From contig NZ_RQYZ01000016.1 in the NCBI RefSeq assembly GCF_003932855.1, positions 1 to 50,550 of the forward strand: a stretch of DNA of 50,550 nt, read 5' to 3'. Under the pieces are notes generated by a model that was given only the letters and a program-made list of their open reading frames with translations, had not been told where the DNA came from and made no database searches. Shown in pieces: positions 1-50,550 of the stretch. Each line of letters begins with the position of its first letter. The first letter of the stretch is position 1. Source of the stretch: Tessaracoccus sp. OH4464_COT-324 (lineage in GTDB: Bacteria; Actinomycetota; Actinomycetes; Propionibacteriales; Propionibacteriaceae). The position numbers and the translations under genes were made by a program.

Positions 1-190
1 GTGGGGATCGGGTTGGTGCGTTGAAGGTGGCCGAGGAGGCGGTGGAGAGCTGGCGGGGTTTGGTGGCGCGGGTGCCGGGGGCGTTCGAGGCAGAGCTGGC
101 GATGGCGTTGAACAACCTGGGCGCTTCCTTGGGGGATTGTGGGGATCGGGTTGGTGCGTTGAAGGCGGCCGAGGAAGCAGCGGAGCTAGT
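1..190 (+). repeat. 138-bp coding repeat in the TPR gene
   Basis: The sequence starting at position 1 recurs almost exactly from position 139 (first about 27 bases identical, then scattered substitutions), giving a 138 bp (46 codon) period. This is DNA-level duplication of the TPR unit and suggests recent repeat expansion. Confidence 0.7.
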
Positions 191-290
191 CGAGCGGTCG
201 GGCGAAGGCGGCAGCCCAGCCGTTGAGGAACGTTCAGAAGCCACCAAGAATCTGCTTGACCGATTGGCGGAAGAGAAAAAGCGATGGTGA
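1..290 (+). CDS. Tetratricopeptide-repeat protein, C-terminal fragment (5' end outside window)
   Basis: The reading frame is open from the first bases (GGG at position 3) to the TGA at 288-290, so only the C-terminus of a longer protein is present. It contains about two helical repeat units of 46 residues that include NNLGASLGDCGDRVGALKAA, the alternating helix pattern of TPR (TPR_10/12-like) proteins that mediate protein-protein contacts. The unit is also repeated at DNA level (138 bp period), so the missing part is probably a longer run of near-identical repeats. A CHAT-like gene starts 185 nt downstream on the same strand, and TPR plus CHAT is a classic pairing. The specific function is unknown. 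Confidence 0.75.
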   Translation, partial: GDRVGALKVAEEAVESWRGLVARVPGAFEAELAMALNNLGASLGDCGDRVGALKAAEEAAELVERSGEGGSPAVEERSEATKNLLDRLAEEKKRW

Positions 291-475
291 CAGTCCTGGC
301 AGGTTGGGGTGAATGCTACGCGGATTATGCGGGATGTTTCGTTGTCTGAAAGTGTTTCAATGAGAGCGTATTCTTGGCAGGTTGTTAGGCAATGTGGTTG
401 GCTAAATTTGCCGGATGCCATTCGCCAGAAAATCTGCCAGCTTTCCAGGGCCTCAATGTGACTTGATGGTGGTGG

Positions 476-1138
476 ATGGTGGACTGGGCCTCGTCCTTCA
501 ACGGACTGTTTATACCTGCAAGAAGCTTCTCCAAGGGAAGCATTAACCAAGAATCCGTCGGCCGACCCTCCTTCCGGATGACCGACCCTCCCGAGGTGGT
601 AATTCACGTACTGCTCGGTGACTCTAGCGCCAATGGTAATAGATTTATCGAAGAACTCAGGGATATTAGATCGCTCTTCGGGTACCGTCGATGTTTCGAG
701 CATGCTTGCATAGACTATGACAAGCTGACTGTGGTGCTGAACTGTTGCGTCGCCCGAATTAGGCATTTTGCTTTTCATTCAGCCTACGGAGGCGTTTTCC
801 TGTCGAAGGGAGGAGGATCTCATTGTCTGTCGTATGAAAGAGTTGCTGAACAGTTTACTAGATCCATCAGCCGTTCTGAATTGTTGGTATTAAATGGGTG
901 TGAATCGCTTAAGCTAGCAGGGATCCTTGAGGGGTGGGCCAAGGCGATTGTGTGTTGGCCCGATAGGCTCACCGATGCGCAGGCGAGGGAGCATGCAAAA
1001 GCCATGTACGAAGGGCTGTGGAACGGCCTGAATTTGGAGCAAGCCTTAGCTAGCGCTAGAGGGGCGATCGACGGAATGGAAGATTGGGAAAAGCCGGTGG
1101 TCATAGGGGACGAGCGCTGGAAGCTTGAATGCAGCTGA
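476..1138 (+). CDS. CHAT-like caspase-fold protein (putative cysteine protease)
   Basis: 220 residues. Around residues 40-50 a beta strand (VVIHVLLGDS) opens an alpha/beta domain. Residues 95-103 read IRHFAFHSA, matching the CHAT histidine motif (usually HFxGHG), with His101 at the catalytic position. Residues 136-143 read LLVLNGCES, matching the CHAT cysteine motif (LVLxACES), with Cys142. The C-terminal part (AREHAKAMYEGLWNGLNLEQALASAR) resembles the end of CHAT domains. The protein is shorter and more divergent than usual and lacks its own TPRs, but lies just after a TPR gene. No good ribosome site precedes the ATG at 476; Met35 is an alternative start close to the domain edge. The gene is visibly AT-richer than its neighbours, which suggests horizontal transfer. 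The CHAT call is inference from motifs. Confidence 0.6.
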   Translation: MVDWASSFNGLFIPARSFSKGSINQESVGRPSFRMTDPPEVVIHVLLGDSSANGNRFIEELRDIRSLFGYRRCFEHACIDYDKLTVVLNCCVARIRHFAFHSAYGGVFLSKGGGSHCLSYERVAEQFTRSISRSELLVLNGCESLKLAGILEGWAKAIVCWPDRLTDAQAREHAKAMYEGLWNGLNLEQALASARGAIDGMEDWEKPVVIGDERWKLECS

Positions 1139-1185
1139 CGTTGTCCATTGGAGAACTTATCCAGTCGGGTCAAATATTGGAATAT

Positions 1186-1217
1186 GACGGGGTGGGCGCT
1201 CAAGCACCCGCCCCGTC
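1186..1217. terminator. Hairpin between convergent genes
   Basis: A GACGGGG-rich arm at 1186-1199 pairs with 1204-1217 across a 4-nt loop. On the minus strand it is followed by an AT-rich run, so it most likely ends sodA transcripts, and possibly those of the CHAT-like gene as well. Confidence 0.6.
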
Positions 1218-1226
1218 GAAGGCCGC

Positions 1227-1841
1227 TCAGGCCAAGGCCGTCGCCGCGGCCCGCGCCTTCTCGAACCGCTGCGCGACATCCGCCCAGTTCACGACGTTCC
1301 ACCAGGCGGCCACATAGTCGGGCTTCACGTTCTTGTACTGCAGGTAGAAGGCGTGCTCCCACATGTCCAGCTGCAGCAGCGGCAGCTGCGACGCCGGCAG
1401 GTTGTTCTGCTGGTCGTACAGCTGGTGCACGAGCAGCCGCCCGCCCAGGGTGTCCCAGGCGAGGATGGCCCAGCCGGAGCCCTGAATGGACGTCGCGGTG
1501 GCGTTGAACTGCTTCTGGAAACCCTCGAAGCCGCCGAAGAACTCGTCAATGGCGCTCGCCAGCTCCCCCTCCGGGCGGCCGCCGCCGTCGGGCGACATGT
1601 TCTTCCAGAACACCGAGTGGTTGATGTGGCCGCCCAGGTTGAACGCCACATCCTTGGCGAGCTTCCCGACGGAGCCCAGCTCACCCTTCGCGCGCGCCTC
1701 CGCCAGCTGCTCCAGCGCGGCATTCAGGCCCGCGACGTAGGCGGCATGGTGCTTGCCGTGGTGCAGCTCCATGATCTCCGGCGCGATGTGCGGGGCCAGG
1801 GCGCCGTAGTCGTAGTCGAGGTCGGGCAGGACGTAAGTCAT
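1227..1841 (-). CDS. sodA: Superoxide dismutase, Fe/Mn (cambialistic type)
   Basis: 204 residues. Converts superoxide to hydrogen peroxide and oxygen in the cytoplasm. All four metal ligands are visible: His27 in ELHHGKHH, His75 in HINHSVFW, and Asp and His in LDMWEHAFY. The stretch [11 protein letters not shown] and the C-terminal [11 protein letters not shown] are typical of the family, and the whole protein closely resembles the propionibacterial SOD known to work with either Fe or Mn. The ATG at 1841 is chosen over an upstream in-frame codon because AAAGGA lies 7 nt before it and the N-terminus (MTYVLPDL) then fits the family. A -10 box (TAGGAT) sits about 37 nt upstream, at the end of the preceding gene. 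Metal preference cannot be told from sequence. Confidence 0.95.
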
Positions 1842-1877
1842 GGACAGATCCTTTCGCAAGTGTTCCGATGCCACCCC

Positions 1878-1883
1878 ATCCTA
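1878..1883 (-). promoter_or_regulatory. -10 box for sodA
   Basis: TAGGAT on the minus strand, overlapping the stop codon of the upstream methyltransferase gene. It would give a short leader carrying the AAAGGA ribosome site. Confidence 0.4.
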
Positions 1884-2474
1884 AGGGGTTTCCGGCGCGG
1901 GCCAAGTGGTCTTGAGAATCCGGAACCCCTTCGAGCTGGCCACCCGCACCGTCGGCCAGCCCTGCTCGCCCAGCCACCGCGCCAGCGAATCGCCGCCCAG
2001 ATTCTTGCTCACCACCAGCCACGCGACGCCGTCGCGCTTCAGCTTCGGCAGCCACCCCAGCAGCAGCTCGTGCAGCGCCTCCTTGCCGATCCGAATCGGC
2101 GGATTCGACCAGATCTCGTCAAACGGGCCTTCCGCCGACACCCCGACGCTCACCCGATCCGCCACGCCGTGCCTGGCCGCGTTCTCCCGGGTCAGCTGCA
2201 ACGCGTTCTCGTTGACGTCCACCGCCGCCACCGTCACCCGCGGCGACGCCACCGCCAGCCCCACCGCGATCGGCCCGAAACCGCAGCCCAAATCCAGCAG
2301 ATGACCCTCCGCGGGCGGGTCGATCTCGCGCAACAGCACCCCCGTGCCCGGATCCAGCCTGGAACCCGAGAACACGCCCTGCGCCGTCGTGAACACCAGC
2401 TCGTGGCCGAAAACCGTCGCGCGGATCTCGCGCCGCTCCAGCGGCCGACCATCGGTGACGAAATAATGACTCAC
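1881..2474 (-). CDS. Class I SAM-dependent methyltransferase, RsmC/RlmG-like
   Basis: 197 residues. The SAM-binding motif I is LLDLGCGFGPIAVGLA (about residues 59-74), acidic motif II is VAAVDVNENAL, and the catalytic NPPIRIGK motif (about 125-132) is that of N2-guanine or N6-adenine methyltransferases. Length and motif order match the C-terminal half of 16S rRNA m2G1207 methyltransferase RsmC, found as a stand-alone protein in many Gram-positives. Translation starts at a GTG whose TGA-overlapping GTGA couples it to truA just upstream, in an operon trmB-truA-this gene, so a tRNA/rRNA modification role is consistent. The substrate is inferred. Confidence 0.8.
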   Translation of the reverse strand: MSHYFVTDGRPLERREIRATVFGHELVFTTAQGVFSGSRLDPGTGVLLREIDPPAEGHLLDLGCGFGPIAVGLAVASPRVTVAAVDVNENALQLTRENAARHGVADRVSVGVSAEGPFDEIWSNPPIRIGKEALHELLLGWLPKLKRDGVAWLVVSKNLGGDSLARWLGEQGWPTVRVASSKGFRILKTTWPAPETP

Positions 2475-3277
2475 CTGTCCTCCAACTCCCGCACCGCCCG
2501 CGCCGCCACCGCGCGCGCGGCCAACTCGTCGTCGGCCGGATAGCCGACCTCCTCCAACACCAGCCCACGCGCCGGCATCACCACCACCTCATTGTGCCGC
2601 GCTCGGTGCGCCGCCACCCGCTCCAGCCACGCCACATCCCGACGGCCGCCTGCCACCCAGGTCAGCGCCCCCACCAGCGAGCGCACCATCGAATGGCAAA
2701 ACGCGTCCGCCAACAGGTGAATCTCCACCACCCCATCCGGCCGCCGCGTCGCCCGCAGCTCCCGCAGATCGCGGATCGTCGTCGCCCCGGGACGCGGCCG
2801 GCAGAACGGCGCAAAATCGCGCAATCCCGTCAACAGCCCCGCCACCTCGTTCAGCAACCCCACATCCAGCGGATGCCGCAACCCGACGACGTGGTTCGCC
2901 AGCAGCGGATCCGCCACCTCGTCGCCCGGCAACACCCGGTAGCAGTACCGCCGCCAGATCGCGCTGAACCGCGCATCGAACCCCGGCGGCGCCACCCCCA
3001 CCCGATGCACCACCAGGTCTGTGGGCAGCACCCGCGGCAGGCGACGCGCCAGCAGGGCCGCCGCATCGTCGAGCCCCACATCCAGGTGCGCCACCTGCCC
3101 GCGCGCATGCACGCCCGCGTCCGTGCGGCCCGCGACGGTCAACTCGGCCGGGGCGGGCAGCCGCAGCACGCGCGTGATCCAACCCTCCAACTCGCCCTGC
3201 ACCGTGCGCAGCCCCGGCTGGCGTGCCCACCCGTGGAAACCCGCGCCGTCGTAGGCGAGATCGATCCGCAGCCTCAC
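2471..3277 (-). CDS. truA: tRNA pseudouridine(38-40) synthase TruA
   Basis: 268 residues. Isomerises uridines 38-40 in the anticodon arm of tRNAs. The N-terminus LRIDLAYDGAGFHGWARQ and the catalytic motif AGRTDAGVHARGQVAH (Asp near residue 53) are diagnostic; RYCYRVL and the C-terminal FCHSMVRSLVGAL motif are also present. GTG start, overlapping the trmB stop in a GTGA; the next gene overlaps in the same way, so the three genes are translationally coupled. Full family length, no anomalies. Confidence 0.95.
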   Translation of the reverse strand: MRLRIDLAYDGAGFHGWARQPGLRTVQGELEGWITRVLRLPAPAELTVAGRTDAGVHARGQVAHLDVGLDDAAALLARRLPRVLPTDLVVHRVGVAPPGFDARFSAIWRRYCYRVLPGDEVADPLLANHVVGLRHPLDVGLLNEVAGLLTGLRDFAPFCRPRPGATTIRDLRELRATRRPDGVVEIHLLADAFCHSMVRSLVGALTWVAGGRRDVAWLERVAAHRARHNEVVVMPARGLVLEEVGYPADDELAARAVAARAVRELEDR

Positions 3278-3984
3278 GCCCGCCTCGCATAGGTCAGATC
3301 GAACACCGTGCGGCCCGCCGCCAGGCCCCGCGCCTCATACTTCGTCACCGGCCGCTCCGCCAGCCGCGGCGCCCAGCCGCCGTGCACGTTCACCAGCCCC
3401 GGATGATCGTCCAGCTCCTCGCGCATCCACAGCGCGTAATCCTCCCAGTCGGTGGCTAGCCGCCACAGCCCGCCCGGCGCCAGCTTCGCCGCCACCACAG
3501 ACCCGAACGCGCGCGACACCAGCCGCCGCTTGTGGTGGCGCGCCTTGTGCCACGGGTCGGCGAAGAACGTCCACAGCTCACTCACCGAGGAATCCGGAAA
3601 CAACTGCGCCAACCCCTGCGCGCCGTCGGCCATCACCAGCCGCACATTCGTCACCGAATCGCGCGCCAGCCGACCCACCGTCGACGCCACCGCCCGCTCG
3701 AACACCTCGAACGCGACGACGTTGCAGCCCGGCCGGCCCGCCGCCATCGGCACCAGCGAATCACCCGTGCCCGAACCGATCTCCACCACCAGCGGCGCAT
3801 CCCGGCCAAACTCCGCCGCCCAGTCCACGCTCACCCCCGGCGCCAGGCTCGTGCTCAGCTCCCCGGACGCCACCGGCACGACGAACCGGCCACCGTGGCG
3901 GGCCAGGGCGGCGCGCTGGGACTCGTTCATGCGGGAGCTGCGGCGCACGAAACTGACGATGCTGCGCTTGGGGGAATCGGACAC
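3274..3984 (-). CDS. trmB: tRNA (guanine-N7-)-methyltransferase TrmB
   Basis: About 236 residues. Methylates G46 of tRNA using SAM. Visible motifs are IVSFVRRSSRM near the start, the SAM-binding VVEIGSGTGDSLV, the FADPWHKARHHKRRLV motif that defines TrmB, and ATDWEDYALWM. The frame is open far upstream, so the start must be chosen: the GTG at 3984 gives the normal N-terminus and lies 7 nt after a TAGGGT -10 box, consistent with a leaderless mRNA; a GTG at 3993 overlaps that box. First gene of the trmB-truA-methyltransferase operon. Confidence 0.92.
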   Translation of the reverse strand: MSDSPKRSIVSFVRRSSRMNESQRAALARHGGRFVVPVASGELSTSLAPGVSVDWAAEFGRDAPLVVEIGSGTGDSLVPMAAGRPGCNVVAFEVFERAVASTVGRLARDSVTNVRLVMADGAQGLAQLFPDSSVSELWTFFADPWHKARHHKRRLVSRAFGSVVAAKLAPGGLWRLATDWEDYALWMREELDDHPGLVNVHGGWAPRLAERPVTKYEARGLAAGRTVFDLTYARRA

Positions 3985-3991
3985 GGAAGAC

Positions 3992-3997
3992 ACCCTA
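3992..3997 (-). promoter_or_regulatory. -10 box for leaderless trmB
   Basis: TAGGGT on the minus strand, 7 nt before the GTG at 3984, with no separate Shine-Dalgarno. Confidence 0.45.
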
Positions 3998-4066
3998 TCC
4001 CGGCGCACCGGGGCGCCGGGAATTGCGCGGCTGGGTAGGCTGAGAAGCACCGAGCAAGGAGGCAAC

Positions 4067-4438
4067 ATGCGAACCCTACTGAACATCATCTGGCTGCTGC
4101 TGGGCGGCATCTGGCTGGCGCTGGCCTACTTCATTGTCGGCATCCTGAGCTGCATCCCGATCATCACCATCCCCGTCGGCCTCGCCGCCATGCGCATGGC
4201 CAAGCTGGTGCTGTGGCCCTTCGGCAAGAAAGCCGTCAAGAAGCCCGGCTACGGCGCAGGTGCCCGCATCCTGAACCTCGTCTGGTTCGTGCTGATCGGC
4301 TGGGTGCTGGCGCTGCTGCACGTAGCCGCCGCCCTCGCGCAGACCCTCACCATCGTCGGCATCGCGAACGCGGTAGTCAGCATCAAGCTGATCCCCGTGA
4401 GCTGCTTCCCCTTCGGCAAGCGGATCGTCTCCGCCTAG
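4067..4438 (+). CDS. YccF-family inner-membrane protein
   Basis: 123 residues with a perfect AAGGAGG ribosome site 4 nt before the ATG. The protein has the two-fold YccF (DUF307) pattern: an N-terminal hydrophobic segment (LLNIIWLLLGGIWLALAYF), IPIITIPVGLAAMRMAKLVLWPFG, then a second hydrophobic block (LNLVWFVLIGWVLALLHVAAALA) followed by IPVSCFPFGKRIV. It should be an integral membrane protein with about four helices. The family has no settled biochemical function. A TAGGCT -10-like element lies about 26 nt upstream. Transcribed divergently from trmB. Confidence 0.85.
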   Translation: MRTLLNIIWLLLGGIWLALAYFIVGILSCIPIITIPVGLAAMRMAKLVLWPFGKKAVKKPGYGAGARILNLVWFVLIGWVLALLHVAAALAQTLTIVGIANAVVSIKLIPVSCFPFGKRIVSA

Positions 4439-4453
4439 GCTTCCCGCCTAGGC
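4433..4453. terminator. Palindromic hairpin at the YccF stop
   Basis: Two copies of the self-complementary GCCTAGGC separated by TTCCC; the left copy contains the TAG stop codon. No clear T-tract follows, so termination is only presumed. Confidence 0.4.
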
Positions 4454-4527
4454 CGGGCTCGCGGAAGCGCCGCCGGCGCGGGGAGCATCAGCACACGGGC
4501 CGGGCCCGACGCGGAACGCGCCCGGCG

Positions 4528-5970
4528 TCAAGCGGTCACCACCATCTCCCGAGTCACGTCCTGGAAACGGGTCAGCGGGGTGGTGGCCGGATTCCACGTC
4601 TCCACCGCCTTGCCCTCGCGCAGCACGATCAGGCGGTCGCAGTTGCGCTGCAACTCCGCCTCGTTGGAGCTGAACAGGATCACCGCCAGCCCCGCCGCGG
4701 TGCGCTCCTCAATGCTCTGCCAGAACTCCTCCTGCGCCGCCAGATCCAGCGAATGCGTCGGGTTACTCAACACCAGCACCGTCGCCTCCGTCGCCACCTG
4801 CTCGGTGAGCACCCGCCGACGGTGCTGCCCATGGGAGAGCCCGTTGCGCAACAGCCGACGGCTCATCTGCTCGCTGTCGCGGATCATCATGAGGATCTGC
4901 TTCGCGAACAGCACCTCGCGGTCATTCGCCACGCTGGAGCCGATCATCAGGTTGCGGGCGAAAAACTCCTCCGCGTCGTCGTCGTCCAAACCCGTCAGGA
5001 TGCCGATGCGATGCATCGTCGCGTCGCTTGGCGTCGTGATCTGGAACCACTCGTCGGCCATGTAGAACGTGAGCGCCTCGCACGGCGTCTTCCCGTTCAG
5101 CGCCCGGAACAGCTCCTCCACGCCCGACGCGCGCGAGCCGATGAAACCGAGCACCTCGCCGCGATGCAGATCGAAGGACACCCGGGTGCCCTGGCCACCG
5201 GGGGAGCGCACACTCAACACCACATCCTCGGTGGCGTGGCTCTGCCGCTCGCGCACCTCGAACACCCGGTCGTAGATGGCCTCGCTGAGCTCCTCCTCCG
5301 TGGTGCTCCCCGCCTCCAGGATCTTGCTGATCACGCCATCGCGCAGCACCGCTATGCGGTCGCACACCTGCAGCGCGTCCGCCAGGTTATGGGTGATGTA
5401 AACCACCGCTCCTTGGTTCTCCGTGCACCGCTTCAACGCGAAGTGCAGATCCTCCTTCTCGCGGGCGTTGAATACCTCGCCCACCTCGTCCATCACGGTG
5501 ACGGGATGCGGGTCGGCGAGGATGCGCACCACCTCAAGCAGCCGCTTGTCGTAGGCGCTGAGGCTCTCCACCTGCTCCTCCAGATCCAGCGCGATGCCGG
5601 TCTGGAACAGCGCCAGTCGCGCCGTGCGCAGCAGATCCTCGAACGGCACATCCGTGGTGTCGCGCTTGCGGAACAGCGCCTCCATGACGCTCAGGCCGTT
5701 CGGGATGCTCGTGCGCTGCTCGATGAGGCTCACAAAGCGTTCCCGGGAGTCGGCGCATTCGATGGTGCCCTCGTCGTAGCCATCCGTTCCGGCCAGGAGG
5801 TGGGCCAGCGTGGACTTGCCCGCGCCGTTCTGCCCGACGAGGCCCAACACCTCGCCCGGGCGCAGCTCGAACTCGACGCCGCTCAGGACCTGTTTGTTGT
5901 CATACGATTTGCGCAACCCGGAAACGCGGAGGAGAGGCTGCTCCATGGCCTGCCCGCTTTCGTGAATCAT
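4528..5970 (-). CDS. Tandem ABC ATPase (RbsA/MglA-like) with degenerate sites, no permease nearby
   Basis: 480 residues, two fused nucleotide-binding domains as in sugar-importer ATPases. Domain 1 keeps the Walker A motif (GQNGAGKST, about residues 48-56) and a His switch (ITHN), but its signature is altered (LSAYDKR) and Walker B reads TVMDEVGE. Domain 2 has a broken Walker A (GSRASGVEE), a good signature (LSHGQHRRR), and Walker B VLVLSNPTHSLD without the acidic pair; its His switch is FSSN. It may therefore bind ATP at one composite site, or be mainly structural. ATG with GGGAG upstream, 4 nt after the coiled-coil gene. No permease or binding protein is adjacent, so a sugar-transport role is not supported. 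Confidence 0.8.
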   Translation of the reverse strand: MIHESGQAMEQPLLRVSGLRKSYDNKQVLSGVEFELRPGEVLGLVGQNGAGKSTLAHLLAGTDGYDEGTIECADSRERFVSLIEQRTSIPNGLSVMEALFRKRDTTDVPFEDLLRTARLALFQTGIALDLEEQVESLSAYDKRLLEVVRILADPHPVTVMDEVGEVFNAREKEDLHFALKRCTENQGAVVYITHNLADALQVCDRIAVLRDGVISKILEAGSTTEEELSEAIYDRVFEVRERQSHATEDVVLSVRSPGGQGTRVSFDLHRGEVLGFIGSRASGVEELFRALNGKTPCEALTFYMADEWFQITTPSDATMHRIGILTGLDDDDAEEFFARNLMIGSSVANDREVLFAKQILMMIRDSEQMSRRLLRNGLSHGQHRRRVLTEQVATEATVLVLSNPTHSLDLAAQEEFWQSIEERTAAGLAVILFSSNEAELQRNCDRLIVLREGKAVETWNPATTPLTRFQDVTREMVVTA

Positions 5971-5974
5971 CGGC

Positions 5975-7042
5975 TCATACTCCCGCTTGACGTCGCTTCT
6001 TCTTCAATGAAGACCGTAGGCTCTCGATTTCAAGGGCCTGGCTCTCCATTGTGGCTTTCGCCGTCCACAGCTGCTCGACATTGGCCCGATTCTCGCCGCG
6101 GAGCCTAGCAACCAAACGTTCCAATCTTGGCACGGTCCGGTCCCAGGCCGACAGCGATCCCGTCTCCAGCTGGGCGAGCTGCTGCTCCACCTTGTCGAAC
6201 CGGCTGGCCAACTCGTCGTGCTCGGCGATGGCCAGCTCCGCGTCCTCGCGCAACTGGTGCGCCTCGACGCTCAGCTCTTCCAGCTGCTGTAGCTCGTCGG
6301 CGAGCCGCTCAGCCTCCGCCTGCAACTCGCTCACCTCCGCCTGCCGGGCGTCGGCAGCCGACCGCTGTTTCTCCGCCTCGGCCCTGGCCTCAGCCAGCTG
6401 CGCGGCCTGCTCCTCCGCCTCGGCGGTGAGCTTGGCGAGCAGGGCCTCGTGCTCCGTCACGCTGGACTGGGCCTGGGCCAACTCGTTCGCCCGCGCCTCG
6501 GCCAGCTGCTGCGCCTCGGCCAGCTCGTTTGCCCGCTCCTCAACTGTCGCACGCAGCTGCTCGATGTCTCCGGCGAGCTTTTCCGCCTCGGTCTCCAGCT
6601 CGGCGATCCGTTCCGCCCGCTGCGTGGACTCGGCGTGCGCGAGTTCGGCGTCCTCCCTGGCCTGATCAGCCTCGGCCCGGGCCTGGGAGGCCTCCGCCGA
6701 GAGCTCGTCCAGCCGGGGATCCATGCGGGCCTCGGCGAGCGCCTTCTCCAGCGCACGGGAGCGGGTCTGCTCCGACTCGGCGTCCGCCAGCGCCCGCTCG
6801 GTCTCCGCGAGCGCCTTGTTGCGCTCCGCCAGCAACGCTGTGTGCGCCGAGCGGGCCTCCGTGATCGTCGACTCCGCCCGGGCCAGCTGGGCGGCCTGGG
6901 CGGTGGCCTGCTGAGCCAGCTCCCGCTTGAGGCCGCCCACCTTCGCGCGCCCAATCACCCAACCGAGCACAGCGCCGACGAGTGCACACCCCGCCCCGAA
7001 GACCGCGATCTGCAACCAAACGAGGGAAAAAGCGTCAAACAT
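5975..7042 (-). CDS. Membrane-anchored long coiled-coil protein
   Basis: 355 residues. One N-terminal transmembrane helix (about residues 8-30, IAVFGAGCALVGAVLGWVIG) is followed by about 270 residues of Ala/Glu/Gln-rich heptads (many AEARANELAQAQ-type runs) predicting a long continuous cytoplasmic or peripheral coiled coil. A less regular C-terminal part (SAWDRTVPRLERLVARLR) ends in a basic tail (KKKRRQ). The start ATG overlaps the stop of the OmpA-type gene by one base (TGATG), and the ABC ATPase follows 4 nt after the stop, so all three are co-translated. No named family is recognised. The architecture recalls scaffolding proteins of cell envelope or division, which is inference only. Confidence 0.75.
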   Translation of the reverse strand: MFDAFSLVWLQIAVFGAGCALVGAVLGWVIGRAKVGGLKRELAQQATAQAAQLARAESTITEARSAHTALLAERNKALAETERALADAESEQTRSRALEKALAEARMDPRLDELSAEASQARAEADQAREDAELAHAESTQRAERIAELETEAEKLAGDIEQLRATVEERANELAEAQQLAEARANELAQAQSSVTEHEALLAKLTAEAEEQAAQLAEARAEAEKQRSAADARQAEVSELQAEAERLADELQQLEELSVEAHQLREDAELAIAEHDELASRFDKVEQQLAQLETGSLSAWDRTVPRLERLVARLRGENRANVEQLWTAKATMESQALEIESLRSSLKKKRRQAGV

Positions 7043-7809
7043 CAGTTCTCCTCAACAATCAGGATCTCGACGCGTCGGTTGAGCGCCCGGCCCTCTTTGG
7101 TGGCGTTGTCCGCCACCGGTTTATCGTCAGCCTCCGATGCCAGCCGGATCGCAGCTTCGGGAACTCCCTTCGCGACGAGGGCCTGCTTCACCGACGTCGC
7201 CCGAGCCAGGCCGAGCTCCAGGCGTGCCGGGCGCGTCTTGCCGTTGTCGGTGTGCCCGGTGAGCACCACCACGTAGCCGGGATGCTGCTTGAGGAAGGCC
7301 GCAGCCTTGTTCACCACGTCGCTGCCGCCCGCCAGGTCACTGGTGCCGCCCTCGAAGCGGATGGGCTGGAACGTGGGCACATCAACGGGGGTCGGGCTGG
7401 GGGAGGGGCTGGGGGGCGGCGACGGCGTCGCCACCTGGGAGGTGGGCGGAGCGGGAGGCGGCGACACGTCGGCCGAGGCGCTCACTGACGGCGTCGCCTG
7501 GCTCGTGGCGGGATCGGACGACGGATCGCTCGACGGCGGCGCGGCCGGGGCGCTCACGTGCACCTCAGCAACCCCCGGCAGCTGCTGCAGCAGCTCCCTG
7601 GCCTGCTGCGAGTCGGAGCCGGAGACGTACAGGTCACGCCCGACGGCGGACACCGTCGCGTCCAGGTTCGCCGAGATCAGCGCGGCCTTCGCCGAGTCGT
7701 CCATGTGGTGCTGCAGGCTGGAGGCAACCGCCCACGACCCGAACCCTATGCTCGCGACAAGAGCCAGGGCGGCAACCCCGATGAGCCCCTTCGGTGCAGA
7801 ACTGGGCAT
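7042..7809 (-). CDS. OmpA-family envelope protein with BON-like domain (ArfA-like)
   Basis: 255 residues. An N-terminal membrane helix or uncleaved signal (about 8-28) is followed by a BON-like segment (about 37-88, including VSAVGRDLYVSGSDSQQ and LPGVAEVHV), a Ser/Pro-rich linker (about 90-140), and a C-terminal OmpA-like peptidoglycan-binding domain: LTGHTDNGKTRPARLELGLA, then EGRALNRRVEILI. BON plus OmpA in this order resembles mycobacterial ArfA (OmpATb). It should sit outside the membrane and bind the cell wall. ATG with GAAGGAAG 4 nt upstream. First gene of a three-gene operon with the coiled-coil protein and the ABC ATPase. Confidence 0.85.
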   Translation of the reverse strand: MPSSAPKGLIGVAALALVASIGFGSWAVASSLQHHMDDSAKAALISANLDATVSAVGRDLYVSGSDSQQARELLQQLPGVAEVHVSAPAAPPSSDPSSDPATSQATPSVSASADVSPPPAPPTSQVATPSPPPSPSPSPTPVDVPTFQPIRFEGGTSDLAGGSDVVNKAAAFLKQHPGYVVVLTGHTDNGKTRPARLELGLARATSVKQALVAKGVPEAAIRLASEADDKPVADNATKEGRALNRRVEILIVEEN

Positions 7810-7863
7810 GTCACTTCCTTCGCTTGACGGTGCGCTTGAACGTGGGCAAACAGCAGCCGCCCT

Positions 7864-7881
7864 GTAAACGTTATCGTTTAC
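7864..7881. promoter_or_regulatory. Inverted repeat, candidate operator upstream of the OmpA operon
   Basis: GTAAACG, TTAT, CGTTTAC: perfect 7-bp arms around a 4-bp centre, 55 nt upstream of the OmpA-type start. A TTGCAC -35-like hexamer lies just upstream on the minus strand (7895-7900), so the palindrome falls where a -10 region is expected. The binding protein is unknown; the shape would suit a dimeric repressor. Confidence 0.5.
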
Positions 7882-8024
7882 CGGGTGCTAACTGGTGCAA
7901 AGTTACAGCAAAAGCGCGCGCTTCTGGCGCCGAGGCCCCCCTGTGGTTATAGGCTGTCTGGCGAAAAGACTGCTGCCTAAGGTTGGCCAGCGTCGGCCCA
8001 GGGGGCCCGAGAGTTGAGGAGACC

Positions 8025-8462
8025 ATGACCGTCTTGAACGTTGCCCAGCGGCGGGAGAAGAAAACTGAAGAGCTCAGGCGCGTAGTGGCCCAGCTGCGCG
8101 AGCACGTGCCGGAGTTGTACGGCGTGATGGTTGCCTCGATAGACGGCTTGGCCATTGCACACGATTTCCCGGAGGAAGACGCCGAGCGGATGGCCGCGAT
8201 GGCCGCGACCGCGCTCGGCCTGGGCAACCGCATCACGGAGCGCTCCAACCTGGGCGAGTTGCGCGAGGCGGTCATCTACGGTGAGCGCGGTCACTTGGTG
8301 GTTTACTCGGCCGGTTCGGACGTGGTGCTTGTTTTCACGGGCCCTTCGCGGTCCAACCTGGGGTTGATGCGGGTCGAGGCGCGCGCCGCCGCGGTGGAGA
8401 TCAAACAGATCCTGTCCCTCGACGAGGACGAGCCCGCCGAGCCGGCCGGAGAAAGCGCCTGA
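8025..8462 (+). CDS. Roadblock/LC7-domain protein
   Basis: 145 residues. After a charged helix (QRREKKTEELRRVVAQLREHV) comes the Roadblock/LC7 fold, with YGVMVASIDGLAIAHDF and the MAAMAATALGLGNRI helix, ending in an acidic tail. Such proteins dimerise and act as partners or GAPs of small Ras-like GTPases (MglB-type); actinobacteria carry many. No MglA-like GTPase or other conservon gene is adjacent. The start at 8025 has GAGGAG 5 nt upstream; an in-frame ATG at 7983 lacks this. Divergent from the OmpA/coiled-coil/ABC operon, with about 215 nt shared upstream DNA. Confidence 0.85.
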   Translation: MTVLNVAQRREKKTEELRRVVAQLREHVPELYGVMVASIDGLAIAHDFPEEDAERMAAMAATALGLGNRITERSNLGELREAVIYGERGHLVVYSAGSDVVLVFTGPSRSNLGLMRVEARAAAVEIKQILSLDEDEPAEPAGESA

Positions 8463-8471
8463 CGGGGCCGG

Positions 8472-8497
8472 GCCGGGCGGTCAGCTGGTTGCCCGGC
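8472..8497. terminator. Hairpin between convergent roadblock and dtd genes
   Basis: GCCGGGC (8472-8478) pairs with GCCCGGC (8491-8497) in the short gap between convergent stops. No T-tract, so it could act in either direction only weakly. Confidence 0.4.
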
Positions 8498-8508
8498 TCT
8501 GCCCACCC

Positions 8509-8949
8509 TCAGAAACCCAATTCGGCGGAGTCCAGCACGATGGTCACCGGCCCGTCGTTGACCAGCGCGACATCCATCATCGCCCCGAAGCGACCGGTGG
8601 CGACCTGCGCGCCCAGCGTGCGCAGCGCGTCCACGAAATGCTCAAACAGTGGCTCCGACGCCGCTCCCGGCGCGGCCCTCGACCACGACGGGCGGCGCCC
8701 CTTCCGGATGTCGGCATAGAGCGTGAACTGGCTGACCGCCAGGATCGGCGCGCCCACATCGCTGGCGGAGCGCTCGTCGGCCAGGATCCGCAGCCCCCAA
8801 ATCTTCTGCGCGACGCGCTCGCAGACCTCGGGCGTGTCGTCGTGCGTGATGCCGACGAGCAGCACCAGCCCGGGAGAGGGGAGTTGGCCGACGACCTCGC
8901 CGTCGACGGTGACGCTCGCCGAGCGAGCACGCTGTAGGACGATTCGCAT
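8509..8949 (-). CDS. dtd: D-aminoacyl-tRNA deacylase
   Basis: 146 residues, the full family length. Hydrolyses D-amino acids mischarged to tRNA. The N-terminus [20 protein letters not shown], the [17 protein letters not shown] motif that forms the active pocket, and the C-terminal NDGPVTI containing the cross-subunit Gly-cis-Pro are all present. The ATG at 8949 is 7 nt after a TACTCT -10 box with no Shine-Dalgarno spacing, so the mRNA is probably leaderless. Divergent from cbiJ/cobK with only 23 nt between starts. Confidence 0.95.
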
Positions 8950-8956
8950 GCGCCTT

Positions 8957-8966
8957 AGAGTAGCTT
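8957..8966. promoter_or_regulatory. Overlapping divergent -10 boxes for dtd and cbiJ/cobK
   Basis: Minus strand TACTCT (8962-8957) lies 7 nt before the dtd ATG; plus strand TAGCTT (8961-8966) lies 6 nt before the cobK GTG. The two hexamers share two bases. Confidence 0.5.
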
Positions 8967-8972
8967 TGGGGC

Positions 8973-9719
8973 GTGAAGATCCTCATCCTGGGCGGCACTC
9001 GCGCCGCCCGGCAGCTGGCCGAGGCGCTCCTGGGCGAGCACCAGGTGATCTCCTCCCTCGCCGGGCGAACGAAGCGGGCCACACTGCCCCCTGGCGACGT
9101 GCGCGTCGGCCACTTCGGGGGAGTGGCCGGGCTCGTCGAATACCTTGAGGGCGAGCGGGTCGAGCTGCTCATCAACGCCACCCACCCCTTCGCGGACACG
9201 ATGTCCGCCAACGCCCACGCCGCGGCCGCCAAGACCGGCACACCCCACCTGCGGCTGACCCGGGACTCCTGGGCCGAACGCCCCGACGCGCCCGGCTGGC
9301 TGTGGGTCAACGACCACCGCGAGGCGGCCCGCCGCGCCAGCGAACAACCCGGGGCCGTGCTGCTCACCATCGGGCGGCTGAACGTCGCCGAATACCTGCC
9401 GGAGCTGGCCGGGCGTCGCGTGATCTGCCGGGTGGTGGACCCGCCCGAGGTGGCGCTGCCCGACGGCTGGCGGCTGCTGCGCGACCGCGGCCCCTTCACG
9501 CTCGCCGACGAGCTGGCGCTGCTGCGCGACGAGGGAGTCGGGGTGGTGGTCACGAAGGACTCCGGCGGCCAGGAAACAGCCGCCAAGCTCGATGCCGCGC
9601 GCCAGCTCGGGGCGCGCGTCGTGATGATCGCGCGGCCCAAGACCGCAGGCGAGGAGGTCACCAGCGTGGCGGACGCGCTCGACTGGGTGCGGCGCGCGGC
9701 CCAAAACCAGTCGCGATAG
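8973..9719 (+). CDS. cbiJ: Precorrin-6A / cobalt-precorrin-6A reductase
   Basis: 248 residues. Reduces the macrocycle of (cobalt-)precorrin-6A with NAD(P)H in corrin ring synthesis. The N-terminal [17 protein letters not shown] nucleotide-binding loop, [17 protein letters not shown] and the later [19 protein letters not shown] motif are hallmarks of the CobK/CbiJ family. Translation starts at GTG 6 nt after TAGCTT, suggesting a leaderless mRNA. Because the rest of the cluster is of the anaerobic type (cbiX, cbiD, cbiG), the cbiJ name fits better than cobK. It is a single-gene unit, convergent with cobA. Confidence 0.93.
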
Positions 9720-9750
9720 CATCCCCAAACCGGGCGAAAAGCCCCCGCGC

Positions 9751-9764
9751 GCCCGGCGCCGGGC
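9751..9764. terminator. GC-rich palindrome between cbiJ and cobA
   Basis: GCCCGGCGCCGGGC is a perfect palindrome in the 46-nt gap between convergent stops. Weak candidate for a bidirectional terminator. Confidence 0.3.
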
Positions 9765-9765
9765 T

Positions 9766-10509
9766 CTAAGGCAGCAGCCCCGGCTGGGTCACCTCGCCGA
9801 TCACGGTGATCGCGGGCGGGCGCACGTCCGCGGCGCGCGCCACGGCCGGCAGCTCCGCCAGCGGGGAGCGCCACACACTCATGTCGCTGCTCGCCGCCTC
9901 CACCACCACCGCAGCCGGGGTGGCGCCGTCGAGGCCGGCCGCGGTGAGGGCCGCCACGATCTCCGGCAGATACTTCACCCCCATCAGCACGACGATCGTG
10001 GTGTTGCTCAGCGCCACCGCCGACCAGTTCACGCTGCACCGCTCGTCGTCGGGCGCGACGTGCCCGCTCACCACCGTGAACCCCTGGGTGAGCGTGCGGT
10101 GCGTCACCGGAATGCCCGCCAGAGCCGGTGCCGCGACGCTGGAGGTCACACCCGGGATCACCTGCACCGGGATGCCGTGGGCGGCGCAGGCCACCCACTC
10201 CTCGCCGCCGCGGCCGAACACGAACGAGTCGCCGCCCTTGAACCGCACCACGATCTTGCCGGCCTGCGCGGCCTCGATCAGCAGCTCGTTGATCCGCTCC
10301 TGCGGGGTGCAGGCGCCGCGCGGCACCTTGCCCACCTCGACCAGCTCCGCCCCCGCTCGACACTCGTCGAGCGCGGCCAGCGGCGCCAGCCGATCGTAGA
10401 AGACGATGTCGGCGGCGCGCAGCGCCTTCAAACCGCCCACGGTGAGCAGATCCGGATCGCCGGGGCCGCCGCCCACGAGGGTGACCGTGCCGGGCAGGAA
10501 CTCCATCAT
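9766..10509 (-). CDS. cobA: Uroporphyrinogen-III C-methyltransferase (SUMT)
   Basis: 247 residues. Adds methyls at C2 and C7 of uroporphyrinogen III to give precorrin-2, the entry step to B12 and siroheme. Visible motifs are VTLVGGGPGDPDLLTVGGLKAL at the start, VVRFKGGDSFVFGRGGEE and VIPGVTSSVAAPALAGIPVTHR, all classical for SUMT. The ATG at 10509 overlaps the cbiA stop (ATGA) and is followed by a second ATG at 10506; AAAGGA lies 4-7 nt upstream of the two, so either may be used. Third gene of a cobO-cbiA-cobA operon. Confidence 0.95.
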   Translation of the reverse strand: MMEFLPGTVTLVGGGPGDPDLLTVGGLKALRAADIVFYDRLAPLAALDECRAGAELVEVGKVPRGACTPQERINELLIEAAQAGKIVVRFKGGDSFVFGRGGEEWVACAAHGIPVQVIPGVTSSVAAPALAGIPVTHRTLTQGFTVVSGHVAPDDERCSVNWSAVALSNTTIVVLMGVKYLPEIVAALTAAGLDGATPAAVVVEAASSDMSVWRSPLAELPAVARAADVRPPAITVIGEVTQPGLLP

Positions 10510-11861
10510 GATGTCCTTTCGTGACAAGCGTTGATGAACCGTTGGGCAAGCTGGGGACAACCCGCCCAGTGCGTGTGCAGGTAGGAGGCGTGCACGCTGC
10601 CGGCGGCCACACCGTCGGTGCCGACCCCGACAAACTCCCAGGCCGGGCTGACATCGCCCGAGACACGGGTGCGGTGGAACTCATGCCCGGTGACCCGCCA
10701 CCCCGGCTCCGTCAGCACGGTGGCGTGCTGGGCGACGGCATCGCGGTAGCCCATCGCGAGCCGCGGGCCCATCGTCGTCGAGATCGGCAGCGCGCCCGCC
10801 ATCGGCTGGCCGTCGATGTCGCGTCCCAGGTACAGCATTCCTGCGCATTCCGCGACGGTGGGCACGCCGTCGGCGACCGCGCGCGCGACGTCGTCGAGCA
10901 GGCTGCGGTTGGCCGCCAGCTCGGCGGCGTGCACCTCGGGGAAACCGCCCCCCAGGTAGATGCCCGCCGTGCCCTCCGGCAGCCGGGCGTCGCACGTCGG
11001 ATCAAACTCCACCACCTCGCAGCCGCCCGCCGCGAGCAGCTCGGCGGTCTCCGGGTAACGGAACGTGAACGCGCGGCCCCCGGCCAGCGCGACGACGGGG
11101 CGAGCCGGGCTGGGCGGGGACACCTGGGCGGCCGGATCCCACGGCGACTCGGTCAGCTCGTCGGCGGTCTCGGCCAGGCGCAGCAGCTCGTCGAGGTCCA
11201 GGTGCTCCGCCACGAGCCGCGCCAGCCCGGCCAACTGGGCCGCGGCCTCCGGGCGCTCCTCGGCAGGGATCAGCCCCAAGTGCCGCGACGGGGTCTCCAC
11301 GCTCGGATCGCGCGGGATGAAACCCAGCACGGGCACGTCAACCCGGGCCATCGCGTCGCGGATCTCCGCGGCCTGCCGCGGCGAGGAAACCTTGTTGAAT
11401 ACCACCCCGGCCAGCCGCACCCGGGGGTCGAAGGTGGCGATGCCCAGCACGGTCGCCGCGATCGTGCGCGACGTGTGGCTGGCGTCCGCGCACAGCACCA
11501 CCGGGGTGCGGGTGAGGGCCGCGACGTGGGCGGCGGACCCCTCGCCCGCGCGGCCCAGCCTGCCGTCGAACAGCCCCATGACGCCCTCGATGATCGCGAC
11601 GTCGGCCCGATTCGGGTGCGTGGCCCCGCGCAGCAGCAGCTGCGTGACGAGACCGGGAGAGGTGAGCACCGGGTCGAGGTTGCGCGAGACTCGGCCCGTG
11701 GCTAGCGCGTGGTAGCCGGGGTCGATGTAGTCGGGGCCGACCTTGTTGGGGGCGACGCTCAGCCCGCGTGCGCTGAGCGCGCCCATCAGGCCGATGGTCA
11801 GCATCGTCTTGCCGTGGCCCGACGCGGGCGCGGCGATCATGAGGCGGGGGAGCTTCACCAT
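10506..11861 (-). CDS. cbiA: Cobyrinic acid a,c-diamide synthase
   Basis: 451 residues. ATP- and glutamine-dependent amidation of the a and c carboxylates of cobyrinic acid. The N-terminal P-loop domain has the loop APASGHGKT and the downstream NKVGPDYIDPGYH and IIEGVMGLFDG motifs; the C-terminal class I glutamine amidotransferase-like domain has AECAGMLYLG (nucleophile Cys) and HASYLHTHW (His). The frame is open far upstream; the ATG at 11861 is chosen because it yields MVKLPRLMIAAPASG and overlaps the cobO stop by 7 nt (a GTG at 11858 is the alternative). Middle gene of the cobO-cbiA-cobA operon. Confidence 0.94.
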   Translation of the reverse strand: MVKLPRLMIAAPASGHGKTMLTIGLMGALSARGLSVAPNKVGPDYIDPGYHALATGRVSRNLDPVLTSPGLVTQLLLRGATHPNRADVAIIEGVMGLFDGRLGRAGEGSAAHVAALTRTPVVLCADASHTSRTIAATVLGIATFDPRVRLAGVVFNKVSSPRQAAEIRDAMARVDVPVLGFIPRDPSVETPSRHLGLIPAEERPEAAAQLAGLARLVAEHLDLDELLRLAETADELTESPWDPAAQVSPPSPARPVVALAGGRAFTFRYPETAELLAAGGCEVVEFDPTCDARLPEGTAGIYLGGGFPEVHAAELAANRSLLDDVARAVADGVPTVAECAGMLYLGRDIDGQPMAGALPISTTMGPRLAMGYRDAVAQHATVLTEPGWRVTGHEFHRTRVSGDVSPAWEFVGVGTDGVAAGSVHASYLHTHWAGCPQLAQRFINACHERTS

Positions 11862-12427
11862 TCGATTCCAATCTGGCCGCGCTGGCCGCGGTCGAAGGGG
11901 TGCTTGATCTTCGTCATCTCGGTCACCAGATCCGCGAACTCGATCACCGGTTCGGGGCAGCGTCGCCCCGTGATGATCACGTGCTGCTTGCCGGGGCGCG
12001 CCCTCAGCGTGTCGATCACCTCGGCCGGGTCGACCCAGCCCCAGGCCATGGGGTAGGTGAACTCGTCGAGCAGCCACAGCTGGTGGCGCTGCTCGGCGAT
12101 GCCCTCCGCGACGTGGCGCCAGCCCGCGCGCGCGGCCTCGGCTTTCTGGTCTTCGGAGAACGGGCTGCGGATCCACGACCAGCCCTGGCCGAGCGCCTCC
12201 CACTGCACGCGCGGCCCCAGCTCGCCCAACTCCTGGAAGGCGCGCTGCTCGCCGACGCGCCACCTGCCCGATTTCACGAACTGGAACACCCCGACGCTGC
12301 CGCCAGCCGCCCAGGTGCGCAGCGCGATCCCGAGGGCCGCGGTGGTTTTGCCCTTGCCATCCCCGGTGTGCACGATCACGAGCGGCTGGTTGCGGAGCTC
12401 GGCGGTGCTGGCGTGCGTTTCGGTCAC
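11855..12427 (-). CDS. cobO: Cob(I)yrinic acid a,c-diamide adenosyltransferase
   Basis: 190 residues, BtuR/CobO type. Transfers the adenosyl group from ATP to Co(I) to form the Co-C bond. The P-loop is VHTGDGKGKTTAALG (about residues 19-33); FQFVKSGRW and LLDEFTYPMAWGWVD are also typical of the family. GTG start with no ribosome site; a CAGTAT hexamer ends 7 nt upstream, so transcription may start at the GTG. Head of the cobO-cbiA-cobA operon and divergent from cbiP/cobQ (79 nt between starts). No riboswitch precedes it. Confidence 0.94.
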   Translation of the reverse strand: MTETHASTAELRNQPLVIVHTGDGKGKTTAALGIALRTWAAGGSVGVFQFVKSGRWRVGEQRAFQELGELGPRVQWEALGQGWSWIRSPFSEDQKAEAARAGWRHVAEGIAEQRHQLWLLDEFTYPMAWGWVDPAEVIDTLRARPGKQHVIITGRRCPEPVIEFADLVTEMTKIKHPFDRGQRGQIGIEW

Positions 12428-12494
12428 GCGCCCAATACTGGCATAGACCTCCGGCGCCGTGCGGCTCGCTGGCCGCGCCGCGGCGACGCCCGGC

Positions 12495-12500
12495 TAGGCT
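12495..12500 (+). promoter_or_regulatory. -10 box for leaderless cbiP/cobQ
   Basis: TAGGCT followed by 6 nt and ATG (12507). The in-frame GTG at 12501 would lie upstream of the predicted transcript start. Confidence 0.5.
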
Positions 12501-12506
12501 GTGCGC

Positions 12507-14012
12507 ATGGTTGGCATGTTGATCGCCGGTACTTCGTCGGATGCGGGCAAATCCCTGGTGGTGACCGGCCTGTGCCGCGCCTTTAAGCGGCGCGGCATCG
12601 ACGTCGCGCCCTACAAGGCGCAGAACATGAGCAACAACTCGATGGTGTGCGCCGACGGCGCCGAAATCGGGCGCGCCCAGTATCTGCAAGCGCTCGCCGC
12701 CGGCGTCGAACCCAGCTCCGCCATGAACCCGGTGCTGCTGAAACCCGGCTCGGATCGGCGCAGCTTCATCGTGCTGCGCGGCCAGCCGGGCGGGGTGCTC
12801 GAATCCGGCCAGTACGCGACGGGCCGCGCCCATCTGGCCGAGGCCGCGCGCGCCGCCTACCGCGAGCTGGCCGAGCGGCACGAACTGATCGTGTGCGAGG
12901 GGGCGGGCAGCCCCGCGGAGATCAACCTGCGCGCCGGCGACTACGTCAACATGGGCCACGCACGCCACTTCAACCTGCCCGTGATCCTCGTCGGCGACAT
13001 CGACCGCGGCGGGGTGCTGGCCGCCATCTACGGCACCTGGGGGCTGCTCGAACCCGACGACCGCCGCCTGCTCGCGGGCTACATCATCAACAAGTTCCGC
13101 GGCGACGACACCATCCTCGCGCCCGGGCTCGCGGAGCTCTCCGCCCGCTGCGGCCTCGCCCACCTGGGCACACTGCCCTGGCTGCGCGGCGTCTGGCTCG
13201 ACGGCGAGGACACGCTCACCGTCGGCCGCTGGCGCGCCGAGGGCGACGCGGGGGACGAGCTGAAGGTCGCCGTGATCCGCCTGCCGCGCATCTCCAACGC
13301 CACCGACGTCGACGCGCTCGCGCAGGAGCCGGGAGTTACGGTGCAGGTCACCACCGACCCGCGCGTCGTCGCCGCAGCCGACCTGGCGGTGCTGCCCGGG
13401 TCCCGCTCCACGCTGAGCGATCTGGCGTGGCTGCGCGAACAGGGCCTGGCGGAGGCCCTGGAGCGCCGCGGAGCCCAGGGCGCGCCGGTGTTCGCGGTGT
13501 GCGGCGGGTTCCAGATGCTCGGTCACGACATCGACGACCCCGTTGAGGGCCAGGGCCGCGCCCGGGGACTCGGCCTGCTGCCCATCGACGTCGCTTTCCA
13601 TCCCGAGAAGATCGTCGCGCGCGCCACCAGCAGCTGGCGCGGGCACCCGGTGTCCGGCTACGAGATCCACCACGGCGTGTGCACCCCTCACCCCGGCGCG
13701 GAGCCTTTCCTCGACGGGGTACGCGCCGGCAACGTGTGGGGCACCATGCTGCACGGCTCACTCGAATCCGACGGTTTCCGCCGAGCCTTCCTCGCCGACG
13801 TGGCCGCCGCCAGCGGCGCGGAATGGCGTCCCAGCGCCGACGCCCCGACGATGGGCGAGCGCCGCGAGCGGATGATCGACACGCTCGCCGACGCCTGCGA
13901 GCGCCACCTGGACCTGGAAAGGCTGCTGGAACTGGCTAGACTGTCCGCCAGCGACCACCCAGCCGAAGCGAAGGAATCCGGTGAGAATCCGGGAGCGGTG
14001 CCGCCACTGTGA
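12507..14012 (+). CDS. cbiP: Cobyric acid synthase (riboswitch-encoded C-terminal tail)
   Basis: 501 residues (CobQ/CbiP). Amidates the b, d, e and g side chains of adenosylcobyrinic a,c-diamide. N-terminal P-loop (AGTSSDAGKS), YKAQNMSNNS, EGAGSPAEINLR, VGDIDRGGV, and the C-terminal amidotransferase domain with VCGGFQMLG (Cys) and GTMLHGSLESDG (His). ATG at 12507 sits 6 nt after TAGGCT. The last 12 codons (ESGENPGAVPPL) and the TGA are the core of the cobalamin aptamer that precedes cbiL, so the C-terminus is dictated by RNA constraint. Ribosomes finishing this gene must pass through that aptamer. Confidence 0.95.
   Translation: MVGMLIAGTSSDAGKSLVVTGLCRAFKRRGIDVAPYKAQNMSNNSMVCADGAEIGRAQYLQALAAGVEPSSAMNPVLLKPGSDRRSFIVLRGQPGGVLESGQYATGRAHLAEAARAAYRELAERHELIVCEGAGSPAEINLRAGDYVNMGHARHFNLPVILVGDIDRGGVLAAIYGTWGLLEPDDRRLLAGYIINKFRGDDTILAPGLAELSARCGLAHLGTLPWLRGVWLDGEDTLTVGRWRAEGDAGDELKVAVIRLPRISNATDVDALAQEPGVTVQVTTDPRVVAAADLAVLPGSRSTLSDLAWLREQGLAEALERRGAQGAPVFAVCGGFQMLGHDIDDPVEGQGRARGLGLLPIDVAFHPEKIVARATSSWRGHPVSGYEIHHGVCTPHPGAEPFLDGVRAGNVWGTMLHGSLESDGFRRAFLADVAAASGAEWRPSADAPTMGERRERMIDTLADACERHLDLERLLELARLSASDHPAEAKESGENPGAVPPL
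13937..13942 (+). promoter_or_regulatory. Promoter -10 box inside cobQ for the cbiL riboswitch transcript
   Basis: TAGACT at 13937-13942, 16 nt after a TGGAAA hexamer. The same TAGACT hexamer precedes the cbiM riboswitch. It would start RNA just before the aptamer, inside the cobQ reading frame. Confidence 0.45.
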
Positions 14013-14065
14013 CCACGAACTCGTGGGAGCCAGATACTTCCGGGCTGGGCAAGACCACTCGGGCG
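13949..14065 (+). promoter_or_regulatory. Cobalamin riboswitch upstream of cbiL, overlapping the cobQ 3' end
   Basis: Conserved aptamer pieces appear in order: GAAGGAATCCGGTGAGAATC (13968-13990 region), the B12 box GCCGCCACTGT (14000-14010), a small hairpin (CCACGAACTCGTGG) and GGGAGCCAGATAC (14025-14037). This is the AdoCbl-class consensus. The cbiL ribosome site (AAGGAGG, 14074-14080) lies just downstream, so translational control is likely; it should repress the cbiL-cbiF-cbiEGH-cbiX operon when B12 is abundant. The B12 box ends at the cobQ TGA. Confidence 0.93.
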
Positions 14066-14086
14066 AGACACCCAAGGAGGCCTCAT

Positions 14087-14833
14087 ATGACGAGCAAGCG
14101 CGCGCTGATTGGCGTGGGGGTTGGCCCCGGCGACCCCGAGCTCGTGACCGTGAAAGCCCTCAACCGGTTGGCTGAGGCCGACGTGATCCTGGTGCCCAGC
14201 ACCGAGGCCCGGGCGGGCAGCGTCGGGCGCGCGGAGGAGATCGTCCTCAGCCACCTGCCACACAAGGCCGCCGCCATCGAGCGCATCCCGTTCTCGATGG
14301 CCGAGCGCCGCGGGGTCGGCGAGCAGCGCGCGACCGCCTGGGAGCTGTCCGCCGACGCCGCCGTCTCGGCCTTCGAAGCTGGCGCGCGCACCGTGGCGTT
14401 CGCGACGGTGGGCGACGCCTCCGTGTTCTCCACCTTCTCCTACCTGTGCGACCTGGTGACGAGCCGGGTCGACGTCGAACCCGAGGTGATCCCCGGCATC
14501 ACCGCCATGCAGGCCCTCGCCGCGCGCAGCCGCACCCCGCTCGCCGAAGGCCAGGAGGTTCTCTCACTGGTGCCGTGGACCGTGGGCGTCGAGACGCTGG
14601 AACGGGTGTGCGAGGTGTCCGACACCGTGGTCATCTACAAGGGCGGCCGGGAGCTGACCCAGCTGCGCGCCGCGCTGGAGCGGCAGGGCAGGCTCGACTC
14701 CGCCGTGCTGGGCACCGACCTCGGCCTGGACACGGAGGCCATCGTCGCGCTCGCCGACGCTAATCCGCGCGCGCCCTACTTCAGCACGGTGCTCTCCGCG
14801 CCCGAGCGCACAACAACAGGAGGAAGACTGTGA
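14087..14833 (+). CDS. cbiL: (Cobalt-)precorrin-2 C20-methyltransferase
   Basis: 248 residues. Methylates C20 of (cobalt-)precorrin-2 with SAM. The tetrapyrrole methylase fold is shown by LIGVGVGPGDPELVTVKAL at the start, the FATVGDASVFSTFSYL loop, PGITAMQALAARS, and the C-terminal VLGTDLGLDTEAI. An open frame extends upstream into the riboswitch, but the ATG at 14087 with AAGGAGG 6 nt before it is clearly the start. First gene of the riboswitch-controlled operon; its TGA overlaps the cbiF GTG. Confidence 0.94.
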   Translation: MTSKRALIGVGVGPGDPELVTVKALNRLAEADVILVPSTEARAGSVGRAEEIVLSHLPHKAAAIERIPFSMAERRGVGEQRATAWELSADAAVSAFEAGARTVAFATVGDASVFSTFSYLCDLVTSRVDVEPEVIPGITAMQALAARSRTPLAEGQEVLSLVPWTVGVETLERVCEVSDTVVIYKGGRELTQLRAALERQGRLDSAVLGTDLGLDTEAIVALADANPRAPYFSTVLSAPERTTTGGRL

Positions 14834-15687
14834 GCGGACTCAGACACGACCCGAAGGGGCTCGTGGTGTTCGTGGGCGCCGGCCCGGGCGCCGACGACCT
14901 GATCACCCTGCGCGGCTCGCGCGTGATCGCCCAGGCCGACATCATCATCTGGGCCTCGTCGCTCGTGCATCCCGGCATCATCGCGAACCACAAGCCTGAG
15001 GCGGAGGTGATCGACTCCGCGTCGATCCCGTTGGAGGACCTCGTGCCGCTCTACACCAGGGCACGCGACGAGCGGCTGCTGGTGGCGCGCGTCCACACCG
15101 GCGACCCCGACATCTACGGCGCGACCGCAGAGCAGCGCGACCTGTGCCACCAGATCGGCATCCCCACCGAAACCATCCCCGGCATCTCCGCCTTCTCCGC
15201 GGCGGCGGCCCGCGCCGACCAGGAGATCACGCTGCCGGAGGTGGCGCAGTCGATGATCCTCACTCGGCTGGAGGGCGGGCGCACACCCATGCCGGAGAAG
15301 GAGAACGTGCGGGCCTTCGCGGCGCACGGCACCACCATGGCGATCTACCTCTCGGCGGCCCGCAACAAGCAGCTGCAGGAGGCGCTGCTCGACGGCGGCT
15401 ACGACCCGGAGACACCGTGCATCATCGGCTACCGCGTCACCTGGCCCGACGAGCGAATGTGGCGCGTGCCGCTCAAGGACCTGTCGGCGACGATGAAGGA
15501 GCACAAGCTCTGGAAGCACACCATCGTGCTGTGCGGGCCCGCGCTCGCCGAGGGTCGGGCCGCCAAACGCTCCCACCTCTACCATCCCGGCTTCCGCCAC
15601 GAATACCGTGCCGCCGAGAAGGAGGCCCGCGAGGATCTTCGCGAACACGGCGCCACCACCTACGACCTCGATGGAGACAAGCAATGA
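14830..15687 (+). CDS. cbiF: (Cobalt-)precorrin-4 C11-methyltransferase
   Basis: 285 residues. Transfers a methyl from SAM to C11 of (cobalt-)precorrin-4. Motifs are VVFVGAGPGADDLITLRG, WASSLVHP, VARVHTGDPDIYGA, IPGISAFSAAAARADQEITLP and GYRVTWPDE, all characteristic of CobM/CbiF. The C-terminus (about residues 250-285) extends slightly beyond typical CbiF with a charged YHPGFRHEYRAAEKEAREDL tail. GTG start overlaps the cbiL stop (GTGA) with AGGAGG upstream; its own stop overlaps the next ATG (ATGA). Confidence 0.94.
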   Translation: MSGLRHDPKGLVVFVGAGPGADDLITLRGSRVIAQADIIIWASSLVHPGIIANHKPEAEVIDSASIPLEDLVPLYTRARDERLLVARVHTGDPDIYGATAEQRDLCHQIGIPTETIPGISAFSAAAARADQEITLPEVAQSMILTRLEGGRTPMPEKENVRAFAAHGTTMAIYLSAARNKQLQEALLDGGYDPETPCIIGYRVTWPDERMWRVPLKDLSATMKEHKLWKHTIVLCGPALAEGRAAKRSHLYHPGFRHEYRAAEKEAREDLREHGATTYDLDGDKQ

Positions 15688-18107
15688 TCACTGTCTACGG
15701 ACACCTGGGCGCCCCCGGCGATGAGCTGCGCGCCGCCGTCGCCGCCGCCGACGTGGCGGTCGGGGGGCGGCGCCACCTCGACGAGTTGGGCGTGCCCGAG
15801 GACAAGCGGATCGTGCTCGGCGCGCTGACCCCCGCCGTCGAGCAGATCCGCCAACTGCCCGCAGAAACCAACGTCGTGATCCTCGCCTCCGGCGACCCGC
15901 TGTGGTTCGGCGTGGTACGCAAGCTGCGCTCCGCCGGGCTGCGGCCCAAGGTGATCACGCGGGCGTCGTCGGTGGCGGAGGCGTTCGCGCGCGTCGGGCT
16001 GCCCTGGGACGACGCGGTGACGGTCTCCGCACACGGCCGACCCATCGACCCCGCCGTCGCGGCTGCGAAGCGCTACTCGAAGGTGGCGGTGATGACCGAC
16101 CACCGCGTGCCCCTGAGCGCCCTCACCGAGCCTCTGGCCGGCCTGGAGCGCACCTTCGTGCTCGCCGAACGCCTGGGGGAGAGCGATGAGCGGGTGCAGA
16201 TCCTCACCGGCGACGAGCTCGCCGCCGTCGAGGACGTCCGCCAACCCAACGTCGTGCTCGTGTTGGAGAAGCACCCCGACGCCGACTGGGACGACGAGGC
16301 CGTGGCCGTCACCGGCCCGCGGCGCGTCGCGGCCCCGACGGTGGTGCGGGAACGCCTGGCGACCACGCCGCTGGCGGAACTCACCGTCGGGCAGGTGGTT
16401 TCCAGCTCGCATGGCCGCGGCCGCGCGGCCCGCATCGACGAGCTGCTGGGCGAGACCCGCATCTACGACGGGCCGGCGGCGGAGGGGCTGGAGCGGGCCT
16501 TCGAGGAGTGCGACCTCGTGATCTCCCACCTGGCGCTCGGCGCCACCACCCGCATCATCGCGCCGCTGCTGGAGAGTAAGAAGACCGACCCTGGCGTGGT
16601 CGTCATCGACCAGGGCGGCACCTTCGTCGTGCCCCTGGTGGGCGGCCACGTCGGCGGCGCCAACGAACTGGCGGAGAAGCTGGCCGAACACCTGGGCGCT
16701 ACCGCGGTGGTCACCACCGCCACCGACTCGCTCGGCGTGCCCGCGCTCGACACCCTCGGCTGGGCGCATTCCGGGGACGTGGCCGGCGTCACTGCGGCGA
16801 TGCTGGAGGGCCGCGGCGTCCAGGTGGTCCGCGAGCAGCTGTGGCCGCTGCCGCCGCTGCCGAAGAACGTCTTCACCGCGCCTGACATCGAGGTCGCAGC
16901 CCAGATTGTGGTCACCGACCGGGAGGAGAGCCTGCTGGAGCCCACCGACCTGCCGCGCGTGGTGCTGCACCCGCGTTCCCTCGTGGTGGGCATGGGCTGC
17001 AACCGCGGCACGTCGGAGGAAGTGCTGCGCGCCCACCTGGAGCTGACGCTCGCCGAGGCCGGGCTGTCGCTGCACTCCGTGGCGGCGCTGACCAGCGTCG
17101 ATGTGAAGGCGCACGAGGGCGGCCTGGTGCGGCTGGCCAAACATCTCGGCGTGCCGTACATCTGCTACGAGGCGGCCGAGCTGGCCGAGATCGAGGTGCC
17201 GACGCCGTCCGACGTGGTGGCCAGCGAGGTGGGCACGCCCAGCGTCTCTGAGGCATCAGTGATCAACTACGGCGCCGAGCTGATCGTGCCGAAACGCAAG
17301 TGCCCCGACGCCACCTGCGCGGTGGGCAGGGTTCCCGCTCGCGGCGAGCTGCGCGTCGTGGGCCTGGGCCCCGGTCACCGGGACCTGCTGACCCCGATGG
17401 CCAAGCAGGCCATCGAGACGGCCACGGTGGTGGTGGGCTACATCCCCTACGTGCGCCAGATCAAGGATCTGGTCAGTCCCCACGCCGAACTGCACGCCAC
17501 GAAGATGGGCACCGAGGAGGAGCGCACCGCGCACGCCATCCAGCGCGCCCGCGAGGGCCACGCCGTCGCGTTCGTCTGTTCGGGGGATCCCGCGATCTAC
17601 GCGATGGCCTCGCCCACCCTGGAGCAGGGCACCGAAGGCATCGACGTGCGCGTCATCCCCGGCGTGACCGCTGAGTTGGCCGCGTCCGCGCTGCTGGGCG
17701 CGCCGCTCGGCCACGACCACGTGACCATCTCGCTGTCCGACCTGCACACGTCCTGGGAGGACATCGAGCGCAGGCTGGAGGCGGCTGCGGAGGGCGACTT
17801 CGTGACCGTGCTGTACAACCCCCGGTCCCGCAAACGCACCCGGCACCTGCCGCGCGCGCTGGAAATCCTGGGCGCGAAGCGGCCTGCCGACGTGCCGGTG
17901 ATGGCCGTGTACGAGGCGTTCCGGCCTAAGCAGCGCATCCGGTGGGCGCCGATCGGCGAGTTCCAGCCGGAGTGGGTGGACATGCACACGATCGTCATCG
18001 TCGGCTCCTCGACGACGAAGCCGGTTGTCTCCGGCGGCGGCGAGGAGCGGATCGTCACCCCGCGTGACTACCAGTGGATGGGCAAGATTCAAGGAGGAAA
18101 CTGCTGA
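15684..18107 (+). CDS. cbiEGH: Trifunctional CbiE-CbiG-CbiH fusion
   Basis: 807 residues with three enzymes in line. Residues 1 to about 210: CbiE, C5-methyltransferase (VVILASGDPLWFGV). About 232-548: CbiG, cobalt-precorrin-5A hydrolase that opens the delta-lactone, with both its N half (LVISHLALGATTRIIAPLL, VVIDQGGTFVVPLVGGH) and C half (LVVGMGCNRGTSEEVL). About 553-807: CbiH, C17-methyltransferase and ring contraction (RVVGLGPGHRDLLTPMA, VCSGDPAIYAMAS). CbiG marks the anaerobic pathway. The CbiT partner often fused to CbiE is encoded separately at 24989-25561. ATG start overlaps the cbiF stop; the stop overlaps the next ATG by one base. A similar fusion is known in propionibacteria. Confidence 0.94.
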   Translation: MITVYGHLGAPGDELRAAVAAADVAVGGRRHLDELGVPEDKRIVLGALTPAVEQIRQLPAETNVVILASGDPLWFGVVRKLRSAGLRPKVITRASSVAEAFARVGLPWDDAVTVSAHGRPIDPAVAAAKRYSKVAVMTDHRVPLSALTEPLAGLERTFVLAERLGESDERVQILTGDELAAVEDVRQPNVVLVLEKHPDADWDDEAVAVTGPRRVAAPTVVRERLATTPLAELTVGQVVSSSHGRGRAARIDELLGETRIYDGPAAEGLERAFEECDLVISHLALGATTRIIAPLLESKKTDPGVVVIDQGGTFVVPLVGGHVGGANELAEKLAEHLGATAVVTTATDSLGVPALDTLGWAHSGDVAGVTAAMLEGRGVQVVREQLWPLPPLPKNVFTAPDIEVAAQIVVTDREESLLEPTDLPRVVLHPRSLVVGMGCNRGTSEEVLRAHLELTLAEAGLSLHSVAALTSVDVKAHEGGLVRLAKHLGVPYICYEAAELAEIEVPTPSDVVASEVGTPSVSEASVINYGAELIVPKRKCPDATCAVGRVPARGELRVVGLGPGHRDLLTPMAKQAIETATVVVGYIPYVRQIKDLVSPHAELHATKMGTEEERTAHAIQRAREGHAVAFVCSGDPAIYAMASPTLEQGTEGIDVRVIPGVTAELAASALLGAPLGHDHVTISLSDLHTSWEDIERRLEAAAEGDFVTVLYNPRSRKRTRHLPRALEILGAKRPADVPVMAVYEAFRPKQRIRWAPIGEFQPEWVDMHTIVIVGSSTTKPVVSGGGEERIVTPRDYQWMGKIQGGNC

Positions 18108-19336
18108 TGACTACACAACTTGTGGGCGACGTGCCGCTGATCGTGGCCGCGCACGGCTCCCGCGACCCCGAGGGCGTCGCGGTGTGCCGGGCGCTCGTCG
18201 AGCGGGTACGCGCCAAACTGCCGGGCAGCAAGGTGACGCTCGGCTTCGTCGAGCTGGCCGAGCCCAGCATCGCGGAGGCCGTCGCGGAGGCCGTGGCGGA
18301 CCGAAAGATCACGGGGGAGGTGGACGCGGTGCTGGTGCCGCTGATGCTCGCGACGGGTGGTCACGTCCGCGAGGACATCCCCGAGTCGATCGACGAGGGC
18401 CGCGGGGAGGCTCGCGTGTGCTACGCGGCGCCGCTGCTGCCGAGCCCCCTGCTGCTCGGTGCGCTGAAGCGGCGGGTTGCCGAGGCGCTGGGCGACTGGC
18501 GCTCCAAGGACACCGCCTGCGTGCTGGTGGGCCGTGGCTCGCTCGTCACCGCCGCCAACGCCGAGCACTACCGGCTGGCCCGCTCGCTCATGGAGGAAGC
18601 GGAACTGGGCAGCGTGTACCCCGCGTTCATCCAGGTGTCGCGTCCGTCCATCCCGGAGGCGCTGAGCGCCGCCAAGGCCTCGGGCGCTCAGCGCATCGTC
18701 GTGGCGCAGCACTTCCTGTTCCCCGGCAAGCTGCGCACCTGGACCTTCGATCAGGTGGGCGCTTGGGCGGAGCAGCACCCGGACGTGGAGGTGCGTGTCG
18801 CCGAGGTGATCGGCGACTGCGACGAGTTGGCGCAGCTGGTCGTTGATCGCTACACGGCAGAGCTGGACGCGGAGGGCGTGGCCGATGGCGCTCCGGGTTA
18901 CATGACCAGCCTCAGCCTCGTGGGCCGCGACGTGTTGGTCGTCGGCGGCGGGGCGGTGGCCGCGCGGCGTATCCCGCGCCTGCTCGCCTCGGGCGCGAAG
19001 GTGCGGGTGGTGGCGCCTAACCTGGGCATCGCGGTAGGCCGGCTCGCCGCCAGCGGCGCGATCGCCGTCGAGCGTCGGGCGGTGCGGGCCGAGGACGTGG
19101 CGGGTGCCTGGTACGTGCTGGCGGCGAGCAACGATCCTGCTGTCAACGAGATGGTGGCTGCGGAGGCGGAGCGCGCGCACACGTTCTGCGTGCGCGCCGA
19201 CAACGCCGTCGCGGGCTCGGCGGCTACCCCGGCGACGGCGTCGGCCGGCGGCCTGACGGTGGCTGTGGTGGGCGACCGCAACCCCAGGCGTTCCGTCAGG
19301 GTGCGTGACGAACTGCTGAAGGTTCTCCAGGGCTGA
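18107..19336 (+). CDS. cbiX: CbiX cobaltochelatase fused to SirC-type precorrin-2 dehydrogenase
   Basis: 409 residues. Residues 8 to about 255 form a two-lobed CbiX-type sirohydrochlorin cobaltochelatase: the first lobe has LIVAAHGSRDPEG and the metal-site MLATGGHVREDIP, the second VLVGRGSL and VVAQHFLFPGKL. About 266-409 is a SirC/Met8-like NAD-dependent precorrin-2 dehydrogenase (VLVVGGGAVAARRIPRLLAS, VLAASNDPAVNEMVA). The fusion joins two consecutive steps, precorrin-2 to sirohydrochlorin to cobalt-sirohydrochlorin, and shows early cobalt insertion. ATG overlaps the preceding TGA by one base, with AAGGAGG upstream. Last gene of the riboswitch operon. Confidence 0.93.
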   Translation: MTTQLVGDVPLIVAAHGSRDPEGVAVCRALVERVRAKLPGSKVTLGFVELAEPSIAEAVAEAVADRKITGEVDAVLVPLMLATGGHVREDIPESIDEGRGEARVCYAAPLLPSPLLLGALKRRVAEALGDWRSKDTACVLVGRGSLVTAANAEHYRLARSLMEEAELGSVYPAFIQVSRPSIPEALSAAKASGAQRIVVAQHFLFPGKLRTWTFDQVGAWAEQHPDVEVRVAEVIGDCDELAQLVVDRYTAELDAEGVADGAPGYMTSLSLVGRDVLVVGGGAVAARRIPRLLASGAKVRVVAPNLGIAVGRLAASGAIAVERRAVRAEDVAGAWYVLAASNDPAVNEMVAAEAERAHTFCVRADNAVAGSAATPATASAGGLTVAVVGDRNPRRSVRVRDELLKVLQG

Positions 19337-19341
19337 TTTCT

Positions 19342-19384
19342 CGGCGGATGGGCGGCTCACCGGGGAAGAACCGCCCATACGCCG
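19342..19384 (+). terminator. Hairpin after the cbiL-cbiX operon
   Basis: Left arm CGGCGGATGGGCGG pairs with CCGCCCATACGCCG across a 15-nt loop (one bulge mismatch), starting 6 nt after the cbiX stop. No T-tract follows. Confidence 0.5.
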
Positions 19385-19392
19385 TACAAAAA

Positions 19393-19419
19393 GTGTCAAG
19401 AACCGTCCGGTAGTGACAC
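19393..19419 (+). promoter_or_regulatory. Inverted repeat upstream of the 19443 gene
   Basis: GTGTCA (19393-19398) and TGACAC (19414-19419) flank 15 nt covering the expected -35 zone of the promoter at 19430. Possible operator; short arms make chance possible. Confidence 0.25.
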
Positions 19420-19429
19420 CCTCGGCTGC

Positions 19430-19435
19430 TAGCCT
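19430..19435 (+). promoter_or_regulatory. -10 box for leaderless gene at 19443
   Basis: TAGCCT, 7 nt, GTG. Confidence 0.45.
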
Positions 19436-19442
19436 GCCCAAC

Positions 19443-20378
19443 GTGAGCATCCCGACGTCTGGATCCCAGCCAGCGAACCGTCCTGGGAACGTGCCTCATC
19501 AAGGGTGGCGAGTGCCCGGGGGGAATACCGCGCCGCCGCCACAGCCTCCGGTGAGACCGCCGGCCCGTCCGACGCAGCCGGGCCCCCAGCCACTGCCCCC
19601 TGCGGGAAAGGCGCCCAGCAAGGTCCTGCTACTGATCGTCGGCCTTGCTGTCGCGCTGCTGGTCAGCCTGGTGCTCAACCTCTGGCAGGCGTTCGGTGGG
19701 CCGGGCGACGAGGGGTTCGATTCCCCGGAATCGGCGGCCAGGCATTACGTGTACAGCCTCGGCAGCGCGGCCTCTGGCGAGGCACTGCGTTCCTACGGGA
19801 TGAAGACCGTGGCCGCCAAGATGGACTCGCGCGCCCAGGCCGAGCAGGTCAAGCAGTGGCGGGCGGACTCACCGTACCCGCCGGCGGACGCCCAAGACCA
19901 CCCCGACTTGGCGGGGCAGGCGCTCCAGCAGGCCGCCATTCGGGAGGTGTACCTGCGTTCGCTGCAGTTGATCGCCGACGAGTCCGTTGACATCGCGCAG
20001 GTCCGTTCGGGCAGCTGGGAGCAGATCACCGACGACATGGACCCGACCCGGCTCGACGGTGGCCTCACGCTGGTGGAGTTCAAGACCGTCGAGAGCACGC
20101 CCGGGAACCTCGCTGGAAACAGCGCGGAGACGTGCAAGCAGCTGGGCGCCGACGAGTGCGCGGAGGCGATGATGCTGATCAGCCGGGACAAGTCCAGCTG
20201 GGCGCTCGGTCTCCAGTTCCTGCGCTACGGCGACGGCTGGTTCGTGGCGCCCGCCAAGTCGAGCGTCGCGCTCAACCTGGCGTCCTCCGACGCCCGCTTC
20301 GGCCTGTTGCGTTCGTCCGAGGGGGAATTCAAGCAGCTGGTGGCTGCGGCGGAGGCGGCGGGCGTCCGGTTCCGCTGA
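19443..20378 (+). CDS. Membrane-anchored protein of unknown function
   Basis: 311 residues. A Pro-rich, positively biased cytoplasmic N-terminus (PPPQPPVRPPARPTQPGPQP within residues 30-50) precedes one transmembrane helix (about 60-80, VLLLIVGLAVALLVSLVLNLW). The remaining 225 residues should be extracytoplasmic: acid-rich, with ESAARHYVYSLGSAASGEAL, a probable helical start, and one CKQLGADEC Cys pair that could form a disulfide. No known domain recognised; the layout is common among actinobacterial surface proteins. Start chosen at GTG 19443 because TAGCCT ends 7 nt upstream; the open frame begins 10 codons earlier. Inserted inside the B12 island but with no evident link to it; convergent with cbiD, 9 nt apart. 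Confidence 0.75.
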   Translation: MSIPTSGSQPANRPGNVPHQGWRVPGGNTAPPPQPPVRPPARPTQPGPQPLPPAGKAPSKVLLLIVGLAVALLVSLVLNLWQAFGGPGDEGFDSPESAARHYVYSLGSAASGEALRSYGMKTVAAKMDSRAQAEQVKQWRADSPYPPADAQDHPDLAGQALQQAAIREVYLRSLQLIADESVDIAQVRSGSWEQITDDMDPTRLDGGLTLVEFKTVESTPGNLAGNSAETCKQLGADECAEAMMLISRDKSSWALGLQFLRYGDGWFVAPAKSSVALNLASSDARFGLLRSSEGEFKQLVAAAEAAGVRFR

Positions 20379-20387
20379 GCGTGGTGC

Positions 20388-21521
20388 TCAGCCGGCCACC
20401 GCCAGGATGTTGCCGGCCCGGTCGATGACCACCACCTCGACCTCGACGGGTGCCCCGTCGAGCACGGCCAGGGCCTCCGCGCGGGCGTCGGCTGCGATGA
20501 GCGCGGCCAGGTCGATGCCCTCCTTGGCGGCCAGGGTCACGGCGTGGGCGACGGTGGCCACCGTCGAGATTTCCTCCTGCAGCTCGGCGGAGGCGCCGTG
20601 GGCGGCCACCAGGCCGCGCAGGTGCCCGGGCTGGATGCGGGTGCGGTGCGAGTGCAGATCGAGGTAGCCCGCGGCCAGCTTGGACAGCTTCGCCACGCCC
20701 CCGACGAGGGTGAGTTTGGGGATCGGGTGCTTGCGCAGGTACTTCAGCACCGCCCCGGCGAAGTCGCCCATGTCGAGTAGCTCGATGCCGGGGTGCAACT
20801 CCTCTGCCACTCGCTCCGACGTTGACCCGGTGCATGCGGCGGCGTGGCGCGCTCCGGTGGCGACCGCGACGTCGATGCCGCGGTGGATGGACGCGATCCA
20901 GGCGGAGCAGGAGTAGGGCACAACGACGCCGGTGGTGCCGAGCACGCTCAACCCGCCCAGCACACCGATGCGCGAGTTCCAGGTCTTCTTCGCGATGCGC
21001 TCGCCGTCGTCAATAGAGATCGTCACGTTCACATCGGCCGGCACGCCCAGTCGCTCGGCGGCCGTGGAGATGTTCGCTGTGATGTACTCACGCGGCATCG
21101 GGTTGATCGCGGGCTCGCCTACCGGCAACGGCAGCCCGGGCAGCGTGACGGTGCCCACGCCGGGGCCGCCGAAGAAACGCACGCCTACGCCCGGCTCTCC
21201 GGGTTCGACCCGGGCCCGGATGATGGCACCGTGCGTCACATCCGGGTCGTCGCCAGCATCCTTCGTGACGGCGGCGGTCGCGTGCCCCACAGCCCGCTCG
21301 CTGGCGGTGAGCGCGAAGGCCGCCCGCCGCTCACCGGGCAGCACGATCTCCACAGGATCCGGGAAGTCGTCGTGCAGCGCGATGAATGCGCTGGTGGCGG
21401 CGGCGCAGGCGCAGGCGCCGGTGGTCCAGCCTGGCCGGAGTTCGGAGTGCTCCAGCTGGGCCTTCCTGCCGCGCGGGCGCAGGGCCTCCCGCCCGGCCGC
21501 AGACAGACCGTCAGCGGTCAT
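20388..21521 (-). CDS. cbiD: Cobalt-precorrin-5B C1-methyltransferase
   Basis: 377 residues. Methylates C1 of cobalt-precorrin-5B; the enzyme is unique to the anaerobic pathway. Diagnostic stretches are LRPGWTTGACACAAATSAF near residue 28, VTKDAGDDPDVTHGA, INPMPREYI, TISIDDGERIAKKTWNSRIGVLGGLSVLGTTG, and PYSCSAWIASIHRGIDVA. Full length. The ATG at 21521 lies within the last codons of cbiC (11-nt overlap), so the two are translationally coupled. Encoded on the opposite strand to the riboswitch operons, with no riboswitch of its own. Confidence 0.95.
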   Translation of the reverse strand: MTADGLSAAGREALRPRGRKAQLEHSELRPGWTTGACACAAATSAFIALHDDFPDPVEIVLPGERRAAFALTASERAVGHATAAVTKDAGDDPDVTHGAIIRARVEPGEPGVGVRFFGGPGVGTVTLPGLPLPVGEPAINPMPREYITANISTAAERLGVPADVNVTISIDDGERIAKKTWNSRIGVLGGLSVLGTTGVVVPYSCSAWIASIHRGIDVAVATGARHAAACTGSTSERVAEELHPGIELLDMGDFAGAVLKYLRKHPIPKLTLVGGVAKLSKLAAGYLDLHSHRTRIQPGHLRGLVAAHGASAELQEEISTVATVAHAVTLAAKEGIDLAALIAADARAEALAVLDGAPVEVEVVVIDRAGNILAVAG

Positions 21522-22161
21522 TCGTCGTCTCGGCGCGGCTCGCCATCGCGTTGATGGCAGCCACTGCTATCGCGGATCCGCCGCGCCGACCGAGAACCGT
21601 GATGTATTCGACGCCGTAGGGCTCGGCGACGAGCGCGTCTTTGGATTCCGCCGCGCCCACGAAGCCCACCGGGATGCCGACGACGGCGGCCGGGCGGGCG
21701 CCGGTGTCGCGCATCACCTCCAGCACGCGAAATAGCGCGGTGGGGGCGTTGCCGATGGCGACGATCGACCCGTCGAGGAGACCGTCTTGCTGCCACAGGT
21801 CAACGGCTGCCGCGGTCTTCGTGGTGCCCAGGGATTCGGCCAGCTGCGCCAGCCGGGGATCCTTAATATGGCAGATGATCTCGGTGTGCTCGGGTAGCCG
21901 GGAGCGGATGATGCCGGTGGCCACCATCGAGGAGTCGCACAGGATGGGAGCGCCCGCCTCAAGGGCGGCCAGCGTGGCTCGGGCAACCCCCGGGGTGAAG
22001 GCAACCATGTCAGCGATCGCTGGGTCGGCTGCTGCGTGAACCATCCGCACCACCGCCGGTTCCACGTCGGCGGGAAAACGCTCCAGGTTGGCTTCCTCGC
22101 GGATGATTTCGAACGAACGGGCGTAGATATCGCCGCCGGTTTTCAAGTAGTCCTGAGTCAC
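21511..22161 (-). CDS. cbiC: (Cobalt-)precorrin-8 methylmutase
   Basis: 216 residues. Moves the C11 methyl to C12, giving (cobalt-)hydrogenobyrinate. The catalytic His is in RMVHAAADP (His42), and ILCDSSMVATGI, IAIGNAPTALFRVLE (here IVAIGNAPTALF) and VVGIPVGFVGAAESK are family signatures. GTG start 6 nt after TACCCT on the minus strand, with no ribosome site, so the mRNA is probably leaderless. First gene of cbiC-cbiD; divergent from the cbiMNQO transport operon. Confidence 0.95.
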   Translation of the reverse strand: MTQDYLKTGGDIYARSFEIIREEANLERFPADVEPAVVRMVHAAADPAIADMVAFTPGVARATLAALEAGAPILCDSSMVATGIIRSRLPEHTEIICHIKDPRLAQLAESLGTTKTAAAVDLWQQDGLLDGSIVAIGNAPTALFRVLEVMRDTGARPAAVVGIPVGFVGAAESKDALVAEPYGVEYITVLGRRGGSAIAVAAINAMASRAETTNDR

Positions 22162-22167
22162 GATCCT

Positions 22168-22173
22168 AGGGTA
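22168..22173 (-). promoter_or_regulatory. -10 box for leaderless cbiC
   Basis: TACCCT on the minus strand, 6 nt before the GTG at 22161. Confidence 0.45.
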
Positions 22174-22241
22174 GTTCGTTGATGTCCTGAACCGTAATGT
22201 TCATTTCGCAGCATTCACGCCCCGCCCCCGGGCCCGGTAGT

Positions 22242-22247
22242 AGACTC
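22242..22247 (+). promoter_or_regulatory. -10 box for the cbiM riboswitch transcript
   Basis: TAGACT, identical to the hexamer ahead of the cbiL riboswitch. Expected start of RNA about 22254, just before the aptamer. Confidence 0.45.
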
Positions 22248-22253
22248 GGCCCC

Positions 22254-22375
22254 GTACCGCCTGAGAGCGGTATGCGGGGAAGCTGGGTGAGCCAGCGCGG
22301 TCGCGCCACTGTAGCCACACCTTGTGTGGGAGCCAGACCCCCGCTCACTACCTGATTCGGGACGCGCAATCCCGG
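22254..22375 (+). promoter_or_regulatory. Cobalamin riboswitch upstream of cbiMNQO
   Basis: Aptamer pieces in order: GGGGAAGCTGGGTGAGCCAG (22275-22294 region), B12 box GCGCCACTGT (22302-22311), a hairpin with ACACCTTGTGT, and GGGAGCCAGACCCCC (22327-22341). Matches the AdoCbl-class consensus and sits directly ahead of a cobalt transporter, so B12 should shut off cobalt uptake. The cbiM start has only a weak GGAG 14-17 nt upstream, so the mode of control (transcriptional or translational) is unclear. Confidence 0.95.
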
Positions 22376-22391
22376 AGAAAGAGACCGAAAA

Positions 22392-23078
22392 ATGCACATC
22401 GCCGAGGGCTATCTGCCCCTGACACACGCGGTGGCTTGGACGGTTGCCGCGGCGCCCTTCGTGGTGCACGGCGCAAGCGCCGTCGTCAAGTCCGTCCGCC
22501 AGAACCCGGAAAACAAGCTTCTCCTTGCGGCCGCAGCCGGATTCACCTTCGTGCTGTCCGCCATCAAACTGCCCAGCGTCACGGGCAGCTCCTCGCACCC
22601 CACAGGCACCGGCCTGGGAGCCGTGCTGTTCAAACCGCCGGTGATGGCCTTCCTGGGCACCATGGTTCTCCTATTCCAGGCCCTCCTGCTCGCCCACGGC
22701 GGGCTGACGACGCTCGGCGCCAACGCATTCTCTATGGCGATAGCCGGGCCATGGGTGGGCTACGGCGCCTGGGTGCTGTGCCGCAAGCTGGGCGCCCCGA
22801 AGGAGGTGGCGATCTTCTTCGCGATGGCGTTGGCAGACCTCAGCACCTACTGCGTCACCTCGCTGCAGCTTGCCATCGCCTACCCGGATCCGACGAGCGG
22901 TTTCGGCGGCGCCGTCGCCACCTTCATGAGCGTTTTCGCGCTCACCCAGATCCCGCTGGCCATCATGGAGGGCCTGCTGGGCGTCGTCGTGATCCGTTTC
23001 CTGGCCAAGGTGGCCGCGTCGGACCTCATCCGGCTGAAGGTGTTGAAGCAGAGCGAGATGGAGGCCGCACATGTCTGA
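22392..23078 (+). CDS. cbiM: Cobalt ECF transporter substrate-specific component CbiM
   Basis: 228 residues, polytopic membrane protein. The mature N-terminus [13 protein letters not shown] is the metal-binding signature in which the N-terminal amine and His2 coordinate Co2+. Further family motifs are [20 protein letters not shown] and [20 protein letters not shown], with about six hydrophobic helices. First gene of cbiM-cbiN-cbiQ-cbiO behind a cobalamin riboswitch; cbiN starts inside its last codons (8-nt overlap). It supplies the cobalt used by CbiX. Confidence 0.96.
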
Positions 23079-23442
23079 CAAGCGTTTCCCCTGGGTGAGC
23101 GTTCTGTCGCTCGGCGCTATAGCGGTGTTGTTCGCGATCTCGTTCGTGCTGGGCAGTCCGCGTCCGATGGAGGCCGCACAGCCGGACCAGGCCCAGACTC
23201 AGGCCGAGGCACCGGAGCCAGAGGAGGGCTTCGTCGGAACCGACTCCGTCGTCGTGGACATCATGGATAAGGCCGGCGCCGAGCCGTGGTTCTCGCCACT
23301 GTTCGAGCCTGCGTCCGGCGAGATCGAGTCGGGCCTGTTTGCGCTCCAGGCGGCGATCGGCGCCGGCATCGTCGGCTACGCCTTCGGTGCGCTGCGCGGG
23401 CGCAGCGCCGAGCGGGCCAAACAGGCCTCGAAGGCCGAGTAG
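23071..23442 (+). CDS. cbiN: Cobalt transport protein CbiN
   Basis: 123 residues. Small accessory subunit with two transmembrane helices (about 12-28 and 88-107) and an extracytoplasmic loop. Family-typical residues are [16 protein letters not shown], then [35 protein letters not shown]. CbiN is needed for metal loading of CbiM. The loop carries an unusual Gln/Glu/Pro-rich insert (residues about 36-52). The start ATG overlaps the end of cbiM. Confidence 0.95.
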
Positions 23443-23445
23443 CGG

Positions 23446-24195
23446 ATGCTGATCGCACTCGACGACGCCGCCTGGGCGAGCCCGTGGCGGCGTCGTCGCG
23501 TCAGCGAGAAGGTGCTGTGGTGCGTGAGCCTGGTGCTCACGGCGCTCACGGCTGAGGTGGTGCCGGGGACGGCGCTCGTCGGGGTGCTGTCCGTGGTGTT
23601 GATCCTTGGCCCCGCGGGCATACCGATCGGCGTGTTGGTGCGCGCCGTCAGCCTGCCCGCGGTTTTCATCGCGCTGGGTGCGCTCTCCGTGCTGCTCTCC
23701 GTTGGCGCGAACCCCAGGAACCCGTACTGGCAGTGGGGGTGGCTGTCGATCACGGCCGATTCGCTGGACATGGCCTGGCGGCTGGTGCTGCACGCGCTGT
23801 GCGGCACGTTGGCGGTGCTGGTTCTGGCTCTCACTACCCCGATGTCTGACCTGCTGCACTGGCTGGGCAGGCATCGGGTGCCACAGCCGCTCATCGAGGT
23901 GTCCGCGCTCACCTACCGGCTGCTGTTCACGCTGCTAGCCACCGCCGCCGCGATCCGCGACGCACAACAGCGGCGCTGTGGCCGGGCGGGCGTCCGGGCC
24001 GCGGGGGCTGCGGTAGGCACTTTGCTGGTGCGCAGCTGGGACCGCGCCCGTCGGCTGGAGGCCGGACTGGCGGCGCGCGGCGCGGAGGAATCGCTGGCGA
24101 CGACGATGCGGCTTCCGCCGCGCAACCCGCGGATGCTGCTGGGCTGCGCGGCGAGCGTCGGCGCGATCTGGTTGGTGAGTTGGTTCGCATGGTGA
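23446..24195 (+). CDS. cbiQ: Cobalt ECF transporter transmembrane component CbiQ
   Basis: 249 residues. Integral membrane T-component of the ECF transporter, with several hydrophobic helices and the coupling segment [14 protein letters not shown] (the A-R-G motif that contacts the ATPase), preceded by the first coupling motif region around [18 protein letters not shown] lies 3 nt after the cbiN stop. Its last codons overlap cbiO by 7 nt. Length is normal for CbiQ. Confidence 0.93.
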
Positions 24196-24992
24196 TCCTG
24201 GAAGCGGCGAATGTCACGCTCAGCTACGGCGCGCACCGGGTGCTGACCGATGTCTCGGTGCGGATCGAGCGGGGCAGCCGCACCGTGCTGATCGGCTCCA
24301 ACGGCTCGGGCAAGACCACCTTGCTGCGCGCCCTGTGCGGCAGCCACCGCCCGGAGCTGGGCGAGATCCGGCTGGCGCAGGAACCCCTCAGCTACGGCCG
24401 AGCCGGGCTGCGCGCCCACCGCAGGCGGGTGCAGCTGGTGTTGCAGGACCCCGACGATCAGCTGTTCAGCGCCGACGTGGCCCAGGACGTGTCGTTCGGG
24501 CCCACCAACCTGGGGCTGGGGGAGGAGGAGGTGCTCGGCCGCGTCGCCGAGGCCCTCGACCTGCTGTCCATCACGCACTTGGCTGGCCGGCCCTGCCACC
24601 AGCTCAGCTTCGGGGAGCGTAAGCGGGTGGCGCTCGCGGGCGCGATCGCGATGCGACCCCAGGTGCTGCTGCTGGACGAGCCGACCGCGGGCCTTGACCC
24701 GGTGGGTGTTCAGGAGATGCTGCAGACCCTGGACCGGCTGCGCGACTTGGGCACCACGCTCGTGTTCTCGACGCACGAACTCGACCTCGCGCTCGCTATC
24801 GCAGACCAGGCCGCGGTGGTGCACGACGGCCGCGTCACCGTCGGGGATCCGGTGGCGCTGCTGGGGGACGAGGAGCTGCTGGCCGCGGCCAGGCTGCGCA
24901 GGCCCACGATGCTTGAGGTGGCCGCCCAGCTCGGGTTGGCTGAGCGGCCGCGCACCGTGGCGGAGCTGGTGGCCGCGCTGCGTCGAAGCTAG
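24189..24992 (+). CDS. cbiO: Cobalt ECF transporter ATPase CbiO
   Basis: 267 residues. Energises cobalt uptake. Walker [10 protein letters not shown] (about residues 38-46), Q-loop [15 protein letters not shown] typical of ECF ATPases, signature [16 protein letters not shown], Walker [13 protein letters not shown], and switch His in STHELDLAL: an intact ATPase. The ATG at 24189 overlaps cbiQ by 7 nt; a GTG at 24192 would be the alternative start. Its TAG stop shares the palindrome CTAG with the stop of the convergent cbiT. Confidence 0.95.
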
Positions 24993-25561
24993 CCGACGTA
25001 TGCCCACTGCACGACGGTGCGCAGCGGCTTCCAGCCGCGGAAGGAGCCGATCCGATCCGACACCTCCACCGCCATCCGGGTGAGTTCACCCCCGTGACGG
25101 GCGTGCAGATCGGTCAAGCGGATCTCGGCCTCGATGGTGACGCCGTGCGCCACGAACCGTCCCCCTGCGGGCAGCCTGGCCAGGGAGGCCTCGGCCACGT
25201 CGGCGCTCAGCCCGCCGCCGACGAAGACGGCGTCGGGTTCGGGCAGTTCGTCCAGGCAGTCCGCGACATCGCCGGCGATCAGCCGGCCGCGCTCGGCCAG
25301 CCCGAACCGGGCCAGATTCTCCTGCGCGTTCACCAGCCTGTCCGGCCGGCGCTCCACCCCGACGCCGCGCGTCGTCGGGTGCGCGCGCAGCCATTCCACG
25401 AGGATGCTGCCCGCGCCGACTCCCAGATCCCATAGGGTTTCCCCAGAGCACGGCCTCAGGTGGGCGAGCGCGGCGGCGCGGATGATGCGTTTGGTGATCA
25501 ACCCGTCGTGGACGAACGCGTCGTCGGGCAGGCCAGGAACGAAGGATTCAAGATGACTCAT
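24989..25561 (-). CDS. cbiT: (Cobalt-)precorrin-6B C15-methyltransferase, decarboxylating
   Basis: 190 residues. Methylates C15 and decarboxylates the C12 acetate chain. Class I methyltransferase fold: [17 protein letters not shown], motif [34 protein letters not shown], and [16 protein letters not shown] are the CbiT pattern. It completes the CobL reaction with the CbiE domain of the fusion. The only plausible start is ATG 25561, which overlaps the 5' end of the divergent aminotransferase gene by 9 nt. Monocistronic. Confidence 0.94.
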
Positions 25562-26620
25562 CGCGGCTATTCTTCCACGGACGTGGCTGCGCGCACCGGT
25601 ATCGATCTTTACCACCATGGCGACCAGGACCTGGCGCGAGGACTGATCGACTTCGCGGTCAACGTGCGCGCTCACGAGCCGCCGCCTTTCATCGTCGAGG
25701 GGCTGCGCCGGTCGGTTCCCAGCTGGGCGGCCTACCCGGATGCCCGCCCGGCGGCAGCCGCGCTGGCCGAGCGCTGGGGGGTTCCGCCGGAGATGGTGCT
25801 GCCGACGAGTGGTGCGGCTGAGGCGTTCACGCTGATCGCGCAGGCGCTGCCGGGGGAACTGGCGGTTGTGGTGCATCCGCAGTTCACGGAGCCGGAGGCG
25901 GCGCTGCGCCGCGTCGGGCGTCGGACGCTCCGCGCGATCCTGGGCGGCGACTTCACGCTTCGTGCCGAGGCCGTGACGCAGGAGGCGGACCGCGTCTTCG
26001 TCGGCAACCCCACCAATCCGACGGGGGTGCTGCATCCGCGCCGGACCCTGCTGGCGTTGGCCAGGCCGGGGCGGGTGCTCGTCGTGGATGAGGCCTTCCT
26101 CGACGAGGTGGGCGACGAGCACTCGCTCATCTCCGACGACATGTCGGGGCTCCTGGTGGTGCGCTCGCTCACGAAGGTATTCGCGGCGGCGGGCGTTCGG
26201 GCGGGCTACGTCGTCGGAGATCCCGAGCTGATCGACCTGCTGCGCCGCCAGCAGACGCCGTGGTCGGTGAGTTCCCCTGCGATCGAACTCATGCGCCTGG
26301 CCTGCGGAGAGGCCGCCCGGGAGTACGTGGTCCGGATCGCGGCCGAGCTGCCTGCCCTGCGCGCGGATCTCGTGACCAGGCTGCGGGAACTGGGGCTCAG
26401 GGTGGTGGAATCGAGCGCCCCGTTCGTCCTGGTGGACACCGCCGCGATCCGGGCGAATGTCTCCCTCAGGGGCGAGCTGAACGCGCTGGGGATCGCCGTG
26501 CGTCGGGGGGAGACCTTTCCCGGCCTGGGGCCGACGTGGCTCAGGTTCGCGGTTCGCACCCCGGAACTCCACTCGAAGCTGGCGGACGCGCTGGCCCGGA
26601 TCAAGGAGGCCGGATGCTGA
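25553..26620 (+). CDS. CobC/CobD-type PLP aminotransferase-fold enzyme of B12 synthesis
   Basis: 355 residues, fold-type I PLP enzyme of the histidinol-phosphate aminotransferase family. Visible are YHHGDQDLARGLIDFAVNVR at the start (CobC/CobD-like), VLPTSGAAEAF, FVGNPTNPTGVL, VVDEAFLDE and the PLP lysine motif VRSLTKVFAAAGVRAGY. In this setting it likely makes the (R)-1-amino-2-propanol phosphate linker by decarboxylating threonine phosphate. GAAGGA 6 nt before the ATG supports the start even though it lies within the 5' end of cbiT on the other strand. Coupled to cbiB by a 7-nt overlap. Confidence 0.88.
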   Translation: MTHRGYSSTDVAARTGIDLYHHGDQDLARGLIDFAVNVRAHEPPPFIVEGLRRSVPSWAAYPDARPAAAALAERWGVPPEMVLPTSGAAEAFTLIAQALPGELAVVVHPQFTEPEAALRRVGRRTLRAILGGDFTLRAEAVTQEADRVFVGNPTNPTGVLHPRRTLLALARPGRVLVVDEAFLDEVGDEHSLISDDMSGLLVVRSLTKVFAAAGVRAGYVVGDPELIDLLRRQQTPWSVSSPAIELMRLACGEAAREYVVRIAAELPALRADLVTRLRELGLRVVESSAPFVLVDTAAIRANVSLRGELNALGIAVRRGETFPGLGPTWLRFAVRTPELHSKLADALARIKEAGC

Positions 26621-27558
26621 GTCGGGCCGTCGGCATCGCGCTCGGGGTGGTGGCGGACCAGGCGTTCGGCGACCCGAGGCGCGCCCACCCCGTTGCGGCC
26701 TTCGGGGCCACGGCCCAGCGGCTAGAGAAGCGCACCTACCGCGACGAGGTGGCGGCCGGAGCGGGGCACACGCTGGCGCTTCTGGTGCCGCTGGGGGTGC
26801 TGGGCTGGCTGGCGGAGCGGGGGCTGCGTCGGCGACCCTGGTTGCACGCGCTCGCGACGGCCGCGGTCACGTGGTCAGTGTTGGGGGCACGTAGCCTGGC
26901 GCGCGAGGGGGGCCGGATGGCGGAGCGGCTGCGGGCATCCGATATTGATGGGGCGCGGGGGCAGCTGGGTAACCTGTGCGGCCGCGACCCCGACCAGCTG
27001 GATGCGCCGGAACTTGCGCGGGCCACCATCGAGTCGATGGCCGAGAACACGGCGGACGCGGCCGTGGCGTCGCTGTTTTGGGGGGCCGTCGTGGGGATGC
27101 CGGGGATGCTGGTGCACAGGGGGGCGAACACCCTTGACGCGATGATCGGCCACCACAACGACCGCTACGAGCGCTTCGGCCGGTTCGCGGCGCGCCTCGA
27201 TGACGCGCTGGATTTGCTGCCCGCGCGGATCACTGGCGCGGTGATCGCGACGCTGGCGCCCACCGTCGGCGGCAGCTCCCGCTCAGCGTGGCGCATCCTC
27301 GCACGCGATCACGCCAAACACCCCAGCCCCAACGGCGGCTGGTGTGAGTCGGCGATGGCGGGCGCGCTGGGGGTGCGTCTCGGCGGGCGCAACGTCTACT
27401 ACGGCGGGCGCGTAGAGGTGCGGGGCGATCTCGGCGACGGTCGCAGGCCGGGGCCCGACGATGTGCGCCGCTCGGTGCGGCTGGTCACCGGGGCGACGGG
27501 CGTCGTCGCGGTCCTGGCGGTGGGCGCGTGCGCGTTGCGTGACGTTGGCTCGCGCTAG
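26614..27558 (+). CDS. cbiB: Adenosylcobinamide-phosphate synthase CbiB
   Basis: 314 residues, polytopic membrane protein. Attaches the aminopropanol (phosphate) arm to adenosylcobyric acid. Motifs include VVADQAFGDPRRAHPVAAFG, LARATIESMAENTADAAVASLFWG, ANTLDAMIGHHNDRYERFG and DHAKHPSPNGGWCESAMAGALGVRLGG, all typical of CbiB/CobD. ATG at 26614 has AAGGAGG upstream and overlaps the aminotransferase stop. Last gene of the island on this side; the assembly genes for the lower ligand are absent from the window. Confidence 0.95.
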   Translation: MLSRAVGIALGVVADQAFGDPRRAHPVAAFGATAQRLEKRTYRDEVAAGAGHTLALLVPLGVLGWLAERGLRRRPWLHALATAAVTWSVLGARSLAREGGRMAERLRASDIDGARGQLGNLCGRDPDQLDAPELARATIESMAENTADAAVASLFWGAVVGMPGMLVHRGANTLDAMIGHHNDRYERFGRFAARLDDALDLLPARITGAVIATLAPTVGGSSRSAWRILARDHAKHPSPNGGWCESAMAGALGVRLGGRNVYYGGRVEVRGDLGDGRRPGPDDVRRSVRLVTGATGVVAVLAVGACALRDVGSR

Positions 27559-27573
27559 CGCCCCCGGAGCCGG

Positions 27574-27735
27574 TAGAGTTCTGGCTTACGCGAGTGGCCA
27601 AAGCCGATTTTGACCCGAGAGGTGTAACGGCCTAGGATTACTAGCTGTTGCGCGCGAAAGCGGGCTTGCTCACGTGCCCCTTGCAAGCAACCCCCTTTAG
27701 CAAGAAGTAAACAAGTTGGAAGTTGGTCTACGTCC
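27574..27735 (+). promoter_or_regulatory. Promoter and long 5' leader of rplM-rpsI
   Basis: TAGAGT (27574-27579) is a good -10 box, giving a leader of about 150 nt before the rplM GTG. The leader contains a GCTTGC/GCAAGC hairpin (about 27668-27691) followed by an A-rich stretch. Ribosomal protein leaders often bind the product for feedback control; no established L13-leader class was matched here, so this is only a candidate. Confidence 0.4.
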
Positions 27736-28179
27736 GTGTCTACGTACACCCCCAAGCCTGGCGAAATCGCCCGGAACTGGCATGTGATTGATGCCGAGGA
27801 TGTCGTCCTCGGACGTCTCGCCGTCGCCGCCGCGACGCTGCTGCGTGGCAAGCACAAGGCCACCTTCGCCCCTCACGTCGATGGTGGCGACTTCGTGATT
27901 GTCGTCAACGCGTCTAAGATCGCCGTCACTGGCAACAAGCGCGTTGATTCGAAGCGCTACACGCACTCGGGTCGCCCGGGTGGCCTCAAGGAGGTCTCGA
28001 TCGGCGCATTGCTCGAAAAGGACCCGCGTAAGGCCGTCGAGCGTGCTGTGTGGGGCATGCTGCCGAAGAACAAGCTGTCGCGAAAGCTCATCGGCAAGCT
28101 GAAGGTTTACGCAGGCCCCGAGCACCCGCACGCTGCGCAGAAGCCGCAGCCGTACGAGATCACCCAGATCGCCCAGTAA
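27736..28179 (+). CDS. rplM: 50S ribosomal protein L13
   Basis: 147 residues. Early-assembling large-subunit protein. Contains [27 protein letters not shown], the [18 protein letters not shown] segment and [33 protein letters not shown], all diagnostic. Starts at GTG ([15 protein letters not shown]) after a weak GGAAG. Followed 19 nt later by rpsI, the usual pairing. Confidence 0.97.
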
Positions 28180-28198
28180 CGGAGAGCGCAGAGAACTT

Positions 28199-28726
28199 AT
28201 GAGCACTGAAGTTGTTGAGGAGACCGTGGGCGAGGAGATCGTCTCGTTCACCGATGAGCAGAACCGCGAGATCGCGTACCGCTCTGACTCCAGCCCGGCA
28301 GTCGCCGAAGGCACCCAGTCCCGGCCGGCGGTTGTCGCTCCCGGCCAAGCGGTTGGCCGCCGCAAGCAGGCCGTCGCCCGCGTTCGTATCGTTCCCGGCT
28401 CCGGCCAGTGGAACATCAACGGCGGCCGCAGCCTGGAGAACTATTTCCCGGACAAGCTGCACCAGCAGACCATCAACGAGCCCTTCGTGGTAGCCGGCCT
28501 CGTCGGCTCCTACGATGTCATCGCTCGCATCGGCGGCGGTGGCCCCTCCGGTCAGGCTGGCGCGCTGCGTCTCGGCATCGCCCGCGCGCTCAACGCGGTG
28601 GACGCCGAAGCCTCGCGCCCCGCGCTGAAGAAGGCCGGCCTGCTTACCCGCGACGCGCGCGTCCCGGAGCGTAAGAAGGCAGGCCTCAAGAAGGCTCGGA
28701 AGGCCCCGCAGTACAGCAAGCGCTGA
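28199..28726 (+). CDS. rpsI: 30S ribosomal protein S9
   Basis: 175 residues. The conserved core runs from about residue 52 ([19 protein letters not shown]) to the basic C-terminus [12 protein letters not shown], whose last Arg contacts P-site tRNA. The N-terminus carries an acidic extension of about 50 residues, as is common in actinobacteria. Cotranscribed with rplM; a strong terminator follows. Confidence 0.97.
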
Positions 28727-28747
28727 TCGCTGCCCCCCTTTTCACGC

Positions 28748-28780
28748 GAAGGACGGAACCTCTTTGAGGTCCCGTCCTTC
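28748..28780 (+). terminator. Rho-independent terminator after rpsI
   Basis: GAAGGACGG pairs with CCGTCCTTC, extended by ACCTC/GAGGT around a TTT loop, followed by GTTGTTGT. Confidence 0.8.
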
Positions 28781-28810
28781 GTTGTTGTCGTGTTGCGCCG
28801 GCTGGGTGGG

Positions 28811-28816
28811 TAGAGT
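28811..28816 (+). promoter_or_regulatory. -10 box for leaderless glmM
   Basis: TAGAGT, 8 nt, ATG. No Shine-Dalgarno in the gap. Confidence 0.45.
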
Positions 28817-28824
28817 TCGGTTAC

Positions 28825-30174
28825 ATGGCACGTCTATTTGGAACCGACGGGGTGCGCGGCACCGCGAATGTGCTGCTTACGGCCGAGCTGGCGCTTGACC
28901 TGTCCGTCGCAGCAGCTCATATCCTTACCGAGATCGGCGCTTTCCGGGGCCCGCGGCCGTTCGCTATCGTGGGTCGGGACCCGCGCGCTAGCGGAGAGTT
29001 TCTGGAGGCCGCTGTCGTGGCGGGATTGGCCTCCGCAGGGGTCGACGTAGTGCGGGTAGGGGTGGTGCCCACACCAGCCGTCGCCCACATCGTGGATCGC
29101 TCGAACGCCGAGTTGGGCGTCATGATCTCCGCCTCGCACAACCCTATGCCGGACAACGGCATCAAGTTCTTCTCCCGCGGCGGCGTCAAGCTGGCCGATG
29201 ATTTGGAAGACGCGATCGAGCAGCGGTTGGGTGAGGAGTGGACTCGGCCAACGGGGGGCGACGTGGGGCGGGTCCGCTACGCACCGGAACTCGTCGACGA
29301 CTACGTGCAGCACCTGACGGATTCGCTGGGGGACATCAGCCTCGCGGGACTCAAAGTGGTGATTGACGCCGCCAACGGTGCGGCGGCCAAGACCGCAGTT
29401 GCGGCATTCCGCGCCCGGGGTGCGGACGTCGTCGCGATCCATGATCAGCCAGACGGGAACAACATCAACGACAATTGTGGGTCGACACACCTGGGGTCGC
29501 TGCGTGAACGGGTGGTGGCGGAGCAGGCCGACCTGGGTATCGGCCTCGACGGTGATGCGGACCGCTGTCTTGCCGTCGACGCGCAAGGCAACGTGGTTGA
29601 CGGCGACCAGATCCTCGCGATCCTCGCGATCTCGCTCAAAGAACAGCACCGGCTGATGTCCGACACACTGGTGGCGACAGTGATGAGCAATCTGGGGCTG
29701 ATCAACGCCATGCGCGAGCACGGTATCCGTGTGGACCAGACGAAGGTTGGCGACCGTTACGTCCTGGAGTCGATGAACGCCAACGGCTTCGCGCTGGGCG
29801 GAGAGCAGTCTGGCCACGTGATCATCAATGAGTACGCCAACACCGGCGACGGAACGCTGACTGGTCTGCACCTGGCGGCCCGAATGGCGACTACCGGCAA
29901 GTCGCTGACCGAGTTGGCCAGCGTCATGACGGTGATGCCGCAGGCGCTGGTGAATGTGCGTAATGTCGATAAGCTCCGGGCAGGCGTCGACAACAAGGTG
30001 CAGCATGCGGTGGCGGAGGCGTCGCGGCTGCTTGGCCAGTCCGGTCGGGTGATCCTGCGGCCTTCGGGTACCGAGCCGGTGGTGCGCGTCATGTGTGAGG
30101 CCCCCACCCAGGAGCAGGCCGACGAGATCGCGGCCAGGCTGGCCGAGGTTGTCGCCCAGCGGCTGGCGCTTTGA
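28825..30174 (+). CDS. glmM: Phosphoglucosamine mutase
   Basis: 449 residues. Interconverts glucosamine-6-P and glucosamine-1-P for UDP-GlcNAc and peptidoglycan synthesis. [12 protein letters not shown] at the N-terminus, the phosphoserine loop [17 protein letters not shown] (Ser104), metal loop [15 protein letters not shown], sugar-binding GGEQSGHVI and the C-terminal [12 protein letters not shown] phosphate-binding loop are all intact. ATG 8 nt after a TAGAGT box, suggesting a leaderless mRNA. Confidence 0.97.
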
Positions 30175-30232
30175 CCCACACAGGTCGATCCACCACAATT
30201 GGCTCCAAGCCACAAGTCAAAAGGAGAGCCCA

Positions 30233-30967
30233 ATGCTCGCGGAACCCGCTGTTCAGCTCAGGCTGCTAGGTCTGGCGGAGGTCGATGGTGAATTGGCTCG
30301 CGTGACGCACGCAGCGAAGTCGCTCCCTGAGCACGCGAAGATCCAGGCGCTGATGTCACGCAGGCAGGAGGCCGCTGACGTGTTGACAGCTGCCACCACG
30401 GCCGCCGACGACCTGGCGGTGGCTGCCGAACGCGCGGAGCAGGATCTGACCCCGGTCAGGGAACGACTGGCCCGCGACCAGCGGCTGGTTTCCGACGGCA
30501 GCGTCACGGATACCAAAGCGCTCCAGGGGCTCCTGCAGGAGATTGAACACCTCAAGATCCGGATCTCGAAATTGGAAGACGTGCAGCTGGAAGCGATGTC
30601 CGCTGCCGAGGAAGCGGTCGAGACGCGCGATCAACTCGCGGTTAGGAAAGCCGAGGTAGAAGACCAGCTCAGGGAACTGGTGCGCACCCGCGACGCGCAG
30701 GTTGCGGTGCTCAAAGAGGAGGCGCAAGCCTTGGTGGCCAGACGCAAACCGATCGCGTCGTCGCTGCCCGAGGCGTTGATGAAGCTGTACGAGAAGCTGC
30801 GTGCGACCACCGGGATGGGCGCAGCCCGGCTGGTGCAGGGCAAATGCGGCGGCTGTCAACTGCCGATCACGGTCTCTGATCTCGCGGAGCTGAGGAAAGC
30901 GCCCGCTAACCAGGTGCTGCGCTGCCCCGAGTGTGACCGCATCCTGGTGCGCACCAAGGACAGCTGA
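30233..30967 (+). CDS. Coiled-coil/C4 zinc-ribbon protein (DUF164/CdsZ family)
   Basis: 244 residues. Residues about 15-185 form a long helical hairpin coiled coil (many AEEAVETRDQLAVRKAEVED-type heptads), then a C-terminal zinc ribbon with two CxxC knuckles (GKCGGCQLP and LRCPECDRI). This is the architecture of the widespread actinobacterial family related to HP0958, reported to bind nucleic acids or act with RNA metabolism. AAAAGGAGAG lies 5 nt before the ATG; the frame is open further upstream but the RBS fixes the start. Its stop overlaps the RNB gene start by one base, so it is cotranslated with an exoribonuclease. Confidence 0.88.
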   Translation: MLAEPAVQLRLLGLAEVDGELARVTHAAKSLPEHAKIQALMSRRQEAADVLTAATTAADDLAVAAERAEQDLTPVRERLARDQRLVSDGSVTDTKALQGLLQEIEHLKIRISKLEDVQLEAMSAAEEAVETRDQLAVRKAEVEDQLRELVRTRDAQVAVLKEEAQALVARRKPIASSLPEALMKLYEKLRATTGMGAARLVQGKCGGCQLPITVSDLAELRKAPANQVLRCPECDRILVRTKDS

Positions 30968-32391
30968 TGCGACGCCACCGGCTGGACGCGGTGCCCGCCC
31001 AGGCGCGGGCTGGTATCCGTCGGCTCCGCGACGACTTGGGCCTGCCCGCGCACTTCTCTCCGGAGGCAGTGGCGCAGGCGGAACGGCTGCGGGCCCACCC
31101 GCCCAAGACCGATGCGCACGCGGACTGGACCCACGTTGAGTTCGTGACGATTGATCCAGCTTCCTCGATGGATCTGGACCAGGCGCTGCACATTGAGCGC
31201 GTGCCGGGCGGCTATCGGGTGCGTTACGCCATCGCCGATGTCGGCCACTGGGTTGAGCCCGGTTCGCCGCTCGACGCAGAAGCGCACCGGCGGGGCGAGA
31301 CTTTCTACGCCCCGGGGGCACGCATCCCGCTTCACCCTCCGGCGCTCAGCGAGGATGCCGCCTCGCTGCTGGCCGACGGTCGTCCCCGCCCGGCTATCGT
31401 CTGGACCCATCTGCTGGATGAGCGGGGTCAAACGGTGGAGACCACGCTGACGCGTGCTTTGGTGCTGAACCGAGCGAAGCTTGACTACTCCGGGGTGCAG
31501 CGAGATCTGGATGCGGGTCGGGCACACCCGAGCATCGCGTTGTTGCCCGAGGTGGGTCGTCTGCGGCAGCGGCTGGAGATGGAACGGGGCGGCATCAATC
31601 TGCGGCTGCCGGAACAGGAGATAGTTGAGGTCGCTGACGGCTGGGATTTGGTGTTTCGCGCGCTCCACCCGGTGGAGGCCTGGAACGCGCAGATTTCGCT
31701 GCTGACCGGCTTCCGGGCGGCCAGGCTACAGGTCGATGGCGCGGTGGGCATCCTGCGCGTCCTGCCTCCTGCGGAGGACTTCGCGATCGCCCGGTTGCGC
31801 AGGCAGGCGCGCGCGGTCGGCGTCGACTGGCCGCAGGGGCTAAGCTACCCGGACTTCGTGCGGGGGCTGAGCCCGGAGCGGCCGCGTGAGCTGGCCGTGC
31901 TGGTGAAGTGCACGATGCTGTTTCGGGGAGCGGGATACGCGCTCGTCGGGGGAGAGGGCGGCACCGTTCACAGTGCGCTTGGTACGCAGTACGCGCACGT
32001 GACGGCTCCGCTGCGACGCCTGGTCGACAGGTACGCGCTTGAGGCTTGCTTGGCGCTGGCGGAAGGCCGGGAGGTGCCGGACTGGGTGCTGGCCGCGCTG
32101 CCCGAGCTGCCCGCGACGATGCGACGGGCGGGCACGCTCGCCAACGCCTACGAGCGAGGGGTGATGAGCATCGCCGAGGCCCTGGAGCTGGCGAACCGGG
32201 TGGGGGAGAGCTTCGACGGCGTGCTGGTTGATGTGCATCCGAAGACGGGCCGTGGGCTGGTGCAGATAGCGGAGCCCGCCGTCGAACTCCAGTTGCAGGC
32301 GGAGCAGCGCGACGTCGGTAAAACCATTCGGGTGCGGATCGAACGGGTGGATGTCGACGCCGGCGAGGTGCAGCTCGCGCGGCTCAGCTGA
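30967..32391 (+). CDS. RNB-domain (RNase II/R family) exoribonuclease
   Basis: 474 residues. The catalytic RNB domain shows the metal-binding motif TIDPASSMDLDQALHIER (about residues 61-78), IADVGHWVEPGSPLDAEA, and the later YAHVTAPLRRLVDRYALEACL. Predicted 3'-5' hydrolytic exoribonuclease. It lacks recognisable N-terminal cold-shock domains and has only a short C-terminal S1-like region, so it is the compact actinobacterial form. TGATG overlap with the zinc-ribbon gene; rnpB begins about 18 nt after its stop. Confidence 0.92.
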   Translation: MRRHRLDAVPAQARAGIRRLRDDLGLPAHFSPEAVAQAERLRAHPPKTDAHADWTHVEFVTIDPASSMDLDQALHIERVPGGYRVRYAIADVGHWVEPGSPLDAEAHRRGETFYAPGARIPLHPPALSEDAASLLADGRPRPAIVWTHLLDERGQTVETTLTRALVLNRAKLDYSGVQRDLDAGRAHPSIALLPEVGRLRQRLEMERGGINLRLPEQEIVEVADGWDLVFRALHPVEAWNAQISLLTGFRAARLQVDGAVGILRVLPPAEDFAIARLRRQARAVGVDWPQGLSYPDFVRGLSPERPRELAVLVKCTMLFRGAGYALVGGEGGTVHSALGTQYAHVTAPLRRLVDRYALEACLALAEGREVPDWVLAALPELPATMRRAGTLANAYERGVMSIAEALELANRVGESFDGVLVDVHPKTGRGLVQIAEPAVELQLQAEQRDVGKTIRVRIERVDVDAGEVQLARLS

Positions 32392-32397
32392 TCGGGG

Positions 32398-32403
32398 TAG
32401 AGT
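32398..32403 (+). promoter_or_regulatory. -10 box for rnpB
   Basis: TAGAGT immediately after the RNB stop, 6-7 nt before the first paired bases of RNase P RNA. Confidence 0.6.
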
Positions 32404-32408
32404 TTGTG

Positions 32409-32775
32409 GCGGACGAGTCAGCCAGATGATCGCGGCCCTTGTGGGGCTGAGGAAAGTCCGGGCTCCGCAGAGCACGGTGGTGGGTAACGCCCACCCGGGG
32501 TGACCCGAGGGCAAGTGCAACAGAAAGCAAACCGCCTGGCGACAGGTAAGGGTGAAACGGTGGTGTAAGAGACCACCAGCGCGGCAGGTGACTGTGGCGG
32601 CTAGGTAAACCCCACCGGGAGCAAGACCAAGAAGGCCTCCGGGCCGCGGACACCGATCGAGCGCTGCTCGCGCGAGGTGTTCGGGTAGGTCGCACGAGCG
32701 GCGCGGCAACGCGTCGCCTCAGATAGATGATCATCCGATGACAGAACCCGGCTTACCGGCTGGCTCGTCCCCTCC
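32409..32775 (+). ncRNA. rnpB: RNase P RNA, bacterial class A
   Basis: Catalytic RNA that removes tRNA 5' leaders. Universally conserved blocks appear in order: GAGGAAAGTCCGGGCTCC (about 32450), ACAGAAAGCAAACCGCC, GGTAAGGGTGAAACGGTGG, AGCAAGACCAAGAAGGC, AGATAGATGATCATCC, and ACAGAACCCGGCTTACCGG near the 3' end. The 5' GGACGAG pairs with the 3' CTCGTCC, closing helix P1 and setting both ends to within a few bases. Confidence 0.97.
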
Positions 32776-32782
32776 ATTCTCG

Positions 32783-32807
32783 AATATCGCCCCTAGTGGG
32801 CGATATT
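32783..32807 (+). terminator. Rho-independent terminator of rnpB
   Basis: AATATCGCCC and GGGCGATATT form a perfect 10-bp stem with a 5-nt loop, followed by TTAGTTT. Confidence 0.85.
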
Positions 32808-32961
32808 TTAGTTTGGTGGCGGGGCTTTTAGTCAATGCTTGGCAATATTAGGAAATGCCGGAAAACACAAAAAGCAGAGCGCAACGGAGTGCAAAGCAGG
32901 GTGCTTCGGCGTCTCGCAGCGCACACAGAGCGCACAGAATCGGTGGCTGCCGGGGACGCAG

Positions 32962-32989
32962 AAAAGGCCCCACCCGCAGTCGGGTGAGG
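32962..32989 (-). terminator. Rho-independent terminator for the minus-strand gene ending at 33004
   Basis: On the minus strand CCTCACCCG pairs with CGGGTGGGG across ACTG, followed by CCTTTTCT. It lies 15 nt after the stop of the small gene at 33004-33387 and is the main support that this gene is real. Confidence 0.7.
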
Positions 32990-33003
32990 GTCTTGATGTG
33001 GGG

Positions 33004-33387
33004 CTAGTTGAGGATGCGCGTAGCGAGCGCTTGCACGACCTGGCATTGAGGCTGGACCTGGTTGGTGAGCGCGATGAGCACCTGGTGCAGCATCTTCAGT
33101 ACTTCCGGGGACTTACTGCCGTGGAAGTCCCGGTCGAGCCGCTGGGCGGCGCGCAGCGCCAGCGGGGTGGCCTGCCCGGATTCTTCGCCGAGAAGCTGGG
33201 ACTCTACGTGGTTGGCGCTGTTCGAGCCGCGGTCCCGGAGTTTGTGGGATGTCGATAGCGCGCCCTGACACGTGCTCAGCGGAGCCGGTTCGCCACCCGG
33301 AGCCCATCCAGGCATAGGCTTGAGGCTGGGGGAGCGCTGGATGGTCTCCCAAAGTTTCTCGACGATTTCGCGGACGCCGTTCTTCAT
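33004..33387 (-). CDS. Small hypothetical protein
   Basis: 127 residues, no recognised family. Starts MKNGVREIVEKLWETIQRSP; a low-complexity middle is followed by a helical C-terminus (SPEVLKMLHQVLIALTNQVQ). No signal peptide or membrane helix. No ribosome site is evident before the ATG at 33387, and another frame overlapping the 5' end is also open, so the start may differ or an upstream part may have been lost. A terminator 15 nt after the TAG supports real transcription. It lies in the accessory stretch next to decayed genes. Confidence 0.45.
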   Translation of the reverse strand: MKNGVREIVEKLWETIQRSPSLKPMPGWAPGGEPAPLSTCQGALSTSHKLRDRGSNSANHVESQLLGEESGQATPLALRAAQRLDRDFHGSKSPEVLKMLHQVLIALTNQVQPQCQVVQALATRILN

Positions 33388-33491
33388 TTTGGACTTTGCG
33401 GTTGCTCAAAAAGGTTCGGATTGGGCACGAGTTCTAGGCATTTCAGTCCTTTCTTTTCCGGGATGATTAAGTGCATATTCCGAAGCCAGGG

Positions 33492-33497
33492 TAGGAT
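33492..33497 (+). promoter_or_regulatory. -10 box for the frameshifted lipoprotein gene
   Basis: TAGGAT, 6 nt, ATG (33504), the leaderless pattern used elsewhere in the window. Confidence 0.4.
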
Positions 33498-33503
33498 CAG
33501 AGC

Positions 33504-34082
33504 ATGCGAAAAAGGCTTGTGGGAATTGGTTTGGCTATGCTGGCGCTCGTGGGCTGCGGGAGTGGGGAATGGGGCGCGGACGCGCCAGCTCCCCCGCCTC
33601 CCGCGACCCCCAGCGCAGCTCAAGAGGCTGATATTCCGAACGTCGAGGTCCCGAGCCCAGAGGCCCCTCTGGCGGATGGGCCGACGACGCGCGCCCAAAA
33701 TTGTGGCCGACCCCGGCCTCGTGGCAGCGATGGAGTGTGAGCCGGTCGACCCGGGGTTGATCGAGCGGGGGCATTTTGACATTGGTACTCCGACTCGCGC
33801 CGTTCAGGTTGAGATCGGCGAGGGGCTAGCGGGGGGGGCGAAATCTGGTGGCTCGTGGCATACGACATGCCAAAGGACGATTCATACCCTGCGCGAGTTC
33901 GAACCTGGATCAGCAATGCCCCCGGCCTGGCCGAAGTGAGGGAAGGGGAGTGGCGAGATGGGAAATGGATCGAGGTCTACCCGACTGGCAATACCCCCTG
34001 GCTGAACGTTCACTGGGATGCAGGACGCTTGGCCAGGGGGCAGGCCGCGCTCACTAAGGCGCTTGAGTGTCTCAGCGAGTGA
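33504..34082 (+). pseudogene. Lipoprotein gene interrupted by two compensating frameshifts
   Basis: The N-terminal 60 codons encode a lipoprotein signal (MRKRLVGIGLAMLALVGCGS, lipobox LVGC) and a Pro-rich linker, then the frame runs into a TGA at 33738. Coherent coding sense continues in the next frame from about 33690 (APKIVADPGLVAAMECEPVD), and returns to the original frame at an eight-G run (33832-33839), continuing with EIWWLVAYDMPKDDSYPAR to the TGA at 34080-34082. Reconstructed length is about 190 residues. The two shifts cancel out. Either the gene is decayed, the G tract is slippery or phase-variable, or the sequence has errors. Function of the intact protein is unknown. Confidence 0.6.
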
Positions 34083-34450
34083 TTACCACGCGAAGGCGGT
34101 CTTCGAACCCTCGCATCCCGGAGTCGGACCCGAGTAGGTGACGCGCATCGTCGAGGCCGGGTTGCCGATGCAGATCGCCGCCGAGCAGCGCTGCGACCCG
34201 ACCTTGAGGTTGTCCCCGTGCCCGTAGCCGAGCTTCGTCAGCGTACCGACCGGGGCACGATTTTAGCTGTCGCGCCCAGCTCGCAGTTGCTACTCCGCAG
34301 AGTGGTGGTCCGAAGCCAGATCCAGTTCTTTCCCTGGTGGACCCCTCGGCGCAACTCCACGCGAAAGCTGTGCGTGCTGAACTCCGAAATGCTATCTTTG
34401 CCCGCGAAACTCACCGAATAGGGATTGATCCTATCGCCAGCATTTGCCAT
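34083..34450 (-). pseudogene. Small gene with a single frameshift, product unknown
   Basis: From ATG 34450 (AAGGAAAG 5 nt upstream) the frame reads MANAGDRINPYSVSFAGKDS and continues to GATAKI, then stops early at 34238. From the same region another frame continues with RAPVGTLTKLGYGHGDNLKV and ends GCEGSKTAFAW with TAA at 34083-34085. Adding one base near the AAAA or CCCC runs at about 34248-34262 restores a protein of about 122 residues. Four Cys in the second half suggest a secreted, disulfide-bonded product, but no signal peptide is seen. Its stop abuts the stop of the convergent lipoprotein gene with no gap. Confidence 0.5.
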
Positions 34451-34710
34451 GGTTCTTTCCTTATCAATTGTTCCTCCTTCCCCGACCCGGGCTTGGGTCA
34501 GGTGCTCTCTTAGATGGGACCGACCTGCGCATCTAGGTGTGATGTCCGGTCGGGTTGGTGTGGTTCGTGTGGTGCGGGCGTGTAAGGCGAGGGCCTCCTG
34601 TGGTGGAAATGGGGCTGTACAGAAGCCAGCACCTCCGTCGGGGAAGCTTTCGTGTCCCGCACTACCCGTTCGAATGCTGTTTTGATATCACGAACCCGAC
34701 TGAGGCTGAC
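34451..34710. other. Gene-poor stretch left of the transposase remnant
   Basis: No convincing gene. It has GT/GC-skewed sequence around 34540-34610 that looks like mobile-element end or junk DNA, but no clear inverted terminal repeats or target duplications were found by eye. Confidence 0.4.
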
Positions 34711-34882
34711 CCGGGTCGTGGTCGAGGGCTGGGCCTTCAAGAAGTTCTACCCTGCAGAAGCAGGCCGCCTCGCCGCGCTACCGGGCCGGGTCCACCTCTA
34801 CAATCACCACAGGCCCCACTCCGGGATCGGGAAGAAACCACCGATCACGAGGCTGAACAACCTGACTGAACATCACACCTAG
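34711..34882 (+). mobile_element. IS481-family transposase remnant (C-terminal end)
   Basis: In-frame residues VEGWAFKKFYPAEAGRLAAL and VHLYNHHRPHSGIGKKPPIT then RLNNLTEHH form the C-terminal end of an IS481-type DDE transposase (the YNHHRPHxxxGxxPPIxRLNNL motif is diagnostic). The N-terminal DNA-binding part and most of the catalytic core are missing, so it is inactive. Its TAG stop overlaps the AGGAGG ribosome site of the next gene. Confidence 0.8.
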
Positions 34883-34894
34883 GAGGTGACCGGT

Positions 34895-36121
34895 TTGAGA
34901 GCATTGGAGCCCGTTGCGGAGCATCCCTGGTTTTCGGGGGCACTTTTGACTTTGCTCGCCGGCTTCGTCTGGTTGGTTGCCGATCACACCGTGGCCCTGG
35001 TGATGCTGCTGTTGGGTTGGGCGCTGATCGGCGGCACCGGGTTCTTGAAGATGATCTCCCGAAGATCCAACGCGGTATATGTGCGCGCCGTCTACCGCAA
35101 GGCGAATGACCGCCGGGAGCTTCGCGACGATGAGACCGCTTACACGTTTGTCTGGCCCTTCGACGAGCCCCCCGTGGTGGGCAGCTGGGTGACCCTTCCG
35201 GCGCGGGGCCGAGTCAGACGCGGCGTGATCGTGGGGCCCGGATCCAGCGCGGATTACGCAGGCAATATCCTTCCGGTACGTTCCGTCCTGGCCGATCGGG
35301 CTCTGGTAGCTGCGCCGGAGACGAGCCACCTTCCGCCGGTAGAGCTGGATCTGCCAGCCCAAGAGCCCTGGGGAGAGCTAGTGAACAAGGCGGAAGTGGC
35401 TTATCCGCACCGGCACATCACCGAGCTGGTCACCGCATGTGGATTGCGCGGCATTGATCTTCCCCCGGAGCCGATTTGCGTCGACATTCGCGATGCCGTG
35501 CTGGCCCCGACCGCTGATGAGCGTTATCCCGCTGTGATGATTGATGGCATGTGGGTGGGCAATCTCCTTCGGACAACGACGGAGCTGTCCGCCGAATTGC
35601 GTCGGCTAGCCGACCAAGGTCTGGGGCTGAAGGTCGGGCTGACGCTCTCCGCCTCCGACGGCAGCGAAATGAGTGACCCACGGCTGACCGTCCGATTCCC
35701 CAAACCAGACGAGGTAGCGGCCCCAGAGGGGCTGCCGGAGGGCGAGTTCGTTCTCCTCCCCCGAGGGAAGCGCTTGCACATCCTGGGCGAAACGGATCAT
35801 GCCGAGGCTCTTGTCGGTTTGCTTGACGGTTCAGGGCAACGGCGAGTCGCCGCGGAACTATTCCTGCTGGATGAAGCTGCGCAGCGCGCGCGGAAGCCGA
35901 CGGTGGGGGTGCGGATCGGGGGGAAGCCGGTTGGCTGGCTTGGCCCCGCGTCCGGGGCGCATTTCGTCCCGATCATCGAGGCCTGCGCCAGCCGGGGGCT
36001 GGCGGTGTGTTGCCGGGCGCTCGTGCTGGGCAATCATCTGAAGTCCGACGTGGTGCTGGAAAGCGCTCGGGCCGGAGAACTGAGCGAGGACTGGATCCTC
36101 CACAACGTTTATCGACGGTGA
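34895..36121 (+). CDS. Membrane protein with duplicated HIRAN-like C-terminal modules
   Basis: 408 residues from TTG 34895, chosen because AGGAGG ends 9 nt upstream; the in-frame GTG at 34886 is too close to that site. Two N-terminal hydrophobic helices (within about residues 12-55) precede a soluble part. Two segments look alike: about residue 212 onward (VMIDGMWVGNLLRTTTELSAEL) and about 345 onward (TVGVRIGGKPVGWLGPASGA, then HFVPIIEACASRGLAV), both with a 'V-I-x-G-x-x-VG-x-L' start. The second resembles HIRAN-type modules of actinobacterial proteins, but this is a weak match. Function unknown. The upstream DNA comes from an IS remnant. Confidence 0.65.
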   Translation: MRALEPVAEHPWFSGALLTLLAGFVWLVADHTVALVMLLLGWALIGGTGFLKMISRRSNAVYVRAVYRKANDRRELRDDETAYTFVWPFDEPPVVGSWVTLPARGRVRRGVIVGPGSSADYAGNILPVRSVLADRALVAAPETSHLPPVELDLPAQEPWGELVNKAEVAYPHRHITELVTACGLRGIDLPPEPICVDIRDAVLAPTADERYPAVMIDGMWVGNLLRTTTELSAELRRLADQGLGLKVGLTLSASDGSEMSDPRLTVRFPKPDEVAAPEGLPEGEFVLLPRGKRLHILGETDHAEALVGLLDGSGQRRVAAELFLLDEAAQRARKPTVGVRIGGKPVGWLGPASGAHFVPIIEACASRGLAVCCRALVLGNHLKSDVVLESARAGELSEDWILHNVYRR

Positions 36122-36358
36122 GGGCGGCGAGTGATGAGAACCACTCACGTAGGGCGAAAAAATGGCGGCTGGGAACCCCGCCCAGGGCCGTGCACACTGA
36201 CTGCGAGAGGCACACCTCCGACCGGATTCGGCCGCCTTGCCGCCGGGTTGATTCGCTTGATTCAGGTGATCGCTTCAGCCGAGTTACTGGTTCTGCACCC
36301 GGGCCTTTAGTAGCTTCTTCCCGAAGCTTGATTGGAGCATCAGGAATTGGGAGGGAAA
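36122..36358. other. Intergenic region
   Basis: No gene is evident. A small GAGTG/CACTC hairpin lies at 36129-36146 just after the preceding stop; the rest shows no strong motif apart from the GGGAGGG ribosome site near 36350. Confidence 0.35.
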
Positions 36359-36871
36359 ATGACAGAAACGATGATTCACGCCGCTGTGCCGCCGAAACCC
36401 AAAAAGAAACTTGGTAGGGCAGGGACGGCAGCCATTATTGGGACGGCTGCGCTATTCATCGGATACTCTGCGGGGAACAACGATGCGCCTGGGCCGCGAG
36501 CGGCGAGTGTCCCGACTGCCTTCCGCACAGTCGAAGTGACTCGGACCCCCGAACCCGTTGTGTCCACCGTAACCGCGTACGCGACCGTGGAAGTGACCGT
36601 TGAGTCAACGGTGACGATCACCGAGCCCCCCGTCGCTCCGGCGCAGCCGGTTCCAGTCGCCGCTCCCGTTGAGCCGGAACCGGAGCCGCTCACGTCTGAG
36701 CCCGAGCCGGCACGGGAAGCGACGCGGAGAAAACCGGAGCGTGAGAAGAAAACGAGCTACAAGAACTGCGATGAGGTGCGCAGGGCGGGGGCGGCGCCGC
36801 TCTACGCGGGCCAGCCGGGTTACAGCAGGAAGCTCGACCGCGACAAAGATGGGGTGGCCTGCGACGAGTAG
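36359..36871 (+). CDS. Membrane-anchored Excalibur-domain protein
   Basis: 170 residues. A Lys-rich start (PPKPKKKLGRAG) and one hydrophobic segment (about 28-45) suggest a membrane anchor or signal. It is followed by a low-complexity linker of Thr/Val then Pro/Glu (VEPEPEPLTSEPEPAREATR), and a C-terminal Excalibur Ca2+-binding domain: YKNCDEVRRAGAAPLYAGQP, then KLDRDKDGVACDE with the conserved Cys pair and DxDxDG loop. Such domains occur in extracellular actinobacterial proteins. GGGAGGG 6 nt before the ATG at 36359. Partner unknown. Confidence 0.85.
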   Translation: MTETMIHAAVPPKPKKKLGRAGTAAIIGTAALFIGYSAGNNDAPGPRAASVPTAFRTVEVTRTPEPVVSTVTAYATVEVTVESTVTITEPPVAPAQPVPVAAPVEPEPEPLTSEPEPAREATRRKPEREKKTSYKNCDEVRRAGAAPLYAGQPGYSRKLDRDKDGVACDE

Positions 36872-36881
36872 ACCACGAGAA

Positions 36882-36909
36882 GGGGGAGGAGCCGTAGGGC
36901 TCCTCCCCC
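36882..36909. terminator. Strong hairpin between convergent genes
   Basis: GGGGGAGGAGC pairs with GCTCCTCCCCC (11 bp) around a 6-nt loop. Serves the Excalibur gene and perhaps the convergent secreted-protein gene. Confidence 0.7.
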
Positions 36910-36943
36910 CGGTTGAGGATCGTCGTGGAGGTCTTCCGGGAGG

Positions 36944-38203
36944 TCACCTCGGCGGCGGGTTCTTCCTGAGCCTGTCGACGCTGATTGAGCCGCCCGGCTC
37001 CTGCACCGCGGTGTCGATCGTGACGAAGTTGAACGTCTGCATTTCGGCCTTGACGGTCTTCGCTCGGGAAAGGCCGATACCTGGGAAGTAGGACCCGCCA
37101 TCCTTCATCTTCATCAGCTCGTCGGTGACGCGCACCCCCACCTCAGGATAGTAGTCACCGCCGATCTGGAGCAGATACTGCGCCTTCGAGCGGTCGTCCG
37201 GACCCTTCGGATTGTTACGCACGAGCCGCGCGTCAATGGCGACGTGCACGGCCTCGATGTCAGCGGTATTCCACTTCATCTCCTTGCCCCAACCATGGAA
37301 CACCAAGCCGTTGCGGGGAGGCAGCACGACGCGTTTCGCTCCGTCGAAGCGGATGTCGGCTCTGGGGATGTGCGGGTTGCCGGTGAGCGAGTGGTTGTAG
37401 ACGGCGCCGTCAATGCTCTGCGTCTGGACGTGCACCCATTTGCCCGCCTTGGTCAGCACGTGCATTCTGATCTGGCTCAACTCCACGCGCGTGTTGGTGG
37501 CCGCGTTCTTCGGGCCGGGCGTGATCGTCAGCCAGGGCACGACCGCGTTCCACAGTTTGTCGGATCGGTAGTTCCCGTGCACCAGATTGTTTTTCCAGTA
37601 TCCGGGGGTGTTGCTGCCGCGCGGGTTGTTGCCCATCACGACGTAGCCCGGGCCGACCATGCGCCCGGCGGAGCCGTCACCAAGAACGGCGTCGTTCTTC
37701 AGCTCCATGTCCTTGACCATGACATCGACGTAGTCGGCGTTTTGCTGTCCTTGGCCGGAGTTGCCCCCACCGGGGCCCGAGCCGTTTCCTTGCCCCGGCC
37801 CGGCGGAGTTCTTGCCGACGACGATCACCGGGTCGCTGTAGGCCGTCATGATGAGTCCGGTCCTGGGGTCGCGCACGCGCTCGCCGTAGATGAGCTGCTT
37901 GCCCTCGTCCTCCTTCGTAGGAACGTAGGTGGCCTGGTATCCGTTAGGCACCTCGTGTCCGTCGCGCAGCCGGAATCCGTGGTAAGGCACGCCGTGACCG
38001 TAGTCGCCAGTGACCCGGGTCACCGGCTCGCCGACGCGCACCACCTTGCCAGGCGGGCCGAACTGAGGCTTCCGGTTGATGGGCATGCCCTGAGTGTTGA
38101 CGCAGGGCGGGGGAGGGGGATCTGCTTTCGAGGGGCTCGTGCTCAGCACCAGGCTGGCCGTGATCGCACAGGCGACCATGATCTTGTAACCGATGTTTCT
38201 CAA
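36944..38203 (-). CDS. Large secreted protein of unknown function
   Basis: 419 residues. TTG start with AAAGGAG 7 nt upstream gives a good Sec signal peptide (MRNIGYKIMVACAITASLVL, probable cleavage after SKA). Mature N-terminal region (about 30-128) resembles an Ig/SH3-like repeat of surface proteins (GYQATYVPTKEDEGKQLIYG); then a Gly/Gln/Asn/Ser linker (about 132-155) and a 260-residue C-terminal domain rich in Trp, Tyr and beta strands (GYWKNNLVHGNYRSDKLWNA, LVFHGWGKEMKW). No known catalytic motif was found. A TTGCCA -18 nt- TAGGGT promoter lies upstream. Isolated gene in the accessory stretch. Confidence 0.8.
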   Translation of the reverse strand: MRNIGYKIMVACAITASLVLSTSPSKADPPPPPCVNTQGMPINRKPQFGPPGKVVRVGEPVTRVTGDYGHGVPYHGFRLRDGHEVPNGYQATYVPTKEDEGKQLIYGERVRDPRTGLIMTAYSDPVIVVGKNSAGPGQGNGSGPGGGNSGQGQQNADYVDVMVKDMELKNDAVLGDGSAGRMVGPGYVVMGNNPRGSNTPGYWKNNLVHGNYRSDKLWNAVVPWLTITPGPKNAATNTRVELSQIRMHVLTKAGKWVHVQTQSIDGAVYNHSLTGNPHIPRADIRFDGAKRVVLPPRNGLVFHGWGKEMKWNTADIEAVHVAIDARLVRNNPKGPDDRSKAQYLLQIGGDYYPEVGVRVTDELMKMKDGGSYFPGIGLSRAKTVKAEMQTFNFVTIDTAVQEPGGSISVDRLRKNPPPR

Positions 38204-38259
38204 TCTTGGCTCCTTTGCCTAGGGGACCGGATTCGACTCCGGTCGGTCTCCCTGAACAA

Positions 38260-38289
38260 ACCCTAAGAGAAGCCTGAAATGCTTGGCAA
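38260..38289 (-). promoter_or_regulatory. Promoter of the secreted-protein gene
   Basis: On the minus strand TTGCCA (38289-38284), 18-nt spacer, TAGGGT (38265-38260). The leader then contains an inverted repeat GACCGGA/TCCGGTC (38225-38244) just before the ribosome site. Confidence 0.6.
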
Positions 38290-38334
38290 GGGGTATCGGA
38301 AAAATTGTTCCGCTATCTTGCGCCGTAGGGCAAT

Positions 38335-38358
38335 CAATCCGCTGGTCAATCCGCTGGT
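38335..38358 (+). repeat. 12-bp tandem repeat
   Basis: Two perfect adjacent copies of CAATCCGCTGGT in the intergenic region between map and the secreted-protein gene. Confidence 0.7.
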
Positions 38359-38383
38359 GTGTGCGTACTCCGCGGGAAAGACT

Positions 38384-38416
38384 AGCCGCCCGGATGGTTG
38401 ACCTCTCCGGGCGGCT
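38384..38416 (-). terminator. Terminator of map
   Basis: AGCCGCCCGGA pairs with TCCGGGCGGCT (11 bp) around an 11-nt loop, ten nt after the map stop, followed on the minus strand by AGTCTTTCC. Confidence 0.65.
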
Positions 38417-38426
38417 GATCTGTGAG

Positions 38427-39275
38427 TTACTCAGGAAGAGTTAAGATTTCGGCGCCGTCATCGGTGACGACGATGCTGTGCTCGAACTGCGCACACCACG
38501 ACTTGTCCAACGTGGTTACGGTCCAACCGTCATCCCACACCTCGGACTCGTAGTTGCCGAGGGTGAGCATGGGCTCGATCGTGAACGTCATTCCCTTCTC
38601 CATCCGGGTGTCGAGCAGGGGCTCGTCGTAGTGCAGAACCACCAATCCGGAGTGGAACTGGGTGTGCACCCCGTGGCCGGTGTAGTCGCGCACCACCCCG
38701 TAGCCGAAGCGTTTCGCGTAGCTCTCGATCACGCGCCCGATCACCGAGAACGGCCTGCCCGGCCGAACGGCCTTGATTCCGCGATTCAGCGCCTCCTGGG
38801 TGCGCTCGGCAAGCAGGCGATGCTCCTCGGAAACGTCGCCGCACAGGAACGTGTAGCAGTTGTCGCCGTGCACCCCGTCGTAGAAGGCGGTGCAGTCGAT
38901 CTTCACCAGGTCGCCGTCGCGCAGCGGACGAAGATCCGGGATGCCGTGGCAGATGACCTCGTTGACCGACGTGCACACCGACTTCGGGTACCCGCGGTAG
39001 CCCAGCGACGACGGGTAGGCCCCGTGGTCGAGCATGTACTCGTGCGCGATCCGATCCAACTCGTCCGTCGTCACGCCGGGACGCACCGCCTTACCGGCCT
39101 CGTGCATCGCCCGGGACGCGATGCGCCCGGCGATGCGCATCCGCTCGATGACGTCCTCGCTTTGGACATGCGACCCGGTGTACGGGGTGGGTGCTTCCTT
39201 GCCGACGTATTCCGGGCGCGGAATGGAGGCGGGAACCGAACGGATGGGGGTGATCTGATGCGGAGTGATGGTCAC
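38427..39275 (-). CDS. map: Methionine aminopeptidase, type I
   Basis: 282 residues. Removes the initiator Met from nascent proteins. Dinuclear metal ligands are all visible: the two Asp in [17 protein letters not shown], His in [10 protein letters not shown], Glu in [10 protein letters not shown], and Glu in [11 protein letters not shown]. An N-terminal extension of about 35 residues (with [12 protein letters not shown]) resembles the longer actinobacterial form that carries an SH3-binding-like segment. GTG start 6 nt after TAGGCT on the minus strand; probably leaderless. Confidence 0.96.
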
Positions 39276-39281
39276 CGCCCC

Positions 39282-39287
39282 AGCCTA
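39282..39287 (-). promoter_or_regulatory. -10 box for leaderless map
   Basis: TAGGCT on the minus strand, 6 nt before GTG 39275, just inside the gap after the upstream gene. Confidence 0.5.
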
Positions 39288-39291
39288 CCGC

Positions 39292-40140
39292 TCAAGCCAA
39301 CGCAATGCTGTTCATGGCCCCTTCGACCTCGCCGATGGACTCGGGGTGGTCAATGGTGGCCGTGCCCACCGCCACCGCCAGCTCGTCCGGGCGCCCCAGC
39401 TCCGCGACATAGATGTACACCACATCGCCTTTCACCCAGTCGGCCCGGTCCACAAGCACGTTCGCCTTCAGGAACCAGCCGGACTTCCCGCCCACCGACC
39501 AAGCCTCGTCCACCAGAACCTCCTTGCCCGTGAAGTCGTCGTAAAGCCACGACGAGGCCATGCAGCTGAGAATGTTGTGCGCGGCCTTCTTGGGATCCGA
39601 GAACCCGTCGGACTTCTTAACGGCCCCCACATCCACGCCGGCCACCCAGTTGGCGGTGATTCGTTTGGTGGTGGAGTTCTGCTCCACCATCCACGGCATG
39701 TAGTCCTTGTTGTCGTTCCAGCCTCGGCTTGTCGGGGCGACGATAGACAGCCCGCCGCCCAGCATCCGGCCGTCCGATTGGATGACGGAAACAGGGGTCC
39801 CGCGATTCGGGCAATGCTCGGGTCGGCCGCCCTGCGGCGGCGGCTCGGGCGTCGGTGAGGAGGACATCTCGTTCCACGGTTTGACGGTGGGACGGTCGCT
39901 GCGCTCGTCCTCCAACGCCGAGAGCCTGTCCTCCCCGCGCGGCAGCAGGAGGACCCCGGCGACGCCCAACGCCACGGCGGCCACGAGGGCTATAGCCACG
40001 ATCACCCAGCGCCCAGAGGAACCCTGCTCTGGAGGCTGTTGCGGGTACCCCTGCGAGGGAGAATATCCCCCAGGGCCGGTGGGTGGAGGCGGGCCGTAGC
40101 TGTGGCCAAAGTAACTGTTGTCGTTGGGCGGGTAGCTCAT
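39292..40140 (-). CDS. Proline-rich, single-pass membrane protein of unknown function
   Basis: 282 residues. Cytoplasmic N-terminus rich in Pro/Gly/Tyr/Gln (GYSPSQGYPQQPPEQG), one transmembrane helix (about residues 45-66, WVIVAIALVAAVALGVAGVLLL), then an extracytoplasmic domain with two Cys (HCPNRG and LSCMASS) that may form a disulfide. The C-terminal block (about 110-282, with SDGRMLGGGLSIVAPTSRGW and HPESIGEVEGAMNSI) resembles uncharacterised actinobacterial membrane proteins. Leaderless start: TAGAAT ends 7 nt before the ATG. Divergent from glnA2. Confidence 0.8.
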   Translation of the reverse strand: MSYPPNDNSYFGHSYGPPPPTGPGGYSPSQGYPQQPPEQGSSGRWVIVAIALVAAVALGVAGVLLLPRGEDRLSALEDERSDRPTVKPWNEMSSSPTPEPPPQGGRPEHCPNRGTPVSVIQSDGRMLGGGLSIVAPTSRGWNDNKDYMPWMVEQNSTTKRITANWVAGVDVGAVKKSDGFSDPKKAAHNILSCMASSWLYDDFTGKEVLVDEAWSVGGKSGWFLKANVLVDRADWVKGDVVYIYVAELGRPDELAVAVGTATIDHPESIGEVEGAMNSIALA

Positions 40141-40147
40141 GGAGCCA

Positions 40148-40153
40148 ATTCTA
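40148..40153 (-). promoter_or_regulatory. -10 box for the leaderless membrane-protein gene
   Basis: TAGAAT on the minus strand, 7 nt before ATG 40140. Confidence 0.45.
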
Positions 40154-40199
40154 TTGACGCTCGAAGGTCACCACCGTGAAGGTTTGGCAGACTGAGGTC

Positions 40200-41528
40200 A
40201 TGGACAAACAAGCAGAGCACGTCTTCCGGGCCATCGAGGAGCACAACGTCAGGTTCATCCGGCTGTGGTTTGCCGATGTTCTTGGGTCGCTGAAATCCGT
40301 GGCCATCGCACCTGCGGAACTGGAAGGCGCACTCGCGGAGGGAGTCGGCTTCGACGGCTCGGCAATCGAGGGTTTCGCTCGGGTCTACGAGTCCGACATG
40401 GTTGCGCACCCCGATCCGTCAACCTTCCAGATCCTGCCCTGGCGGCAAGAGGGCGACGTCGCAACCGCCCGAATGTTCTGCGACATCCGGCTGCGCGACG
40501 GTTCGCCCAGCTACGCCGACCCACGCTACGTTCTGAAACGCGCGGTGCAGAAAGCCAGCGACGCGGGGTACACGTACTACGTGCATCCGGAGATCGAGTT
40601 TTTCGTGCTCTCGACCCTCAACCCGCCCACCCCGTTGGACAGCGGCGGCTACTTCGATCACACGACGCTCGGCAGCGGGACTGACTTCCGGCGTGAGGCC
40701 ATCCTCGGTCTCGAACAGATGGGGATACCCGTCGAGTTCAGCCACCACGAGGGCGCTCCGGGCCAGCACGAGATCGACCTGCGCTACGCCGACGCGCTCA
40801 CCATGAGCGATTCCATCATGACTTTTCGGGTCATCGTGCGGGAGTCGGCGATCATGCAGGGCGCGCATGCCACCTTCATGCCGAAGCCGTTCACGCGCTA
40901 CCCAGGGTCGGGGATGCACTCGCACCTGTCGCTGTTCGAGGGCGACATCAACGCGTTCTACGACGCCGCCGACGAATACCAGCTGTCGAAGACGGCCCGA
41001 CACTTCATCGCCGGCCTGCTGCGGCACGCCCCCGAGATCACTGCGGTGACGAATCAGTGGGTGAACTCCTACAAGCGGCTTGCGGCCGGGGATGAGGCCC
41101 CCGCCCACGTGTCCTGGGGCCGCAACAATCGGTCTGCGCTGGTGCGGGTGCCGCAGTGGACGCCGGGAAAGCCGGACAGCGCCCGCATCGAGTACCGGGC
41201 GCTCGACTCGGGGGCTAATCCCTATCTGGCCTACGCCGTGCTGCTGCGTGCCGGGCTGAAGGGGGTCGAGGAAGGGTACCCGTTGCCCGCCGAGGCCGAG
41301 GAAGCAGTGTGGCGGCTATCCGCTCGTGAGCGACGCGCAGCCGGGATTGACGAGTTGCCCAGGAACCTCGACGGAGCGCTGCGCATCATGGAGAACTCCG
41401 AACTGGTGGTGGACACCCTCGGCGAGCACGTCTTCGAGCACTTCCTACGCAACAAGCATGACGAGTTCGAGGCTTACCGCCGCCAGACCAGCCAGTGGGA
41501 GATCGACCGGCACATCAGCGTGATGTGA
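40200..41528 (+). CDS. glnA2: Glutamine synthetase family protein GlnA2
   Basis: 442 residues. Type I glutamine synthetase fold. Visible are FIRLWFADVLGSLKSVAI and VGFDGSAIEGFARVYESDM (start of the catalytic barrel), YYVHPEIEFFVL and HHEGAPGQHEIDLRYADALT metal-binding motifs, and RNNRSALVRVP with IEYRALDSGANPYLAY. Closest to the actinobacterial GlnA2 branch, some members of which act on polyamines rather than ammonia, so the substrate is uncertain. CAGACT ends 6 nt before the ATG (leaderless pattern). The companion glnE lies 450 nt downstream, the usual actinobacterial neighbourhood. Confidence 0.9.
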   Translation: MDKQAEHVFRAIEEHNVRFIRLWFADVLGSLKSVAIAPAELEGALAEGVGFDGSAIEGFARVYESDMVAHPDPSTFQILPWRQEGDVATARMFCDIRLRDGSPSYADPRYVLKRAVQKASDAGYTYYVHPEIEFFVLSTLNPPTPLDSGGYFDHTTLGSGTDFRREAILGLEQMGIPVEFSHHEGAPGQHEIDLRYADALTMSDSIMTFRVIVRESAIMQGAHATFMPKPFTRYPGSGMHSHLSLFEGDINAFYDAADEYQLSKTARHFIAGLLRHAPEITAVTNQWVNSYKRLAAGDEAPAHVSWGRNNRSALVRVPQWTPGKPDSARIEYRALDSGANPYLAYAVLLRAGLKGVEEGYPLPAEAEEAVWRLSARERRAAGIDELPRNLDGALRIMENSELVVDTLGEHVFEHFLRNKHDEFEAYRRQTSQWEIDRHISVM

Positions 41529-41940
41529 GGGGGAAGGCTTGTGCGACCTCGTGGGCGTGGGCGCCCGAGGCGCGCACCTCAGCCGCGGGGTAGTCCAGCC
41601 GCCCGGTGGCCAGGGCGAGAAACGTCTCCGGCGAAAGCTCCACCACGTTGGGCGGGGTACCGCGAGTGTGCCGGGGCCCGCCGCCGAAGCCCAACTGCAC
41701 GGCGGCGTAGGGAGGCACCCGCAGCTCTATCGACCGGCCGCCGTGCAACTCACCAAGCCGAGCACAACCTGCTCGCACGCAGGCCGCCAACACCGTAGGC
41801 GGCAACTCCTCGTGCCGGGCAGCCACGTCGAGTAGCACGTCGGTGAGGTCGGGGCGCTTATTGCGCAGCGCAGCATCGAGCGCGGTCAAGTCGGCAAGCC
41901 CGGTCAGGGCGGCGACGACGGCCTCGGTGGGGCGAAACAT
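41515..41940 (-). CDS. SCP-2-like (bacterial sterol-carrier-type) protein
   Basis: 141 residues. C-terminal half carries the segments RSIELRVPPYAAVQLGFGGG, HTRGTPPNVVELSPETFL and LATGRLDYPAAEVRASGAHA, typical of the small bacterial sterol-carrier-family proteins found in actinobacteria. These have an SCP-2-like fold that binds hydrophobic ligands; the natural ligand is not established. Cytoplasmic. ATG 6 nt after TAGGCT on the minus strand. Tail overlaps the glnA2 3' end by 14 nt (convergent) and divergent from glnE. Confidence 0.85.
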   Translation of the reverse strand: MFRPTEAVVAALTGLADLTALDAALRNKRPDLTDVLLDVAARHEELPPTVLAACVRAGCARLGELHGGRSIELRVPPYAAVQLGFGGGPRHTRGTPPNVVELSPETFLALATGRLDYPAAEVRASGAHAHEVAQAFPLTSR

Positions 41941-41946
41941 GCCACG

Positions 41947-41952
41947 AGCCTA
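41947..41952 (-). promoter_or_regulatory. -10 box for the leaderless SCP-like gene
   Basis: TAGGCT on the minus strand, 6 nt before ATG 41940. Confidence 0.5.
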
Positions 41953-41965
41953 GCCGAGCCGCAAT

Positions 41966-41971
41966 TAAACT
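41966..41971 (+). promoter_or_regulatory. -10 box for leaderless glnE
   Basis: TAAACT, 6 nt, ATG 41978. Only 13 nt from the opposite-strand box of the SCP-like gene. Confidence 0.45.
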
Positions 41972-41977
41972 GCCCAC

Positions 41978-44860
41978 ATGGGCAGGATCCAATCGTCGAG
42001 CGCCGAGTTCGCGCGCCGCGGATTTGAGAGTGCGACGGCGGCGGCCCGGATCTGGGACGCCTGGCCGGCCGAACAGCGGGCGATGGTGGACCTTGCGCTG
42101 TTTGGACGCGTTGGCGACCGCTTCCAGGCCCTCGAAACCCTGGACCGGCTGCGCGCAACCGACAGGTTCGAGGCGATTGCCGCCGACCCCGGGTGGCTGG
42201 AGCGGGTGCTCCGGGTGGCGGGCGCGTCGTCGGTGCTCGCGGCCGGGCTGCGCACATCGCCGGAGACGGTTCAGCTGCTCGCTGAGGAGCCCCGCGAGCG
42301 CGATGAGCGCGCGTGGGCGGCGTTCTTCCAGGCGCGGGTCCCGGTCGTCGACGGCGAATGCCACCGCCACCCCGACGAACTCCGAAGCGCCAACCGCGCC
42401 GCGCTCACCCTGATCGCCGCCCGGGACCTCGCTGCCGACGACCCCACCGAGATCGTGGAGGGTGTCGCCAGGGAGCTGAGCCACGTCGCAGACTGCGTGC
42501 TCGAAACCTCACTCGCCCTAGCCAGGGCCGAGACCCCCGGTTGGCAGGCCGCACGGCTGGCCATCGTCGCGCTCGGCAAGGCCGGGGGGCAAGAACTCAA
42601 CTATCTGTCCGACGTTGATGTGCTCTACATCGCCGAGCCCACAGAAGGGGCCGACCCCGACGAGGCGGCCGCTATCGCGAACCGCGTCGCCGCAGCCCAA
42701 GCACGCATCTGCTCCGCCCACACCAAGGCGGGCACCATCTGGAGCGTCGACGCGAGCCTGCGTCCAGAAGGGAAAGCCGGCCCACTGGTTCGCTCGCTTG
42801 CCTCCTGCCGCCGCTACTACGATCAATGGGCGGAGAACTGGGAGTTCCAAGCCCTGCTCAAGGCCCGCCCAGCCGCTGGCGACCTCGGGCTGGGTGAGGC
42901 GTTCATCGATCTCGTGTCCCCGCTCGTCTGGCGCTCCGGGGAGCGCCCGGGATTTCTGCCAGAGATGCGTGCCATGCGCGAACGTGTGATCGCCCACATC
43001 CCCGACAAGCAAGCCGAGACCGAGATAAAACTATCCGAGGGGGGTCTGCGCGACACGGAGTTCTCCGTCCAGTTGCTCCAGCTGGTGCACGGCCGCGCGG
43101 ACGACAGAATCCGTGACCGCGGCACTCTGCCCGCCCTACGCTCGCTGGTGAGTTGCGGCTACATCGGCCGCAGCGACGGCAGCCAGCTGGCACAGCATTA
43201 CCGCTTCCAGCGGGTTCTGGAGCACCGCGCACAACTGGTCAACCTTCGACGCACTCACGTGGTGCCCGACGACGATCGGCTGGCGCAGTTCGCGCGCGCA
43301 GGCCTCGACGATGCCCGCGCCCGTTGGCGGACGAGCCGCCGCGACGTGCGCCGACTGCGGCAACGGATCTTCTTCTCGCCGCTGCTCGACACCGTGGTTA
43401 GCCTCCCCGCAGACACGCTGCTGAGCCCCGATGCGGTGAAGGAACGGATGCGGGCACTGGGTTTCAACGATCCGCGCACCGCCCTAGGCCACATGCAGGC
43501 GCTGACTGCGGGCACGTCGCGGGCCGCCGAGATTCTGCGCCAGCTGATGCCCGCGATGCTCGAATGGATCGCGCTCGGCCCCAACCCAGACTTCGGGCTG
43601 CTAGCGTTTCGGCAATTATGCGAGACGCTCGGCGAGTCGCCCTGGTTCCTGCGCGGGCTGCGCGACGAGGGCTACATGGCCACCCGGTTGGCGAAAGTGG
43701 CCTCGACTAGCCGTTTCACCGTCGACCTGCTGAAACGTGCGCCGGACACCGTCGGACTGCTGGCTTCCGACGAGGCGCTCACCCCCCGCAGCGCAGCCGA
43801 ACTAGGCGTCGCCATGGGACGTTCTGCCGCCCGGCACGCGGATCTTGCCCGCGCGCTCGACTCAGCCCGAGCCTTCCGGCGCAGCGAGCTGTGCCGGGTG
43901 GCGCTGCGCGATGTGCTGGGCGGGGTGGATATCGTCGAGTGTGGTCGGGCGCTGTCCGCGCTAGCCAGCGCCACTGTGCAGACGGCGCTGGACATCGCCC
44001 GGCGCGCGGTCGACGCCCCAGAACTCGGCATCATCGCGCTCGGCCGCTGGGGTGGGGAAGAGATGAGCTACGCCTCCGACCTGGACTGCATATTCGTCGT
44101 CGCCGACGACGCCGGCCCCGCCGGCCTGGCAGCAGCCACCGAGCTGGTGCGTGAACTGGCGCGGATCCTGAAACAACCCGGGGTGGAGGGCATCACTTTG
44201 GATGCGGATCTTCGGCCGGAGGGAAAGGGAGGCCCCCAGGTTCGTACCGTCAGTTCCTATCGCAAGTACTACGAACGCTGGGGTGCCGTATGGGAGGCCC
44301 AGATGCTGCTGCGCGCGCGGCACGGGGCCGGCAGCGCGGAACTGGTGCAGGCGGTGCTGGATGACATCGACCCGGTGCGGTATCCCGAACGGCTCACCGA
44401 CGATGCGGTGCGTGAGATCCGCCGCCTCAAATCGCGGATGGAGCGAGAGCGCATCCCGGCAGGCGTCGACCCGAGCCGGCACCTGAAGTTGGGCCCCGGT
44501 GGACTGTCCGACATCGAGTGGACCATCCAGCTGATCCAGCTCGCGCACGCCCACCGCCACCCTGAGCTGCGCACCACCAGCACGCTCGGGGCGCTGGCTG
44601 CCGCTCGTGCGCTGGGTCTCGTCGCGCCCGGCGACGCTGATGCGCTCTCGGCCGCCTGGCGGCACGCGAGCACCGTTCGCGACGCCATCATGCTGGTGCG
44701 GGGCCGCCCGAGCGACGCATTGCCCACCAATACCCGGGAGCTGGCAGCGGTGGCGGCCTTGCTTGGCCACGACGCCCCGGTCGCCGAGCTGGGGGAGAAC
44801 ACCAGGCGGCATGCCCGGTTGGCGGGGGCCGTCGTCGGGCGCCTCTTCTGGGGCGAGTAG
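41978..44860 (+). CDS. glnE: Bifunctional glutamine synthetase adenylyltransferase/deadenylase
   Basis: 960 residues. Controls glutamine synthetase by adding or removing AMP at a Tyr. Two nucleotidyltransferase domains are seen: N-terminal deadenylase with ALGKAGGQELNYLSDVDVLYI (from about residue 193) and C-terminal adenylylase with ALGRWGGEEMSYASDLDCIFV (from about residue 684); both keep the GG...S-D-x-D metal motif. Each is followed by a LRPEGKxGP and GLRDTEF or GLSDIEW helical segment. Leaderless ATG after TAAACT. Follows glnA2 as in other actinobacteria, though no canonical glnA is in the window. Confidence 0.96.
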   Translation: MGRIQSSSAEFARRGFESATAAARIWDAWPAEQRAMVDLALFGRVGDRFQALETLDRLRATDRFEAIAADPGWLERVLRVAGASSVLAAGLRTSPETVQLLAEEPRERDERAWAAFFQARVPVVDGECHRHPDELRSANRAALTLIAARDLAADDPTEIVEGVARELSHVADCVLETSLALARAETPGWQAARLAIVALGKAGGQELNYLSDVDVLYIAEPTEGADPDEAAAIANRVAAAQARICSAHTKAGTIWSVDASLRPEGKAGPLVRSLASCRRYYDQWAENWEFQALLKARPAAGDLGLGEAFIDLVSPLVWRSGERPGFLPEMRAMRERVIAHIPDKQAETEIKLSEGGLRDTEFSVQLLQLVHGRADDRIRDRGTLPALRSLVSCGYIGRSDGSQLAQHYRFQRVLEHRAQLVNLRRTHVVPDDDRLAQFARAGLDDARARWRTSRRDVRRLRQRIFFSPLLDTVVSLPADTLLSPDAVKERMRALGFNDPRTALGHMQALTAGTSRAAEILRQLMPAMLEWIALGPNPDFGLLAFRQLCETLGESPWFLRGLRDEGYMATRLAKVASTSRFTVDLLKRAPDTVGLLASDEALTPRSAAELGVAMGRSAARHADLARALDSARAFRRSELCRVALRDVLGGVDIVECGRALSALASATVQTALDIARRAVDAPELGIIALGRWGGEEMSYASDLDCIFVVADDAGPAGLAAATELVRELARILKQPGVEGITLDADLRPEGKGGPQVRTVSSYRKYYERWGAVWEAQMLLRARHGAGSAELVQAVLDDIDPVRYPERLTDDAVREIRRLKSRMERERIPAGVDPSRHLKLGPGGLSDIEWTIQLIQLAHAHRHPELRTTSTLGALAAARALGLVAPGDADALSAAWRHASTVRDAIMLVRGRPSDALPTNTRELAAVAALLGHDAPVAELGENTRRHARLAGAVVGRLFWGE

Positions 44861-44863
44861 CTC

Positions 44864-45619
44864 TCAGCCGCGGGCTGCGGCGCGCAGGTAGGCATGCCAG
44901 CCCGCCGCGTTGCGCAGCGGCGCATGGATTCCCGCGGCCGCCTGCACCTGGCGCAGCGCATCTCTGGTGACGTCATCGAACACGCCGGTGTCTGGCGTAG
45001 GCAGATCGAAGACGTGCCGCAGCGTGTGCTGCACGAGTTGCACCTGGACCCGCGAGTTCTGATTGAACTCGCTGAAGTCGCTGCCGGAGATCGAATTGTC
45101 GACGTGGATGTGGTTTAGGTGCGCGTCGTTGTAGGGATAGCACAGGGTGTAGTTGAAGTGCAGTTGGAGGCTGGCCGCGAGCCGCCAGTAGTCGCGCAAC
45201 TGCTGCGACCGCCCCGGCTGCCACTCATCGAAGCGCGCGGACACTGCGGCCTCCTCCTGCCTGATCTGGGCCAGGTCGAAGGCTCGACCCAACTGGTGAA
45301 AGGAACCGCACTTGTCCACGAACGCGCCGAACGACGTGATCTCCAGCACGGGCCCGTAGCCGCTGACCTCCGCCCAATCCAGCGCCCACGCCTCCAGCTG
45401 CGCCAGAAACGCTGGCTGGATGCGTTGCACGACCGGTTTGCCCGACTCCGCGTAGTACAGCCGCGCTCCGGCCACGGAACTGAACTCGACGAGTTCGCCC
45501 GGGGCGCGGCAGCCGTCCGCATCGGCGGGCGGTGAACTTCGCCCGCGCGCGCAGCCTCCGGCGAGCGCGACCAGCGAACCGGAAGCGAGTCCGGCGAACA
45601 GCAGGCGGCGGCTTGGCAT
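44864..45619 (-). CDS. Secreted extensin-like / M15-type peptidase domain protein
   Basis: 251 residues. Signal region with twin Arg and a lipobox-like LAGGC (Cys23), so probably a lipoprotein or Tat-exported. Residues about 35-195 carry an extensin-like C domain related to D,D-peptidases: ITSFGAFVDKCGSFHQLGRAFDLAQ gives H-x6-D zinc ligands and NDAHLNHIHVD the second His motif, both intact. A C-terminal piece (VQLVQHTLRHVFDLPTPDTG, then VFDDVTRDALRQVQAAAG) looks like a peptidoglycan-binding domain 1. Likely trims cell-wall peptides. ATG 7 nt after TAGGCT. Convergent with glnE, 3 nt apart. Confidence 0.8.
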   Translation of the reverse strand: MPSRRLLFAGLASGSLVALAGGCARGRSSPPADADGCRAPGELVEFSSVAGARLYYAESGKPVVQRIQPAFLAQLEAWALDWAEVSGYGPVLEITSFGAFVDKCGSFHQLGRAFDLAQIRQEEAAVSARFDEWQPGRSQQLRDYWRLAASLQLHFNYTLCYPYNDAHLNHIHVDNSISGSDFSEFNQNSRVQVQLVQHTLRHVFDLPTPDTGVFDDVTRDALRQVQAAAGIHAPLRNAAGWHAYLRAAARG

Positions 45620-45626
45620 GGCCCGA

Positions 45627-45632
45627 AGCCTA
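45627..45632 (-). promoter_or_regulatory. -10 box for the leaderless extensin-like gene
   Basis: TAGGCT on the minus strand, 7 nt before ATG 45619. Confidence 0.5.
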
Positions 45633-45650
45633 TCCGGTGCGCGAATGCGC

Positions 45651-45656
45651 TAGCAT
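45651..45656 (+). promoter_or_regulatory. -10 box for the FMN riboswitch transcript
   Basis: TAGCAT about 7 nt before the expected RNA start (about 45663) and just upstream of the aptamer. Confidence 0.45.
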
Positions 45657-45664
45657 CGGAGGCA

Positions 45665-45800
45665 CGTATTCCGGGGTCGGTGAAAGTCCGAACCGGCGGT
45701 CAAAGCCCGCGACCCTCCGCGCCACGCGCAGAGGTTGACTCGGTGGAATTCCGGGGCCGACAGTAAAAGTCTGGATGGGAGGAATGCGAGCGGTGCGCCT
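45665..45800 (+). promoter_or_regulatory. FMN riboswitch (RFN element)
   Basis: Conserved blocks: GGGGTCGGTGAAAGTCCGAA (from 45673), ACCGGCGGTCAAAGCCCGCGACC (45692-45714), GGTGGAATTCCGGGGCCGAC (45742-45761) and AGTCTGGATGGGAGGAA (45768-45784). These are the signature strands of the FMN aptamer. A GCCCCGG run near 45817-45824 could pair with CCGGGGC in the aptamer, with the ribX ribosome site (AAGGAG, about 45833) just after, consistent with translational control. Confidence 0.95.
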
Positions 45801-45844
45801 GCGCGCGCCGCAAGCTGCCCCGGTGTTGGTTTGAAGGAGCACGG

Positions 45845-46648
45845 ATGGCAGCGAAACCCTTGGCACACTTGCCGTCCAGAGCGCGCCCAGCCACGTGGAT
45901 CGAGCGGTTCCTTGTTCCGCTCATCGGCATCATCGCGCTGACCACCGGCTGGTGGGTGCTCAGCAACTTCATCCCCGCACTGTTGCTGCCCAGCCCGCTC
46001 GCCGTGGTGTCCCGGCTGGCGCAGCAGGCCACCAACGGCGTAGCCATGCAGTACCTGTGGCCTACTGTGGGCCCCGCCCTTCTGGGCGTGGGTATCGCTC
46101 TGGTCGTCTCCCTCGTGCTCGGCATCGTCGCCACCCACTCTCGGCTACTCGCCGCGCTCATTGAGCCGTGGGTGGCGCTCAGCCAAACAGTTCCGCTGGT
46201 GGCCATCGCACCACTTTTGGTGCTGTGGCTGGGCTATGGGGCAATCCCAATCTCCGTGTTGTGTGCAATCGTGGCCTTCTTCCCGATGGTAACCACCACC
46301 ATCGTCGGCTTCCGCCAGCTCGATTCCACGGTGCTGGAGCAGGCGACGCTGGACGCGCCCTCCACAACACAACGCCTGGTTTACGTTGAACTCCCGATGG
46401 CCGCGCCTGCGATCCTGGCGGGCGTGCGTTCCGGCGCGGTGCTCGGCATGACTGGCGCCATCGTCGGCGAGTTCGTGATGGGCGGGACGGGGCTGGGCAC
46501 GCTGCTCACCCTGTCGCGCCAGGCCTCCGACACCGTCGGAGTCTTCACCGTCATCGCGTGGATCTCCGCCGTCGCCATGGCCCTCTACGGGCTTGTGGCG
46601 CTCGCGGAGCGCGCGGCAAGCAACCGGGTTCAAGGAGAACAACAATGA
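45845..46648 (+). CDS. ribX: ABC permease, RibX-type flavin uptake
   Basis: 267 residues, about six transmembrane helices, of the SsuC/TauC/ThiX permease type. The EAA-like coupling loop is EQATLDAPSTTQRLVYVELP followed by MAAPAILAGVR. The FMN riboswitch directly upstream and a NMT1/THI5-like binding protein downstream identify a RibXY-type riboflavin or flavin-precursor transporter. No ATPase gene is in the operon, as in known RibXY loci, where a shared ATPase is assumed. ATG preceded by AAGGAG at 7 nt. Confidence 0.85.
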   Translation: MAAKPLAHLPSRARPATWIERFLVPLIGIIALTTGWWVLSNFIPALLLPSPLAVVSRLAQQATNGVAMQYLWPTVGPALLGVGIALVVSLVLGIVATHSRLLAALIEPWVALSQTVPLVAIAPLLVLWLGYGAIPISVLCAIVAFFPMVTTTIVGFRQLDSTVLEQATLDAPSTTQRLVYVELPMAAPAILAGVRSGAVLGMTGAIVGEFVMGGTGLGTLLTLSRQASDTVGVFTVIAWISAVAMALYGLVALAERAASNRVQGEQQ

Positions 46649-47574
46649 TCATGTCACGCCGCAGCGCGCTGACCCTGCTCGCGGTCGCCGGGTTGGCGGG
46701 CTGCTCCGCCACCGGCGAAACCGGTGCCGAGCGGCCGAGCGCCAAACCGAAGATCACGGTCGGTCTGACCTACATCCCCAACGTGCAGTTCTGTGCGTTC
46801 TATCTCGGGCTCAAAGAGGGGCTGTTTCGTGACGTGGATGTCACGCTGCGCCACCACGGGGAGCAGGAGGGGCTGTTCGACGCGTTGCGCGCCGGGCAGG
46901 AGGACATCGTCTTTGCCTCCGCCGATGAGGCGGCCGTTGCGGGCGGCTTGGCCACCGTCGCCACCGCCTACCAAACCTATCCCGCGGAGGTGATGATCTC
47001 CGGCCACGCCTCCTCGCTGGCCGACCTCAAGGGCAGGTCTCTCGGCATCCCGGGACGCTACGGCTCCAGCTACTACGCCGCGCTCGTCGCGCTCAAGACT
47101 GCGGGCCTGAGCGAACAGGATGTGCAGCTCACCGAGATCGGCTACACCTCGGTGGCGGCCCTCACCACGGGCAAGGTCGACGCCGTGGTGGGCTTCAGCA
47201 ACAACGAGCTGGTTCGGCTGCGCGACGCAGGCCACGAGGTCACCTCGCTGCGGATCTCGCCGGAGCCGATGCTCGTCGGCCCCAGCCTCATCACGCTGCC
47301 CGACAAGGCACAAAGCCCGCAGGTACGTGCCGTGATCGACGGCATGCTGGCCGCCGAGCTGCGCGCGGTTGCGGATCCGGAGGCTGCGTTGGCGGCCACC
47401 GCCGAGCAGGTACCGGCGCTGGCGGAGGAGGAGCACCGCCGCAACGCCAAGCTGGTGCTGGCGGCGACGAGCAAGCTGTGGCGCGGAGCCGACGGCGAGG
47501 TCAGCGTCGCCGTCGACCAGGAGGCGCTTCGCCGGATGGAGCAGTTCCTCGCCGAGGCGGGGATCAGGCAGTAG
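46645..47574 (+). CDS. ribY: ABC substrate-binding lipoprotein, RibY-type (NMT1/THI5-like)
   Basis: 309 residues. Lipoprotein signal (MSRRSALTLLAVAGLAGCSA, lipobox LAGC) then an NMT1/THI5-like periplasmic-binding fold: ITVGLTYIPNVQFCAFYLGL, FASADEAAVAGGLATVA, LGIPGRYGSSYYAALVALK and DAVVGFSNNELVRL. ATG overlaps the ribX stop (ATGA) with AAGGAGA upstream. The NMT1/THI5 fold also binds thiamine pyrimidines and sulfonates, but the FMN riboswitch points to flavins. Followed by a hairpin. Confidence 0.87.
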   Translation: MIMSRRSALTLLAVAGLAGCSATGETGAERPSAKPKITVGLTYIPNVQFCAFYLGLKEGLFRDVDVTLRHHGEQEGLFDALRAGQEDIVFASADEAAVAGGLATVATAYQTYPAEVMISGHASSLADLKGRSLGIPGRYGSSYYAALVALKTAGLSEQDVQLTEIGYTSVAALTTGKVDAVVGFSNNELVRLRDAGHEVTSLRISPEPMLVGPSLITLPDKAQSPQVRAVIDGMLAAELRAVADPEAALAATAEQVPALAEEEHRRNAKLVLAATSKLWRGADGEVSVAVDQEALRRMEQFLAEAGIRQ

Positions 47575-47581
47575 CGCCCAT

Positions 47582-47607
47582 CCGGTGGGTGCGGGAGCAC
47601 CCACCGG
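47582..47607. terminator. Hairpin between convergent ribY and the oxidoreductase
   Basis: CCGGTGGGTGC pairs with GCACCCACCGG (11 bp, loop GGGA). No T-tract; probably serves both strands. Confidence 0.55.
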
Positions 47608-47625
47608 CACTCGGCAGAACCCAGC

Positions 47626-48591
47626 TCAGATCTCGACGAGGGTGCGGCCATGTAGGCGGCCGGCCAACAGCTCGTGGCCCCGGTCGATGACCCCGGCCAG
47701 CCCGATCCGGGTGGTCATGGCGTCCAACGAGTCGACGTCCACGCCCTGCGCGAGGACCCGCCAGGCATCGTCCCGATCGGCGGGAGTGGCCCACACCGAG
47801 TCGATCCCGGCCAGCGTCACCCCGCGCAGGATGAACGGCAACACGGTTGCGGGCAGCTGGGCGTCGCCGGCGAGCCCGCAGGCCGCCACCGTGCCGTTGG
47901 GCAGCGTGCGTGCGATCGCGTTGGCCAGCCAGGGGCCGCCCAGGGTGTCCACCACGCCCGAGTACGTGGCCGGCTGCAGGGGCCTGCCCGGCTCAGCCAG
48001 CTCGTCGCGGCTCAACACCTCGGTGGCACCCAGCGAGCGCAGGTGGTCGCCGAACTCGCTCACGCGGCCCGTCGCCGCAGTGACGTCGAAGCCCGCAGCG
48101 GCCAGCAGCATCGTCGCGACGCTGCCCACCCCGCCGGTGGCGCCCGTCACGAGCACCGGGCCGTCTTCGGGGGAGACCCCCTCCAACACCAGCCGCAGCA
48201 CGCACAGCGCAGCGGTGTAGCCCGCGGTACCGAGTGCCGCGGCCCGCTCTGGCGTGAAGGCCTCCGGCAGTCTGACCAGGTGTTCCGCGCTGACCCGCGC
48301 CGTCGTCGCGTAGCCGCCGTGCACGGTTTCGCTGAGCCCCGCGCCGTTGAGCACCACCCAGTCGCCCGGGGCGAAGCGGTCGTCGGCGGAGTGCCGCACC
48401 TGACCGACGAGATCGATGCCCGCGATGAGTGGCCGCGTGCGCACCACCCCGGGGCGGCCGGTGACGGCCAGCGCATCCTTGTAGTTGAGATCCGAATAGC
48501 GGACGTCGACGGTCACGTCGGCCTCCGGCAGGAAGGACTCATCCAGCGTCTCTACAGCGACGCCCTCTTCTCGAACGATAATTGCCCGCAT
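47626..48591 (-). CDS. YhdH/AcuI-family NADPH oxidoreductase (acrylyl-CoA reductase type)
   Basis: 321 residues, zinc-free MDR superfamily. N-terminal VRYSDLNYKDALAVTGRPGV and LIAGIDLVGQVRHS, middle LGTAGYTAALCVLRL and the NADP-binding VLVTGATGGVGSVATMLLAA are typical of YhdH/AcuI proteins, which reduce acrylyl-CoA to propionyl-CoA. In a propionate-forming organism that would detoxify or recycle acrylyl-CoA, but the substrate is inferred. ATG 7 nt after TAGTCT on the minus strand (leaderless pattern). Divergent from the CoA-transferase leader. Confidence 0.87.
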   Translation of the reverse strand: MRAIIVREEGVAVETLDESFLPEADVTVDVRYSDLNYKDALAVTGRPGVVRTRPLIAGIDLVGQVRHSADDRFAPGDWVVLNGAGLSETVHGGYATTARVSAEHLVRLPEAFTPERAAALGTAGYTAALCVLRLVLEGVSPEDGPVLVTGATGGVGSVATMLLAAAGFDVTAATGRVSEFGDHLRSLGATEVLSRDELAEPGRPLQPATYSGVVDTLGGPWLANAIARTLPNGTVAACGLAGDAQLPATVLPFILRGVTLAGIDSVWATPADRDDAWRVLAQGVDVDSLDAMTTRIGLAGVIDRGHELLAGRLHGRTLVEI

Positions 48592-48598
48592 GCGGTTC

Positions 48599-48604
48599 AG
48601 ACTA
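48599..48604 (-). promoter_or_regulatory. -10 box for the leaderless oxidoreductase gene
   Basis: TAGTCT on the minus strand, 7 nt before ATG 48591. Confidence 0.45.
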
Positions 48605-48647
48605 CGCCTCTTCTGCTGGTCGGCGTCCGCCGGGCCCCGTGGGACGG

Positions 48648-48653
48648 TATATT
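48648..48653 (+). promoter_or_regulatory. -10 box for the CoA-transferase transcript
   Basis: TATATT, the best -10 consensus in the window, ending 7 nt before a GTG that opens a 50-codon ORF. Confidence 0.5.
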
Positions 48654-48660
48654 CACCACC

Positions 48661-48813
48661 GTGAGCAGTGCCGACACACGGAGCTGCGAGTCAAGAAGCC
48701 ATTGCGGAGAAGAGGTGTTCATTCTGGGCTATTCGTGTCAGACTGTGCGAAAAGCTCGAACGCAACTCGCAGTGGAGCGAGTGCCAAAGTCCAAGGCCCC
48801 GATCAAGGAGTAA
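48661..48813 (+). CDS. Putative 50-residue leaderless leader peptide upstream of the CoA-transferase
   Basis: GTG 7 nt after TATATT opens a frame of 50 codons ending TAA at 48811-48813. Its product begins MSSADTRSCESRSHCGEEVF and contains three Cys and a basic C-terminus ending PKSKAPIKE. The last codons (ATC AAG GAG TAA) contain the AAGGAG that serves as the ribosome site for the CoA-transferase ATG 6 nt further on, so translating the small ORF would load or block that site. Neither a family nor a regulatory attenuator motif is recognised. Could be a chance open frame in a long 5' UTR; the placement is what makes it suggestive. Confidence 0.45.
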   Translation: MSSADTRSCESRSHCGEEVFILGYSCQTVRKARTQLAVERVPKSKAPIKE

Positions 48814-48819
48814 GAGTAG

Positions 48820-50322
48820 ATGTCCCGTATCGACAACGCGGAACTGCGCGGCAAGGTGATGTCGGCTGACGAAGCCGCCCAGTTCGTTAATCATGGCGAC
48901 CGAGTCGGGCTGTCCGGCTTCACCGGTTCGGCCTACCCGAAGGCGCTGCCGACCGCCATCGCCCAGCGGGCCAAAGAAGCCCACGGCCGCGGTGAGGAGT
49001 TCCAGATCGACGTCTTCACCGGCGCTTCGACCGCTCCCGATTGCGACGGTGTGCTCGCCGAGGCGGATGCCGTGCGTTTCCGCTCGCCCTACCAGTCGGA
49101 TCCCGTGATGCGCAAGGCGATCAACGCTGGCGCGATCAAGTACGCTGACGTGCACCTCTCCCACTCCGGCTGGCAGGTGGGTGCCGGGTACTTCGGCCAG
49201 CTGAATGTCGCCATCGTTGAGGCCACTCGGATCACCGAGGAGGGCCACCTGATCCCGTCGTCGGGTGTTGGCAACAACGTCGAGTACCTGGACGCCGCCG
49301 AGCGGATCATCATCGAGGTGAACTCGTGGCAGTCCGAGGACCTTGAGGGCATGGCGGACATCTATCGAATCGGTCCGACGCCCGGCCGCCAGGCCATCCC
49401 GATCACCGAGGCGGGCCAGCGCATCGGCACCCCTTACATCGACATCGACCTCAACAAGGTGGTGGCCGTTGTCGAGACCGATCACGAGGATCGCAACGCC
49501 CCGTTCAAGCCCCTGGACGAAACTTCCAAGCAGATCGCCGGCCACTTCCTGGACTTCCTGGAGGGCGAGGTGCGCGCGGGTCGTCTCCGTTACGACAACT
49601 ACGTGATGCAGTCGGGTGTCGGCAACGTCCCCAACGCCGTGATGGCAGGCTTGCTCGACTCAAAGTTCGAGAACATCCAGGCCTACACGGAGGTGATCCA
49701 GGACGGAATGGTCAACCTGATCGACGCGGGCAAGATGACCGTGGCATCGGCCACCTCGTTCTCGCTGTCGCCGGAGTACGCGGCCAAGATGAACCAGAAC
49801 GCTAAGTTCTACCGTGATCACATCGTGCTGCGCCCGCAGCAGGTGTCGAACCACCCAGAGGTCATCCGTCGCCTGGGTCTCATCGCCACTAACGGGCTGA
49901 TCGAGGCGGACATCTACGGCAACGTGAACTCCACCAACGTCGCTGGCACCAGGATGATGAACGGCATCGGCGGCTCGGGTGACTTCACCCGAAACGGCTT
50001 CATCTCGTCGTTCATCACCCCCTCCGAGGCGAAGGGCGGAGCGATCTCCGCGATCGTGCCGTTCGCGTCGCACATCGATCACACTGAGCACGACGTCATG
50101 GTGGTCATCACGGAGTACGGCTACGCCGACCTGCGTGGCCTGGCGCCGAGGGACCGTGCCGCCAAGATCATCGGCATCGCGCACCCGGACTACCGTCCGC
50201 TGCTGGAGGAGTACGTGGCGCGCGCGAACGAGAAGTGCCCCGGGCACCAGACGCCGCACGACCTCGCCACCGCCTTCGACTTCCACCGCCGTCTCGTGGA
50301 GACCGGCACCATGAAGCCGTAA
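48820..50322 (+). CDS. Acetyl/succinyl-CoA:carboxylate CoA-transferase (Cat1/SucCoA-transferase type)
   Basis: 500 residues. Full-length class I CoA-transferase of the acetyl-CoA hydrolase/transferase family: VNHGDRVGLSGFTGSAYPKA and SHSGWQVGAGYFGQLN in the first domain, the catalytic Glu291 in QAYTEVIQDGM, and the CoA-site GGSGDFTRNGF. In propionibacteria this type moves CoA between succinyl-CoA/propionyl-CoA and succinate/acetate, closing the Wood-Werkman cycle that depends on B12 methylmalonyl-CoA mutase. ATG 48820 has AAGGAG 9 nt upstream. A strong terminator follows. The exact donor and acceptor pair cannot be read from sequence. Confidence 0.92.
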   Translation: MSRIDNAELRGKVMSADEAAQFVNHGDRVGLSGFTGSAYPKALPTAIAQRAKEAHGRGEEFQIDVFTGASTAPDCDGVLAEADAVRFRSPYQSDPVMRKAINAGAIKYADVHLSHSGWQVGAGYFGQLNVAIVEATRITEEGHLIPSSGVGNNVEYLDAAERIIIEVNSWQSEDLEGMADIYRIGPTPGRQAIPITEAGQRIGTPYIDIDLNKVVAVVETDHEDRNAPFKPLDETSKQIAGHFLDFLEGEVRAGRLRYDNYVMQSGVGNVPNAVMAGLLDSKFENIQAYTEVIQDGMVNLIDAGKMTVASATSFSLSPEYAAKMNQNAKFYRDHIVLRPQQVSNHPEVIRRLGLIATNGLIEADIYGNVNSTNVAGTRMMNGIGGSGDFTRNGFISSFITPSEAKGGAISAIVPFASHIDHTEHDVMVVITEYGYADLRGLAPRDRAAKIIGIAHPDYRPLLEEYVARANEKCPGHQTPHDLATAFDFHRRLVETGTMKP

Positions 50323-50337
50323 GCCGCTGAAGACCAT

Positions 50338-50369
50338 CGCTCCCCGCAACCTTCGGGTTGCGGGGAGCG
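50338..50369 (+). terminator. Rho-independent terminator of the CoA-transferase
   Basis: CGCTCCCCGCAACC pairs with GGTTGCGGGGAGCG around TTCG (perfect 14-bp stem), followed by ACGATTTTGG. Confidence 0.85.
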
Positions 50370-50397
50370 ACGATTTTGGTAGAGGCAAAGACAGTCT

Positions 50398-50550
50398 GTC
50401 CCGCGTCAAGCTTTTGGCAGGGTTTTCCCTTTCAAGGTTGGGAATGTTCGGGTTGGCTGGGCCCATGTGCACCTCCAGCGGCCGGTGTTCTGGCGATCGT
50501 TTCGCGGGGGGACGCTGGGTGTTGTATTCGTTTCGGTAGGCCTCGGCTCG
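50398..50550 (-). mobile_element. Probable transposase C-terminal tail at the window edge (partial)
   Basis: Minus-strand translation from the edge reads AEAYRNEYNTQRP, matching the C-terminal YNTxRPH motif of integrase-core transposases, then RPLEVHMGPANPNIP. The typical His after RP is replaced and the following bases look scrambled, so the copy may be decayed. A TGTCCCGCGTCAAG sequence at 50398 could be its terminal repeat. The rest lies outside the window. Confidence 0.4.

Follow-up and report, generated by a model that had tools for sequence, protein, structure and literature searches.

Cobalamin riboswitches are collected in the Rfam Cobalamin clan (CL00101, with RF01482 and RF00174). 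The element described here has in common with the clan the GGAA junction, P3, the GCCACTG core, the P5 hairpin, the AGCCAG box and a position ahead of a B12 gene. It differs from the clan in its sub-threshold scores and its coding 5' half, and inspection shows no long P8-P12-type extension. Two actinobacterial systems in which translation meets a B12 aptamer have been described in M. tuberculosis. For metE, removal of the start codon of an upstream ORF (uORF) inside the aptamer raised MetE-LacZ more than 10-fold, and the B12 response was kept (PMC11260477). PPE2 expression requires translation of its uORF, which lies 3' of the ppe2 aptamer and is coupled by AUGA (PMC11260477). Interplay between translation and B12 switches is thus possible, there by way of small ORFs (PMC11260477).

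Here we describe a locus in a 50,550-nucleotide stretch of Tessaracoccus sp. OH4464_COT-324 (the window). Like metE and ppe2, it has translated codons in or beside an actinobacterial B12 aptamer; in M. tuberculosis, translation has been shown to affect the gene downstream. The M. tuberculosis frames are short uORFs. In the window a full enzyme gene runs into the aptamer with its 3' end, and its stop lies 75 nt upstream of the next start. Among the open-licence PMC papers listed in literature searches, no title or abstract opening describes an enzyme gene that terminates within a cobalamin aptamer. The locus offers a natural case, simple to test, in which ribosomes that translate an enzyme gene would pass through the core of a riboswitch.

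The aptamer at the end of cobQ

A cobalamin aptamer lies on the forward strand at 13958-14049, 5' of cbiL (Table 1). The traits of the family are present (GGAA, the GCCACTG core, a B12 box and a closing P2 helix), and the element stands before a B12 gene, as is expected of the family. A preliminary description had nested a cobalamin riboswitch in the 3' coding end of cobQ ahead of cbiL, and this arrangement is borne out by the cobQ frame, which spans the 5' half of the aptamer. The frame crosses the P2 5' strand, GGAA, P3 and GCCACTG and ends in ESGENPGAVPPL followed by the stop. From the P2 5' strand through the cobQ stop, 55 nt (13958-14012) are used both as aptamer and as codons; such an overlap is one of the traits expected of a ribosome-coupled switch. 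Gene callers will call this portion of the aptamer a protein tail. The B12 box had been described as ending at the cobQ stop codon, which proved mistaken. The stop is the TGA of the core ACTGTGA, and what had been labelled as the box corresponds to the GCCACTGTGA core. The AGCCAG-ATACT stretch, which we take to be the proper B12 box, lies 3' of the stop.

Table 1. Features around the end of cobQ, the aptamer and the start of cbiL (window coordinates).
Feature	Position	Strand	Basis
cobQ (cobyric acid synthase), 503 codons	12501-14012	+	NF001989, 573.8 bits, residues 6-479; TIGR00313, 420.7 bits, residues 7-474
cobQ tail, 23 residues past the family profile (residues 481-503)	13941-14009	+	homologues end near residue 480
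-10-like box TAGACT, in cobQ codons GCT AGA CTG	13937-13942	+	similar box in 19 of 24 relatives
P2 5' strand CCCAGCC, coding	13958-13964	+	7 pairs with 14043-14049
Core (GGAA, P3, GCCACTG), all cobQ codons, up to stop TGA	13973-14012	+	R1 alignment; conserved columns
GGAA	13973-13976	+	sequence
GCCACTG	14003-14009	+	sequence
cobQ stop TGA, part of core ACTGTGA	14010-14012	+	sequence
P5-type hairpin CCACG-AACT-CGTGG	14013-14026	+	R1 alignment; sequence
Presumed B12 box AGCCAG-ATACT, non-coding here (AGCCAG 14028-14033)	14028-14038	+	sequence
P2 3' strand GGCTGGG	14043-14049	+	pairs with P2 5' strand
Expression platform: conserved CGGGCGAG-ACCC motif, then SD	14060-14080	+	GGGCG invariant in A2
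SD AAGGAGG	14074-14080	+	by inspection
cbiL/cobI (precorrin-2 C20-methyltransferase), ATG at 14087	14087-14833	+	TIGR01467, 228.6 bits; PF00590

The preliminary description had proposed a covariance scan, and its outcome depends on the model used. At gathering scores, an Rfam scan of the whole window gave no cobalamin match. RF01482 (AdoCbl) matched 13949-14086 with 38.6 bits (E 1.4e-5; gathering cut-off 50). RF00174 (Cobalamin) gave 27.8 bits against a cut-off of 31.5, the weakest among the six RF00174 matches listed in the same genome. We also give the score for R1, a covariance model from A2, an alignment of 22 cobQ-adjacent aptamers of relatives that excludes the window (22 of 26 sequences; L007, L016, L064 and L126 are omitted). 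R1 matched the held-out window element at 13954-14075 with 88.2 bits and an E-value of 6.3e-21, which is rough because calibration was shortened. R1 is weighted toward the core motif because the relatives were selected by that motif, though the window match covers the whole element. In A2, AG[CT]CAG and ACT are invariant, the C/T position aside. Four relatives were scanned with Rfam; the sisters L037 (31.3 bits) and L116 (26.3 bits) both fall under the RF00174 cut-off of 31.5, and L051 and L102 pass it. The low Rfam scores seem to be characteristic of the clade, and riboswitches of a lineage can thus score under Rfam cut-offs. Judged from its sequence, the element is a genuine cobalamin-type riboswitch. 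It is predicted to be a small AdoCbl-type switch that binds cobalamin and switches expression.

The overlap and the cobQ tail among relatives

The arrangement at the end of cobQ was compared across relatives, which by name are Propionibacteriaceae (Tessaracoccus, Arachnia and strain P6A17). In the family sample, 119 of 147 genomes have a cobQ match at E <= 0.001, although many of these matches are weak or partial; in the genus, 33 of 39 genomes have one at E <= 1e-50. The stronger matches gave 107 loci, with weak and partial ones omitted, and the cobQ 3' end was placed in 104 of these (3 without placement). The core motif occurs between -150 and +400 nt of the cobQ stop in 25 of the 104 loci. 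R1 adds L028, L036 and L102, which gives 28 cobQ-adjacent aptamers in Propionibacteriaceae; in L028 and L036 the distance from the cobQ stop to the start of the aptamer is 187 and 172 nt. The aptamer is wholly 3' of the cobQ stop in 25 of the 28 and overlaps cobQ in three, namely the window, G168 and G133. The depth of overlap varies. In G168 (L051) the coding part is the P2 5' strand, whose start is 11 nt upstream of the point where the cobQ stop ends. In G133 it is the P2 5' strand and J2/3, and the second cobQ (L102/L285) has a 27-residue tail that ends within an RF00174 match of 36.0 bits. In the window it is the whole 5' half, so no relative among the sequences compared has an aptamer that reaches as deep into its upstream enzyme gene. 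The aptamer of the second G133 cobQ is at L285 1957-2104, and the next ORF is BtuF-type lipoprotein-like (by eye).

Close relatives preserve steps from separate to nested. In G171 (L037) P2 begins 3 nt past the cobQ stop, and TAGACT lies inside cobQ, as in the window; G168 and G133 then follow in a graded series toward overlap. In a tree of CobQ the window groups with G105 and G171 (100/99), and G168 pairs with G084 (100/100), whose cobQ stops 61 nt before GGAA. The G168 overlap is separate from that of the window because of this pairing with a relative whose cobQ stops earlier. In the G133 overlap the cobQ involved is a second copy, and another gene lies downstream. One row of the tree, L042, is partial (38% filled) and probably misframed, and its placement is meaningless. 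In G105 (L116) an insert of 1.1 kb parts cobQ from the switch. This insert (L116 4458-5560) contains one long ORF (4474-5529) and has CGGATTGCGAT-type direct repeats at both ends (by eye). JHVD01000010.1 and the G105 contig have an identical cobQ tail and riboswitch score. In Tessaracoccus massiliensis (L034, L160) a cbiL-like frame lies directly 3' of cobQ, and R1 finds no riboswitch there.

Because cobQ stops before the aptamer in 25 of 28 cases, it appears that cobQ grew into an older aptamer. The opposite course, in which the 3' end of cobQ was recruited to form the riboswitch, accounts for the P2 5' strand and core lying inside the frame, but 25 of 28 relatives have the aptamer outside the gene, and CobQ homologues end before the tail. 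This co-option is therefore ruled out for practical purposes. The preliminary description had expected a shorter cobQ end in species that have no riboswitch here; the shorter end instead accompanies the riboswitch. It had also named homologues that share this C-terminus but have no aptamer as evidence against the nesting. The usual CobQ end in relatives is near LLxLAR before the stop, and the window tail (residues 481-503, LSASDHPAEAKESGENPGAVPPL) is absent from all of the other 103 placed cobQ ends, including those of G105 and G171. When four other aptamers are read in the frame of the cobQ tail, two end in SGAVPPL and two in SSGTVAPL, each followed by a stop. Since other aptamers give such endings in this frame, the tail peptide is what the conserved RNA yields in translation, and the triplet that stops it belongs to the aptamer. 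Wherever the window core and that of G171 differ, other relatives vary too, and no sign of coding constraint on the aptamer core was seen. The cobQ tail of G105, ARNGVPPLA, resembles GAVPPL in the same frame, and a riboswitch relic was considered; the resemblance was given no weight, because PP-rich ends occur in many actinobacterial CobQ tails and the G105 riboswitch is 1.1 kb further downstream.

The tail is known from one genome of the source species. An assembly or base-calling error could in principle have removed the cobQ stop, given a draft assembly of 217 contigs and a single genome, but the frame is intact to the normal C-terminus, third-position GC stays high in it (0.91), the P2 pairing is exact and related overlaps occur in G168 and G133, which makes an error highly improbable. 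The overlap is best explained by loss of the usual cobQ stop in this lineage. We propose that the lineage of the window shortened the spacer that separates cobQ from the switch and also lost the ancestral stop. The cobQ frame would then have extended by 23 codons, halting at the TGA that the aptamer core carries. The overlap is probably a by-product of this compaction.

Overlaps of this kind were also sought among 94 aptamers of the genus (5 from the same genome, 30 from the loci and 59 among the matches listed down to about 50 bits). The 79 that could be framed were used; the other 15 are without the motif at the expected place. Besides the window, 48 frames of at least 80 codons enter an aptamer, and Pfam recognises one of them, the G168 cobQ, in a scan that covered frames of at least 80 codons and that genes outside Pfam families escape. 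A recognisable upstream gene overlaps the aptamer in 2 of the 79 framed cases (among the matches listed), and both are cobQ. As judged by these comparisons, the cobQ-aptamer overlap is genuine and uncommon.

Promoter-like box, pairing and control of cbiL

The preliminary description had placed a -10 box inside cobQ. TAGACT is indeed there, and a box of the form TG N1-2 NAG[AGT][ACT]T, with its end 20-40 nt before GGAA, recurs in 19 of 24 relatives in addition to the window (L064 and L126 are omitted from the box and P2 comparisons). In 2000 rounds of shuffling the count averaged 0.24 and never exceeded 3. The pattern is post hoc, because the distance range was reset after the alignment had been viewed; with the initial range the count was 5 of 25, and shuffles averaged 1.6 and reached 6 at most. 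The box is missing in L016, L022, L049, L050 and L116, the last of which has TAGACT without TG. A full consensus promoter was not seen, as a scan of 12380-14200 found no -35/-10 pair (0 sites; shuffle mean 0.2). A consensus scan of the same region, including the cobQ-cbiL gap, found no terminator-like site. TAGACT is 30 nt from GGAA at the cobQ-end switch and 31 nt at the cbiM riboswitch. The latter is a second cobalamin riboswitch at 22259-22374 (+), before cbiM (22392-23078, PF01891), with TAGACT at 22241-22246. It matches R1 with 49.1 bits (E 6e-11) and is missing from the matches listed by Rfam at gathering score and by RF00174.

The seven pairs of P2 in the window are equalled by 3 of 300 shuffles. 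Across 25 sequences the best P2 helix scores 18.1 on average; the corresponding means are 12.4 with shuffles and 12.6 with strands paired across species. Individually, P2 is weak in nine of the 25 (L013, L022, L033, L045, L050, L065, L066, L072 and L080), where 24 to 218 of 300 shuffles match the best helix. The RNAalifold consensus for R1 does not include P2, and plain folding of the window element is unremarkable (z -1.35; 22 of 200 shuffles equally stable). As to an L5-L13 kissing loop that would mask the SD, an L13-like GGGCGAG motif is conserved in A2, and a consistent L5 partner was not found by eye.

Taken together, it is likely that the element is an AdoCbl-type switch for the cbiL operon, served by a promoter within cobQ, and that the overlap is mainly compaction after stop loss. 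The switch RNA would most likely come from a promoter with its -10 box in the last conserved cobQ codons. Such RNA would have its 5' end some 8-10 nt upstream of P2 and would lack the cobQ start, so that it could fold freely and show ordinary B12 repression. The switch probably controls the cbiL-led operon at translation initiation, with a predicted OFF action. On read-through RNA from the cobQ promoter, ribosomes would translate to 14012. There the switch would be transiently opened, because a ribosome at the stop covers the P2 5' strand, P3, the core and part of P5. The aptamer could refold between successive ribosomes. The read-through effect would hinge on the amount of read-through RNA and on the rate of cobQ translation, and the consequence for cbiL would be a modest leak of expression at most. 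Coupling of ribosome and riboswitch is physically plausible and follows from the geometry; no signature of selection for it is seen here.

A stronger role for this coupling can be envisaged, in which the overlap is kept since cobQ translation holds the aptamer open, so that cbiL is co-expressed even with B12 while RNA from the internal promoter is still repressible. If true, this would be a riboswitch gated by translation of the preceding gene. The geometry fits, as the cobQ frame covers the P2 5' strand, P3 and core; overlap arose in three lineages, and metE and ppe2 of M. tuberculosis provide cases of interplay between translation and a B12 switch (PMC11260477). But overlap is found in only 3 of 28 cases and at differing depths, the tail is unconserved even in G105 and G171, and refolding between ribosomes should bring control back. 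In M. tuberculosis, expression rose when the metE uORF was lost, and the B12 response was kept, which is not the direction that such an override would predict (PMC11260477). We consider this role unlikely. It is equally doubtful that an enzyme gene ending in the riboswitch core of its own pathway, with translation overriding B12 repression and a second repressible RNA from an internal promoter, is a design reached more than once in Propionibacteriaceae. The likely reading thus remains an ordinary B12 switch into which cobQ has run.

Other features of the window include an ORF at 18074-19336 (+) in which CbiX (PF01903) is fused to an NAD-binding siroheme-synthase-like domain (PF13241). The Rfam scan also located a class A RNase P RNA at 32414-32771 (+; 288.1 bits) and an FMN riboswitch at 45663-45790 (+; 100 bits).
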